Source: Thermodesulfovibrionia bacterium
GTDB lineage: Bacteria; Nitrospirota; Thermodesulfovibrionia; UBA6902
Assembly: GCA_945788685.1 (NCBI GenBank)
Contig: CALZMZ010000009.1
Location: forward strand, 1-50,393
DNA: 50,393 nt
Direction of reading: 5' to 3'
In this document: in pieces, positions 1 to 50,393 of the stretch
Layout of the letters: each line of letters begins with the position of its first letter
How positions within the stretch are numbered: the first letter of the stretch is position 1
The notes under the pieces: model-generated
The model's input: the letters and a program-made list of their open reading frames with translations, nothing else
What the model was told of the DNA's origin: nothing
Database searches by the model: none
Position numbers and translations under genes: made by a program

Positions 1-387
1 AGGACCTTTGGCAGCGATAAGTTCATACAGCATTCTTAATTTTCCGGGCCATGAAATAATGTTTGACTTGAGAAAGGCCGGCGGTGATTCAGGGAGGGCA
101 TTCAGGCTGTTATTCATAAATATAAATCTTTTCTTTGAATTCTCATTGCTTCTGACCGGATCTATACCAAGGCTGGAGCACAGCTCAAGTGTTTTTGGTT
201 TACTGTCAAGGAAACCATTCGGGCCTTTTTCACAAAGAAATCCATCTGATTTGTCTGTCCACACCTTGCCGCCCGCTCGGTTGTCAGATTCGATAACAGA
301 AATATCAAGGTCCTTATTTTTATTGAGCAGGACATAGGCCAGGGTAAGTCCTGAGAGCCCTCCGCCGATGATTGTTATTTTTTTCAT
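1..387 (-). CDS. hemY: Protoporphyrinogen/coproporphyrinogen oxidase (HemG/HemY/CgoX type), N-terminal part; truncated by the window edge
   Basis: Reverse strand from ATG at 387 reads MKKITIIGGGLSGLTLAYVLLNKNKDLDISVIESDNRAGGKVWTDKSDGFLCEKGPNGFLDSKPKTLELCSSLGID..., a GxGxxG FAD-binding N-terminus plus the PPOX-type EKGPNGF motif. Open to the window edge. Confidence 0.85.
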   Translation of the reverse strand, partial: MKKITIIGGGLSGLTLAYVLLNKNKDLDISVIESDNRAGGKVWTDKSDGFLCEKGPNGFLDSKPKTLELCSSLGIDPVRSNENSKKRFIFMNNSLNALPESPPAFLKSNIISWPGKLRMLYELIAAKGP

Positions 388-634
388 ATTAATATGACGC
401 TTTCCTTATTACATAACTAACTATGGTCTCATAAATAATATCATATTAATCAATAAAACAATGATCGGCAGACAAGCGCCCTTAGCCTGGCCGGGACATA
501 TCCCGGGGAATCAGTCGAAAGTCCGAAATAATCCAATCAATGAAATACGTATGCCAGAAATTGTCTTCAATAAAGGATGGGGTTTTAAATACCGATATGA
601 TAATTAGGGACTAATAAATGACTACGGAGGAATT

Positions 635-1660
635 GTGCAGGTAAGTAGCTCCAGTGAATCCGCATCTGCCGGATTAAATATAAGTTTTGGCACTGCATCA
701 CAGCGTATACAGGCCAGGGAAACGGAAGAACAGCTTCGTTCAAATCTTGACTATATATATCAGGAGATTGTAAAAATTCGCAGTGCTTTTGAGCAGATTA
801 ATAATCCGCTGGATCTTGATTCAACAAAGATCAACAATATGAAGGTTGCATCTGCCGGTTCAAGTGCTGATCTGGGTCTGACCAGGGGTACTACAGACGA
901 CGCGGACAAGACACTTTCCTCTATAGCCCAATTCTCTTCCATGTCAAGCGGCACCGTAACTATTAACAATGTTGATATTTCCATTGATGTTACTGTTGAT
1001 TCTCTTAATGACGTAATTGCACGGATAAATGCTTCAGCAGCAGGAGTTACATCCAGTCTGTTTAATGTTGATCAGCGGTTTATGATAAATGCAAACAGTG
1101 CCGGCCAGTCTCTGACACTTAATAGTGGATCAACAGGATTTTTTCCAGCGCTTAACATGGATGACGGTGCAAGCGGATCATCGTTCGGTGCAAAAGAATC
1201 TCTGGAAAAGACTGTAATGCCGCAAGCAAGGGCTGCAAGAATAGCCGAAGCAATTGAGGATTTTGCAGTTGCATTTAATAAGCTTTTTGATGAAAACAAA
1301 CTGAAGGCTGAGAACGACAGTCCTTTTGAAGATTTTCTCGAAACTTTGAGAGATGACCTGAAAACCGCAGTGCAGGAAGGCTTTGGATCAACCATGACAG
1401 ACGTGGACAGCGGTTACGGGCTTGCGTTTGACTTCGGGAGCACTGCCAACCGGGTCTTTGATTTTACACTGCTAGATAAAATGGATTTAGTGAAAAAACT
1501 GTCAAAAGAAGGCAGCGAAGTAAATGAACTGTTTTTTGGACTGGCAAGGAAAGACGATGATGGACTGATCGAAAAAATATTGAAGTCTCTGGAAACTCAT
1601 GAGGATTTTCTGAAGGGCATCAAAGGCACAACAGGTATTTTTGTTGATACGTCAGCTTAG
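635..1660 (+). CDS. FliD/flagellin-IN-motif-like protein (orphan)
   Basis: GTG start after GGAGG (gaggaattGTG). Contains TVTINNVDISIDVTVDSLNDVIARINASAAGVTSSLFNVDQRFMINANSAGQSLTL, matching the flagellin_IN/hook-associated motif. No other flagellar gene in the window. Confidence 0.55.
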   Translation: MQVSSSSESASAGLNISFGTASQRIQARETEEQLRSNLDYIYQEIVKIRSAFEQINNPLDLDSTKINNMKVASAGSSADLGLTRGTTDDADKTLSSIAQFSSMSSGTVTINNVDISIDVTVDSLNDVIARINASAAGVTSSLFNVDQRFMINANSAGQSLTLNSGSTGFFPALNMDDGASGSSFGAKESLEKTVMPQARAARIAEAIEDFAVAFNKLFDENKLKAENDSPFEDFLETLRDDLKTAVQEGFGSTMTDVDSGYGLAFDFGSTANRVFDFTLLDKMDLVKKLSKEGSEVNELFFGLARKDDDGLIEKILKSLETHEDFLKGIKGTTGIFVDTSA

Positions 1661-1665
1661 ACAGA

Positions 1666-1700
1666 AAATTACAAATTTCGAATTACCAATATCAAATTAA
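1666..1700 (+). repeat. Degenerate 7-bp-period array (5 units: aaattac/aaatttc/gaattac/caatatc/aaattaa)
   Basis: Direct reading in 7-nt phase between the stop at 1660 and the hemH stop at 1712. Confidence 0.7.
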
Positions 1701-1711
1701 AAAAAAACGGC

Positions 1712-2755
1712 TCACCTGGCACCCTGAAATCCCTTATCCCCTGGATCATGTTCTTTCATATTATCCAGAACGAGTTGTTCCATTGCATGAATAAACGTCT
1801 CTGATGTGTTCAGAGCTTTGCACCTGCGAAGTTTTATGCCATATTTATCAGCAAGTTCCTTATACAGAATGTCTATTTCATACAGTGTTTCTATATGGTC
1901 AGAGACAAAACTGATCGGAACCACGAAAAGATTTCTGCATTCTGATTCAGCAAGTTTTTCTATTGCCTCTTCTGTTGAAGGTTCCAGCCATTTTACCGGG
2001 CCTGTCTTGCTCTGGAAGGAAAGCTGATATTGCAGGCCGGCATAATTATAGGGTTTGCTGCCAAGCCGCTTTATTACCATCTCAATTGTTGATTTTATAT
2101 GGTCAAGGTAAGGATCTCCTTCATCAATAAATGACTGCGGCAGGCTGTGAGCGCTGAAGAGTAGATGAAAATCTTCTCCTTTGTATTCGGATATCCCTTC
2201 TGCCATAAGCCCGGCAAGTGCATCAATATATAACGGGAAGTCATACCACTCGTTTATGTACATAACATCAAGATCACTATTCTTAATATATGTATTCAAA
2301 TCAGAAACAGATGAGCCGGTCGTGGCTTTTGAGTAATGGGGATAGAGGGTAAGAACAATGAGGCGGTCAACATTATCTTCAAGAATCTGAGCAACTGTGG
2401 TTTCAGTAAATGGACGCCAGTAACGCATGCCGATATACACTTTAAAACGTGTTCCGGGTTCCGTGATCCGTGTTTCATCTTCTCTGTTCAATGCTTTCTC
2501 GAGAGCCTCAGCCTGGGCAGTTGTTAAGTCAAGTATTGGCGACTTGTTCCCTATCTGCCTGTACATGGCTATTGTTTTTTTTGAACGGAACGTAGAGATA
2601 AGCCACGCTATGGGTTTCTGGAGAAAAGACGGACCCAGTCTTATTATCTCCCTGTCAGAGAAGAGATTGTACAGGAAAGGCCTGACAGCTTCGAGAGAAT
2701 CCGGACCCCCAAGGTTAAGAAGCAGTACACCTGTTTTATTGTCAATAATATTCAC
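1712..2755 (-). CDS. hemH: Ferrochelatase
   Basis: GVLLLNLGGPDSLEAVRPFLYNLFSDREII...; HYSKATTGSS; LLFSAHSLPQSFIDEGDPY; VVPISFVSDHIETLYEID, classic ferrochelatase motifs. Confidence 0.97.
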   Translation of the reverse strand: MNIIDNKTGVLLLNLGGPDSLEAVRPFLYNLFSDREIIRLGPSFLQKPIAWLISTFRSKKTIAMYRQIGNKSPILDLTTAQAEALEKALNREDETRITEPGTRFKVYIGMRYWRPFTETTVAQILEDNVDRLIVLTLYPHYSKATTGSSVSDLNTYIKNSDLDVMYINEWYDFPLYIDALAGLMAEGISEYKGEDFHLLFSAHSLPQSFIDEGDPYLDHIKSTIEMVIKRLGSKPYNYAGLQYQLSFQSKTGPVKWLEPSTEEAIEKLAESECRNLFVVPISFVSDHIETLYEIDILYKELADKYGIKLRRCKALNTSETFIHAMEQLVLDNMKEHDPGDKGFQGAR

Positions 2756-2832
2756 TGGTAATCTACAGTATTAATTCAATGGGATTCTAAGTAATTTAAT
2801 AAAAAAATGCAAATGAAGTTGTCCGGTTACAT

Positions 2833-4116
2833 CTATTGGACAGGCTGTCGATTTGACTGATGCTGGACAGCAGTTTCACTTCCATTGCCCAGGATATTTA
2901 AAAAAACATCAGTAACATCTTTGTCAAAATGTCTGCCAGCATATTTCCTCAGTTCTGTTATGGCATAATCTTTACCCAGTGAAAAGCGGTATGGCCTGTT
3001 GGAAATCATTGCATCATATGAATCAGCAACACATAATATCCTTGCCAGAAGGGGGATGTTATCTCCTTTAATACCATCTGGATAGCCTGAACCATCAATC
3101 TTTTCGTGGTGCGACCTCACGATGGGAAGTATATTTCTTAATCCATTTATAGGTCTTAAAATATCTTCACCCTTAACAGGATGCTGCCTGACAATCGTTG
3201 ATTCAAATCCTGAAAGCTGACTGGGCTTATCCAGTATCAAATCAAAAGTCCCGATTTTTCCTATGTCATGCAGGAGCCCTGCGGTTTTCAGGTTCTTGAT
3301 ATCCCTGTCAGGCAATCCCATTTCATCTGCTATTAAAACAGAGTACTCAGTGACTCTTTCTGAATGTCCAAGTGTCCAGGGGCTCTTTGCATCAATTGCT
3401 ATTGAAAACGCGGTGATGAGATCATTGTATAGCAATTTAAGCTCTTTATTGTTTGTGTTCAGGTCTTTAAGCATATTAAGAAAAGCATCCTTGCTCTGAA
3501 CAAGTTTTTGTTCTTTTTCCTTGATATTTGTAATATCGATAAGAGGATGAGAATAGGCAATAATAGAGCCACTTTCATCAGTTATCGGGGATATGGATGC
3601 CAAAAAATGTTTCTTGTGTTCCCTGTCATAATATTCAAAGGATTTTGCATCTCCGGATTTCCAGGACCCGCTAATGGGACATCTGTCCAATGTGCCTTCT
3701 AATCTATGTATTACTTCATAGCATTTTTTTGATTTAAGTTCTTTCAATGGGACATCAGCCAGTTCAGAGATATACCTGTTCGCTCGTATAATGTTGAATT
3801 CCTTATCAATCAGCATTACGCCATATGGCATGGAATCAAGTGTTACTTTCCATTCCTGTAACATTTGAAACAGCTTCTGCTCGGACGTGTGGGATTTGAT
3901 CAGCAGTTTTTTCCTGTCGTTTATAAGATATCCGGCCACGAGCGAACCTGCAGGAGCGATTAAAATGAGAATATGAAAGACCAGAAAAAAGGGACGACCA
4001 GGATCAAGCAGGTGGCTGAGCACAGCATTACCATGCGAACCGTACATGTATATTAAATACGTCAATGAAAGTACACACCCAAATACTGATACGTTAATGG
4101 CCAATATTGATTTCAT
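2833..4116 (-). CDS. Membrane PAS-HD-GYP protein (putative c-di-GMP phosphodiesterase)
   Basis: N-terminal TM segments, a PAS domain with GKKCYEVIHRLEGTLDRCP-type Cys motif (here KSKKCYEVIHRLEGTLDRCPIS), then HDIGKIGTFD and HHEKIDGSGYPDGIKG (HD-GYP). Confidence 0.9.
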   Translation of the reverse strand: MKSILAINVSVFGCVLSLTYLIYMYGSHGNAVLSHLLDPGRPFFLVFHILILIAPAGSLVAGYLINDRKKLLIKSHTSEQKLFQMLQEWKVTLDSMPYGVMLIDKEFNIIRANRYISELADVPLKELKSKKCYEVIHRLEGTLDRCPISGSWKSGDAKSFEYYDREHKKHFLASISPITDESGSIIAYSHPLIDITNIKEKEQKLVQSKDAFLNMLKDLNTNNKELKLLYNDLITAFSIAIDAKSPWTLGHSERVTEYSVLIADEMGLPDRDIKNLKTAGLLHDIGKIGTFDLILDKPSQLSGFESTIVRQHPVKGEDILRPINGLRNILPIVRSHHEKIDGSGYPDGIKGDNIPLLARILCVADSYDAMISNRPYRFSLGKDYAITELRKYAGRHFDKDVTDVFLNILGNGSETAVQHQSNRQPVQ

Positions 4117-4119
4117 ATC

Positions 4120-5022
4120 TTACCTGTTCAGCTTATCTTCTAAAAGCGCTATATCATGTTTCAGTTCAACCATCTTTAATTCGCGTTCAACCGCCATATC
4201 ATAAAACTCCTCAAGTTCATGTATCCTTTTTTTCAATTCTTCCTCAAGGTTGTATTTCTCCGTGATATCACTGACGACCTCTATTACCCGGGTTACATTT
4301 CCAGAGCTGTCTTTCAGAGGAAATGATTTTGTTTCAACATAGACAGGATCCGGTCCATGTTCCCCATATTTGTGAACAGCTATCCCGGGTTTACCTGTTG
4401 AGAAGGAACGCCTGACTGCACAATCTTCCCCAGCTAAATAACACGGCTTCTTAAGGTTATGAGAAAGAGAATAACAATGTTTCCCAATAACTTCATTGAT
4501 AGTTTTCCCGACCTGTTTCAGATACCCTTTATTTGCAGAAAGAATTTCAAAATTACTGTTCAGAACCACAACCCCGTCACCGATGCCTTCCAGAACAGAA
4601 GAGAGGAAAGCCTGATGGTCAAGGATAGTTTTTTCCGCTTCCTGCCTGCCAGAAATATCTCTGATTATCTCTATCACCTGATGCACTTCTCCGTTACTGT
4701 TTTTTAAAGGTGAGGCTGTTATCTCATATGTTTTCTGAATCCCGTCAGATAACACGTATGAATGAGAAACTGTTTTTGTTTGTTCTGATCGTTTCACTTC
4801 ATCATAGAGACAGGGATAAGATGCATCTTTTTTTTGACAGGGGAAAGACATATCTGATGAAACCTGATAACATTTTTTGCCTATAACATCATCGATTTGT
4901 CGATTAAAGAAAGCACTTGATGCTTCATTTGCAAATAATATCGTATGATGTATATCCAGGACTACAATACAATCGCTTGTTTTATCACTAATAATGCTGA
5001 AATTTAGCTGACGCATAGCCAT
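4120..5022 (-). CDS. Tandem PAS-domain protein, no recognisable output domain; C-terminal coiled coil
   Basis: Two PAS repeats each with a GKxCY...PC...C motif and PAC-like ASPLKNSNGEVHQVIEIIRDIS / SFPLKDSSGNVTRVIEVVSDIT; ends in a coiled coil. Confidence 0.8.
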   Translation of the reverse strand: MAMRQLNFSIISDKTSDCIVVLDIHHTILFANEASSAFFNRQIDDVIGKKCYQVSSDMSFPCQKKDASYPCLYDEVKRSEQTKTVSHSYVLSDGIQKTYEITASPLKNSNGEVHQVIEIIRDISGRQEAEKTILDHQAFLSSVLEGIGDGVVVLNSNFEILSANKGYLKQVGKTINEVIGKHCYSLSHNLKKPCYLAGEDCAVRRSFSTGKPGIAVHKYGEHGPDPVYVETKSFPLKDSSGNVTRVIEVVSDITEKYNLEEELKKRIHELEEFYDMAVERELKMVELKHDIALLEDKLNR

Positions 5023-5301
5023 CTTATATCCATCCTGATTATATAAAACAGAGTCATAGTGATAGCAAGTACAAGTGCTTATCAGGCATTACCTTATAAA
5101 GTAAGATGATGTTTCATACAGATTCCAGCTCAAATGCTTACTTCACTAATGGAGGTAAAACCCCCGCTGAAATAAAAGCAAACAAGGTGCCAGAAATATA
5201 ATGTATATTAATCAGGAAGATAGAATGGATGGTCTATGTCAAATTGTCTGTAAATGTCAAAATGACGTCACTTTACGAATTTACTGTAAAATCCGGTGTC
5301 T

Positions 5302-6351
5302 TTATTTTTTGCTTAGTCTATGGACCATTTCAACCAGGGCTATCACATTGTCCCTTGGAGTTTGCGGAACAACACCATGACCGAGATTGAAAATATGGCC
5401 TTCAGCTGATATGGCCCTTTTCAGGACATCTTGAACTCTCTCTTCTATTTTATCTTGTGGTAAAAACATGGCAAGAGGATCGAGATTGCCCTGCACAACA
5501 GCATTATCACCAAGCCTTGATATGGCGTCATCAAGATTTATACGCCAGTCAACACCATGCACATCAGCACCTGAAGTTTTAATCTCTTCGAGAAGACCTG
5601 CTGTTTCACCGACAAAATAAATAATCGGAACCTCTTTGATATTGCCTGAAGACATTGCGCCCTTCAGGTCTTTTATGATTCTCTGAACATATTTTAAAGC
5701 ATGTTCCCTGAAATCTTCAGGACTGAAAATACCGCCCCATGTATCAAAAATCTGGACTGCCTGGACGCCAGCACTGATTTGTGCTTTGAGATAATCTGTT
5801 ATGGTTGCTGTTACTTTATCCATGAACGCACTGTAAAGATGCGGGGCCTCAAATATCATTCTTTTCGTATTGAGAAAATTTTTAGATGTGCCTCCTTCAA
5901 TCATATACGTCGCAGTAGTAAGAGGGGCGCCTGCAAATCCTATCAGGGGCACACGGTCAGCAAGTTCTTTTCTCAGCATGCGGATCGCATCCATAACAAA
6001 CTTCATAGTGTCTTCAGGATCAGGCACAAATAATGTATTAACAGTTTCCTCGTCCCGGATTTCCGGAAACAGTATCGGTCCTTTTCCTTCATGAAATTCG
6101 AGACCCTGTCCCATCGCTTCACACGGGATAAGAATATCGCAGAAAAGAATTGCTGCGTCAACGTTCAGTATATCAATGGGCTGTAACGTGACCTCGGTAG
6201 TAAGTTCCGGTGTTTTGCACATGGTCAGAAAATCAGCCTTGCCCCTTATCGCCCTGTACTCTTCAAGATATCTCCCGGCCTGGCGCATAATCCATATCGG
6301 TGTGTAAGGGACTTCTTCACCTCTGCATGCTTTTAAGAATGTATCGTTCAT
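5302..6351 (-). CDS. hemE: Uroporphyrinogen decarboxylase
   Basis: MNDTFLKACRGEEVPYTPIWIMRQAGRYLEEYRAIR; ILIPCEAMGQGLEFHEGKGP; FNLGHGVVPQTPRDNV. Confidence 0.98.
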   Translation of the reverse strand: MNDTFLKACRGEEVPYTPIWIMRQAGRYLEEYRAIRGKADFLTMCKTPELTTEVTLQPIDILNVDAAILFCDILIPCEAMGQGLEFHEGKGPILFPEIRDEETVNTLFVPDPEDTMKFVMDAIRMLRKELADRVPLIGFAGAPLTTATYMIEGGTSKNFLNTKRMIFEAPHLYSAFMDKVTATITDYLKAQISAGVQAVQIFDTWGGIFSPEDFREHALKYVQRIIKDLKGAMSSGNIKEVPIIYFVGETAGLLEEIKTSGADVHGVDWRINLDDAISRLGDNAVVQGNLDPLAMFLPQDKIEERVQDVLKRAISAEGHIFNLGHGVVPQTPRDNVIALVEMVHRLSKK

Positions 6352-6365
6352 TATTCCTCCGTAAT

Positions 6366-6400
6366 AAGTTGAAAGTAGGAAGTTAAAAGTTAAAAGTACA
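6366..6400 (+). repeat. 7-bp-period array, AAGTnnn x5 (aagttga/aagtagg/aagttaa/aagttaa/aagtaca)
   Basis: Five contiguous in-phase heptamers sharing AAGT. Confidence 0.85.
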
Positions 6401-6518
6401 ATAATGATTAATATTTATTTATCATTTGAAACTATATTTAAAGCAAAGTTGTAAAACCTTTCATTTAAGTCAGTATTCATGTCCCCTGCTTACTTACTTT
6501 CTTGCTGGCTCTTGTTTT

Positions 6519-7616
6519 TTACTTCTTCGTTCCAGGTTCCAACTTCTCACTTTTCCTTACTCTGTAAGGAACATATCCGCAAAATGGCTCTTCCTCAAGA
6601 TAATCGCCCGAAACGGAATAAGCCCTTGCCCTGCATCCGCCGCAGACATTTATAAATTCGCAAGATCCGCATTTATTTTTATATTTTTTGAAATCTCTCA
6701 AATCGTGAAACAGTTCCGAGTTTTCCCATATGTCCTTGAATGACTGTTCTCTTACATTTCCGGCGTACTTGGGAAAGTAACTACAGGGCAGCACGTTGCC
6801 GTCAACGTCTATTAAGGCTATGACCTGTCCGGCGATGCAGCCTTTTGAACCGCCTGTGGAAAATTTTAGTGTCCTCTGTTTAAATTTCGCTCCCTGTTCT
6901 TTCTGTTTCTGAAGCACAATGCGGTAATAATGCGGAGCACATGTAGGTCTTACCAGGAGTTCATCTTCCTCCTTTTCCATCTCGTAGTGCCAGTCCAGAA
7001 TCTCTTCATAGTCTTCTTTTGATATGAGTTCGTTCATGATATCTTCGCCTCTTCCTGTCGGAACGATCATGAACATGTACCAGGCAGTGGCCCCGAGTTC
7101 CTTTGCCAGCTTATAGACTCTGGGTATTTCTTCCTGGTTTCTTTTTGTAAAAGAGGAATTAATGAGAAATGGTATTTCATGTTTATTGAATAGTCGTGCT
7201 GCATTTTCAACTGCTGCAAAGGCGCCTTTTACTTTTCTGAAATCATCATGGACTTCTTCTGAAGAGCCGTCCAGACTGAGCGAAACCATCCTTACACTGG
7301 AGTCTTTCATCTTTTTACATATATCTTCAGTGACCAGCATTCCGTTAGTAGCGATACACATTCTCAGGCCTTTTTCAGTTCCGTACTTTGCAAAATCAAA
7401 TATATCTTTGCGCAATAGCGGTTCACCGCCTGAAAGTACTACCACCGGTTTTGCATAGCTGGCTATGTCATCAATAACCCTGAATCCTTCTTCAGTCGAG
7501 AAATCAGGATGGCCATCTATCTCCATTTCAGAAGAGGAACGGCAGTGCACACAGTTAAGGTTACACCTTCTTGTGATTTCCCATGCAATCCATTTTGGTT
7601 CAAACTTATCAATCAT
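6519..7616 (-). CDS. Radical SAM/SPASM protein of the AhbD/AhbC/NirJ heme-biosynthesis family
   Basis: [24 protein letters not shown] (CX3CX2C), [72 protein letters not shown]; adjacent to hemE/hemW. Confidence 0.85.
6523..6550 (-). repeat. 7-bp-period array overlapping the 3' end of the radical SAM CDS (minus strand: gtgagaa/gttggaa/cctggaa/cgaagaa)
   Basis: Plus strand ttcttcg/ttccagg/ttccaac/ttctcac. Same AAGTnnn family as 6366-6400 but inverted. Confidence 0.75.
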
Positions 7617-7697
7617 ATTTAACCTTTTTCCTGTAAATATTTACGTAAAATGGCGTTCAAGTATTTATTTTACCTATTTTTACTTACTTATGCCATT

Positions 7698-8840
7698 TCA
7701 GAGAAATTTCACAAAAACCTCGTTAGAAAGCAGTAATCCCCTGTCTGTAAGTCGGAGAATTTTTTCATTTAAACTGTCAGAGCCTGTGATTTCGATCAGT
7801 CCTTCTTTCTTCATGTCCTGGATAGCTTCTTCATACACGCTCAACATATTTTTACCAAATGCTTTTGATAACATATCAAAGCTGATACCACTGGTTTTTC
7901 TCAGCCCCAGAAACAGGGCCTCTGACAGGGCCATATCTTTTGTGATTTTTTCGATAGCATCAACAGGTGACAGATTGTCCTGTAGTAACCTGATATACCG
8001 GTCAAGCTCTTTTATATTAAAATGCCTTCTGCTGTCTATAAATGAATGTGCTCCGAGGCCGGCTCCATAGTAGTTGCCTCTTTCCCAGTAGTTAAGGTTG
8101 TGCCTGCATTCAAATCCGGGTAAGGCAAAGTTGGATATTTCATAATGAGGAAACCCTTTTGACTTCAGAAAGTCAATTGCATATTCATACATCTCCACAA
8201 TCCGGTCTTCTTCAGGGAGGTTAATGATCCTGTTATCTTCGAACATGTTATAAAGCACAGTCCCTTTTTCATAGGTAAGCTCATACGTAGATATGTGAGC
8301 AGGTTCCAGGCTGACCGCTTTATCAAGGGTCTCCTGCCAGATGTCCAGGGTCTGTCCCGGAATCCCATAGATGAGATCAATACTGATATTTCGAAAGCCC
8401 GCTTCTATGGCCATATTGACAGCCTGCACAGCTTCTTTACTGCTATGAATTCTGCCCAGAAATTCCAGCAGATCATTATTAAAAGACTGAACACCAATGC
8501 TTATTCTGTTTATCCCTGATGATAAGAGAGACTCAAGCTTTTCCCTGTTGAGTGTTCCAGGATTTGCCTCAACGGTAGCTTCATAATTGCTATTAATATC
8601 AAAGTGTTTAAAGGTAATTGTTAATAAACTGCATAATGTTTCTGTGTCAAGTGAAGTAGGCGTGCCTCCTCCGATATATAGAGTTTCAAGTGGATCCTTA
8701 TTTTGATATGTAGTGATCTCTTTCTTAAGAGCGTTAACATATTCTTTCGCCCTTTCAGGTTCGTATATTCCTGATACAAAGTCACAGTAAATGCATCTTT
8801 TCTGACAAAAAGGTATATGTACATAGAGAGATGTTGCCAT
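7698..8840 (-). CDS. hemW: HemW-type radical SAM protein (heme chaperone; oxygen-independent coproporphyrinogen oxidase-like)
   Basis: MATSLYVHIPFCQKRCIYCDFVS, LYIGGGTPTSLD, GINRISIGVQSFN, HYEISNFALPGFECRHNLNYWERGNYYGAGLGAHSF. Confidence 0.92.
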   Translation of the reverse strand: MATSLYVHIPFCQKRCIYCDFVSGIYEPERAKEYVNALKKEITTYQNKDPLETLYIGGGTPTSLDTETLCSLLTITFKHFDINSNYEATVEANPGTLNREKLESLLSSGINRISIGVQSFNNDLLEFLGRIHSSKEAVQAVNMAIEAGFRNISIDLIYGIPGQTLDIWQETLDKAVSLEPAHISTYELTYEKGTVLYNMFEDNRIINLPEEDRIVEMYEYAIDFLKSKGFPHYEISNFALPGFECRHNLNYWERGNYYGAGLGAHSFIDSRRHFNIKELDRYIRLLQDNLSPVDAIEKITKDMALSEALFLGLRKTSGISFDMLSKAFGKNMLSVYEEAIQDMKKEGLIEITGSDSLNEKILRLTDRGLLLSNEVFVKFL

Positions 8841-8859
8841 AAATAATTGTAGCAGAGAT

Positions 8860-8888
8860 TACATATCGAGGTTGAACCTCGATATGTA
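8860..8888. promoter_or_regulatory. 29-bp perfect palindrome TACATATCGAGGTT-G-AACCTCGATATGTA in the hemW/efflux divergent intergenic region
   Basis: Direct reading; 14-bp arms, 1-nt centre (G8874). Confidence 0.7.
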
Positions 8889-8987
8889 CAATATTCTTTT
8901 TGACCAGTTCAGTCGATATGGAAAACCTTTTAGACCCCCTTTTCAATATTCTTACTAAAGTAGTCAGGAATAAAGTAAAATTACTAT

Positions 8988-10436
8988 ATGTCCGCATTAA
9001 TAATATTTATTGATTCAAAAGCAAAATTTTATTTCATACTCAAATTAGGAGTATTGATGCTTCTCCTGGTTATCATCAGCTGTAATCCTCATAACACCAA
9101 TGAGAACATCACTCCTCTTGTGACCGGCGATGAGTCCTATTCACTCACGTCCGGGGGTATTCAATCTCAAAACCGATGGTGGGAAGCACTGAATGATCCT
9201 GATCTCGGATCGCTTATTGAAGAATCTCTCACTGCCAATCTTACCCTTAAGCAGATCCTTGCCAGGATCGAACAGATTGTTGCTGCTGACAAACAGGCCG
9301 CCTCATTCATGTTTCCGGAACTTAACGCAGGGGTATCAGTTAAGGAAGAATGGCAAGCCGACAATAAAGTGGAAAATACTTACAGCACTTCACTGTCGCT
9401 TTCATGGGAAATAGATGTATGGGGCCGTATCTCTTCAGCACAAAAGGCCGCATGGCATGATATAATGGCCACCCGCGAAGAACTTGAGGCAGCCGCTCTG
9501 ATCCTTAGCGCCGGGGTGGCTGATACATATTTCCAAATAGTTGAGCAAAACCTTCAGTTATCACTGCTTGATCAGCAGATAAAAGCTGGTGAAACATTTC
9601 TTGAGCTTATTGAACTGCGATTCGGTTATGGAGAGTCTTCTGTTGTTGATGTGTATCAGCAGCGTCAGCAGCTCGCTTCAACACGTTCGCAGGTGCCGGT
9701 TGTCAAGTCGCGTTTAAGGACTTTGGAAAACCGCCTGCAGGTCCAGCTTGGACGCTCACCCGGTGATCTGACTATGAAGGTTGCGAGTGAGTTTCCGGAA
9801 CTTCCTGAATTGCCATTGGCAGGCATCCCGGTTGATCTTTTGCAAAACAGGCCTGACCTGAGACGCATATATAATGAAATGACCGCGATTGACTATCGTG
9901 TTGCCGAAGCTGTAGCAGACCGTTTTCCAAAAGTCCAGCTTGGCGGCAGCGCGGGATTCACGGACGGTTTTTCTACATCTGACAGGCTGATTAATCTTCT
10001 GATGCAGGTAGTAGCCCCGGTCATTGACTGGGACAGGCGCAGTTCTGAAGTCAGAAGGCAGGAGGCCATGTTCAGGGAAGAGCTGGCCCGATACTCAGAG
10101 TCGTACCTGGTCGCAATAGAGGAAGTGGAAAATGCACTATGGCAGGAGAAGTATCAGCGTGACCTGCTTCAGGCACTTGATGACCAGATAATCATTGCAA
10201 GATCAAACCTGAATGAAACCCGTAACCGTTACCAGCAGGGCCTGACCGATTATCTGCCGGTCCTTACTGCCCTGCAGTCCCTTCAGCGTCTTGAGCGGGA
10301 CATCCTGTCAGGCAGGAGGCAGTTAATATCAATCCGGATACTTCTTCACAGGTCAATAGGAGGAACAAGGTTAATGGCACGTGCAGAGTCTGTTGAGAGT
10401 GCAAAAACAAATATATACGAAGGGATTGTCAAATGA
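8988..10436 (+). CDS. Outer-membrane efflux lipoprotein (NodT/CusC/OprM family); probable true start 9057
   Basis: Lipobox LLLVIISC; ALNDPDLGSLIEESLTANLTLKQILARIEQ; LLQNRPDLRRIYNEMTAIDYRVAEAVADRFPKVQLGGSAGF. AGGAG precedes the ATG at 9057. Confidence 0.92.
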   Translation: MSALIIFIDSKAKFYFILKLGVLMLLLVIISCNPHNTNENITPLVTGDESYSLTSGGIQSQNRWWEALNDPDLGSLIEESLTANLTLKQILARIEQIVAADKQAASFMFPELNAGVSVKEEWQADNKVENTYSTSLSLSWEIDVWGRISSAQKAAWHDIMATREELEAAALILSAGVADTYFQIVEQNLQLSLLDQQIKAGETFLELIELRFGYGESSVVDVYQQRQQLASTRSQVPVVKSRLRTLENRLQVQLGRSPGDLTMKVASEFPELPELPLAGIPVDLLQNRPDLRRIYNEMTAIDYRVAEAVADRFPKVQLGGSAGFTDGFSTSDRLINLLMQVVAPVIDWDRRSSEVRRQEAMFREELARYSESYLVAIEEVENALWQEKYQRDLLQALDDQIIIARSNLNETRNRYQQGLTDYLPVLTALQSLQRLERDILSGRRQLISIRILLHRSIGGTRLMARAESVESAKTNIYEGIVK

Positions 10437-11611
10437 AATACATTATTTCTTTTCTTATTATTCTTCTGGCTGTAGGGGCTGCTGTCGGACTTTACAGGAC
10501 AAGTCCCGAGACAAAGAGGACCGTCCCCAAACGCCCGGTTCCACTGGTTGAGACAGTGAACATACACCCGGGCAATGAGAATGTTTTTATAGAAGCATTC
10601 GGCACGGTTGTCCCGGCCATGAGCATAACACTGCAGTCCGAGGTTGAAGGGCGGATTATCAGTCAGAACCCTGACCTGATTCCCGGAGGGCTGATTAAAA
10701 GAGATGAAATGCTGGTCCAGGTCGATCCGGCTGATTATGAACTGGCGGTCCATGAATACAGGGCTGAGCTTGAAGAGGCTAATTTCGAACTCGATCTTGA
10801 AAAAGGGAAACAGGTCATTGCCGGACGGGAATGGGCATTAATGGAAAAAGAGATCAAGACAGCTGAAGCCGGTAAAAGCCTTGCCCTTCGTGAACCTCAT
10901 TTAAGACTGGCAAAGGCAAAAGTAGACAAGGCACAGAGCCGCCTTGCTACGGCAGAGCTGGCATTAAAAAGGACAACCCTCAAAGCACCTTTTAATGCTC
11001 TTGTACTTGAAGAGTTCATTGACAAGGGCCAACTGGTCAACAGGCAGACACCACTTGCAACAATTGTGGGTGCTGATCAGTTTCGGGTACAGGCATCAGT
11101 CCCGGTAGCAGTTCTTCAGCGAATCTCTGTGCCGGAAAAGACCGGACAGCGCGGTCCGTCTGTAAAGATCATATTTGAACCGGTCAGCGGCCCGCCTGTT
11201 GTTCGTTCAGGCCATGTATTGAGGATTATGGGAGACCTTGATCCTGAAGGGCGAATGGCACGGCTGCTTATCGTCATTGATGATCCGCTTAACCTTCATT
11301 CTGCTCATGCATCAGGCCGGACAAAAGGGAAGATTCTTCTGGGCAGTTATGTGAAGGTAATAATTAATGCCGGATCATTTAATAATGTATTCACTATCCC
11401 CAGGCAGGCCCTGCGGGAAGGTGACGTTATCTGGGTAAAAGACAGTGACGATACTTTACAGTTGCGGCAGGTCAATGTGGTTTGGCGCCGCAAAGATGAC
11501 GTTCTTGCAAAAATCAAACTTAAACCAGGTGAGGAATTAATACTGAGCAGGCTTCAGTCTCCATTGCCGGGAATAAAAGTGAAAGCAAGGGACAAAGGGG
11601 GAAAACCCTAG
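10433..11611 (+). CDS. RND efflux periplasmic adaptor (membrane fusion protein, HlyD family)
   Basis: 4-bp ATGA overlap with the upstream gene; VEGRIISQNPDLIPGGLIKRDEMLVQVDPADYELAV; LKAPFNALVLEEFIDKGQLV. Confidence 0.92.
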   Translation: MKYIISFLIILLAVGAAVGLYRTSPETKRTVPKRPVPLVETVNIHPGNENVFIEAFGTVVPAMSITLQSEVEGRIISQNPDLIPGGLIKRDEMLVQVDPADYELAVHEYRAELEEANFELDLEKGKQVIAGREWALMEKEIKTAEAGKSLALREPHLRLAKAKVDKAQSRLATAELALKRTTLKAPFNALVLEEFIDKGQLVNRQTPLATIVGADQFRVQASVPVAVLQRISVPEKTGQRGPSVKIIFEPVSGPPVVRSGHVLRIMGDLDPEGRMARLLIVIDDPLNLHSAHASGRTKGKILLGSYVKVIINAGSFNNVFTIPRQALREGDVIWVKDSDDTLQLRQVNVVWRRKDDVLAKIKLKPGEELILSRLQSPLPGIKVKARDKGGKP

Positions 11612-11642
11612 AACCCTGGACCCCTCGAATTCTGGAACCCTT
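11611..11642 (+). repeat. 8-bp-period array (gaaccctg/gacccctc/gaattctg/gaaccctt) between adaptor and permease
   Basis: Direct reading in 8-nt phase. Confidence 0.7.
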
Positions 11643-11649
11643 ACTTATT

Positions 11650-14600
11650 ATGGATACAAACAAAAACAGCGGCTTACTGGCTTGGATGACGAAGAACCAT
11701 GTGGCAGCCAACATTCTCATGCTGGCCCTTGTCATTGGCGGGCTGATCGTTATGTCTGATATCAAACAGGAGGTATTCCCGGAGTATGAGCTTGATATTG
11801 TGGATGTCACTGTCTCCTATCCCGGGGCAAGCCCTGAGGAAGTTGAAGAAGGTATCATCCTTGCAATTGAAGAAGAGGTCCGCGACCTTGAGAACGTTGA
11901 GCGGATGACAGCTGTAGCGACTGAGGGCAGGGCTTCAGTTACGGTTGAACTTCTCTCCGAAGCAAATCCGGACAAAACAGTTCAGGACATAAAGAATGGG
12001 GTAGACCGGGTCACGTCCTTCCCCGAAGATGCGGAGCGTCCTTCGATCAGCCTTAAAAAGCGCAGGCGCGGGGTTATGAGGCTCGCGCTCCATGGGGACA
12101 TTGAGGAACGCACACTATTTTACTTTGCCCAGAACATCCGGGAAGAACTCCTCGGGCTTGCTTCGGTTACGCAGGTGGAAATAAGGGGCGTAAGGAACCC
12201 TGAGATAAGCATTGAGATACCCCAGTCCGTCTTACGTTCATATGGCCTGACACTTGGGGAAGTCTCGGATATCATAAGTAAAAGCGCTGTAGATGTTCCT
12301 GCAGGGGGTATAAAGGCAGAGGGCGGAGAAGTACTGCTCCGAACATCAGAACGCCGTGACTATGCCAGTGAATTTATGGGCCTGCCGTTACTGAACAAGC
12401 CCGACGGCACAGAAGTGAAGATAGGGGACATAGCGCAAATCGTAGACGGGTTTGCCGATTCCGAACGTGAAGCATATTACAATGGTCAGCGTTCAGTCCT
12501 GTTCTTTATCTACCGGACAGGGGAGCAGACACCAATGGATATATCAAAGGCGGTCAGGGAATATGTTGATGCGCTTATCCCGACACTGCCGGAAGGAGTA
12601 AGCTTCAGTATTTACAGCGACAGGTCCGACCTGTACAAACAGCGGCTCGAGCTGCTCCTTCGCAACGGGACGTTCGGACTGATACTTGTCCTGCTGCTAC
12701 TTGGGCTGTTCATGGAACCAAGGCTGGCATTCTGGGTTGCAATGGGAATTCCCATCTCAATCTCCGGTTCATTCCTGATCCTGCAGTACGCAGGAGGCAG
12801 TATTAATATGGTCTCGCTTTTTGCATTTATTATTACGATCGGCATTATCGTTGATGATGCAATAGTAGTCGGTGAAAACATTTATTATAAGCGTGAAAGC
12901 GGTATCCCTCCCCTGCAGGCATCCATCGAAGGCGTCAGGGAAATGTCCTCAGTCGTTACCCTGGCTGTTCTGACTAATATCATTGCCTTTATCCCCCTGC
13001 TCTATGTACCGGGCGGTATCGGCAAGTTCTTTTCAATATTGCCGGCAGTGGTTGTTGCTGTCTTTCTTATCTCACTCGTTGAATGTCTCTTTGTCCTGCC
13101 TGCGCATCTCACGTACAGTTATAAAAGAAACAACAGCAGACTCATGCACGTACTGAACAAAGTCCCGCATTCCTGTGAAAGGGGGCTGGCCTGGTTTATC
13201 AAAAGGTGCTATACTCCCCTGCTTAACGCGGCAATATCAAACCGATACATTACAGCGCTTGCATTTCTTGCTGTGCTGGTCGTTGCATACGCATACTGGG
13301 ACAGCGGCCGTATTGACTTTTCATTCAGACCGAGGATACAGACCGACAGGATCGATGCTGAGGTCACACTTCCATACGGTGCTCCGATCAAAGATGTAAG
13401 ACGGATTGCAAAAATCATCGAGCAGGGCGGGCTTCGCGCCATAGAAAAGTCGGGCGGCATGAAGATACTGGAAGGTTCCATGACTGACATCGGACGCCGC
13501 GGGGCCAATACGGCTGAGATCACATTCTCCCTTGTCCCGCAAAATGACCGCGAGATAACTACCCGAGACTTCAGTATCCAATGGCGCAAAGAAGTCGGTG
13601 AGATTGCCGGTCTCGAGAGTCTCTTTTTTGATTACCTTGTGGGTCCCGGCGGATCAGCCGCCATTAATGTTGAATTAACGCATCCTGACCCTGAAACACT
13701 CGAACTTGCTGCAACCGAGCTTTCTGCCGCAATAGCAGAGTATGAAGGCACAACAGATATCAACGATGGATTTGCACAGGGCAAACTCCAGTATGATTTC
13801 AGAATGCACTCCGAAGGAAGGAGTTTAGGTCTGACCGCGCGTGACCTGGGAACACAGGTAAGGCACGCGTTTTATGGTGCGGAGGCAATGAGACAGCAGA
13901 GGGGCCGCGATGAGGTAAGAGTAAAAGTACGCCTTCCTGAATCAGAGAGAAAGTCGATTTACAATATGGAGCAGCTTATGATACGGACGCCGGAGGGCGG
14001 CGAGATTCCCCTGACAAGGGCGGCAGAATTAAAGAGCGGAAGGGCATATACAGAGATCATTCGCGTTGACGGAAAACGTGTTCTCAACGTAACAGCAAAC
14101 GTTATCCCGGGATTTGCCAATGAGCACAAGATAATGGCCGGTCTCAGAACAAACCAGCTGCCCCGGATCCTTGCCAGTTACCCCGGTCTTAAGTACTCAT
14201 TTGAGGGGAGGCAGAGGGAAACACGCAAGGCCCTCAATCACTTGCTGTACGGGCTCGTCTTTGCCCTTCTCGGCATATACACTATCCTTGCCGTCATGTT
14301 CAGAAGCTATACACAGACCATATTTGTAATGGTCAGCATCCTTTTCGGTCTTGCAAGTGCGCTGGCAGGGCATGTTATTATGGGCTATGATCTGAGCATT
14401 ATAAGCATATTCGGAATGATCGCCCTTTGCGGTATTGTCATCAACGGGGGACTTGTGCTGACAGTCACAGCCAACCGGATGAGAGACAAAGGTGAGGACC
14501 CTGTACAGTCAGCAATCAACGCAGGCATCCGCCGCTTCCGCCCGATAATGCTGACCGCGTTCACTACATTTATCGGCCTGGCGCCAATGATATTCGAAAC

Positions 14601-14754
14601 ATCAGTACAGGCGCGTTTCCTCATTCCCATGGCGATCTCACTCGGCTACGGCATTCTGTTTTCAACATTTGTCATACTGCTTCTGATACCAGCGCTTTAT
14701 GTAATTCATCAGGATGTTTATGCTTTTTTCAGGAAAAGTAAAGGAAGTCATTAA
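11650..14754 (+). CDS. RND efflux permease (AcrB/AcrD/AcrF-like)
   Basis: 1034 aa; IKQEVFPEYELDIVDVTVSYPGASPEEVEEGI; GIIVDDAIVVGENIY; GIVINGGLVLTVTANRMR; RRFRPIMLTAFTTFIGLAPMIFE. Confidence 0.97.
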   Translation: MDTNKNSGLLAWMTKNHVAANILMLALVIGGLIVMSDIKQEVFPEYELDIVDVTVSYPGASPEEVEEGIILAIEEEVRDLENVERMTAVATEGRASVTVELLSEANPDKTVQDIKNGVDRVTSFPEDAERPSISLKKRRRGVMRLALHGDIEERTLFYFAQNIREELLGLASVTQVEIRGVRNPEISIEIPQSVLRSYGLTLGEVSDIISKSAVDVPAGGIKAEGGEVLLRTSERRDYASEFMGLPLLNKPDGTEVKIGDIAQIVDGFADSEREAYYNGQRSVLFFIYRTGEQTPMDISKAVREYVDALIPTLPEGVSFSIYSDRSDLYKQRLELLLRNGTFGLILVLLLLGLFMEPRLAFWVAMGIPISISGSFLILQYAGGSINMVSLFAFIITIGIIVDDAIVVGENIYYKRESGIPPLQASIEGVREMSSVVTLAVLTNIIAFIPLLYVPGGIGKFFSILPAVVVAVFLISLVECLFVLPAHLTYSYKRNNSRLMHVLNKVPHSCERGLAWFIKRCYTPLLNAAISNRYITALAFLAVLVVAYAYWDSGRIDFSFRPRIQTDRIDAEVTLPYGAPIKDVRRIAKIIEQGGLRAIEKSGGMKILEGSMTDIGRRGANTAEITFSLVPQNDREITTRDFSIQWRKEVGEIAGLESLFFDYLVGPGGSAAINVELTHPDPETLELAATELSAAIAEYEGTTDINDGFAQGKLQYDFRMHSEGRSLGLTARDLGTQVRHAFYGAEAMRQQRGRDEVRVKVRLPESERKSIYNMEQLMIRTPEGGEIPLTRAAELKSGRAYTEIIRVDGKRVLNVTANVIPGFANEHKIMAGLRTNQLPRILASYPGLKYSFEGRQRETRKALNHLLYGLVFALLGIYTILAVMFRSYTQTIFVMVSILFGLASALAGHVIMGYDLSIISIFGMIALCGIVINGGLVLTVTANRMRDKGEDPVQSAINAGIRRFRPIMLTAFTTFIGLAPMIFETSVQARFLIPMAISLGYGILFSTFVILLLIPALYVIHQDVYAFFRKSKGSH

Positions 14755-15073
14755 TTATTTCCAAAGAGACTTCGCAGAATAGATTTTTCGAAGAAAGTAG
14801 ACCAGACACAGCCTACTGAAAATTATTTATTATCTTGATGCTGGGAATTACTTTAAATCTGAAACTGCTTTCTAATAGTCAATAATCTGCAGTGAACTTC
14901 ATTTTTTATGATAAATCAGTGGACTTTCCCCTCTAATAAAGAATTTAATATCAGGCAGAAATTCATTTATGTATTGAAGTTATCGTGATTATTGATGCGG
15001 GCTTAAACTTACAGATTTAACTTTTTTATTGACAATCTCGATAAATGTAATAACTGAAATTAAGGGGTGACTA

Positions 15074-15835
15074 ATGAAGAAATTTACGTTTATCTTGTTG
15101 GTTGTTGTATCTGTGCTTACTTTTACAATATACGTTGGCGCAAGCACAAAAACACTGAAAATTGCAGGTTCACCTACAGTTCAAAAGAGAATAGTAGAGC
15201 CTGCTAAGCGTGCGATTGAGGATGCAACAGGTATTATTGTCAAAATTAGAGGGATTAACGCAGGAAATGGTTTTAAGGAACTTAGAAGAGGCAGAGTCCC
15301 TGCATTTATATCTTCAAGTCCCCTTAAATCACTTTTAGAGAAAGCAGGAATAGCAGGTAGTAAGAGATATCAAGAGCATGTAATAGCAGAAGAAGTAATA
15401 GTGCCGATAGTCCATCCTTCTAATCCTGTATCAGAACTTACATGGGAACAACTTTCTGCTATTAATACAGGAAAGATAAGCAACTGGAAAGATGTTGGTG
15501 GTCCTGGCATGTTAATTTCCGTTATTACTTCACAGCCAACAGCAGCAACAAGAACAGTTTTTCAAAAACAAGTCATGAAGATGCAACCATATGTCAAAAC
15601 TATAACTGAAGTGAAATCCACAAGAGACAAAATTGCTATGGTTACAAATGACAAAGGCGCAATAGGGGCAGTATCAGAAGGATTTGTCAAAATGTTTCCT
15701 GATATGGTCAAGGTTGTAAAGACAGCAAGGATTTCCAGACCATTAAGTTTTATTACTAATGGCGATCCTAATCCTGATGTAAAAGCTGTTATTGATTTCC
15801 TTAGAACTCCTGACGCAAAAAAACTCTATAAATAA
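15074..15835 (+). CDS. Orphan PstS-like periplasmic substrate-binding protein
   Basis: Signal peptide; LKIAGSPTVQKRIVEPAKRAIEDATG; ELTWEQLSAINTGKISNWKDVGG; TSQPTAATRTVFQKQVM. Confidence 0.85.
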   Translation: MKKFTFILLVVVSVLTFTIYVGASTKTLKIAGSPTVQKRIVEPAKRAIEDATGIIVKIRGINAGNGFKELRRGRVPAFISSSPLKSLLEKAGIAGSKRYQEHVIAEEVIVPIVHPSNPVSELTWEQLSAINTGKISNWKDVGGPGMLISVITSQPTAATRTVFQKQVMKMQPYVKTITEVKSTRDKIAMVTNDKGAIGAVSEGFVKMFPDMVKVVKTARISRPLSFITNGDPNPDVKAVIDFLRTPDAKKLYK

Positions 15836-16243
15836 ACTATACAAAATTAATTCCTTCACAGATTATTGATAGCAGATATGAATCCTCACCTTTGACTTCA
15901 TGCCAGAATCATTAATAACATGAATGATACAGTGTTTTTTACGATATGTATCGTTTGTGAACATAATATGTATAAGTCAGTTACCATATAACCTCTCTCA
16001 TTTTGAAGCTAAGTCGGTAAAGCATCATAAGCATTCTTGCTCTTATTTTATTGAGAATCCGGCGTTATCAATATTCGGACAATAAATTTCTTCTTTTAAT
16101 AACTTGATGAAGTTTTTCCTGCAGAATCTATGCATATCATAAATAACTCTCCTCTTTTTTCCATGTATAGTTATTAAAGTTGAAGAATTTCATGAATTGC
16201 CGTACATTAGAACTTACTTCTAGATTGGGAAAGGTGTTTGCTC

Positions 16244-17413
16244 ATGCAGACCGGACTGGATATATGTAACAAAAGATGGCCTAAAAAGTTAAATGGTGCA
16301 CGTGTTGGTCTTGTAGTTCATCCTGCTTCTGTTAACAGCAGTTTTGAGCATGCAGTTGACTGTTGTGCCAGTTCAAACAGGTTTAAGTTAAAGGCACTCT
16401 TTGGGCCCCAGCATGGAATCAGGGGTGAGACACAGGACAACATGATCGAGTGGGCAGGGTTTAAAGACGGAAAAACCGGCCTTCCTGTGTACAGCCTGTA
16501 CAGTGATCAGAGAAAGCCGGTACCTGAAATGCTAAAAAACATTGATGTGATGCTCATTGATATGCAGGATGTTGGGGCACGTTACTATACATTTATTTGG
16601 ACCATGGAGTTGTGTATGCAGGCATGTCATGAGTTGGGAAAATCTGTAGTCATCCTTGATCGTCCCAACCCTCTTGGCGGTAACCTTACGGAAGGTACTG
16701 TACTTGATATGGAGTTCACATCATTTGTAGGACTGAGACCTTTGCCAGTGCGTCACGGCATGACCATTGCTGAGATAGCATGCTATATAAAAGATACATT
16801 TTATTCATCACTTGATTTGCATGTCATACCTATGAAGGGATGGGAAAGAAAGACGTGGTATGATCAAACAAGACTGCCCTGGATCATACCTTCCCCGAAT
16901 ATGCCAACACTGGATACAGCCATTGTATATCCCGGCATGTGTCTTCTGGAAGGCACCGAGTTAAGTGAGGGCAGGGGGACTACAAGACCGTTTGAGCTGT
17001 TTGGAGCGCCTTTTATTGATCCTGAAGTCCTTGTAAAGCGGCTGATGACCTTAAACCTGCCGGGGGTTGCTTTCAGGCCTGTTTACTTTCAGCCCACATT
17101 TCAGAAATTTGCAGATGAATTATGCGGAGGGGCACAGATTCATATCATTAACAGAAAGAAATATAAATCATTTAAAACCGGGGTAGCTGTTATTAAAACA
17201 GTTTATGATCTTTATAACAGTGAGTTTGAATGGAAAAACCCTCCCTATGAGTATGAAGAAAAGAAGATGCCCTTAGATATTCTTGCCGGGACAGACAGGC
17301 TGAGAAATGATATAGAAGCAGGCGAAAAAATTAATCATATGGAGGACTGGTGGAAACAAGAGTGTCTTGAGTTTGGAAAGAATGTCAGAAAGAAATATCT
17401 TATTTATAAATAA
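16244..17413 (+). CDS. namZ: DUF1343 / NamZ-type exo-beta-N-acetylmuramidase-like protein
   Basis: LNGARVGLVVHPASVN; LKALFGPQHGIRGETQDNMIEW; DMQDVGARYYTFIWTMELCM; LDRPNPLGG; SPNMPTLDTAIVYPGMCLLEGTELSEGRGTTRPFELFGAPFID. The ORF track start at 16238 is TTG; ATG is at 16244. Confidence 0.88.
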   Translation: MQTGLDICNKRWPKKLNGARVGLVVHPASVNSSFEHAVDCCASSNRFKLKALFGPQHGIRGETQDNMIEWAGFKDGKTGLPVYSLYSDQRKPVPEMLKNIDVMLIDMQDVGARYYTFIWTMELCMQACHELGKSVVILDRPNPLGGNLTEGTVLDMEFTSFVGLRPLPVRHGMTIAEIACYIKDTFYSSLDLHVIPMKGWERKTWYDQTRLPWIIPSPNMPTLDTAIVYPGMCLLEGTELSEGRGTTRPFELFGAPFIDPEVLVKRLMTLNLPGVAFRPVYFQPTFQKFADELCGGAQIHIINRKKYKSFKTGVAVIKTVYDLYNSEFEWKNPPYEYEEKKMPLDILAGTDRLRNDIEAGEKINHMEDWWKQECLEFGKNVRKKYLIYK

Positions 17414-17429
17414 AAATTCAAACATTTCT

Positions 17430-17534
17430 GTCATTCCGCACTTGATGCGGAATCCATGGTTCAGCAAGTATGGATTCTCGATGCGAGTCTTTGCGAGAGT
17501 CGCTCCGACCGGCTCAAAAGACTACCGGAATGAC
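17430..17534. mobile_element. MITE/REP-like dispersed element with GTCATTCC...GGAATGAC ends
   Basis: Terminal inverted repeat GTCATTCCG/CGGAATGAC around a palindromic interior; same ends as the copies at 20761 and 41016. Confidence 0.7.
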
Positions 17535-17615
17535 AAACGTGGCGAGCCATGGGGAATAATATCCCAAATGATTTAACATCAATAATATCTCTTTGAAAAA
17601 AGCTGTTTTGTACAT

Positions 17616-19520
17616 ATGCTAACCAACCAATCATTAAACATCTTTATCCCTGCTGCAGGACGCGGTGAGCGACTGCGGCCGATTACTGATCATATTCCAA
17701 AACCTCTTATGCCGGTCCTTGGAAAACCGGTCCTGCAGCATGTGCTTGAAAGAGTATCAACATTATCATTTAATCTGATCGGCATCAATCTTCATTATAA
17801 AAGCAGGGAACTCTCTGAATGGATAGGCCGGTGTCCCTTTAATCATGAAATCGATCTGTTTCATGAAGATGAAGTGCTCGGGACCGGCGGGGCATTAAAA
17901 AATGCTGAGGGATTACTAAAGCAGGGGCCTTTCCTCGTGCACAATTCTGACGTGCTAAGTGATATTGATCTTGATAGCCTTGTTGAACACCACAGGAAAT
18001 CAGGAAATTTCATCACCCTTGCAGTGCATGACTTTACTAAATTTAACAGCCTGGTCCTTGATAAAAACGGCTGTCTGATTAAAGTGGACAGGAAATCTTC
18101 CGGAAAGCTGATGGCTTATACAGGCATTGCAGTATACGAGCCTGAGTTTTTGAAGTTTCTTCCTGCCGGCAGGTCAAGTGTAGTTGATTCATGGATGACA
18201 GCTATTTATGAGGGACATTGCATAGGGACCCTTGACATAAGCGGAAGCTGCTGGAGCGATATAGGTACTGCTGACTCTTATGCTGCTTCAGTATTCCATG
18301 CATTGCGGCGTGAAGGAGAAACGGTTTATATCCATCCTGCGGTGCAGGGATGCGAAGATATCGATTATAAGGGGAATGTAATCATTGAAGAAGGGTGTTC
18401 TTTTAGAGGTCCGGTTACACTTCAGAACTGTATTGTCCTTCCCGGTACCAGGGTAGGGGTAATTAATGTCGGAGTGGCCCTTCGCGGAGATCCGCTTCGG
18501 GAATCACCCCTGCATGCAAACTGCATTACAGGACCGGACTTTACCATACCTCTGAATGAAGCAGAATTCTATCAGCTGTCAGGACCGGATAAAAGACAGC
18601 TTATAGGAACAGGCGGGTCTGACAGGCAATATTTCAGGATTACAAATGACAGCAGTAGTGTTGTTCTTATGGAATGCAATGAAAATGATCCAGACTTTAT
18701 GCGTCATATAGAATATACAAAGTTCTTCAGGAGCAATAATATTCCTGTTCCAGAGCTCAAAAGCTCAGACCCGGACCAGATGCAGGCCGTGTTTGAAGAT
18801 GCAGGGGACATATCGCTCTACAGTTATCTTCAATGCAGTCGCACAAAACAGGAATTAGAAGATATTTATAAAAAAGTCCTTGATGTTGCAGCATCAATTC
18901 ACTGCTTAAAAAAGGACCAGGTCAAAGAATGTCCTTTACTTGAAAAGCGGGTGTTTGACCATGATTATTTCAGATGGGAAACAGGTTATTTCCTATTGGA
19001 ATTTATACAGGGTGTTAAGCATATTAAAGTTGAAAATGTTCAGGCCTTGGATAAAGAGCTTGATCTTATTGCCTGTCAGGCTGATGCAATCCCCAAAACA
19101 GTAATTCACAGGGATTTTCAGTCACAGAACATTATGATCATGAAAGACAGGGAATTGAGAGTAATCGATTTCCAGGGTGCAAGGATTGGACCGCCTGCTT
19201 ACGATATTGCATCAATATTATGGGATCCCTATTTTCGACTTGATGATGGTATGCGTGATAAACTCCTTGCATACTATATTACTGAAATGAAGGAAAGAGT
19301 TAATGATGGTTTTGATGCTCAAAAATTTACAGAAACATTAATATGTTGCCGGTTACAGAGACATATGCAGGCTTTGGGAGCATATGGATTTCTCTCAAGG
19401 GTAAAGGGGAAAAAATATTTTATGAAATTCATGCCAGAAGGAATAAGGCTGTTAAGGGATGATATTCGTTCTTCAGGTGATAACTATCATGTACTGGGCA
19501 GACTGGCAAATAGACTTTAG
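17616..19520 (+). CDS. Fused sugar-1-phosphate nucleotidyltransferase (MurU-like) + hexapeptide-like linker + aminoglycoside phosphotransferase-fold kinase (AmgK-like)
   Basis: N-terminus: IPAAGRGERLRPITDHIPKPLMPVLGKPVLQHVLERV ... GTGGALKNAEGLL ... HNSDVLSDIDL. C-terminus: LIGTGGSDRQYFRI ... VIHRDFQSQNIMIMKDRELRVIDFQGARIGPPAYDIASILWDPY. Confidence 0.9.
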   Translation: MLTNQSLNIFIPAAGRGERLRPITDHIPKPLMPVLGKPVLQHVLERVSTLSFNLIGINLHYKSRELSEWIGRCPFNHEIDLFHEDEVLGTGGALKNAEGLLKQGPFLVHNSDVLSDIDLDSLVEHHRKSGNFITLAVHDFTKFNSLVLDKNGCLIKVDRKSSGKLMAYTGIAVYEPEFLKFLPAGRSSVVDSWMTAIYEGHCIGTLDISGSCWSDIGTADSYAASVFHALRREGETVYIHPAVQGCEDIDYKGNVIIEEGCSFRGPVTLQNCIVLPGTRVGVINVGVALRGDPLRESPLHANCITGPDFTIPLNEAEFYQLSGPDKRQLIGTGGSDRQYFRITNDSSSVVLMECNENDPDFMRHIEYTKFFRSNNIPVPELKSSDPDQMQAVFEDAGDISLYSYLQCSRTKQELEDIYKKVLDVAASIHCLKKDQVKECPLLEKRVFDHDYFRWETGYFLLEFIQGVKHIKVENVQALDKELDLIACQADAIPKTVIHRDFQSQNIMIMKDRELRVIDFQGARIGPPAYDIASILWDPYFRLDDGMRDKLLAYYITEMKERVNDGFDAQKFTETLICCRLQRHMQALGAYGFLSRVKGKKYFMKFMPEGIRLLRDDIRSSGDNYHVLGRLANRL

Positions 19521-19556
19521 TTGAAATTTGTAACTTGAAATTTTATCGGAAAGAAC

Positions 19557-19760
19557 TTATCTCTTCATATTGTCGATCGCTTCCGTGAACAGCCCATCCA
19601 GTTTTTTGCTTTCATCTGCAATCCGTCTGAGTATCTCTGCCAACCTGTGTTCTCCCATAGCTTCGGCCCTGTCAGCCCACTCATTGTAACTTTTCACATG
19701 GTCTTTATTATGATCTATCCAGTGAGTTATAAGATGATTTATTTTTTCAAGCTCATTCAT
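19557..19760 (-). CDS. Small conserved His-rich helical protein (LITHWIDHNKDHVKSYNEWADRAEAMG)
   Basis: 67 aa ORF with plausible start; amphipathic HWxxHNxxHxxxYxxWA pattern. Confidence 0.6.
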   Translation of the reverse strand: MNELEKINHLITHWIDHNKDHVKSYNEWADRAEAMGEHRLAEILRRIADESKKLDGLFTEAIDNMKR

Positions 19761-19862
19761 AATCTCTTGTAATATCTTTAATTAGAAGTAATTATATCAA
19801 ATAAACCAGAAGGTTTTTGCATTTTTTTGATACGAGCTGCTTTTCCTGAATGAGCAGCGGAA

Positions 19863-20633
19863 TTAAAATTCCAGGTAGTTATTGTCCTGTTTAATTTTGA
19901 TACGTCCGGCTGGTATGCGGGGAGTGACAGGTTTTTTATTTTTTATGACGAGTGCTGCGTCAGGAGGCTTGATATCAAATTTGCTTTCTGACAATGTTCC
20001 GGAAATGAAAAAATCATGTTTGAACTGGTTTACTAATCTGTCAAGAGAAAAAATAGCAGTTTCACCGGCTGTTTGAACAAACAGACGTGAAAAATCAGTC
20101 ACACCGTTGTATGCGTCCTGTGCTCTCCAGAAGGTCACACCATTCCGCTTATTAATAAGAACTCTCATATTACTTTTCTGCAGATAGAACATCCCGATTG
20201 GACTGCTGCCTGATTCGGAAGATGAGAATCCGGAGCCTTTACTTATAGAGGTTTCTCCTGTGTACCATTTATTACCATATACAACATTGTTTTTATATCC
20301 GGGCGATGAACCAGTAATCCCTCTCTTTGCGGTGCTGATGAAAGTTATGTCAATCGTACCGGTAATTGGTTCCTGTCCGGATACAGGAAGATACTTGCCA
20401 AATTTTTTTGTTGCTGCCTCATAAATTATTTTATCAAGCGACACGTTTCCGCTTCTTACCCTTACCTGATAACTGTTGTTATGAGTAACATCTGAATATG
20501 AAACAGGCTGTGTATTGGTCTTTATCGAAGAACAGGCGGTGAGAAAACTGAAGATGATTACAATGAGCAAAAACAGATTGAATGTTGAAACCGTGAAATG
20601 TTTACTGGCCATTGTTTTCATGTCGCCGGACAT
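19863..20633 (-). CDS. Hypothetical lipoprotein
   Basis: Lipobox FSFLTAC; probable start ATG at 20633 preceded by AAAGGAG (MSGDMKTMASKHF...); the ORF track extends to 20663. Confidence 0.6.
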   Translation of the reverse strand: MSGDMKTMASKHFTVSTFNLFLLIVIIFSFLTACSSIKTNTQPVSYSDVTHNNSYQVRVRSGNVSLDKIIYEAATKKFGKYLPVSGQEPITGTIDITFISTAKRGITGSSPGYKNNVVYGNKWYTGETSISKGSGFSSSESGSSPIGMFYLQKSNMRVLINKRNGVTFWRAQDAYNGVTDFSRLFVQTAGETAIFSLDRLVNQFKHDFFISGTLSESKFDIKPPDAALVIKNKKPVTPRIPAGRIKIKQDNNYLEF

Positions 20634-20760
20634 ATTTCTCCTTTTATTTGCTTTTCGGCACAAGACGGGAAAAAATTAAATGTTATTGAACGTAACCCAT
20701 GGAGATTTAATGAAAAGCATTCCTCGAAGCTCTGCTTCGGGGTTAATCACATATTCCTTT

Positions 20761-20842
20761 GTCATTCCCGTGGTCAGTTGAGCGGGAATCCAGAGTCTTT
20801 TCGCAGGGGGCTAGATTCCGGCTAAAGGACTGCCGGAATGAC
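20761..20842. mobile_element. MITE/REP-like element, copy 2 (GTCATTCCCG...GCCGGAATGAC)
   Basis: Near-identical to 41016-41097 over the full 82 bp. Confidence 0.8.
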
Positions 20843-20928
20843 ATACTTATGTTTGATACCTCGCAGTTCTGCTACGCAGGTGTTCATTTAAATAAGATTT
20901 GACAGAAGGAAGGGTAATAACAGTCAGG

Positions 20929-21282
20929 TTACTTCATTTTTTTTATGATACTGCTGCCGCTTAAATTACTTATCCACTCTTTATACTCTGATTCAGGATT
21001 GATTATTTTCAATCCCAGGGTAAGTTCATTATCTCCTGCAGGCGACCTTGAAAACCAGACTATTTCACATTCAAGTTTGATATTCTCATCAGTTGACGTC
21101 GGGAATTTAACCTCAATCTTTTTCCTGGGAACAAAATCTGAGGAGTCCTTGATAGACGATTTAATTAAATAACCTACTCCCCCTTCAGATACATTTTCTA
21201 TGGACCCTTTAAATGTTTTGCCACCAGAGATAATCTCGGCCTCCAGATTAACCTGTGTTCTTTTATAAAATCTATTATTCAT
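20929..21282 (-). CDS. PilZ-domain protein
   Basis: MNNRFYKRTQVNLEAEIISGGKTFKGSIENVSEGGVGYLI..., the RxxxR ... (D/N)xSxxG PilZ signature. Confidence 0.85.
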   Translation of the reverse strand: MNNRFYKRTQVNLEAEIISGGKTFKGSIENVSEGGVGYLIKSSIKDSSDFVPRKKIEVKFPTSTDENIKLECEIVWFSRSPAGDNELTLGLKIINPESEYKEWISNLSGSSIIKKMK

Positions 21283-21437
21283 GCAGGCGATATCATAACA
21301 TTTTTTTGATAATAATAATTTGTAACTATTTGTGATGACAAGAATATTGTGAGTTAATTAAAGCAGGAGATGTACCGGGATTAATAATAAAAAAGGAAAA
21401 CAGGGGGAACAGTTGTTCCCCCTGTTCTCATGACGAA

Positions 21438-23081
21438 CTAAGCGTCAACAGCTTCTTTATTCAGAATTGCTGCAATGTCCTCGTCAGGTGTGGTGATCGG
21501 TTTGATATTATATTTTTCAACAAGGAAATTGAGCACATTGGGAGTTATAAACGAGGGCAGTGTAGGCCCAAGCCTTATGTCTTTGATCCCTAAATGCAAC
21601 AATGAAAGCAGAATTGCCACGGCCTTCTGTTCATACCATGACAGAACCATGGACAGGGGCAGATCATTTACGCCCACTCCAAATGCCTTTGAAAGTGCTA
21701 CAGCAATCTGGACAGCTGAATATGCATCGTTGCACTGACCGATGTCCAGAAGTCGAGGGATTCCACCAATGTCTCCGAGGTCTTTATCAAAGAACCTGAA
21801 CTTGCCGCATGCCAGTGTGAGGACGACGCTGTCCTGAGGTACTTTTTCAACAAACTCAGTGTAATAATTTCTGCCCGGCTTGGCCCCGTCACACCCTGCA
21901 ACCAGGAAGAAGTGCTTTATCGCTCCGCTTTTTACGCCTTCAATTACTGTATCCGCTACTCCCATGACAGCGTTTCTACCAAAACCAGTCATAATGTTCT
22001 TGCCCGGTTTGTCTTCCATGAAACCCGGAAGCTCAAGGGCCCTCTTGATTGCAGGTTCGTAATTCTGTCCCTGGATATGTGCTATTCCCGGCCAACCAAC
22101 GAGCCCGCATGTAAATATGTTGTCTTTATATGAGTCATGTGGTTTCTGGATACAATTTGTCGTCATGACGATTGAGCCGGGGAACTCTGCAAATTCCTTT
22201 GCCTGGTTTTGCCAGGCTGTCCCGTAATGACCATAGAAATGTGGATACTTCTTTAATTGTGGATAGCCGTGCGTCGGGAGCATTTCGCCGTGAGTATAGA
22301 CATATATCCCTTTGTCCGCTGTCTGTTTGAGTATCTGTTCCATGTCATAGAGATCATGTCCTGAAACAAGCAGCGCTTTCCCCTTTTTGACTCCAAGGGG
22401 AACCTCTGTCGGAACAGGGTGTCCGTATGTTTCCGTATGAGCGGCGTCAAGGATTTCCATAACTTTGAGATTAATTTCACCGCACTTGAGGGTCATTGCT
22501 ATCCAGTCTTCGAGTGAGAGGTCTGTTCTGAGCATTGTACTTAGTGCTTCATGCGTATAATTGTAAACAGCTTCATCTTTATATCCAAGAATCTGGGCAT
22601 GGTATGCATATGCTGCAATCCCCTTAAGACCATAAAGCGTCGTCAGCTTCAGAGACTTTATATCTTCATTTACCTCTTCAGGATAATTTGACAGTTCCTC
22701 ACTCTGTCTGATTAAACCGTCAATTGATTCCTCAGGAGTAAAGGCAGCCGGTGCCTCTGAAAAATCAGCAATGCCGCCAGCTGCTTTTAGTTTGCTCTTG
22801 AGATCTTCCCTCCTTTTTACGCACTCGTTTATAAGGTCTACAAATCTTTCAGGATCAAAGTCCACATTTGTCAGGGTCGAAAAAAGGGCGCTTACTGAGA
22901 ATTTATCAATCTCTTCATCAACGACTTTCATTTTTCCGGCCTCTACAGCAACCAGCGAAAGTCCCTTCAGTGCATAGACCAGAAGATCCTGTAATGCAGC
23001 AACATCTGACTTCTTGCCGCATGTGCCGATTGTTGAACAACTTCCTCCTTTTGCTACCTGTTCACATTGATTGCAAAACAT
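21438..23081 (-). CDS. hcp: Hybrid cluster protein / hydroxylamine reductase
   Basis: MFCNQCEQVAKGGSCSTIGTCGKKSDVAALQDLL; HGEMLPTHGYP; VGWPGI; HFFLVAGCDGAKPGRNYY; LGIKDIRLGPTLPSFITPNVLNFLVEKYNI. Confidence 0.98.
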   Translation of the reverse strand: MFCNQCEQVAKGGSCSTIGTCGKKSDVAALQDLLVYALKGLSLVAVEAGKMKVVDEEIDKFSVSALFSTLTNVDFDPERFVDLINECVKRREDLKSKLKAAGGIADFSEAPAAFTPEESIDGLIRQSEELSNYPEEVNEDIKSLKLTTLYGLKGIAAYAYHAQILGYKDEAVYNYTHEALSTMLRTDLSLEDWIAMTLKCGEINLKVMEILDAAHTETYGHPVPTEVPLGVKKGKALLVSGHDLYDMEQILKQTADKGIYVYTHGEMLPTHGYPQLKKYPHFYGHYGTAWQNQAKEFAEFPGSIVMTTNCIQKPHDSYKDNIFTCGLVGWPGIAHIQGQNYEPAIKRALELPGFMEDKPGKNIMTGFGRNAVMGVADTVIEGVKSGAIKHFFLVAGCDGAKPGRNYYTEFVEKVPQDSVVLTLACGKFRFFDKDLGDIGGIPRLLDIGQCNDAYSAVQIAVALSKAFGVGVNDLPLSMVLSWYEQKAVAILLSLLHLGIKDIRLGPTLPSFITPNVLNFLVEKYNIKPITTPDEDIAAILNKEAVDA

Positions 23082-23105
23082 GATATGCCTCCTTGGTTAT
23101 TATAC

Positions 23106-23123
23106 GATTACCCTTATGTAATC
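23106..23123. promoter_or_regulatory. Perfect inverted repeat GATTAC-N6-GTAATC overlapping the hcp -35 region
   Basis: Direct reading; TATAAT (minus strand) at 23099-23104 lies just downstream. Confidence 0.55.
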
Positions 23124-23168
23124 CTTGTATCATCATTTGCTATCTTAATCAAGTCCTGTGAACATATC

Positions 23169-23184
23169 CTTGACTTATGTCAAG
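23169..23184. promoter_or_regulatory. FNR/DNR-like palindrome CTTGAC-TTAT-GTCAAG between hcp and the Crp/Fnr gene
   Basis: Perfect 6-bp arms with a 4-bp spacer, about 33 bp upstream of the regulator start. Confidence 0.65.
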
Positions 23185-23216
23185 AAATAAGAAAAAGAGT
23201 CTTTTGACAGAAATAT

Positions 23217-23933
23217 ATGATTCATGTTATTAAAATCGTTATGACCGGCCACACAAATGATAATCTGCTTTTAATGTCCAAAATGCCTATTTTCCAGAAC
23301 CTTACCGAGAAGACCCTGAAGATGCTTGAGGGAATTCTTGTAAAAAAAACCTTTGCCAGGGGTGAAAATATTTTCTCTGATGGAGATGAATCTACAGGCT
23401 TTTACATTTTAATCAAGGGCAGGGTAAAGGTCTTTAAACTCTCTATGGACGGTAAAGAGCAGATCCTTCACATTGTTGAGGCAAAAGAGCTCCTTGGAGC
23501 GGTATCCGCCTTTGCCGGAAATCCATTTCTTGCTAATGCTGATGCAATAGAAAAAACAGAAGCCTTTTTTTTCCCCAGAAATGAATTTGTAAGTTTAATT
23601 AAGCATGAACCTTCTGTTGTGATGAACATCATGGCAAACCTGTCCATGAGGCTCCAGCATTTCACAAAAATGATAGAGAACCTGTCTCTTAAAGAAGTAC
23701 CGGGAAGGCTGGGGGCCTATCTGCTGTATTTATGCAAGAAGACAGGTTGCAGCGATACCGTTGAAATGGACATATCAAAGGGTCAGCTCGCAAGTTTTTT
23801 AGGAACATCACCTGAAACTCTTTCAAGAATTCTGAAGAAAATGAGCGAGAATAAAATACTTGAGGTTAAAGGGCGTAACATTAGAATATTAAAAAGAAAA
23901 GAACTTAAGAATATCGTCGACGGTGAAAAATAA
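23217..23933 (+). CDS. Crp/Fnr family transcriptional regulator, divergent from hcp
   Basis: cNMP-binding fold (FSDGDESTGFYILIKGRVKVFKLSMDGKEQILHIV) and a C-terminal HTH (ISKGQLASFLGTSPETLSRILKKMSENKIL). Confidence 0.93.
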   Translation: MIHVIKIVMTGHTNDNLLLMSKMPIFQNLTEKTLKMLEGILVKKTFARGENIFSDGDESTGFYILIKGRVKVFKLSMDGKEQILHIVEAKELLGAVSAFAGNPFLANADAIEKTEAFFFPRNEFVSLIKHEPSVVMNIMANLSMRLQHFTKMIENLSLKEVPGRLGAYLLYLCKKTGCSDTVEMDISKGQLASFLGTSPETLSRILKKMSENKILEVKGRNIRILKRKELKNIVDGEK

Positions 23934-24155
23934 AGTCTAATGAGCATTGCATCTGTCATTATCCTTCATATCCCGGGATAACATCTATTTCCAGCATTCA
24001 TCCGGTTTCTGCATCATAAGCTGACCTCTATCAGAGAATTCCCTATATTATTTCCATAATAAATAATTTATATTATTGTAAGTAAATGGTTCCCTGTGAT
24101 ATATTTTTTATTGAGGGTTTTGTCGATGCGTTAACCGTTGAAAGGGAGACATGGA

Positions 24156-25502
24156 ATGAAAGAATTTCAAAGCGAATCGTCAGCAGAGGATGCCATCCAG
24201 GAGCAAAATCATTACGCGAAACATCTTGCTGAAGTAAACAAGGAAATCGATGTAATATCAAAAGATGATATACATAATGATAGCGGACATCTGCTTGTTC
24301 CAAAGCAAACGCGTATTGATAATGCCATTGCTGAGAAAATATTAAAACACAGGTTGTTGGCCCCACTTGAAAAACAGGTCGAACTTGAAGATACGATAAA
24401 TGCCAACAGTCTGAGGCAGAACATCACGTCATTAATTCAGAAACACAGTGATCTCGGGCAAATCAACTCTGTACATTCTTATGAAAAAATTATTCACATG
24501 GTAATTGATGAAGACCTGATTCATCCAATCCTTCTCCAGGAATTAACTGTGATGCAGCAGAGACTGCCTGATGAATACGAAAGGTCGTTGTTCTGTGCCT
24601 GGCTTTCAACTATTTTAGCCAAGGAAATGGAGATGCCTTTTCAGATGATCAGGGTAGCATTTGTTGCAGGACTGGTGCATGACGTAGGTCTTCTACATAT
24701 TTCGCCGTCAGTGATCGAAAAGCAGGGAGAGCTTACACCCGGCGAATGGAGGATGATGAAGAGCCATGTAATAATCGGTCACTTTCTGCTTAAGGAACTG
24801 GATGGCGCTGCCTTTCAGGCGGCGAGGGCTGTTATGGAACATCATGAATGCTGCGACGGGAGCGGATATCCCACGGGCAAGACCGACAGGCAGCTTGACG
24901 TTATGGGTCAGGTAGTTGCTATGGCTGACAGTTTACAGTCTATACGACTAAGACAGTTTTCAAAATGCGGTCGCAACCTGAGAGACACCATGCCATATTT
25001 GAACATGAATGCCAAAAGTCATTTTCCTGATGTTTATAAAGCAGTGTGCTCAATACTTCATATATCCGATCTGAAACCGTCTGGTGTAAATCCTCATGGC
25101 GACTTAAAAACACTCGTCTCTCAACTTTTACAGAGGGGAATGCAATTACAGAAAGCATCCCTGTCGCTTAAACAGGTACCTGAAATTAGTAAATCGATTG
25201 AGGAAGGAAATAAAAAGGAAAAGATGCTGAAGATTATCAGGCCGGTTGTTTCAATGATAGTATCTTCCGGTCTTGTAAATGATGATATCCTGAGCTGGCT
25301 TGAGTCACTGCAGGATAATACCGCAGACCCGGATTTGACACATCTAACAGAATTGGAACTTATGCAGAATGAACTCTACTGGCAGTTACATAAGGCCCAC
25401 AGGGCACTCAGTGATTATCTTGACGAGGAAGGATTAATAATCCAACATCGTGGCGCTGCATCAATCATGTTGCGATCGTTATCTGATCATAGAACCGGGT
25501 AA
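24156..25502 (+). CDS. HD-GYP domain protein
   Basis: VAGLVHDVGLLHISPSVI ... HHECCDGSGYPTGK. ATG at 24156 with GGGAG upstream; the ORF track start at 24138 is a TTG. Confidence 0.85.
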   Translation: MKEFQSESSAEDAIQEQNHYAKHLAEVNKEIDVISKDDIHNDSGHLLVPKQTRIDNAIAEKILKHRLLAPLEKQVELEDTINANSLRQNITSLIQKHSDLGQINSVHSYEKIIHMVIDEDLIHPILLQELTVMQQRLPDEYERSLFCAWLSTILAKEMEMPFQMIRVAFVAGLVHDVGLLHISPSVIEKQGELTPGEWRMMKSHVIIGHFLLKELDGAAFQAARAVMEHHECCDGSGYPTGKTDRQLDVMGQVVAMADSLQSIRLRQFSKCGRNLRDTMPYLNMNAKSHFPDVYKAVCSILHISDLKPSGVNPHGDLKTLVSQLLQRGMQLQKASLSLKQVPEISKSIEEGNKKEKMLKIIRPVVSMIVSSGLVNDDILSWLESLQDNTADPDLTHLTELELMQNELYWQLHKAHRALSDYLDEEGLIIQHRGAASIMLRSLSDHRTG

Positions 25503-26406
25503 CTTTATTCTTATCTTCAGAATCCATATGGGCCATCGCTGCCCGGGGATGCTGGTTCATTGTACCTGTGATCATGTAAGGTATGTAATATCCCCAGTCA
25601 ATTTTATCAGCCCATGGAAGTATCTCATCCTCTATTGCTTCGACAAGAGGACGCACTTTGAACTTTGGATTTTTCAGGAATGATATCAGCAGTTCCAGGG
25701 GACAATTGCCTGCACCGCGACCAATGCCATATAAACTTCCGTCAAGATAATTAATACCTGAGATAATGGCTGATATTGTATTTGCGAATGCAAGCTGCTG
25801 ATTATTATGACAGTGAATACCGATTTCCTTGCCTGGCAGGCGTTCCATATATTTTTTTGCGAGTGTCTCTATGTCCTCAGAGTAAAATGAGCCGAAACTG
25901 TCAACCAGATAGATAATAGGAACTTTACATTTTGAGAGGTCATCAAGCGCTTCATTTAATTCACGGAGACCGACTGTGGACACTGCCATAACATTTATGG
26001 TCGTCTCATAACCCTTGTCAATACAGTGATGTGCAAGGTCAATTGCAGCATCAACCTGGTGTGCATAACAGGCAACCCTGATCAGGTCAAGGGAGCTGTC
26101 GGATTTAAGAGGTATATCATCGTAATCGATCCTGCCTATATCTGCCATTGCAGAGAGTTTAATCTTTTTCTCTTTATCACCTGTTATGCGCTTTATGTCT
26201 TCCTCAGCACAGAATTTCCATGGACCGACTTCATCCCTTGAAAAGGCTGACTCTGAACTCAGGTATCCGATTTCCATATAATCAACGCCGGCCTCTGTCA
26301 GTGCGTTATATACTTTGCATACAAAAGCGTCGTCAAACTGCCACTTGTTCATTAAACCCCCGTCCCTGACAGAACAGTCAATAACTTTAATTTCCGGTCT
26401 ATACAT
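25465..26406 (-). CDS. HMGL-like/DmpG-type aldolase (4-hydroxy-2-oxovalerate aldolase-like)
   Basis: IKVIDCSVRDGGLMNKWQFDD; GVDYMEIGYLS; IYLVDSFGSFYSEDIE; IGIHCHNNQQLAFANTISAII; LDGSLYGIGRGAGNCPLELLISFL. Confidence 0.85.
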   Translation of the reverse strand: MYRPEIKVIDCSVRDGGLMNKWQFDDAFVCKVYNALTEAGVDYMEIGYLSSESAFSRDEVGPWKFCAEEDIKRITGDKEKKIKLSAMADIGRIDYDDIPLKSDSSLDLIRVACYAHQVDAAIDLAHHCIDKGYETTINVMAVSTVGLRELNEALDDLSKCKVPIIYLVDSFGSFYSEDIETLAKKYMERLPGKEIGIHCHNNQQLAFANTISAIISGINYLDGSLYGIGRGAGNCPLELLISFLKNPKFKVRPLVEAIEDEILPWADKIDWGYYIPYMITGTMNQHPRAAMAHMDSEDKNKVTRFYDQITIAT

Positions 26407-26475
26407 TTTTTAACTCTCCTTAAAATATATGTACTGGGTTTAGATTGAAGTGGATATTATAAATTATTTATCCCA

Positions 26476-27084
26476 CTATGGGCAAAGGCGGATGAAATTT
26501 TTTACATTGCAAGCTATTTTATTTATATCACGGTCTTTCAATGCTTTCTTTCCGAACAATGTTGTGCTTGCTCCCACAGCACTGGCTCCTGCATCGAAAT
26601 AGTCAGTAATATTGTCCAAATCTACTCCACCGACCGCAACCAGAGCGACCTGTTCAAAGGGCCCACGCAGTTCTTTTATGTAGCCAGGACCAAAGGGTCT
26701 GCAGGGAAAGATCTTTACCATATCCGCACCTGCAGCCCATGCATTGTATACTTCTGTCGGGGTAAGCGCTCCGGCAACAATCGGGACAGAGTGTGTTTTT
26801 GCATATTCGATCACATCAGTGTCTGTATGTGGAGTCACCAGAAACATTGCTCCGGCATCTACAGCTTTCTTTGCTTCTTCAAGATTCCTTATAGTCCCCA
26901 TGCCCAACATTTTTCCTTCAGGAACGGTTGGTATATTTGATGAGACGATTTTCAATGCGTCATCAGTATTCATTGTGAGCTCGATGGCTTGCAGTCCTGA
27001 AGTAAATGAGGTGTCCATCACGCTTTTAAATAAAGCTGAATCAACACCCCGTAAAATTCCTATGACAGGTATTTTTAAATTCAT
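26476..27084 (-). CDS. eda: KDPG/KHG aldolase
   Basis: IPVIGILRG; LQAIELTMNTDDAL; GMGTIRNLEEAKKAVDAGAMFLVTPHTD; AAGADMVKIFPCRPFGPGYIKELRGPF; VGGVDLDNI. Confidence 0.9.
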   Translation of the reverse strand: MNLKIPVIGILRGVDSALFKSVMDTSFTSGLQAIELTMNTDDALKIVSSNIPTVPEGKMLGMGTIRNLEEAKKAVDAGAMFLVTPHTDTDVIEYAKTHSVPIVAGALTPTEVYNAWAAGADMVKIFPCRPFGPGYIKELRGPFEQVALVAVGGVDLDNITDYFDAGASAVGASTTLFGKKALKDRDINKIACNVKNFIRLCP

Positions 27085-27200
27085 GTTTTACAATAAGGGA
27101 CAATTCCCTCAGGAAGAGTCCCCGGGTCTAGTGATTAGATTATTAATAGAATACATCAAAGGAGGTTCTAAATACAGCACTGCCTAATAGAGGATATACA

Positions 27201-28103
27201 TCAAGCCAGCCTTTTTAATCCTGCATCATTTGCCGCCTTTACAGCTTTTCTGAATTCTTTGCCGGTTAATCTTCTGTCAAGCGGAGGATGGTCCTGTGCT
27301 TTGTAACAGGGATAATACTGGTCCATAATATTTGTATATGTTTCAGGAGAAATTTCACCAGCAAGAAATGTTACAATTTCTTCTGTCCCTGCCAGACCTT
27401 CAGGCAGGACAAGATGTCTGACCAGTAATCCTCTTTGGGCAACACCTTTTTCATCCATAACCAGATCACCAACCTGTCTGTGCATCTCTTTAATCGCTGC
27501 TTTTGCAACAGCTGGATAGTCTTCAGCCTTTGAATACTTCTGGGCAACTTCAGGGCTGGAATATTTGAAATCAGGCATGTATATATCAAAAACACCATCA
27601 AGCAGCCTTATCGTTTCCAGTGATTCGTATCCTCCACAGTTATATACCAGAGGCACTTTCAGACCCCTGTCAATTGCTATCTCAAGAGATGTAAGTATCA
27701 TCGGGACCTGGTGAGTTGGAGTTACGAAATTAATATTATGACAGCCGTAGTTCTGTAAGGTTGTCATTATATCTGCCAGCGCTTCAAAAGACATTTCGTG
27801 TCCCTCATCACCGTGGCTTATTGTCCAGTTTTGGCAGAAAAGACAGCCCAGGCTGCAGTGTGTTAAAAAAATAGTCCCTGAACCGTGAGATCCGACAAGA
27901 GGGGCCTCTTCACCGAAATGGGCGTTCCAGCTTGAGACAAAGGGTTTGTCACCTGTGCGGCAGAAACCAGTTTCACCTCTGGTCCGGTCAACGTTGCAAT
28001 TTCTTGGGCACAACGTGCAGCTTCTTAAAATATCTTCCGCAGTATGGATTTTCTCTTTGAGGGCTTTTTTAGTAAGTCTTAAGTATGAAGGCTGAAAATT
28101 CAT
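27201..28103 (-). CDS. PflA-like radical SAM protein (COG1313-type)
   Basis: CTLCPRNCNVDRTRGETGFCRTG; THCSLGCLFCQNWTISHGDEG (CX3CX2C); YMPDFKYSSPEVAQKYSKAEDYP. Confidence 0.88.
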   Translation of the reverse strand: MNFQPSYLRLTKKALKEKIHTAEDILRSCTLCPRNCNVDRTRGETGFCRTGDKPFVSSWNAHFGEEAPLVGSHGSGTIFLTHCSLGCLFCQNWTISHGDEGHEMSFEALADIMTTLQNYGCHNINFVTPTHQVPMILTSLEIAIDRGLKVPLVYNCGGYESLETIRLLDGVFDIYMPDFKYSSPEVAQKYSKAEDYPAVAKAAIKEMHRQVGDLVMDEKGVAQRGLLVRHLVLPEGLAGTEEIVTFLAGEISPETYTNIMDQYYPCYKAQDHPPLDRRLTGKEFRKAVKAANDAGLKRLA

Positions 28104-28118
28104 GTCTGAAATAATTTC

Positions 28119-28146
28119 TTGACTTGTCTTTCGTATTTGTTATATT
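28119..28146 (+). promoter_or_regulatory. Sigma-70-like promoter TTGACT-N16-TATATT upstream of the sigma-54 activator gene
   Basis: Direct reading: ttgact 28119-28124, tatatt 28141-28146. Confidence 0.5.
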
Positions 28147-28223
28147 AAGTATGTTCTTATGATACATATCGGTTCATGCAATTCTTTAATAATATATAGT
28201 ATTTTTCATATCAAGGTGAAGTA

Positions 28224-29696
28224 ATGGGACATAATACTGCTTCAGGAAAAACGACATCCTGTAATCAGACAAACAGGAATGGTAAAGCCATCGAGGCAAA
28301 AGCATGTCAAAAGGAGCTACCAGACCCTGACAAGGTTTATAGGCATTTTTTTGATAGTTCCGATGATATGCTTTGCATAGCAGGACTGGACGGATTTTTC
28401 AAACTCATTAACCCGGCATTTGAGAAGATGCTCGGATTTTCAAAAGAAGAACTCTTTTCAAAACCCTTTTATGAATTTGTTCATCCTGATGATCGTGAGG
28501 CAAATATCTCAGAAGTCCGCAGTTTAAGTGAAGGTGAGCAACTTACTTTTTGTGAGCACAGATATATATGCAAAGACGGTTCTTATAAGTGGCTTGCATG
28601 GGCATCAAAAACTGATGTTAAAGAAGGGCTTGTATATGCTGTTGCAAAAGACATCACAGAGAGAAAGGAACTTGAAGACGAAATCCATTCTCTGAAGAAA
28701 CATTTCTTTGCACCAGAACTTGAACATAAAGCGGCATTTACTCCGATTATCACACGAAGTAAAAAAATGATAACTGTCTTCCATTATATCGAAGCAGTTG
28801 CAAGGTCGCAGCGGCCTGTATTGATAACCGGTGAAACCGGTGTTGGAAAAGAGCTGATTGTTAAGGTTCTTCATCAAATCAGTGGTTTGAATGGGGAACT
28901 TGTTTCAGTAAATATTGCCGGGCTTGACGATATGATGTTTTCTGATACTCTTTTTGGGCATAAAAAAGGGGCCTATACCGGAGCTGAAACAGAACGGAAT
29001 GGACTCATACACAAGGCTTCTGAAGGGACTCTGCATCTGGATGAAATAGGAGACCTGAATGAACAATCGCAGGTAAAACTCCTTCGCCTTCTGGAAGAGA
29101 AAACGTATTATCCGCTTGGTTCTGATACGCCCCTGAAAAGCCGGACACGTATTATTGCCAGTTCTAATAAGGATATCGCAAAGCAGGTGGCTGAAAGCAA
29201 ATTAAGGCAGGACCTTTATTACAGGCTCTGTACACACCATATTCATATTCCGTCTCTGCGTGCAAGGATTGAGGATATTCCTTTACTGCTTGATTACTTT
29301 ATTGAAGAGGCATCAAAATCCATGGATAAGAGGAAACCTCAATTATCACGTGAATTGATTATGCTTCTCTCCAATTATCAATTTCCAGGAAATATCCGCG
29401 AGCTTCAGGCAATGGTACACGATGCTATTGCACAGCATGATAAAGGGGATTCTTTTCTGGATCACTTTAAGCGGTATATAAAACAAAAAGGTGCGGCATT
29501 TCAAAGTGATCAGAAGATAACGGAACGTAATGAGGCATTATTTGATTTTTTTGGACATTTCCCAACATTGAAAGACGCAGAGAATTACCTTATATCAGAT
29601 GCATTAAAGCGTTCTGAAGGAAACCAGGGCATTGCCGCATCATTGCTGGGTATTTCACGTCAGGCACTCAACCGCAGATTAAAGCGAAAAGATTAA
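28224..29696 (+). CDS. PAS-containing sigma-54-dependent transcriptional activator (NtrC family)
   Basis: PAS domain; ITGETGVGKELIVKVLH (Walker A); KKGAYTGAETERNG; GTLHLDEIGDLNEQSQVKLLRLLEE; C-terminal Fis-type HTH (NQGIAASLLGISRQALNRRLKR). Confidence 0.95.
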   Translation: MGHNTASGKTTSCNQTNRNGKAIEAKACQKELPDPDKVYRHFFDSSDDMLCIAGLDGFFKLINPAFEKMLGFSKEELFSKPFYEFVHPDDREANISEVRSLSEGEQLTFCEHRYICKDGSYKWLAWASKTDVKEGLVYAVAKDITERKELEDEIHSLKKHFFAPELEHKAAFTPIITRSKKMITVFHYIEAVARSQRPVLITGETGVGKELIVKVLHQISGLNGELVSVNIAGLDDMMFSDTLFGHKKGAYTGAETERNGLIHKASEGTLHLDEIGDLNEQSQVKLLRLLEEKTYYPLGSDTPLKSRTRIIASSNKDIAKQVAESKLRQDLYYRLCTHHIHIPSLRARIEDIPLLLDYFIEEASKSMDKRKPQLSRELIMLLSNYQFPGNIRELQAMVHDAIAQHDKGDSFLDHFKRYIKQKGAAFQSDQKITERNEALFDFFGHFPTLKDAENYLISDALKRSEGNQGIAASLLGISRQALNRRLKRKD

Positions 29697-29868
29697 ACCT
29701 CAAGACCTGCAACAATTGTTTCATCTGCAACATTTGCTTCTGTCTAAACAGTTCTTTTATTACAGTTCATTTCCCATTTATAACCTGATTTGTCTGTTCA
29801 TATCAATACAACCCCGACATAAAGAAAGTTATTTGAATGGTGATGTAACGTATTGAAATTAAGGAGAA

Positions 29869-29961
29869 ATGAATATGGCTATTTGTTCAAGTTCTGGTAG
29901 GTTTTTTGCAATATGTCCATCAAACAGATTGATAATCATAAAGTTGTGGGTAAATGAGTGA
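29869..29961 (+). CDS. Candidate 30-aa small ORF/leader peptide (MNMAICSSSGRFFAICPSNRLIIIKLWVNE)
   Basis: ATG 6 nt after AAGGAG; stop TGA overlaps the GTG/ATG start region of the downstream lipoprotein. Confidence 0.35.
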   Translation: MNMAICSSSGRFFAICPSNRLIIIKLWVNE

Positions 29962-31133
29962 CCATGAATAAACATGTAAGAATGAACATCTTAGTCTTTA
30001 TAAGAATTCTCACCATATTCATCCTTATCACATCGGGGTGTGGAAGCAATGACAGTGAAAAAATTTGGTTAGATGATAGTTTTGGAAAAGATGGAATAGT
30101 TACCACTTTTTTAGAAGAGCCCTTTAGCATAGGCAAAGCAATCGCAGTTCAGTCAGATGGGAAAATTGTATTAGCAGGTTCTGTAGTCTTTAGCAGTGAA
30201 ATTTCCATTGTTAGATATAACACAGACGGCAGTCTTGATACGACCTTTGGTACAAATGGGATAGTAACAATTCCTGAAACATCATTGTTAGCTAATAACA
30301 TTGTAGTTCAGCTGGATGGAAAAATAATTATAGGAGCATCAGACCTCTTCAGATTTAATACAGATGGCAGTACGGATACGACCTTTGGCGATAAAGGAGT
30401 TGTGAAACTGCCAAAAGGATTGGTTGAAGTTATTGCAATACAGTCCGATGAAAAGATAATTGTTGGAGGCTCTGATTCTGCTCTTGTCAGATATAATGAA
30501 GATGGAAGTCTGGATGTAAGTTTTGGCTCAAATGGTATTGTCACGATGACTTCGCTAGTAAGCATTCCCAATGATATTGTGCTTCAGTCAGATGGAAAAA
30601 TAGTAATTACCGGATATACTGGATCTACTCCTGGAGACTTCAGTGTCGTGAGGTATAACACAGATGGTAATGTTGATACAAGTTTCGGTTCGAACGGAAT
30701 AGTCAATTCATATATAGATGGCAGCTATGCCACAAACCTTGCGATACAAGCAGATGGAAGAATAATAGTTGCGGGTAATCATGCCATCTTAGTGAGATAT
30801 AAAGCTGATGGAAGTCTGGATACCGCCTTTGGTACAGACGGGATAGTCACTATGACCGAAGAGCTAAACTCTATAACTGATTTTGTTTTGCAGTCTGATG
30901 GAAAGGTTGTTATAACAGGATATACTGGAAATTTTGGCGTTGCAAGATATCACACAAACGGAGAAATTGATACAGAATTCGGTGAGGGTGGGATTATAGT
31001 CACTGATATTCAAGAATACAGGGACAAGCCTGCAGATATTATTATACAATCGGATGGGAAAATTTTAGTGGGAGGGACAAGTTGTTATGAACGATATGGT
31101 TGTGGTTTTGCACTCGTCCGCTATTTGCCATAG
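29958..31133 (+). CDS. Delta-60-repeat (TIGR02608-like) lipoprotein; ATG start possibly 29964
   Basis: Lipobox LITSGC; seven copies of a (L/T)D(x)FG..GIV ... QSDGKI(V/I)(V/L)xG repeat. Confidence 0.85.
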   Translation: MTMNKHVRMNILVFIRILTIFILITSGCGSNDSEKIWLDDSFGKDGIVTTFLEEPFSIGKAIAVQSDGKIVLAGSVVFSSEISIVRYNTDGSLDTTFGTNGIVTIPETSLLANNIVVQLDGKIIIGASDLFRFNTDGSTDTTFGDKGVVKLPKGLVEVIAIQSDEKIIVGGSDSALVRYNEDGSLDVSFGSNGIVTMTSLVSIPNDIVLQSDGKIVITGYTGSTPGDFSVVRYNTDGNVDTSFGSNGIVNSYIDGSYATNLAIQADGRIIVAGNHAILVRYKADGSLDTAFGTDGIVTMTEELNSITDFVLQSDGKVVITGYTGNFGVARYHTNGEIDTEFGEGGIIVTDIQEYRDKPADIIIQSDGKILVGGTSCYERYGCGFALVRYLP

Positions 31134-31257
31134 AATTACTGATTATGATCTATCAATATGGCCGGAATTATAATTGGATTGTAAATGAGTTGAGTAATAA
31201 TATCCTGGAATGGTTATGAGAAACTTAGACATTATGAATTAATTGGGGGGTGGTTAT

Positions 31258-31362
31258 ATGCTTGTACTGGTTGTCCTTTTCATACTGATTCTGGTTTGCG
31301 GAATATGGATATTCATCTCAAGCATGTCCAAAATTGAACCTCCGACATGCGGGCGAACATGA
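31258..31362 (+). CDS. Small single-TM protein, 34 aa (MLVLVVLFILILVCGIWIFISSMSKIEPPTCGRT)
   Basis: ATG after a GGGGGG purine tract; hydrophobic helix; AGGAG of the next gene follows the stop. Absent from the supplied track because it is short. Confidence 0.45.
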   Translation: MLVLVVLFILILVCGIWIFISSMSKIEPPTCGRT

Positions 31363-31374
31363 AAGGAGAATGTT

Positions 31375-31890
31375 ATGAAAAAAGCATCATTAAGTTTTCT
31401 GATAATGATTTTATTAACCATAATTATTTACTCACTATCTGACATAGTGCATGCAATCCCTGGTCTAGGAAATTTGGGGCCTGGACCCAGGGTACGAATT
31501 AATCATGTAATCAGAATAGCACCACGGCCTCCGGGCTGGCCCCAAATGTGGCTGGCAAGAGAGATCATTAAGTCATTTAATGAACATGAATTGATAGAAG
31601 AAAGCTCAGCGAGTGAAACAGAGGATGAACTGTTTGACTTTCCGGCAAATACAAATGATGTGATAAAGTTTTCAGTCTCATTTAACAAAAGAAAACTTAA
31701 GGGGTGTGTTCTTGAATTTGAAAAGAAGAAGGACTTTGAGACAATTCAGGAGCATTATCTTGATCTGAATAAAAACAATGAACTTCACACATGGTCTTTG
31801 GTTAAAGATAACATCCTTGTAGTAATTGATGGCGCTATGCCTTATAAAGAGATCCAGGATTATGAAGCTATGCTAAAGGACATGAAATAG
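31375..31890 (+). CDS. Hypothetical secreted protein
   Basis: Signal peptide (MKKASLSFLIMILLTIIIYSLSDIVHA), AAAGGAG RBS. Confidence 0.6.
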   Translation: MKKASLSFLIMILLTIIIYSLSDIVHAIPGLGNLGPGPRVRINHVIRIAPRPPGWPQMWLAREIIKSFNEHELIEESSASETEDELFDFPANTNDVIKFSVSFNKRKLKGCVLEFEKKKDFETIQEHYLDLNKNNELHTWSLVKDNILVVIDGAMPYKEIQDYEAMLKDMK

Positions 31891-32209
31891 CTGAAAAATT
31901 AACCAAATACAAGGCACCTTCTTCTTTCCTACCGGTGGCAAGGTCATATAATCACTTTCCCCATTCTCCATTTTCTCATAACCACACGCCGTAAGTAATA
32001 TAGGTCGGAAAATATTAATTTAACCCGTTATTTATCAGGCAGTTACCTGAATATTATTTAAAATTAAAGTCTTATGCAGAATATCTCGTATATATATATA
32101 GGGATATTCATATGATGTATTTTGTTGATTGCTCAGTAATTTCTTAGAGATTACCAAAAAGGGGCAATTACGATTTCTGCCTGATGCATTTATGAGGTCA
32201 GGTTAAATA

Positions 32210-34606
32210 ATGGGAATGTCAACTGTGGATAAAGATAATATGAAAACAATAACAAAGGGAAGCATATTCCTGTCGCCTTTGTTCAGACGCTTCCTCATGC
32301 CGATCATCCTGACCATGATGGGCTTTACTTTTGCAGTTTATTTCTTTGCTGTACCGTATTTAAAAAATCTTGTCTACTCACTTGAAGAAAGATCGGTAAA
32401 GACCAATCTTCAAAACATTCACAAACTTATTGAAGCGAACTCGCTGGCTATTGATGCATATAAGCAGTCGGTTACATCTGCTCACAAACGACAGCTGAAG
32501 AACATAACCCTTTTTATGGACACGTATCTGAACAATAAATTGAAACAGGTTCAGTATGGAATAATCTCAGAGGACGAAGCGCAGATGACTGCACTGGAAG
32601 AGCTCAGGACGTTCAGATATGGCAAAAACGACTACGTATGGGTGGCCGATTACCAGAGTTTTTATCTATCCCATCCGGACCCCAAAATGAATATGGAAGA
32701 TTTCTCAGAGGTGAGGGACGTTTTCGGCAATTATGTTCTTGCTCCCCTGGTCCAGCACGCAATAGAAAACGGGGAAGGGTATAATTCATTCTGGTGGCAG
32801 CGTCTTGAAAACGATTTGCCTGCTGAAAAACTTACCTATGCAAAATTATTTCCCGAGTGGGAATGGGTGATCGGTACAGGTGTTTATCTGGATGATCTGG
32901 AAATTGAAGTTATAATGCGTAAGGAGAAAATGATTGAGGAATTACGGCAGATTCTTAAACAGATCACGATTGCCAAAACCGGTTACATGTATATTTTTGA
33001 TGCGTGGCACAATATCATTATTCATCCGGATTCTGAACTTGAAAATATGAATATGTCATCATGGGAAAATCCGATCACAGGTAATAAACTCGCAATGGAC
33101 CTGATAGCGGCAACGCACAGCGATAATAATAAAGTTGAATATAAGTGGAACCGGCCTACTGATCAAGGAAGCTATATCTATGACAAAATTGACTGGGTTA
33201 CCCATGTGGATGATTTTGACTGGTACGTGGTGGCCTCGGTGTATACGGATGAACTGAACACCTCATCAATTCTTCTCAGAAATCGAATTTTTATCCTGGC
33301 TGCGGGGGTAGTTATACTTTCGATCATAATTGTTTCCCTGCTTATGAGCAGACTGCTTAATCCCATCCGTCGGCTCTCATACACGGCTGGTAAGGTTAAA
33401 GCCGGGGACCTGACTGCACAAAGCGATGTAAAAGGAAATGATGAGATCGGTTTTCTTGCAAAGGCATTTAATGCTATGATTTCCCAGCTACGTGAAACAA
33501 TCGAGAATCTGGACTATAAGGTGATGGAGCGAACCACGGACCTTAACAGGGCGAATGAGGAATTAATTGTGACTGTTGGAGAACTTGAACAGCATAATCA
33601 GGAAGTGACACAGTTGAACTGGATGGCGGAAAAACTTAATGCCTGTGATACTCTGGATGAGATGTACCTGGTTATTGTGGAATGCATGTCTGCATTGTTC
33701 CATATGGCAAACGGGGTACTCTACATGTCTTTCACTGATGATTATAAAGAAGAGTATCTCCGACCTGTTGCAAAATGGGGAAAGCACCACCATCCTGTTT
33801 CTGAGCATCCATTAGACATATGCAGGTCTTTCCAGAAAGGCAAAGTAATTTTATCTGATGTAAAGCAGGAGACTGATAGAACCTGTCATCATATTCATGG
33901 TGAACCGCCTTATGTATCGCTCTGCGTGCCTCTCATCGGAAAGAATGAAATAATCGGCCTGATTCATCTGCAGTTTTCCGGTACAGAGCAGGAAGTGCAT
34001 ACCATGAGGAACAAGAATATATTTGAACACTGGAAGACTCTTGCAAAATCAGCCTCTGACCATATTGCCATGGCTCTGTCCAACACCAAACTGAGAGAGA
34101 AACTACAGTACCTCTCGGTGAGAGATGGTTTGACTGGTCTGTATAACCGGCGTTACATGGAAGAAACACTGGAACGTGAATTCAAACATGCAGAACGAAA
34201 CACAAGACCGGTCAGCATCATAATCCTGGATGTCGATTTCTTTAAGAAATTTAATGACACCTATGGACACAAAATAGGGGACATTGTTCTGATTGAACTG
34301 GCGAATCTGCTCACTAATACCATTCGTAAAGGGGATGTTGTTTGTCGGTATGGCGGCGAGGAATTCCTGATTATCCTTCCGGGAATACCTGCGGATAAGG
34401 CCAGTGACCGGGCTGAGAAGATACGGAAAGAGGTGGAATTTGGTTTAAAGATAGAGCACAATAAGAAATCGCTGCCAATAACAATTTCTCTGGGTACGGC
34501 AGCATTCCCTGAAAACGGCAACTCTCACGAAGAAGTTCTGAAAGCTGCAGATGATGCTCTTTATAAAGCAAAAGCGCAGGGCAGAAACATTGCTGTATTG
34601 GCATAA
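32210..34606 (+). CDS. Cache-HAMP-GAF-GGDEF diguanylate cyclase
   Basis: Two Cache-like segments (YGKNDYVWVADYQSFYLSHPDPKMNMEDFS; AKTGYMYIFDAWHNIIIHPDS), HAMP, RDGLTGLYNRRYMEE and RKGDVVCRYGGEEFLIILPG (RxxD I-site 5 aa before GGEEF). Confidence 0.95.
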   Translation: MGMSTVDKDNMKTITKGSIFLSPLFRRFLMPIILTMMGFTFAVYFFAVPYLKNLVYSLEERSVKTNLQNIHKLIEANSLAIDAYKQSVTSAHKRQLKNITLFMDTYLNNKLKQVQYGIISEDEAQMTALEELRTFRYGKNDYVWVADYQSFYLSHPDPKMNMEDFSEVRDVFGNYVLAPLVQHAIENGEGYNSFWWQRLENDLPAEKLTYAKLFPEWEWVIGTGVYLDDLEIEVIMRKEKMIEELRQILKQITIAKTGYMYIFDAWHNIIIHPDSELENMNMSSWENPITGNKLAMDLIAATHSDNNKVEYKWNRPTDQGSYIYDKIDWVTHVDDFDWYVVASVYTDELNTSSILLRNRIFILAAGVVILSIIIVSLLMSRLLNPIRRLSYTAGKVKAGDLTAQSDVKGNDEIGFLAKAFNAMISQLRETIENLDYKVMERTTDLNRANEELIVTVGELEQHNQEVTQLNWMAEKLNACDTLDEMYLVIVECMSALFHMANGVLYMSFTDDYKEEYLRPVAKWGKHHHPVSEHPLDICRSFQKGKVILSDVKQETDRTCHHIHGEPPYVSLCVPLIGKNEIIGLIHLQFSGTEQEVHTMRNKNIFEHWKTLAKSASDHIAMALSNTKLREKLQYLSVRDGLTGLYNRRYMEETLEREFKHAERNTRPVSIIILDVDFFKKFNDTYGHKIGDIVLIELANLLTNTIRKGDVVCRYGGEEFLIILPGIPADKASDRAEKIRKEVEFGLKIEHNKKSLPITISLGTAAFPENGNSHEEVLKAADDALYKAKAQGRNIAVLA

Positions 34607-34662
34607 TATTCATATAAAAAAGTGATCGAGAGTCCCAGGGGATATGAGGTAAATAAGCGCTG

Positions 34663-35460
34663 TCAGTAAATACGTAGTCCCAGAGCTTTTACTTTTTCCT
34701 GCCAGGTATCTGAAACGGCCATTTTTTGTGCCCTGGATATGAGAGGATGATCCGAGTTTTTCAGGTTATATACCAACCCTACCGGTACACCAATCTCTTG
34801 CATGCCGTTAATATCAAGAATTTTTATATTCCGGCCTGTAAAATTGGGCAATGCACCAAATCCGATATATCCCTTGCCATCTAATGCCCCCTGCATAAGA
34901 GTCATGGTCACATGATTATCTTTTTTTCGAATAACGTCAAATGTAATTTTATTAAATACAGGATACGCTTTTTTAAGAAAACCTAACATGGCCTCGGACG
35001 GTTCACGTCCTATTGTTATTATCGGAAGATTGACTTTATCGTCTATCTCTGACCAGTTTTTAATTTTTTTTGTGAACATATCTTTCAATTGCTGATAACT
35101 TATGGAAGAAATACCGATATGCTCAGAAATTGCGAAAGCGAGAGGAACCCTTGCGAGAAAAATCTCTCCTCTCCCATCGAGCTCTTCTTTTGTGCATGGT
35201 CTGCCTGTCCTGCCAAACAGATAAAGGTCACTCCATTGAAGGCCCCCTGCATGTTTTATGGAATTTTCCGGTGATTCTCCGCCTCCAATAAGAGGCAGAA
35301 ATGCTCTGACAACTTTGGCGCTTGGTCCTGCTCCCTGAATCATCAGATCCTGAGCATGAACACAAACCGGTATGAACAAAAAAAACAGAATAACAGAATT
35401 CTTTACCATTGCTCCCACCACTCTTCGTGAGAAGAACAAAGTTCTTCTCATGGAGTTCAC
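34663..35460 (-). CDS. PstS-like periplasmic binding protein, second orphan copy
   Basis: LMIQGAGPSAKVVRAFLPLIGGG; SYQQLKDMFTKKIKNWSEIDDKVNLPIITIGREPSEAMLGFLKKAY. Confidence 0.75.
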   Translation of the reverse strand: MNSMRRTLFFSRRVVGAMVKNSVILFFLFIPVCVHAQDLMIQGAGPSAKVVRAFLPLIGGGESPENSIKHAGGLQWSDLYLFGRTGRPCTKEELDGRGEIFLARVPLAFAISEHIGISSISYQQLKDMFTKKIKNWSEIDDKVNLPIITIGREPSEAMLGFLKKAYPVFNKITFDVIRKKDNHVTMTLMQGALDGKGYIGFGALPNFTGRNIKILDINGMQEIGVPVGLVYNLKNSDHPLISRAQKMAVSDTWQEKVKALGLRIY

Positions 35461-35557
35461 ATGAATTCAGCATTATGTGAACAGTTAAATATAACACATC
35501 ATGTAAAAAATGATATAAATAATTATATATATGGAGATCGGAGCATATGGATGTGCA

Positions 35558-36628
35558 TTATTTCCATCGTTGCTTATACGTGGCCATAAGCCTTGTGACA
35601 GCCAGTTTATTTAATCTGTTTGCTTTTTTATTCATCCCCTTTTGCTCATATATTTCAGCCAGTGCAATTATAACTTCAATATCTGGATCAGGAGCAATAA
35701 AGGCTTTTTCCAGCTCTGTTAATGCCAAGTCAATTTTCCCCTGCCTGTAATAGGTCAGACCAAGTCCTGATATGGCTTCATCTGAATCCGGGTTGATTTT
35801 TAATGCCTTCCTGAACGCAGTTTCAGCCATACCATATTTTTCAGATCCGTGCAGGGCAAAACCCAGTCCGATCTGGGCGCTGGTTATGTCCGGCATCAGT
35901 TTCGCAGCACTGGAAAATTCTCTGACGGCCGGTCCATACATTTTCTTCGACAGCATGATCCTGCCGTAATTAATCCTTCTGATGTATTCTTTCTCTTCTT
36001 TGCTCTTTATGGCTGTTTCTTTTGGCTTAAGCGACTTTATAAACGCAGTCTTGTCCCACTCTTTAAGAAGGAGTTTTATGTTACCCTCAACAAGTTCCCT
36101 GATACGATAGGTGTAGGGTATGACTTCATGGAGTCTGCCGTCTGAGTCTGAAATAACGACCAGTGGCATCATAAAGACACCGTATCGATTATATATGTTT
36201 TTTTCTCTGTCATTATAGACCTTAATGTTTTTGGCAGACTTGTTTATATACGTCTTCACTGTATCGGTCTCCCTGTTGTCGCTGTAAATGCCGATAATGT
36301 TGATTTTTGACTTATATACGTCTGCCAGATCAGACAGGGTTGAAAGAAGGGCGAGAGAACGTTTTTTTCTAAAGTCGGGTCTGATTGAAAAAAACATGAT
36401 AACACCGGGTTTCCCTTTACCAGGTGTAAAGTCCTGTAGTGCAGAACCATTTATGGTAGACAGGTTTATTGGCGGCAGTATATCACCGCTTTTAAAATTG
36501 CGAAGTGTGGCAGATTCTTCGGCCCAGGCGAAATTATTGGTGACCGATACTATACATAGCACGGTTATTATAACAATAAGGCCGGCTGTTAACCTGTTCC
36601 TGCTTATATTCACGATGTCCTGGCTCAT
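35558..36628 (-). CDS. Signal-peptide thioredoxin-fold (redoxin-like, Cys-less) + TPR protein, copy A
   Basis: GDILPPINLSTINGSALQDFTPGKGKPGVIMFFSIRPDFRKKRSLALLSTLSDLADVYKSKINIIGIYSDN, then TPR units (AEFAFRKALKINPDSDEAISGLGLTYYRQGKIDLAL-like). No Cys after the signal peptide. Confidence 0.85.
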   Translation of the reverse strand: MSQDIVNISRNRLTAGLIVIITVLCIVSVTNNFAWAEESATLRNFKSGDILPPINLSTINGSALQDFTPGKGKPGVIMFFSIRPDFRKKRSLALLSTLSDLADVYKSKINIIGIYSDNRETDTVKTYINKSAKNIKVYNDREKNIYNRYGVFMMPLVVISDSDGRLHEVIPYTYRIRELVEGNIKLLLKEWDKTAFIKSLKPKETAIKSKEEKEYIRRINYGRIMLSKKMYGPAVREFSSAAKLMPDITSAQIGLGFALHGSEKYGMAETAFRKALKINPDSDEAISGLGLTYYRQGKIDLALTELEKAFIAPDPDIEVIIALAEIYEQKGMNKKANRLNKLAVTRLMATYKQRWK

Positions 36629-36803
36629 TTCTCTTGCTCTATAAAAACATGTTAGTTCCCGGGTTTAACCGGTTATAATTCTCAGCAAAATTCCCTGCCA
36701 GGTAATGATTTCTGCCGTCTCCGCTTCAATCATTAATGCTGCCCCGAAACATTCATCACCCTGTTAATTAAATGAATTTCTCCAAGCGCCGCTTCAGGGT
36801 TGT

Positions 36804-37973
36804 TTATTTTGTATTGTTCCCATTAATATGACACCTGATGCAGAGCATCATCATTTCATCTGCTGCCAGAAATTTATCAAATTCGGATGAGTGAGGGTTA
36901 TGACAGCTGACACATGTAAATTGACGGTCATGATTGACCGGATCTTCCGGGCCGGATACAGGATGTCCCATGATCGGATGATTGTTTCCCAGTTTCTCAA
37001 TTTTCGGATGGCATATATAACATGTACTGATAATATCCCTGGGTAGAAAAACCCGGGAATTACTGCCATGTGGATCATGACAGCCCGTACATCCATCCTT
37101 AATTAGTGGTTTGTGCACTTTGTTTTTCTCCATCATCTCCTGCAGATCATGGCAATTGATACACATGGTGGAGACTTCCATTAGCAGAAGATTCTTATCA
37201 TTAGATCCATGCGGGTCATGGCACATGATACATCCCTGCATCGCCACAGGTCCATGAACATATTTATATTGATCGTGTTCCTGTTTTTTATCTTTATGGC
37301 AATCGTAGCATAACGGAGCAACTGCCATTCCTTCCATGATAACAAATTTGATCGGGCCGTTAATTGAATAGTCGGTCTCCACAGCTTCAGCCTGATGGCA
37401 GTTCAGGCATTCCCAGTTAACTCCGGCTGCCTTATGTTGAAATTCAATGCCTGAAAACTTCTGTTTATGGCATGGAAAACAGATGCTTTCTGCAGGTGAG
37501 ACCGGTTGTTTATCATTTTCCTGTACCTCCAGGCGGTGACAGGCAAGACAGGGCTCTTCATTTCTTTCAGTATGAAAGGTATTAAATTCATATTCTTCAG
37601 GTACGAGTTCCTCTTCGAACGTCGATGCATAAAACAGATCTTCCTTAAAAAGGAGATGGTCTCCGTCTACAACACTCACCAGGCTGCTAACCCCATATTC
37701 AAGAGGTATGCGGACATGGACCGATTCAGTATATTCATTCAGGATGAGTTTATCAGATGCCACAGGCTTATTGTTGATCGTTATGATGAGGTTTTCAATA
37801 GGTCCGGCTATTGTCCCTATCCAGGTAATGTGAGACTCAGAAGACCAGATTTTCCGTATTTCCCGGTGTTCAGCATTTGCTGTAGAATCAGACATGAAAA
37901 ATATTATTACGGTGAAAACAATAAGAAGCACCTTCACCATCATACGTACAGACCTTTCAGAGTGTTTATTCAT
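36804..37973 (-). CDS. Decaheme c-type cytochrome (doubled-CXXCH type) with N-terminal beta domain
   Basis: Ten CXXCH: CLACH, CFPCH, CLNCH, CYDCH, CIMCH, CINCH, CTGCH, CYICH, CVSCH, CIRCH; several CxxCHDPHGS contexts. Confidence 0.95.
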   Translation of the reverse strand: MNKHSERSVRMMVKVLLIVFTVIIFFMSDSTANAEHREIRKIWSSESHITWIGTIAGPIENLIITINNKPVASDKLILNEYTESVHVRIPLEYGVSSLVSVVDGDHLLFKEDLFYASTFEEELVPEEYEFNTFHTERNEEPCLACHRLEVQENDKQPVSPAESICFPCHKQKFSGIEFQHKAAGVNWECLNCHQAEAVETDYSINGPIKFVIMEGMAVAPLCYDCHKDKKQEHDQYKYVHGPVAMQGCIMCHDPHGSNDKNLLLMEVSTMCINCHDLQEMMEKNKVHKPLIKDGCTGCHDPHGSNSRVFLPRDIISTCYICHPKIEKLGNNHPIMGHPVSGPEDPVNHDRQFTCVSCHNPHSSEFDKFLAADEMMMLCIRCHINGNNTK

Positions 37974-38027
37974 GATGTGCAGCGCCTTCTTGTGGCGAGG
38001 TTGGTAATCTTAATGATTTTATATGAT

Positions 38028-39098
38028 TCATTTCCATCTTTGATCATACATGGTCATCAACCTGGTGATGGCCAGTTTATTTAATCTGTTGGCTTTTTTA
38101 TTATCTCCCTTAAGTTCATATATTTCAGCCAGGGCGATGATAACTTCAAGACGCGGGTTCGTAGTGATAAAAGCGTCTTCCAGTTCGTTTAATGCAGTGT
38201 CTATTTTCCCCTGTTTGTAATGGATCAGGCCGGTTCCGGCAATAGCCTCATCTGAATCCGGATTGATTCTTAATGCCTCCATGAACGAAGCTTCAGCCCT
38301 GTCATATTCTTCAGATGTAAGCAGGGCAAAACCCAGCTCCAGGTGGGCACTTATTAAATTGGGCATCAGTGTCACAGCATTGGAAAATTCCCTGGCTGCC
38401 TGCCCTAACATTTTCTTCGACATCATTATCCTGCCGTAATTGATCCTCCTGATGTATTCTTTCTCCTTCTCACTCTTTATTTCGGGCTGTTTCGGTTTGA
38501 GCGACTTGACAAAAGTGTCCCTGTCCCACTCTCCCAGCAGGAGCTTTATATTGCTCTCAATGATTTCCCTGATACGGAAGGTATATGGTATGACTTCATG
38601 GAGTCTGCCGTCTGTATCTGTTATAACAACCAGGGGCATCATAAAGACGCCGTACTGATTATGTATACTTTTATCTCTGTCATTATAGACCTTTATTTTT
38701 ATGGAAGACTTTTCAATATAGGTCTTCACAATATCTGTCTTTATCTTGTCACTGTAAATGCCAAAGATGTCGATCTTTGTCTTATACGTGTCTGCCAGGT
38801 CGGACAGCGTTGAAAGAAGGGCAAGAGAGCGTTTTTTTCGAAAATCAGGTCGTATTGAAAAAAACATGATAACGCCCGGTTTCCCTTTGCCGGGGGTAAA
38901 GGCCTGCGGCGCCGGATCATTTATGGTAGACAGATTAACAGGCGGCAGTTTTTCCCCATGTTTGAAATTGCGAAGAGTGGCAGTTTCTTCAGCACCGGCA
39001 AAATTAATGGTGAATATTACGATAAACAGGGCAGCAATAACAACAAACAGTCCGGCCGTCAATCTGTTCCATACTGTGCCCCCTGTATGTTCCTTCAT
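38028..39098 (-). CDS. Signal-peptide thioredoxin-fold (redoxin-like, Cys-less) + TPR protein, copy B
   Basis: Paralogue of 35558-36628; identical FTPGKGKPGVIMFFSIRPDFRKKRSLALLSTLSDLAD block; no Cys in the entire 356 aa. Confidence 0.85.
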   Translation of the reverse strand: MKEHTGGTVWNRLTAGLFVVIAALFIVIFTINFAGAEETATLRNFKHGEKLPPVNLSTINDPAPQAFTPGKGKPGVIMFFSIRPDFRKKRSLALLSTLSDLADTYKTKIDIFGIYSDKIKTDIVKTYIEKSSIKIKVYNDRDKSIHNQYGVFMMPLVVITDTDGRLHEVIPYTFRIREIIESNIKLLLGEWDRDTFVKSLKPKQPEIKSEKEKEYIRRINYGRIMMSKKMLGQAAREFSNAVTLMPNLISAHLELGFALLTSEEYDRAEASFMEALRINPDSDEAIAGTGLIHYKQGKIDTALNELEDAFITTNPRLEVIIALAEIYELKGDNKKANRLNKLAITRLMTMYDQRWK

Positions 39099-39114
39099 TA
39101 TTTCCTCCTGATAA

Positions 39115-40842
39115 TTAATTATTCTTTACCGGACCCAGCCGGTCATATTTTTTTGGTTTATGGCAACCCACCACACAACCTCCGCCTGTATCTGTTTTTG
39201 TATACTTAAGCGAAATAGTGAACCTTTTCTTAAACGGAATTTTCTCCCGAATATGTTTTTCCTGATCAGAGGCATGAATGTTATGGCATGTATTGCAGTT
39301 TCTGCCGTTCTTTTTGCGGTTCACATGGAGAAAATGGAGGTTCTCTCTGCCGTTTCTAAAGCCAGTAAAAGTGGATTTGCTTTTAAGGACGGTTTCCGGA
39401 GCATGACAACTGAAGCAGAGGGAGAAATTCTCAATATTAAATTCGTTGGCATATTTTTTTGAAAATTTGGCTCTCAGAAGGTCATGGTTATCAGAGCCAT
39501 GAGGCAGGTGGCATTGAGCACAGTCGTCAGTGCGGATAGGTCCGTGCTTGTACATGCTGCCGGTTATCAGCTCTTTCATTTTTTGATGGCATGTGTAACA
39601 GATGTCGGATAAAGGAGCTTTAAGCTGTTTTTTGTTGTTTGTCGAATGAGGAGTATGACAGACTGTGCAATCGCCTTTGAGAACAGGATCATGCTGGACC
39701 GTCCCCTCTTCAATCCAGTAAACAACCTCGGGGTCAAGTTTTCTGTGACATTCCAGACATAATTCCTTGATGGGCTTCTCTACTGGTACATAACTGCCAT
39801 TTTCGTCCTTTTCGCTGCGCAGGTGATTGATGGTTTCAGACCCGTGCGGGTCGTGGCAGATTTTACAGTCTTTTGCTACCGGTTCATGGACATGATCATT
39901 CTGAAATTCATCTTTTCTAACGGAGTGACAGTTAAAGCAGAGGTCATTTCCGCTATCTGATAATAACCACTTATTCTCTGATATATGAGGTACGTGACAG
40001 ACAGTACAGTCTCCTGATTCAACCGGTTCATGCAATACCTTGTGGCTGGTAAAGACTTCCCCATGGCACCCTGCACAAAGTCCCGCTATGGTCTCCCTTT
40101 TCAGGTGGTACTCAAGATTTGATTTATGCGGATCGTGGCAGGATGTGCATTCCCCTTTCAACACCGGAAAGTGCACAACTGCCTTCTCTTTGGTCATTTC
40201 CTCAGCCTCGGTATGACATGAAAAACAGAGGGTGGCCCCAAAGTGTTTGAGGAAGTTTTTTTGCTCACTGCCATGCGGATTATGACATTCAACACAGAGA
40301 CCTGCCTGAAACGGACCGTGAAGGAATTTGCCCTCGTCAAATCCGGGATGGCATTCATTTGTGATACAAGTTATTTGCTGGGTTACTTTTTTATACGAAT
40401 ATATATTGTTCTTAGCAGGGTGACAGAGCGCGCAATCTCTGGTTAAATTACTTTCGCTGTGCAGGTAATAAGGGGTAAAATCATCAGGATAGGCAGTTTC
40501 AGAATCTTTATCCGTAACTAATATTTCAATAGTGTCGAATGTACCTGATGCATCTGACAGGCTTATGGTGTTCCTGCCCTTTGTCAGCTTTACTTCGAGT
40601 TGAAAGTAATTGTCAGCAGGAGTTACTTCATGTTTTCTTTTACCTGCACTGTTTTCTACAGTAACAGAATGATTCTGCTTATCATCTGTTTTTCCTATGA
40701 TGCCGATCTCTGAAGCAGTTACAACAGATTTATCGGCAGGGTAGATAAAATATGCTGATTTTGCGTTAACTGTCTGAACATAAACAATACTGATAGCAAA
40801 GACCAGTGTTAAAAAGATAATTAATTGTTTTATTTTAATCAT
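39115..40842 (-). CDS. Large multiheme c-type cytochrome (14 CXXCH + one CX4CH + one CX3CH) with N-terminal beta domain
   Basis: CXXCH count read from the translation; CITNECH at 40348-40368 and CVVGCH at 39160-39177 verified on the DNA. Confidence 0.95.
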   Translation of the reverse strand: MIKIKQLIIFLTLVFAISIVYVQTVNAKSAYFIYPADKSVVTASEIGIIGKTDDKQNHSVTVENSAGKRKHEVTPADNYFQLEVKLTKGRNTISLSDASGTFDTIEILVTDKDSETAYPDDFTPYYLHSESNLTRDCALCHPAKNNIYSYKKVTQQITCITNECHPGFDEGKFLHGPFQAGLCVECHNPHGSEQKNFLKHFGATLCFSCHTEAEEMTKEKAVVHFPVLKGECTSCHDPHKSNLEYHLKRETIAGLCAGCHGEVFTSHKVLHEPVESGDCTVCHVPHISENKWLLSDSGNDLCFNCHSVRKDEFQNDHVHEPVAKDCKICHDPHGSETINHLRSEKDENGSYVPVEKPIKELCLECHRKLDPEVVYWIEEGTVQHDPVLKGDCTVCHTPHSTNNKKQLKAPLSDICYTCHQKMKELITGSMYKHGPIRTDDCAQCHLPHGSDNHDLLRAKFSKKYANEFNIENFSLCFSCHAPETVLKSKSTFTGFRNGRENLHFLHVNRKKNGRNCNTCHNIHASDQEKHIREKIPFKKRFTISLKYTKTDTGGGCVVGCHKPKKYDRLGPVKNN

Positions 40843-40951
40843 GATAATAAGTAATACGTAATGTATATATATATATCGGCTATTTGCAGAAAATATTGAG
40901 AAAGACCGGAAAGAAAAAAGATTATCTGCTAATTGTTTGATAAAAAAGAGA

Positions 40952-40975
40952 AATTAAGGATTTAAGGATTCAAGT
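40952..40975 (+). repeat. 8-bp-period array (aattaagg/atttaagg/attcaagt)
   Basis: Direct reading; inverted relative to 41164-41187. Confidence 0.6.
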
Positions 40976-41015
40976 GAATGCAAGAATGATACAGAATAAT
41001 TAATAAAATGCGTCA

Positions 41016-41097
41016 GACATTCCCGTGGTCTGTTAAGCGGGAATTCAGAGTGTATAAATACAGGGCTAGATTCCGGCTAAAGGATTGCCGGAATGAC
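41016..41097. mobile_element. MITE/REP-like element, copy 3 (GACATTCCCG...GCCGGAATGAC)
   Basis: Co-linear with 20761-20842 including the internal ctagattccggctaaagga. Confidence 0.8.
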
Positions 41098-41163
41098 ATA
41101 TTTGTTTTGGACACCTGGCAGCTCTTCTGCGGGGTGCTCGATTTTTATCAGTTTACTCGGACC

Positions 41164-41187
41164 CTTGAATCCTGGAATCCTAGAACC
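41164..41187 (-). repeat. 8-bp-period array (plus strand cttgaatc/ctggaatc/ctagaacc)
   Basis: Direct reading; reverse complement ctaggattccaggattcaagg matches the 40952 array. Confidence 0.65.
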
Positions 41188-41207
41188 CTTTTTAAACAAT
41201 TTATTGT

Positions 41208-41702
41208 TTAACCGGCAAGCCGTTTTTTCGTCCATTCAATCAGCCCTCCGGCCGAGATGAGTTCCTGCATGAAAGGAGGAATCGGTTTGGCAGTGTATTG
41301 CTCGCCTTTGGTAATATTCTTTATTAGACCATTGTCTGCATCAATTTCAATTTCATCACCTTCGCTTATATTATCAGCTGCATCTTCAGACTCAAATATT
41401 GGCAGACCGATGTTAAATGAATTTCTGTAAAAGATACGGGCAAAGCTTTTTGCAATAACCGCCTGCATGCCAGCAGCCTTGATCGCGATAGGCGCATGTT
41501 CTCTTGAGGAACCGCAGCCGAAATTGGCCCGGGCTATTATCATGTCGCCCTGTTTCACCTTTGAAGGAAAATCCTTATCTGCATCTTCCATGACATGTTT
41601 CGCAAGTTCTGCAGGATCAGACGTATTTAGGTAACGTGCAGGGATAATCGCATCTGTATCTATGTTGTCACCGAATTTCCATACCTTACCTTTGAATATC
41701 AA
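41208..41702 (-). CDS. leuD: 3-isopropylmalate dehydratase small subunit
   Basis: [70 protein letters not shown]. Confidence 0.97.
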
Positions 41703-41722
41703 TTTATATCCTCCGGAAAAAT

Positions 41723-41820
41723 AAGTTAGAAGTAAGAACCAAGAAGTAAGAACTTCTGACTCCTAACTATTTAAATTTCTCACGTTTAATTTCTAACTTC
41801 TCACTTTAAACTTCACACTT
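41723..41820. repeat. Inverted pair of 7-bp-period arrays filling the leuD-leuC gap (AAGTnAG-type then its reverse complement CTnACTT-type)
   Basis: Plus strand aagttag/aagtaag/aaccaag/aagtaag (41723-41750) then ctcacgt/ttaattt/ctaactt/ctcactt/taaactt/cacactt (41779-41820). Confidence 0.85.
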
Positions 41821-43066
41821 CATCAGGTAATGCTATTCTGCCCTTTACCGCAGTGGCAGCTGCAACCGCAGGATTGGAGAGATACACTTCACTGCCCGGA
41901 TCTCCCATCCTGCCAACGAAATTTCTGTTAGTCGTGGCTATTGCCTTTTCACCTTTGGCAAGGATACCCATATGGCCGCCAAGGCAGGGTCCGCATGTGG
42001 GCGTTGAAAATACCGCTTCAGCATTTACAAATATCTCTGCCAGACCTTCTTTCATGGCCTGCAAATAAATCTCCTGTGTAGCAGGAATGACTATCATTCT
42101 TGTATTGGGACTGACTTTCTTGCCCTTGATTACTTCAGCAGCTTCACGCATGTCCTCAATCCTGCCGTTTGTGCAGGACCCAACAACAACCTGGTCGATT
42201 GTTACTTCTGCGAGCTCAGATGCCGGTTTTGTATTTGAGGGCAGGTGAGGGCAGGACACTGTCGGCTCAATCCCTGAGCAGTCATATTCCCTGACATCAA
42301 CATATTCAGCATCTTTGTCAGATGTATAAAATGTATATTTTCTTTTTGCCCTCCCTTTAACATACTCTTCAGTAACATCATCAGGCACGATGATCCCGTT
42401 TTTACCGCCTGCCTCAATTGCCATATTGCACATGGTCAATCTGCCTGACATTGGCAGAGAGCTGATGGCTTCACCCTCTATCTCCATGGCCCTGTACAGA
42501 GCTCCGTCAACACCTATATCACCTATGGTGTGGAGGATGAGGTCTTTGCCGCTGACCCATTTATTTAATTTTCCGTAATACACAAACTTCATTGACTCAG
42601 GGACCTTGAACCAGCATTCACCTGTTGCCATTGCCGATGCTACATCAGTTGAACCTACACCGGTTGAAAAGGCCCCGAGAGCACCGTACGTGCATGTATG
42701 ACTGTCAGCGCCAATAACCAGATCACCGGGCAGCACGATACCCTGTTCAGGGAGCAGGGCATGTTCAACTCCCATCCTGCCCACTTCAAAATACAGGCTA
42801 AGATCATGTTCCCTTGAAAATTCCCTCAACATCTTGCACTGTTCAGCTGCCTTGATATCTTTCTGCGGAGCAAAATGGTCAGGAATGAAAGCTATTTTAT
42901 CCTTGTCAAAAACATCCTTAGCGCCGATCTTTTTAAACTCCTTAATCGAGATCGGTGCAGTAATGTCATTGGCAAGAACTACATCCAGTTTTGCATTTAT
43001 AAGCTCTCCGGCTGAGACTCGGTCTTTACCTGAATGCGCAGACAGAATTTTTTCTGTTATGGTCAC
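41813..43066 (-). CDS. leuC: 3-isopropylmalate dehydratase large subunit
   Basis: [67 protein letters not shown]. Confidence 0.97.
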
Positions 43067-43164
43067 GTATCCTCCAGCTTACTGATAACTGATTCAATTT
43101 ATTGAGAAATGTGAATAAAAATATTACCTGAAATTATTGGGAATAGTCAAATAATTTACAGACG

Positions 43165-43204
43165 AACAGGGACACATCCCTTGGGATGTGTCCCTGTTTT
43201 TTTT
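43165..43204. repeat. Perfect 16-bp inverted repeat AACAGGGACACATCCC-tt-GGGATGTGTCCCTGTT followed by a T-run on the plus strand
   Basis: Direct reading; lies between leuA and leuC, and its T-run faces opposite to the operon. Confidence 0.8.
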
Positions 43205-43210
43205 GTTAAA

Positions 43211-44725
43211 TTATGGATGTTTTTTCCCTGCGGCAAGTTTGTTTAACGCATTAATATAAGCCTTCGCAGATGCGGTAATAATGTCCGTGTCAGCACCATG
43301 TCCACTCACTGATCTGTCAGCCTCTTCAAGAGTACACACCACTTCACCCAAAGCGTCTGTTCCTCCGGTAATGGCCTTGACCTCGTATTTCTGAAGCCTG
43401 CTTTTTGTTTCTGAAATTGATGCTATGGCCATAAACACAGCATCAACAGGGCCGTCTCCCTGCATGGTTTTTTCTATGACCTGATCACCAACTTGAAGTT
43501 TGACCGTGCCTTCTGGTTTTTTGCCCATTCCGGCTGAAACAAACATATCAATTAAACTGTAGGTCTCAGGGACCATGGTAAATTCTTCAGATACAATGGC
43601 CTCAAGGTCCTCATCGAATATTTCCTTTTTCTGGTCTGCAACTTTTTTAAACCTTTCAAATGCGCTGTTAATTTCATCATCGGTAAGTTCATATCCAATC
43701 TCTTTCAGTCTTGTCCTGAACGCATGTCTGCCTGAATGTTTTCCCAGTACAAACCGTGTTTTATGAAGACCGATAGTTTCGGGAGTGATGATTTCATACG
43801 TTGTTTTCTCTTTTAACAGCCCGTCCTGATGAATTCCTGATTCATGGGCAAAGGCGTTTGCACCTACTATTGCCTTATTTGGCTGTACACTCATGCCCGT
43901 TATTTTTGTCACAAGTCTGCTGCTGCGCATTATTTCTTCTGTCTTTATATTTGTAACAGCGTTGAATATGTCTTTCCTTGTCTTTATGGCCATAACCACT
44001 TCTTCCATGGAGCAGTTGCCGGCCCGTTCACCTATACCATTAATTGTACATTCAATCTGCCCTGCACCGTTCAGCACGGCAGAAAGTGAATTGGAAGCAG
44101 CAAGCCCCAGATCGTTATGACAATGGACTGCAATCACGGCCTTATCAATATTCTTCACGCGGTCATGAATTTCCTTAATCATTGCCCCGAATTCACTCGG
44201 GATGATATATCCAACAGTGTCCGGAATATTGACTGTCAAAGCTCCTGCTTCAATCACTGCCTCAACCACATCACACAGATACCCAATTTCTGTGCGGGTG
44301 GCATCCATTGGTGAAAATTCAACGTCATCCACAAAGCTCTTTGCCAGCTGCACCATCTCAACAGACTTCTTCAGGGCTGTTTCACGATCTACCTTAAACT
44401 GATATTTCAGGTGTATATCTGAAGTGGAGTGAAAAGTATGTATCCTTTTCCTGGGGGCATCCTTGACCGACTCCCATGCCCTGTTAATGTCCTCTTCCTT
44501 TGCCCTTGCAAGGCTGCAGATCACCGGGCCTTCAACTTCACCTCCAATGGTTTTGATGGCCTCAAAATCGCCGGGAGAAGCTATGGCAAACCCTGCCTCT
44601 ATTATGTCTACCCCGAGACGTGCAAGCTGTTTGGCAACCTGGAGCTTCTCTCCAGTGTTCATCGATGCTCCGGGTGACTGCTCTCCGTCTCTTAAGGTTG
44701 TATCAAATATTCTGATCGTTCTCAT
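43211..44725 (-). CDS. leuA: 2-isopropylmalate synthase
   Basis: [91 protein letters not shown]. Confidence 0.98.
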
Positions 44726-45444
44726 TTCACGGCTTCCTTTTGTTTCCTTTTCTTTCGAAATAAATATGTTCCTTCAATCAGGCCCCATAAAATGTATGAC
44801 AGTGCAAACAGAAATAGTACTATTTCAGGATACATAAATATGAGAACAAAAGCCACTACTATGGCTACAAGCAGCCAGAAGGGTTTTCTTTTTTTGAAAT
44901 CCAGTTCCTTAAGACTATGGAAACGGACTGTGCTCACCATCAGAACTGCCAGTAGAAAAGGCAAGCACAGTACAAATATATTTTTTTCGCCTATGCCTCC
45001 CCATATCTCATGAATAAATAAAACCAGGCAGGCAATGGATGAACCTGCTGCAGGGATGGGCAGGCCTGTAAACGCCTTGCTTTCGGTAGTGCCCATCTGT
45101 ACGTTATACCGTGCAAGTCTCAATGCTCCGCAAATGACAAAAAAGAATGTAGCTCCCCATCCCAGTCTCCCAAAAGGATTTAATGCCCAGCTGTATAAGA
45201 GCACCGAAGGAGCCACTCCAAAGGCTACAAGATCAGAGAGAGAGTCAAGTTCGATACCAAATTTTGTAGTACTGTTGGTCAATCTCGCGACCCATCCGTC
45301 CAGTCCGTCAAATATATTTGCGACCAATATTGCCCAGGCGCTGTGAATATAGTCACCTTTGAATGCAGCAAGGATAGCATAGAACCCGCAGAACATCCCT
45401 CCCAGTGTGAGAGTGTTCGGTAATATGTAAATGCCTTTTCTCAT
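44722..45444 (-). CDS. pssA: CDP-diacylglycerol--serine O-phosphatidyltransferase
   Basis: Multi-[38 protein letters not shown] (CDP-alcohol phosphotransferase motif). Confidence 0.95.
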
Positions 45445-45640
45445 TTTTAGCTTTAAGCTTTTAGCAATTAGCTGTAAGCTCCGTGGTTTTTCTTCTGTTG
45501 CTGATAGCTTGCCGCTTACCGCTAATTCGGTAATATGTAAATGCCTTTTCTCATTATTAGCTCTAAGCTAGCAGCAATCAGCTGTAAGCTCTGTATCTTT
45601 TTTTTAGTTGCTAATCGCTTACTGCTTACTGCTTACCGCT
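45416..45640. repeat. Imperfect 110-bp tandem duplication that includes the first codons of pssA, built from inverted AGCnnnn heptamer arrays
   Basis: 30 nt ttcggtaatatgtaaatgccttttctcatt repeated exactly at 45416 and 45526; heptamers tagcttt/aagcttt/tagcaat/tagctgt/aagctcc (45448-45482) and agttgct/aatcgct/tactgct/tactgct/taccgct (45606-45640). Confidence 0.85.
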
Positions 45641-46254
45641 ATTAAACTTTCTCCCGCTTTTACCTTGTCACCTAATTGTACCTTAACTTCGGTACCTAAC
45701 GGTAGAAAAATATCCACTCTTGAACTGAACTTTATAATTCCGTATCTTTCTCCCTGGTCAAGAGTGTCTCCAGGTTTTACCCTGCATACAGCTCTTCTTG
45801 CAAGCAGACCTGCCACCTGTCTCATCATGACATGGCCATGTTTGCATTCCATGACCATGTTGATATGTTCATTTGCCTTTGACGCCTCTTCTTTAAATGC
45901 AGCCATAAATCTTCCGGGATAATATTGTACGTCTTTAACAGTGCCCTCACAAGGTACCCTGTTGACATGCACATCAAATGCATTCATGAAAATGCTTACC
46001 TCAATCATCTGCTCCTTCAGCAGCTCATCTTCATAGGTTTCTCTTATCTGAATAATTTTTCCATCAGCAGGGGAGTAGAATGAATTGATGTCAGGCATGG
46101 CATGCCTGTCAGGGTCCCTGAAGAAATACAACATGAACAGGGTAAGAACAAGCGCTACAACCGTTACCCAGTTTGCACGGAAGATAAGCGACAGGACTGT
46201 AATAACGGCAAAAAAGATAATGAAGGGATAACCTTCTTTAGCGAACTGAAACAT
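45619..46254 (-). CDS. psd: Phosphatidylserine decarboxylase (short type); likely start at ATG 46254 (MFQFAKEGYPFI...)
   Basis: KEGYPFIIFF; YFFRDPDRHAMPDINSFYSPADGKII; FMNAFDVHVNRVPCEGTV; YGIIKFSSRVDIFLPLGTEVKVQLGDKVKAGES. The ORF track start at 46296 is a TTG inside a heptamer array. Confidence 0.93.
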   Translation of the reverse strand: MFQFAKEGYPFIIFFAVITVLSLIFRANWVTVVALVLTLFMLYFFRDPDRHAMPDINSFYSPADGKIIQIRETYEDELLKEQMIEVSIFMNAFDVHVNRVPCEGTVKDVQYYPGRFMAAFKEEASKANEHINMVMECKHGHVMMRQVAGLLARRAVCRVKPGDTLDQGERYGIIKFSSRVDIFLPLGTEVKVQLGDKVKAGESLIAVSSKQ

Positions 46255-46262
46255 TATCTGGG

Positions 46263-46358
46263 AGACATAAGAGTAAAGACATAAGAGCAAAGACAAAACA
46301 GAAATTCTTTCCTGTTTTTATTAATATCTTTTATCTTTAATCTTTGTTCTTTTGTCTG
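46263..46358. repeat. Inverted pair of 7-bp-period arrays between psd and ilvC
   Basis: agacata/agagtaa/agacata/agagcaa/agacaaa (46263-46297) and atatctt/ttatctt/taatctt/tgttctt/ttgtctg (46324-46358). Confidence 0.85.
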
Positions 46359-46366
46359 ATAAATTA

Positions 46367-47392
<1,026 letters not shown>

Positions 47393-47401
47393 TTAAATTA
47401 G

Positions 47402-47527
47402 AAATTCCAGTATTCAATTAACAATATCCAAAAAATACTAACTAAAACACAATAAAACATAGTGCATTTAGCATTTTGGATTTTGTTGTTAGAAATTTAT
47501 TTGGTAATTGGTATTTGTTTATTGCAA
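47402..47527. repeat. Inverted pair of 7-bp-period arrays between ilvC and ilvN
   Basis: aaattcc/agtattc/aattaac/aatatcc (47402-47429) and ttatttg/gtaattg/gtatttg/tttattg (47497-47524). Confidence 0.7.
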
Positions 47528-47528
47528 T

Positions 47529-48017
47529 TTATTTCTTTTTTAGTCCTTCACGTGCTATTGCAACTTTGCCTGTTCTCACAAATTCCTTTATGCCGTAAGG
47601 TTTGATAATTTCGATAAAAGCGGCTATTTTTTTCTCATCTCCGGTAATTTCAACAGTAAAAGTCTGCGTTCCTGAATCGATAATCCTGCCCCGGAAGATC
47701 TCCGCGATTTTTAGAAATTCAGCCTTGTCAGATTTTCTGGGAGAGACCTTAATAAGCACCAGTTCTCTCTCCACATGGTCGATCTCCATGAAATCAACAA
47801 CCTTGATAATATCTATCAGTTTGTTAAGCTGCTTTGTAATCTGCTCAACGATCCTGTCATCACCAGTTGTTATAATCGTCATAAGAGATACCGCAGGATC
47901 TATGGTCTCACCGACTGAAAGACTTTCAATATTAAACCCTCTGCCGCTGAAAAGCCCTGAAACTCTTGAAAGTACCCCGAATTTGTTTTCTACAAGAACT
48001 GATATTGTATGTTTCAT
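47529..48017 (-). CDS. ilvN: Acetolactate synthase small subunit; likely start ATG 48017 (MKHTISVLVENKFGVLSRVSG)
   Basis: ACT-domain N-terminus; GGAGGAG RBS immediately upstream of ATG 48017. The ORF track extension to 48071 is repeat-derived. Confidence 0.95.
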   Translation of the reverse strand: MKHTISVLVENKFGVLSRVSGLFSGRGFNIESLSVGETIDPAVSLMTIITTGDDRIVEQITKQLNKLIDIIKVVDFMEIDHVERELVLIKVSPRKSDKAEFLKIAEIFRGRIIDSGTQTFTVEITGDEKKIAAFIEIIKPYGIKEFVRTGKVAIAREGLKKK

Positions 48018-48029
48018 TGCTCCTCCGAG

Positions 48030-48092
48030 ATCTGTTATCCGTAATCCATTATCCGTTATTCTGATAAACAACGGTCAACGGACACCGGTCAC
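48030..48092. repeat. 7-bp-period arrays between ilvN and ilvB (ATCCGTT-type then CGGTCAC-type)
   Basis: atctgtt/atccgta/atccatt/atccgtt (48030-48057) and cggtcaa/cggacac/cggtcac (48072-48092). Confidence 0.8.
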
Positions 48093-48106
48093 GGATGCCG
48101 ACTAAT

Positions 48107-49840
48107 TTATTTCACAGCCTTTAATTTCCTTTTTGGTGTCTTCTTTTCTTCATCAAAAATCATCTCGTCAATAGCTGCACCTGCCGGGACCATGGGATAA
48201 ACTTTTGATTTCCAGTCAACAACAAAGTCCATCATGACCGGTTTATCCTTGACTTTCAGGGATTCTTTTAAAACTGGTACTACTTCATCAGGAGTTGCTG
48301 CCCGAAGACCAACAGCTCCATATGCTTCAGCCAGCTTAACAAAGTCCGGTGTTACATCAAGGCCTGTATGTGAATAGCGCTCATTGAAAAACAGCTCCTG
48401 CCACTGTCGTACCATGCCCAGAAATCTGTTGTTCAGAATGGCTATTTTTACAGGAAGTTTATTTATAACAGCAGTAGCAAGCTCCTGTATGTTCATCTGG
48501 ATGCTTCCGTCACCTGCAATATCAAAAACTGTCTCATCTGGACAGGCCATCTGGGCGCCGATTGCAGCAGGGAACCCATATCCCATGGTCCCCAGACCAC
48601 CTGACGAAAGCCATGTTCTCGGTTTGTCATAATGATAATACTGGGCCGCCCACATCTGGTTTTGCCCAACTTCAGTACAGATTATTGCATTGCCCTTTGT
48701 GACTTCATAGATCTTTTCTACAACAAATTCAGGTTTGATTATCTTTTTATCAAACCTGTATTCAAGGGGCCTTTCTTTTTTCCATTTGTCAATCTGTTTA
48801 AGCCATGAACTCCTTACAGCACCCCACTGCTCCTTGTGCTTCTTCATCTCTGAAAGCAGATCCTTCAAAACATTTCTTACATCTCCTACCACAGGAAGGT
48901 CTACTTCAACATTTTTCCTGATCGATGTGGGATCAATATCAATATGAATGACTTTGGCATCAGGTGCAAATGACTCAGTCCTGCCCGTAACACGATCATC
49001 GAAGCGGACGCCAATCCCTATTATCAGGTCTGAATCCTGAACTGCTTTATTAGCATAATAGGTACCGTGCATTCCAAGCATTCCCATGGATAACTTATGA
49101 GTTCCCGGAAATCCTCCCAGGCCCATCATGGTCATGGTAACAGGTATCTTTGCTTTTTCGGCAAGTTCCTTCAGTTCCTTTGCAGCACCTGAGAGAATTA
49201 CTCCACCTCCGGCCATGATAACCGGCTTTTTTGCCTTTGATATCATCTGGATGGATTGCTTGATCATCCATTTGTTGCCATGATAGGTCGGATTGTAACT
49301 TCTGATGTTTACCTGTTTCGGCCATACAAAATCAGCCATCCCTGTTGTAACATCTTTGGGTAAATCGATCAGTACCGGACCGGGTCTTCCTGTAGAGGCT
49401 ATATGGAAGGCCTCCCTCACTGTCTGTGCGAGGTCTTTTACATCTTTCACAAGATAGTTGTGCTTTGTACATGGTCTCGTGATCCCAACGATGTCAGCTT
49501 CCTGAAAGGCATCATTACCAATGAGCATGGTTGGTACCTGTCCGGAAAATACAACCAGAGGAATTGAATCCATGTATGCAGTTGCTATACCTGTAACCGT
49601 GTTTGTCGCGCCCGGACCGGACGTAACGATTGCAACACCAACCTTGCCGCTGGCCCTTGCATATCCATCAGCAGCATGAACAGCTGCCTGCTCGTGGCGG
49701 GTCAGGATAAGTTCCATCCCCTTTTCATCATAAAGGTGGTCGAATATGTTGAGTACAACACCGCCGGGATACCCGTATATATGTTTAATACCTTCTTTTT
49801 TCAGGCATTCTATTAATATTTTTGAACCGTTTATTTTCAT
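48107..49840 (-). CDS. ilvB: Acetolactate synthase large subunit
   Basis: KHIYGYPGGVVLNIFDHLYDEKGMELILTRHEQAAVHAADGYARASGKVGVAIVTSGPGATN; ThDP motif GDGSIQMNIQELATAVINKLPVKIAILNN. Confidence 0.98.
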   Translation of the reverse strand: MKINGSKILIECLKKEGIKHIYGYPGGVVLNIFDHLYDEKGMELILTRHEQAAVHAADGYARASGKVGVAIVTSGPGATNTVTGIATAYMDSIPLVVFSGQVPTMLIGNDAFQEADIVGITRPCTKHNYLVKDVKDLAQTVREAFHIASTGRPGPVLIDLPKDVTTGMADFVWPKQVNIRSYNPTYHGNKWMIKQSIQMISKAKKPVIMAGGGVILSGAAKELKELAEKAKIPVTMTMMGLGGFPGTHKLSMGMLGMHGTYYANKAVQDSDLIIGIGVRFDDRVTGRTESFAPDAKVIHIDIDPTSIRKNVEVDLPVVGDVRNVLKDLLSEMKKHKEQWGAVRSSWLKQIDKWKKERPLEYRFDKKIIKPEFVVEKIYEVTKGNAIICTEVGQNQMWAAQYYHYDKPRTWLSSGGLGTMGYGFPAAIGAQMACPDETVFDIAGDGSIQMNIQELATAVINKLPVKIAILNNRFLGMVRQWQELFFNERYSHTGLDVTPDFVKLAEAYGAVGLRAATPDEVVPVLKESLKVKDKPVMMDFVVDWKSKVYPMVPAGAAIDEMIFDEEKKTPKRKLKAVK

Positions 49841-49853
49841 GTTTACTCCATTT

Positions 49854-50393
49854 TTATTTAACTTTCATTATAGCGCCTGTGCTTGCCGATGTTACAGCAG
49901 ATGCATAGCGGGCAAGCCAGCCCGTAGTAATCTTGGGCCTGATAGGCTTATGTTTATTCATTCTATCTTCAACTTCTTTTTTGCTCAAAAGAAGATCGAG
50001 TTTCCTTTTTGTGATATCGATGCTTATCAGGTCTCCATCCCTGACAATGGCGATGGTACCGCCTTCCATTGCTTCAGGCGAGACATGGCCGATACAGGGA
50101 CCTCTGGTACCGCCTGAGAAACGGCCGTCTGTGATCAGGGCAACAGAGTCTGCCAGTCCCATACCTGCCAGTGCAGATGTGGGGCTGAGCATTTCTCTCA
50201 TTCCCGGCCCTCCCTTGGGCCCTTCATACCGTATGATTACGACATCACCGGATGTAATCTTACCTGCAAGAATGGCTTTCATTCCCGCTTCTTCCGAGTT
50301 AAATACCTTTGCCTTGCCCTTAAATTTCATCATTTTTTTACTCACTGCGCTCTGTTTTACAACCGCGCCGTCCGGTGCAAGGCTGCCCCGCAG
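49854..50393 (-). CDS. ilvD: Dihydroxy-acid dehydratase, C-terminal part; truncated by the window edge
   Basis: [45 protein letters not shown]...; [40 protein letters not shown]. The ORF continues upstream of the listed start to the window end. Confidence 0.97.

Follow-up and report, generated by a model that had tools for sequence, protein, structure and literature searches.

A predicted 16-heme cytochrome from a Thermodesulfovibrionia bacterium with CX4CH and CX3CH motifs at conserved places in a multi-phylum family

The 50,393-nucleotide stretch of Thermodesulfovibrionia DNA analyzed here (below, the window) encodes a multiheme cytochrome which, judging from its sequence, is most likely secreted and holds a chain of 16 hemes, two of them at sites of unusual spacing, one CX4CH and one CX3CH. 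These two sites are not sequencing noise, as more than 100 related proteins from many bacterial phyla carry them at the corresponding two positions. The explanation which suits the observations best, and which we hold to be probable, is that of an exported, MtrA-like periplasmic wire of 16 hemes, matured by CcsBA with the assistance of a thioredoxin-fold/TPR (Trx/TPR) protein and feeding electrons into conduits.

The initial annotation had listed 14 CXXCH motifs together with CITNECH and CVVGCH in a protein of 575 aa, and translation and a script count confirmed this exactly to the base (Table 1). The motif order is CXXCH - CX4CH - 13 CXXCH - CX3CH, and all 32 cysteines (32/32) lie within the 16 heme motifs. 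CVVGCH, described as close to the C-terminus, is indeed the last of the motifs. CITNECH had been placed near the first heme; it is the second motif of the protein and is better described as the first heme site of a 15-heme core, since the preceding CXXCH was added in the 16-heme subfamily. Reading by eye, neither a lipobox nor a known secretion signal was seen in the sequence. The Ig-like assignment of the N-terminal domain draws on a Pfam Glucodextran_B match below the cut-off (E=1.3e-4), on AlphaFold2 (AF2) strands at aa 31-109 and on Ig-domain matches in Foldseek.

Table 1. Features of the cytochrome gene and its neighborhood (positions in the window).
Feature	Position	Strand	Basis
Putative 16-heme c-type cytochrome gene, 575 aa + stop	39115..40842	-	Translation, motif count
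Sec-type signal peptide, aa 1-28 (MIKIKQ...VNA/KS)	40759..40842	-	By-eye reading; AF2 helix 2-22
Ig-like beta-sandwich domain, aa 30-112, 16-heme subfamily feature	40507..40755	-	Pfam, AF2, Foldseek
CALCH, extra first CXXCH in 16-heme subfamily, aa 137-141	40420..40434	-	Motif count, alignment
CITNECH, CX4CH, aa 159-165, second motif; first heme site of 15-heme core	40348..40368	-	Motif count, alignment, tree
13 CXXCH in series, aa 183-520, MtrA-like doubled-CXXCH region	39283..40296	-	Motif count, Pfam, profile and fold search
CVVGCH, CX3CH, aa 556-561, last heme site, predicted C-terminal beta strands	39160..39177	-	Conserved in 108/108; AF2
Thioredoxin-fold + TPR protein without CxxC, next cassette gene	38028..39098	-	Domain scan, CxxC count
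10-CXXCH multiheme cytochrome, third cassette gene	36804..37973	-	Motif count, domain scan
Second thioredoxin-fold/TPR protein without CxxC	35558..36628	-	Domain scan, CxxC count
PstS-like periplasmic binding protein fold, ends co-directional run; cassette membership uncertain	34663..35460	-	Profile scan
dCache-HAMP-GAF-GGDEF sensor beside cassette	32210..34606	+	Domain scan, locus comparison

Here we define a 15/16-heme core family, to which the window cytochrome belongs, by a first core heme motif CX4CH (rarely CX3CH or CXXCH), 13 CXXCH and a last CX3CH, and by the signatures FRNG..NLH..HV and GG.C...CH. A paralogue on contig C34 of the same genome (39% identity) reads CX4CH - 13 CXXCH - CX3CH. 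Strong matches were found in 37 of the 101 genomes searched, nearly all retrieved members having the same motif pattern, and a scan of GTDB species genomes returned at least 551 relatives, from which 80 loci were kept. As labelled or assigned, the lineages are Nitrospirota, Desulfobacterota/Thermodesulfobacteriota, Deferribacterota, Planctomycetota, Sumerlaeota/BRC1, Krumholzibacteriota and Zixiibacteriota, and the family also occurs in metagenome-assembled genomes labelled Myxococcota, Pseudomonadota and Campylobacterota. A 15-heme homologue is encoded by the cultured Geomonas diazotrophica. Loci L078, L086, L089, L098 and L107 (also L060 and L071) encode extended versions, in which the 25 (or 19) motifs begin with CX4CH and end with CX3CH.

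Loss of a flanking Cys in orthologues, named in the initial annotation as evidence that would count against the two sites, was sought in an alignment of 108 homologues and found in none: the two Cys of each site are fully conserved (100%), as is the His of the last CX3CH (108/108), and the His of CX4CH is retained in 107 of the 108. Conservation of Cys and His in more than 100 homologues rules out a chance occurrence. The spacing of the last site is X3 throughout (108/108), and that of the first site is X4 in 101 sequences, X2 in four and longer or rearranged in three. In 20 additional divergent loci the last site is always CX3CH; at the first site three of them have CX3CH and one has CXXCH. 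Wherever the first site has become CXXCH (L076, L087, L088, L118, L174) or CX3CH (L167, L172, L173), the C-C-H pattern is retained, and four CXXCH first sites placed on the tree require four separate changes; such swaps of spacing are expected of a heme site, not of a disulfide. Truncation or a stop ahead of CX3CH was considered for one Nitrospirota family, and in the 20 loci checked CX3CH precedes the stop. Another 199 multiheme frames from these loci contain 1761 motifs, of which 42 (2.4%) are CX3CH and 25 (1.4%) are CX4CH. The earlier remark that CX3CH is the rarer type is therefore right in relation to CXXCH and wrong in relation to CX4CH on these loci.

The fold of the protein was predicted with AF2 from 60 sequences, without heme (mean pLDDT 85.9, compared to 73.5 for an earlier 26-sequence model). 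The pLDDT exceeds 90 across most of the cytochrome body and drops to low values near the first motifs (aa 127-158 and 190-200); CX3CH falls on predicted C-terminal strands (541-549, 553-558 and 564-567) with pLDDT of about 90-95. Chain A of the Mtr complex, 6r2q_A, is the top PDB match both by fold (E 4.7e-7, TM 0.54 by target length) and by profile (2.2e-30). We take this chain to be MtrA, the molecule name 'Cystathionine beta-synthase' in the sequence list presumably being a deposition label. The doubled-CXXCH models PF09699 and TIGR01905 score above their curated cut-offs (234.1 vs 20.6 bits and 222.2 vs 25.2 bits, respectively), and the Pfam Paired_CXXCH match reaches 7e-71. Other curated families scored below their cut-offs, namely the MtrA/DmsE decahemes (TIGR03508, 146.9 vs 192.2 bits), the GSU2203 decahemes (NF041028, 122.8 vs 325 bits) and OmcA/MtrC (TIGR03507, 29.7 vs 209.3 bits). 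MtrA/DmsE proteins are also characterized by ten hemes and a porin next door, and here there are 16 motifs and no porin was recognized among the neighboring genes scanned in the window. The window cytochrome would thus work like MtrA while standing outside the curated MtrA family.

An extracellular location has to be weighed against the periplasmic one. The protein could be a surface or matrix cytochrome that serves as a conduit's terminal partner or as a subunit of a filament, and its Ig-like domain would then be an adhesion module. We regard this as unlikely, although it deserves attention, as the N-terminal Ig-like domain and the absence of a membrane anchor are compatible with it and some relatives are direct neighbors of Uet-like porin clusters (L053, L066, L079, L091, L093, L094, L105). 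However, the missing lipobox or known secretion signal argues against it, the OmcS profile match is weak (0.0003), the Ig domain is absent from the 15-heme core and the best fold match is the periplasmic MtrA.

As for the number of hemes, the potential total of 16 given in the initial annotation is strongly supported, by C-C-H at both odd sites family-wide, by the free histidines and by a precedent in MmcA, in which CX3CH and CX4CH each bind covalent heme according to LC-MS/MS (PMC11024163); this is the only literature precedent that we found for covalent heme on both motif types. An alignment of the 15 sequences of the 16-motif clade, which are 37-80% identical to the window cytochrome, has exactly 16 invariant non-motif His (aa 128, 175, 190, 224, 239, 271, 286, 319, 333, 384, 399, 433, 448, 503, 506 and 523), which suggests one distal ligand per heme; H530 is conserved at 93%. 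In a 26-sequence set of mostly 15-heme forms there are 14 invariant free His vs 15 hemes, so that one heme of these forms may be ligated differently or without a conserved distal His. A branch of the tree (SH-aLRT 92) separates the 16-motif proteins from the rest, and compared to the core they have gained the Ig-like N-terminal domain and one CXXCH ahead of the core. We read the window cytochrome as a putative 16-heme bis-His electron wire. All 16 motifs, CX4CH and CX3CH included, would carry covalent heme, each ligated by the motif His and one distal His; the two odd motifs would bind the hemes at either end of the 15-heme core, with the last heme placed on the C-terminal beta strands, and the subfamily would have added one more heme at the N-terminus together with the Ig-like domain.

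It is very improbable that the 14 CXXCH motifs alone bind heme, with the Cys of CX4CH and CX3CH forming disulfides or binding another metal. The Pfam doubled-CXXCH model represents pairs of CXXCH, and matches to it are silent on the odd sites, and no mass data were found for the 15/16-heme family. Against this stand the heme-bearing sites of both spacings in MmcA (PMC11024163) and the motif His, nearly as conserved as the Cys. In addition, the first site has turned into plain CXXCH four times independently, and the number of free His suits 16 hemes, not 14.

A redox enzyme (e.g., an oxyanion reductase) with a five-coordinate catalytic heme at the odd terminal site, as in SirA or MccA, is highly unlikely. 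In favor of it, atypical motifs mark the active-site heme in SirA/MccA. Against it, the known CX3CH/CX4CH hemes (c3, ImcH, MmcA) are, to our knowledge, electron-transfer ones. In addition, although the sulfite reductase SirA also has an atypical motif, CX12NKGCH (PMC6976685), and the 15-heme forms are one invariant free His short of the heme number, the two numbers are equal in the 16-heme clade, leaving no obvious open heme, and MtrA, the fold match, is a wire and not a reductase. The hemes of the window cytochrome would instead be laid out along an MtrA-like linear path, which would make it an electron wire.

A Trx/TPR gene adjoins the cytochrome gene in 61 of the 71 cases examined (within three genes downstream in 55 and just upstream in six), including all 16-heme genes (13/13), and an 8- or 10-heme cytochrome follows in at least 23. 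None of the 79 Trx/TPR homologues has a CxxC, so dithiol chemistry is not expected of this thioredoxin fold. In Shewanella, the gene cluster of SirA, which has an atypical heme, also encodes a Trx-like protein and a TPR chaperone for apocytochrome (PMC6976685). The redox-dead Trx/TPR neighbor is probably a maturation chaperone which holds the apocytochrome. A tie between this gene and the odd motifs was ruled out, as the gene persists beside cytochromes with a CXXCH first site (L076, L087, L118); specificity for the odd motifs is also contradicted by the Trx/TPR protein that follows the all-CXXCH 10-heme gene. Two loci (L043 and L042) have a tandem pair of 16-heme genes with the Trx/TPR gene in between. 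Relatives of the dCache-HAMP-GAF-GGDEF sensor also adjoin the cassette in L040, L041 and L042, and a signalling link to c-di-GMP is possible.

Heme would be attached by CcsBA (system II) synthases, for which the genome has several candidates, with ResB and CcsA/CcmC-type genes on contigs C32, C39, C82 and C2. Also, a CcsA-like cytochrome c assembly gene, assigned from sequence, is located directly upstream of the 15-heme gene in L049, L052 and L056. Elsewhere in the genome there are two conduit-like clusters, which gene content suggests to be Uet-like and Oet-like (compared with PMC10734462, PMC5539420 and PMC10553843). The first one, on C39, comprises a 12-motif cytochrome, two NHL proteins, a barrel-like protein, 5- and 4-heme cytochromes, a PPIase and CcsBA, and the second, on C1, resembles the published Oet conduit with its cytochromes of 16 and 26 hemes. 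No Pfam family matched the barrel-like proteins of either cluster. The window cytochrome would most likely act as a periplasmic relay from quinol chemistry at the inner membrane to outer-membrane porin-cytochrome conduits of Uet- or Oet-like type. The partner conduit is a guess, given that no porin was recognized in the window and that a porin was in view in 10 of the 71 cases.

The 12-motif cytochrome on C39 (L120:2922-4682) has 11 CXXCH and a final CX3CH (CYLNCH), a pattern that was seen in 13 distinct frames; such 'undecaheme' proteins may therefore have 12 hemes. A short relative at L120:10047-11024 has seven motifs, CX4CH-CX2CH-CX2CH-CX2CH-CX4CH-CX2CH-CX3CH, and the same C-terminal FRNG..NLH / CX3CH module as the core family.

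Neither the CX3CH and CX4CH motifs nor their presence in one protein is new, and surveys of iron oxidizers include both in their counts (PMC5566968, PMC10734462). In the open-access literature we found no description of a fixed CX4CH start and CX3CH end in a 15-16-heme chain across phyla together with a Trx/TPR cassette, which is weak evidence of novelty. A larger claim is tentative and on balance doubtful, namely that this is a cross-phylum family of long wires with fixed end pieces, a CX4CH start and a CX3CH beta-hairpin end, that both ends are matured with the aid of the redox-dead thioredoxin-TPR fusion protein as a new kind of dedicated chaperone, and that the unusual spacing fixes the docking hemes' geometry or potential. 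In practice, heme counts based on CXXCH only would miss two hemes per protein in a widespread 15/16-heme family. As CX4CH and CX3CH are kept at the two ends of the chain in many phyla, one can test whether heme geometry or docking selects for motif spacing, and the conserved CxxC-less Trx/TPR neighbor is a concrete candidate for a maturation chaperone in bacteria that make large multiheme cytochromes.

Among known systems, the periplasmic decahemes of the MtrA/DmsE type share with the window cytochrome the doubled CXXCH repeats and, if the present reading is right, a bis-His linear heme chain, but their ten hemes are all attached to CXXCH, and the window gene is without a recognized adjacent MtrB-like porin. 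UetJ is also a doubled-CXXCH protein, and Uet-like 12-motif proteins likewise end in CX3CH and are sometimes encoded in clusters adjacent to members of the family. UetJ, however, has 11-12 motifs and no CX4CH first site, and is embedded with NHL propellers, a PPIase and a porin; in this genome that gene set forms a separate locus on C39 and does not surround the 16-motif window gene, which is thus not UetJ. HmcA and the 16-heme cytochrome 1z1n have the same number of hemes in about 550 aa, but their arrangement is class III c3-like, unlike that of the window cytochrome, and their profile match is partial and weak (E 3e-7 to 3e-5). One CX3CH among CXXCH motifs is also reported for ImcH and for some homologues of CymA (PMC6295460), but these are inner-membrane proteins with N-terminal TM segments and the CX3CH beside them, whereas in the window cytochrome the signal-peptide helix is the sole one predicted by AF2 and CX3CH is the last, C-terminal motif, which argues against ImcH identity. 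MmcA of Methanosarcina acetivorans has both CXXXCH and CXXXXCH, each heme-bearing (PMC11024163), and differs in being an archaeal protein of seven hemes, encoded in the Rnf operon and described as a methanophenazine reductase. Finally, SirA with SirEFGH is similar in that an atypical-heme cytochrome is encoded alongside a Trx-like protein and a TPR chaperone of the apocytochrome (PMC6976685), but SirA is an octaheme sulfite reductase with CX12NKGCH, and its Trx and TPR proteins are separate, whereas here they are fused into one CxxC-less protein.
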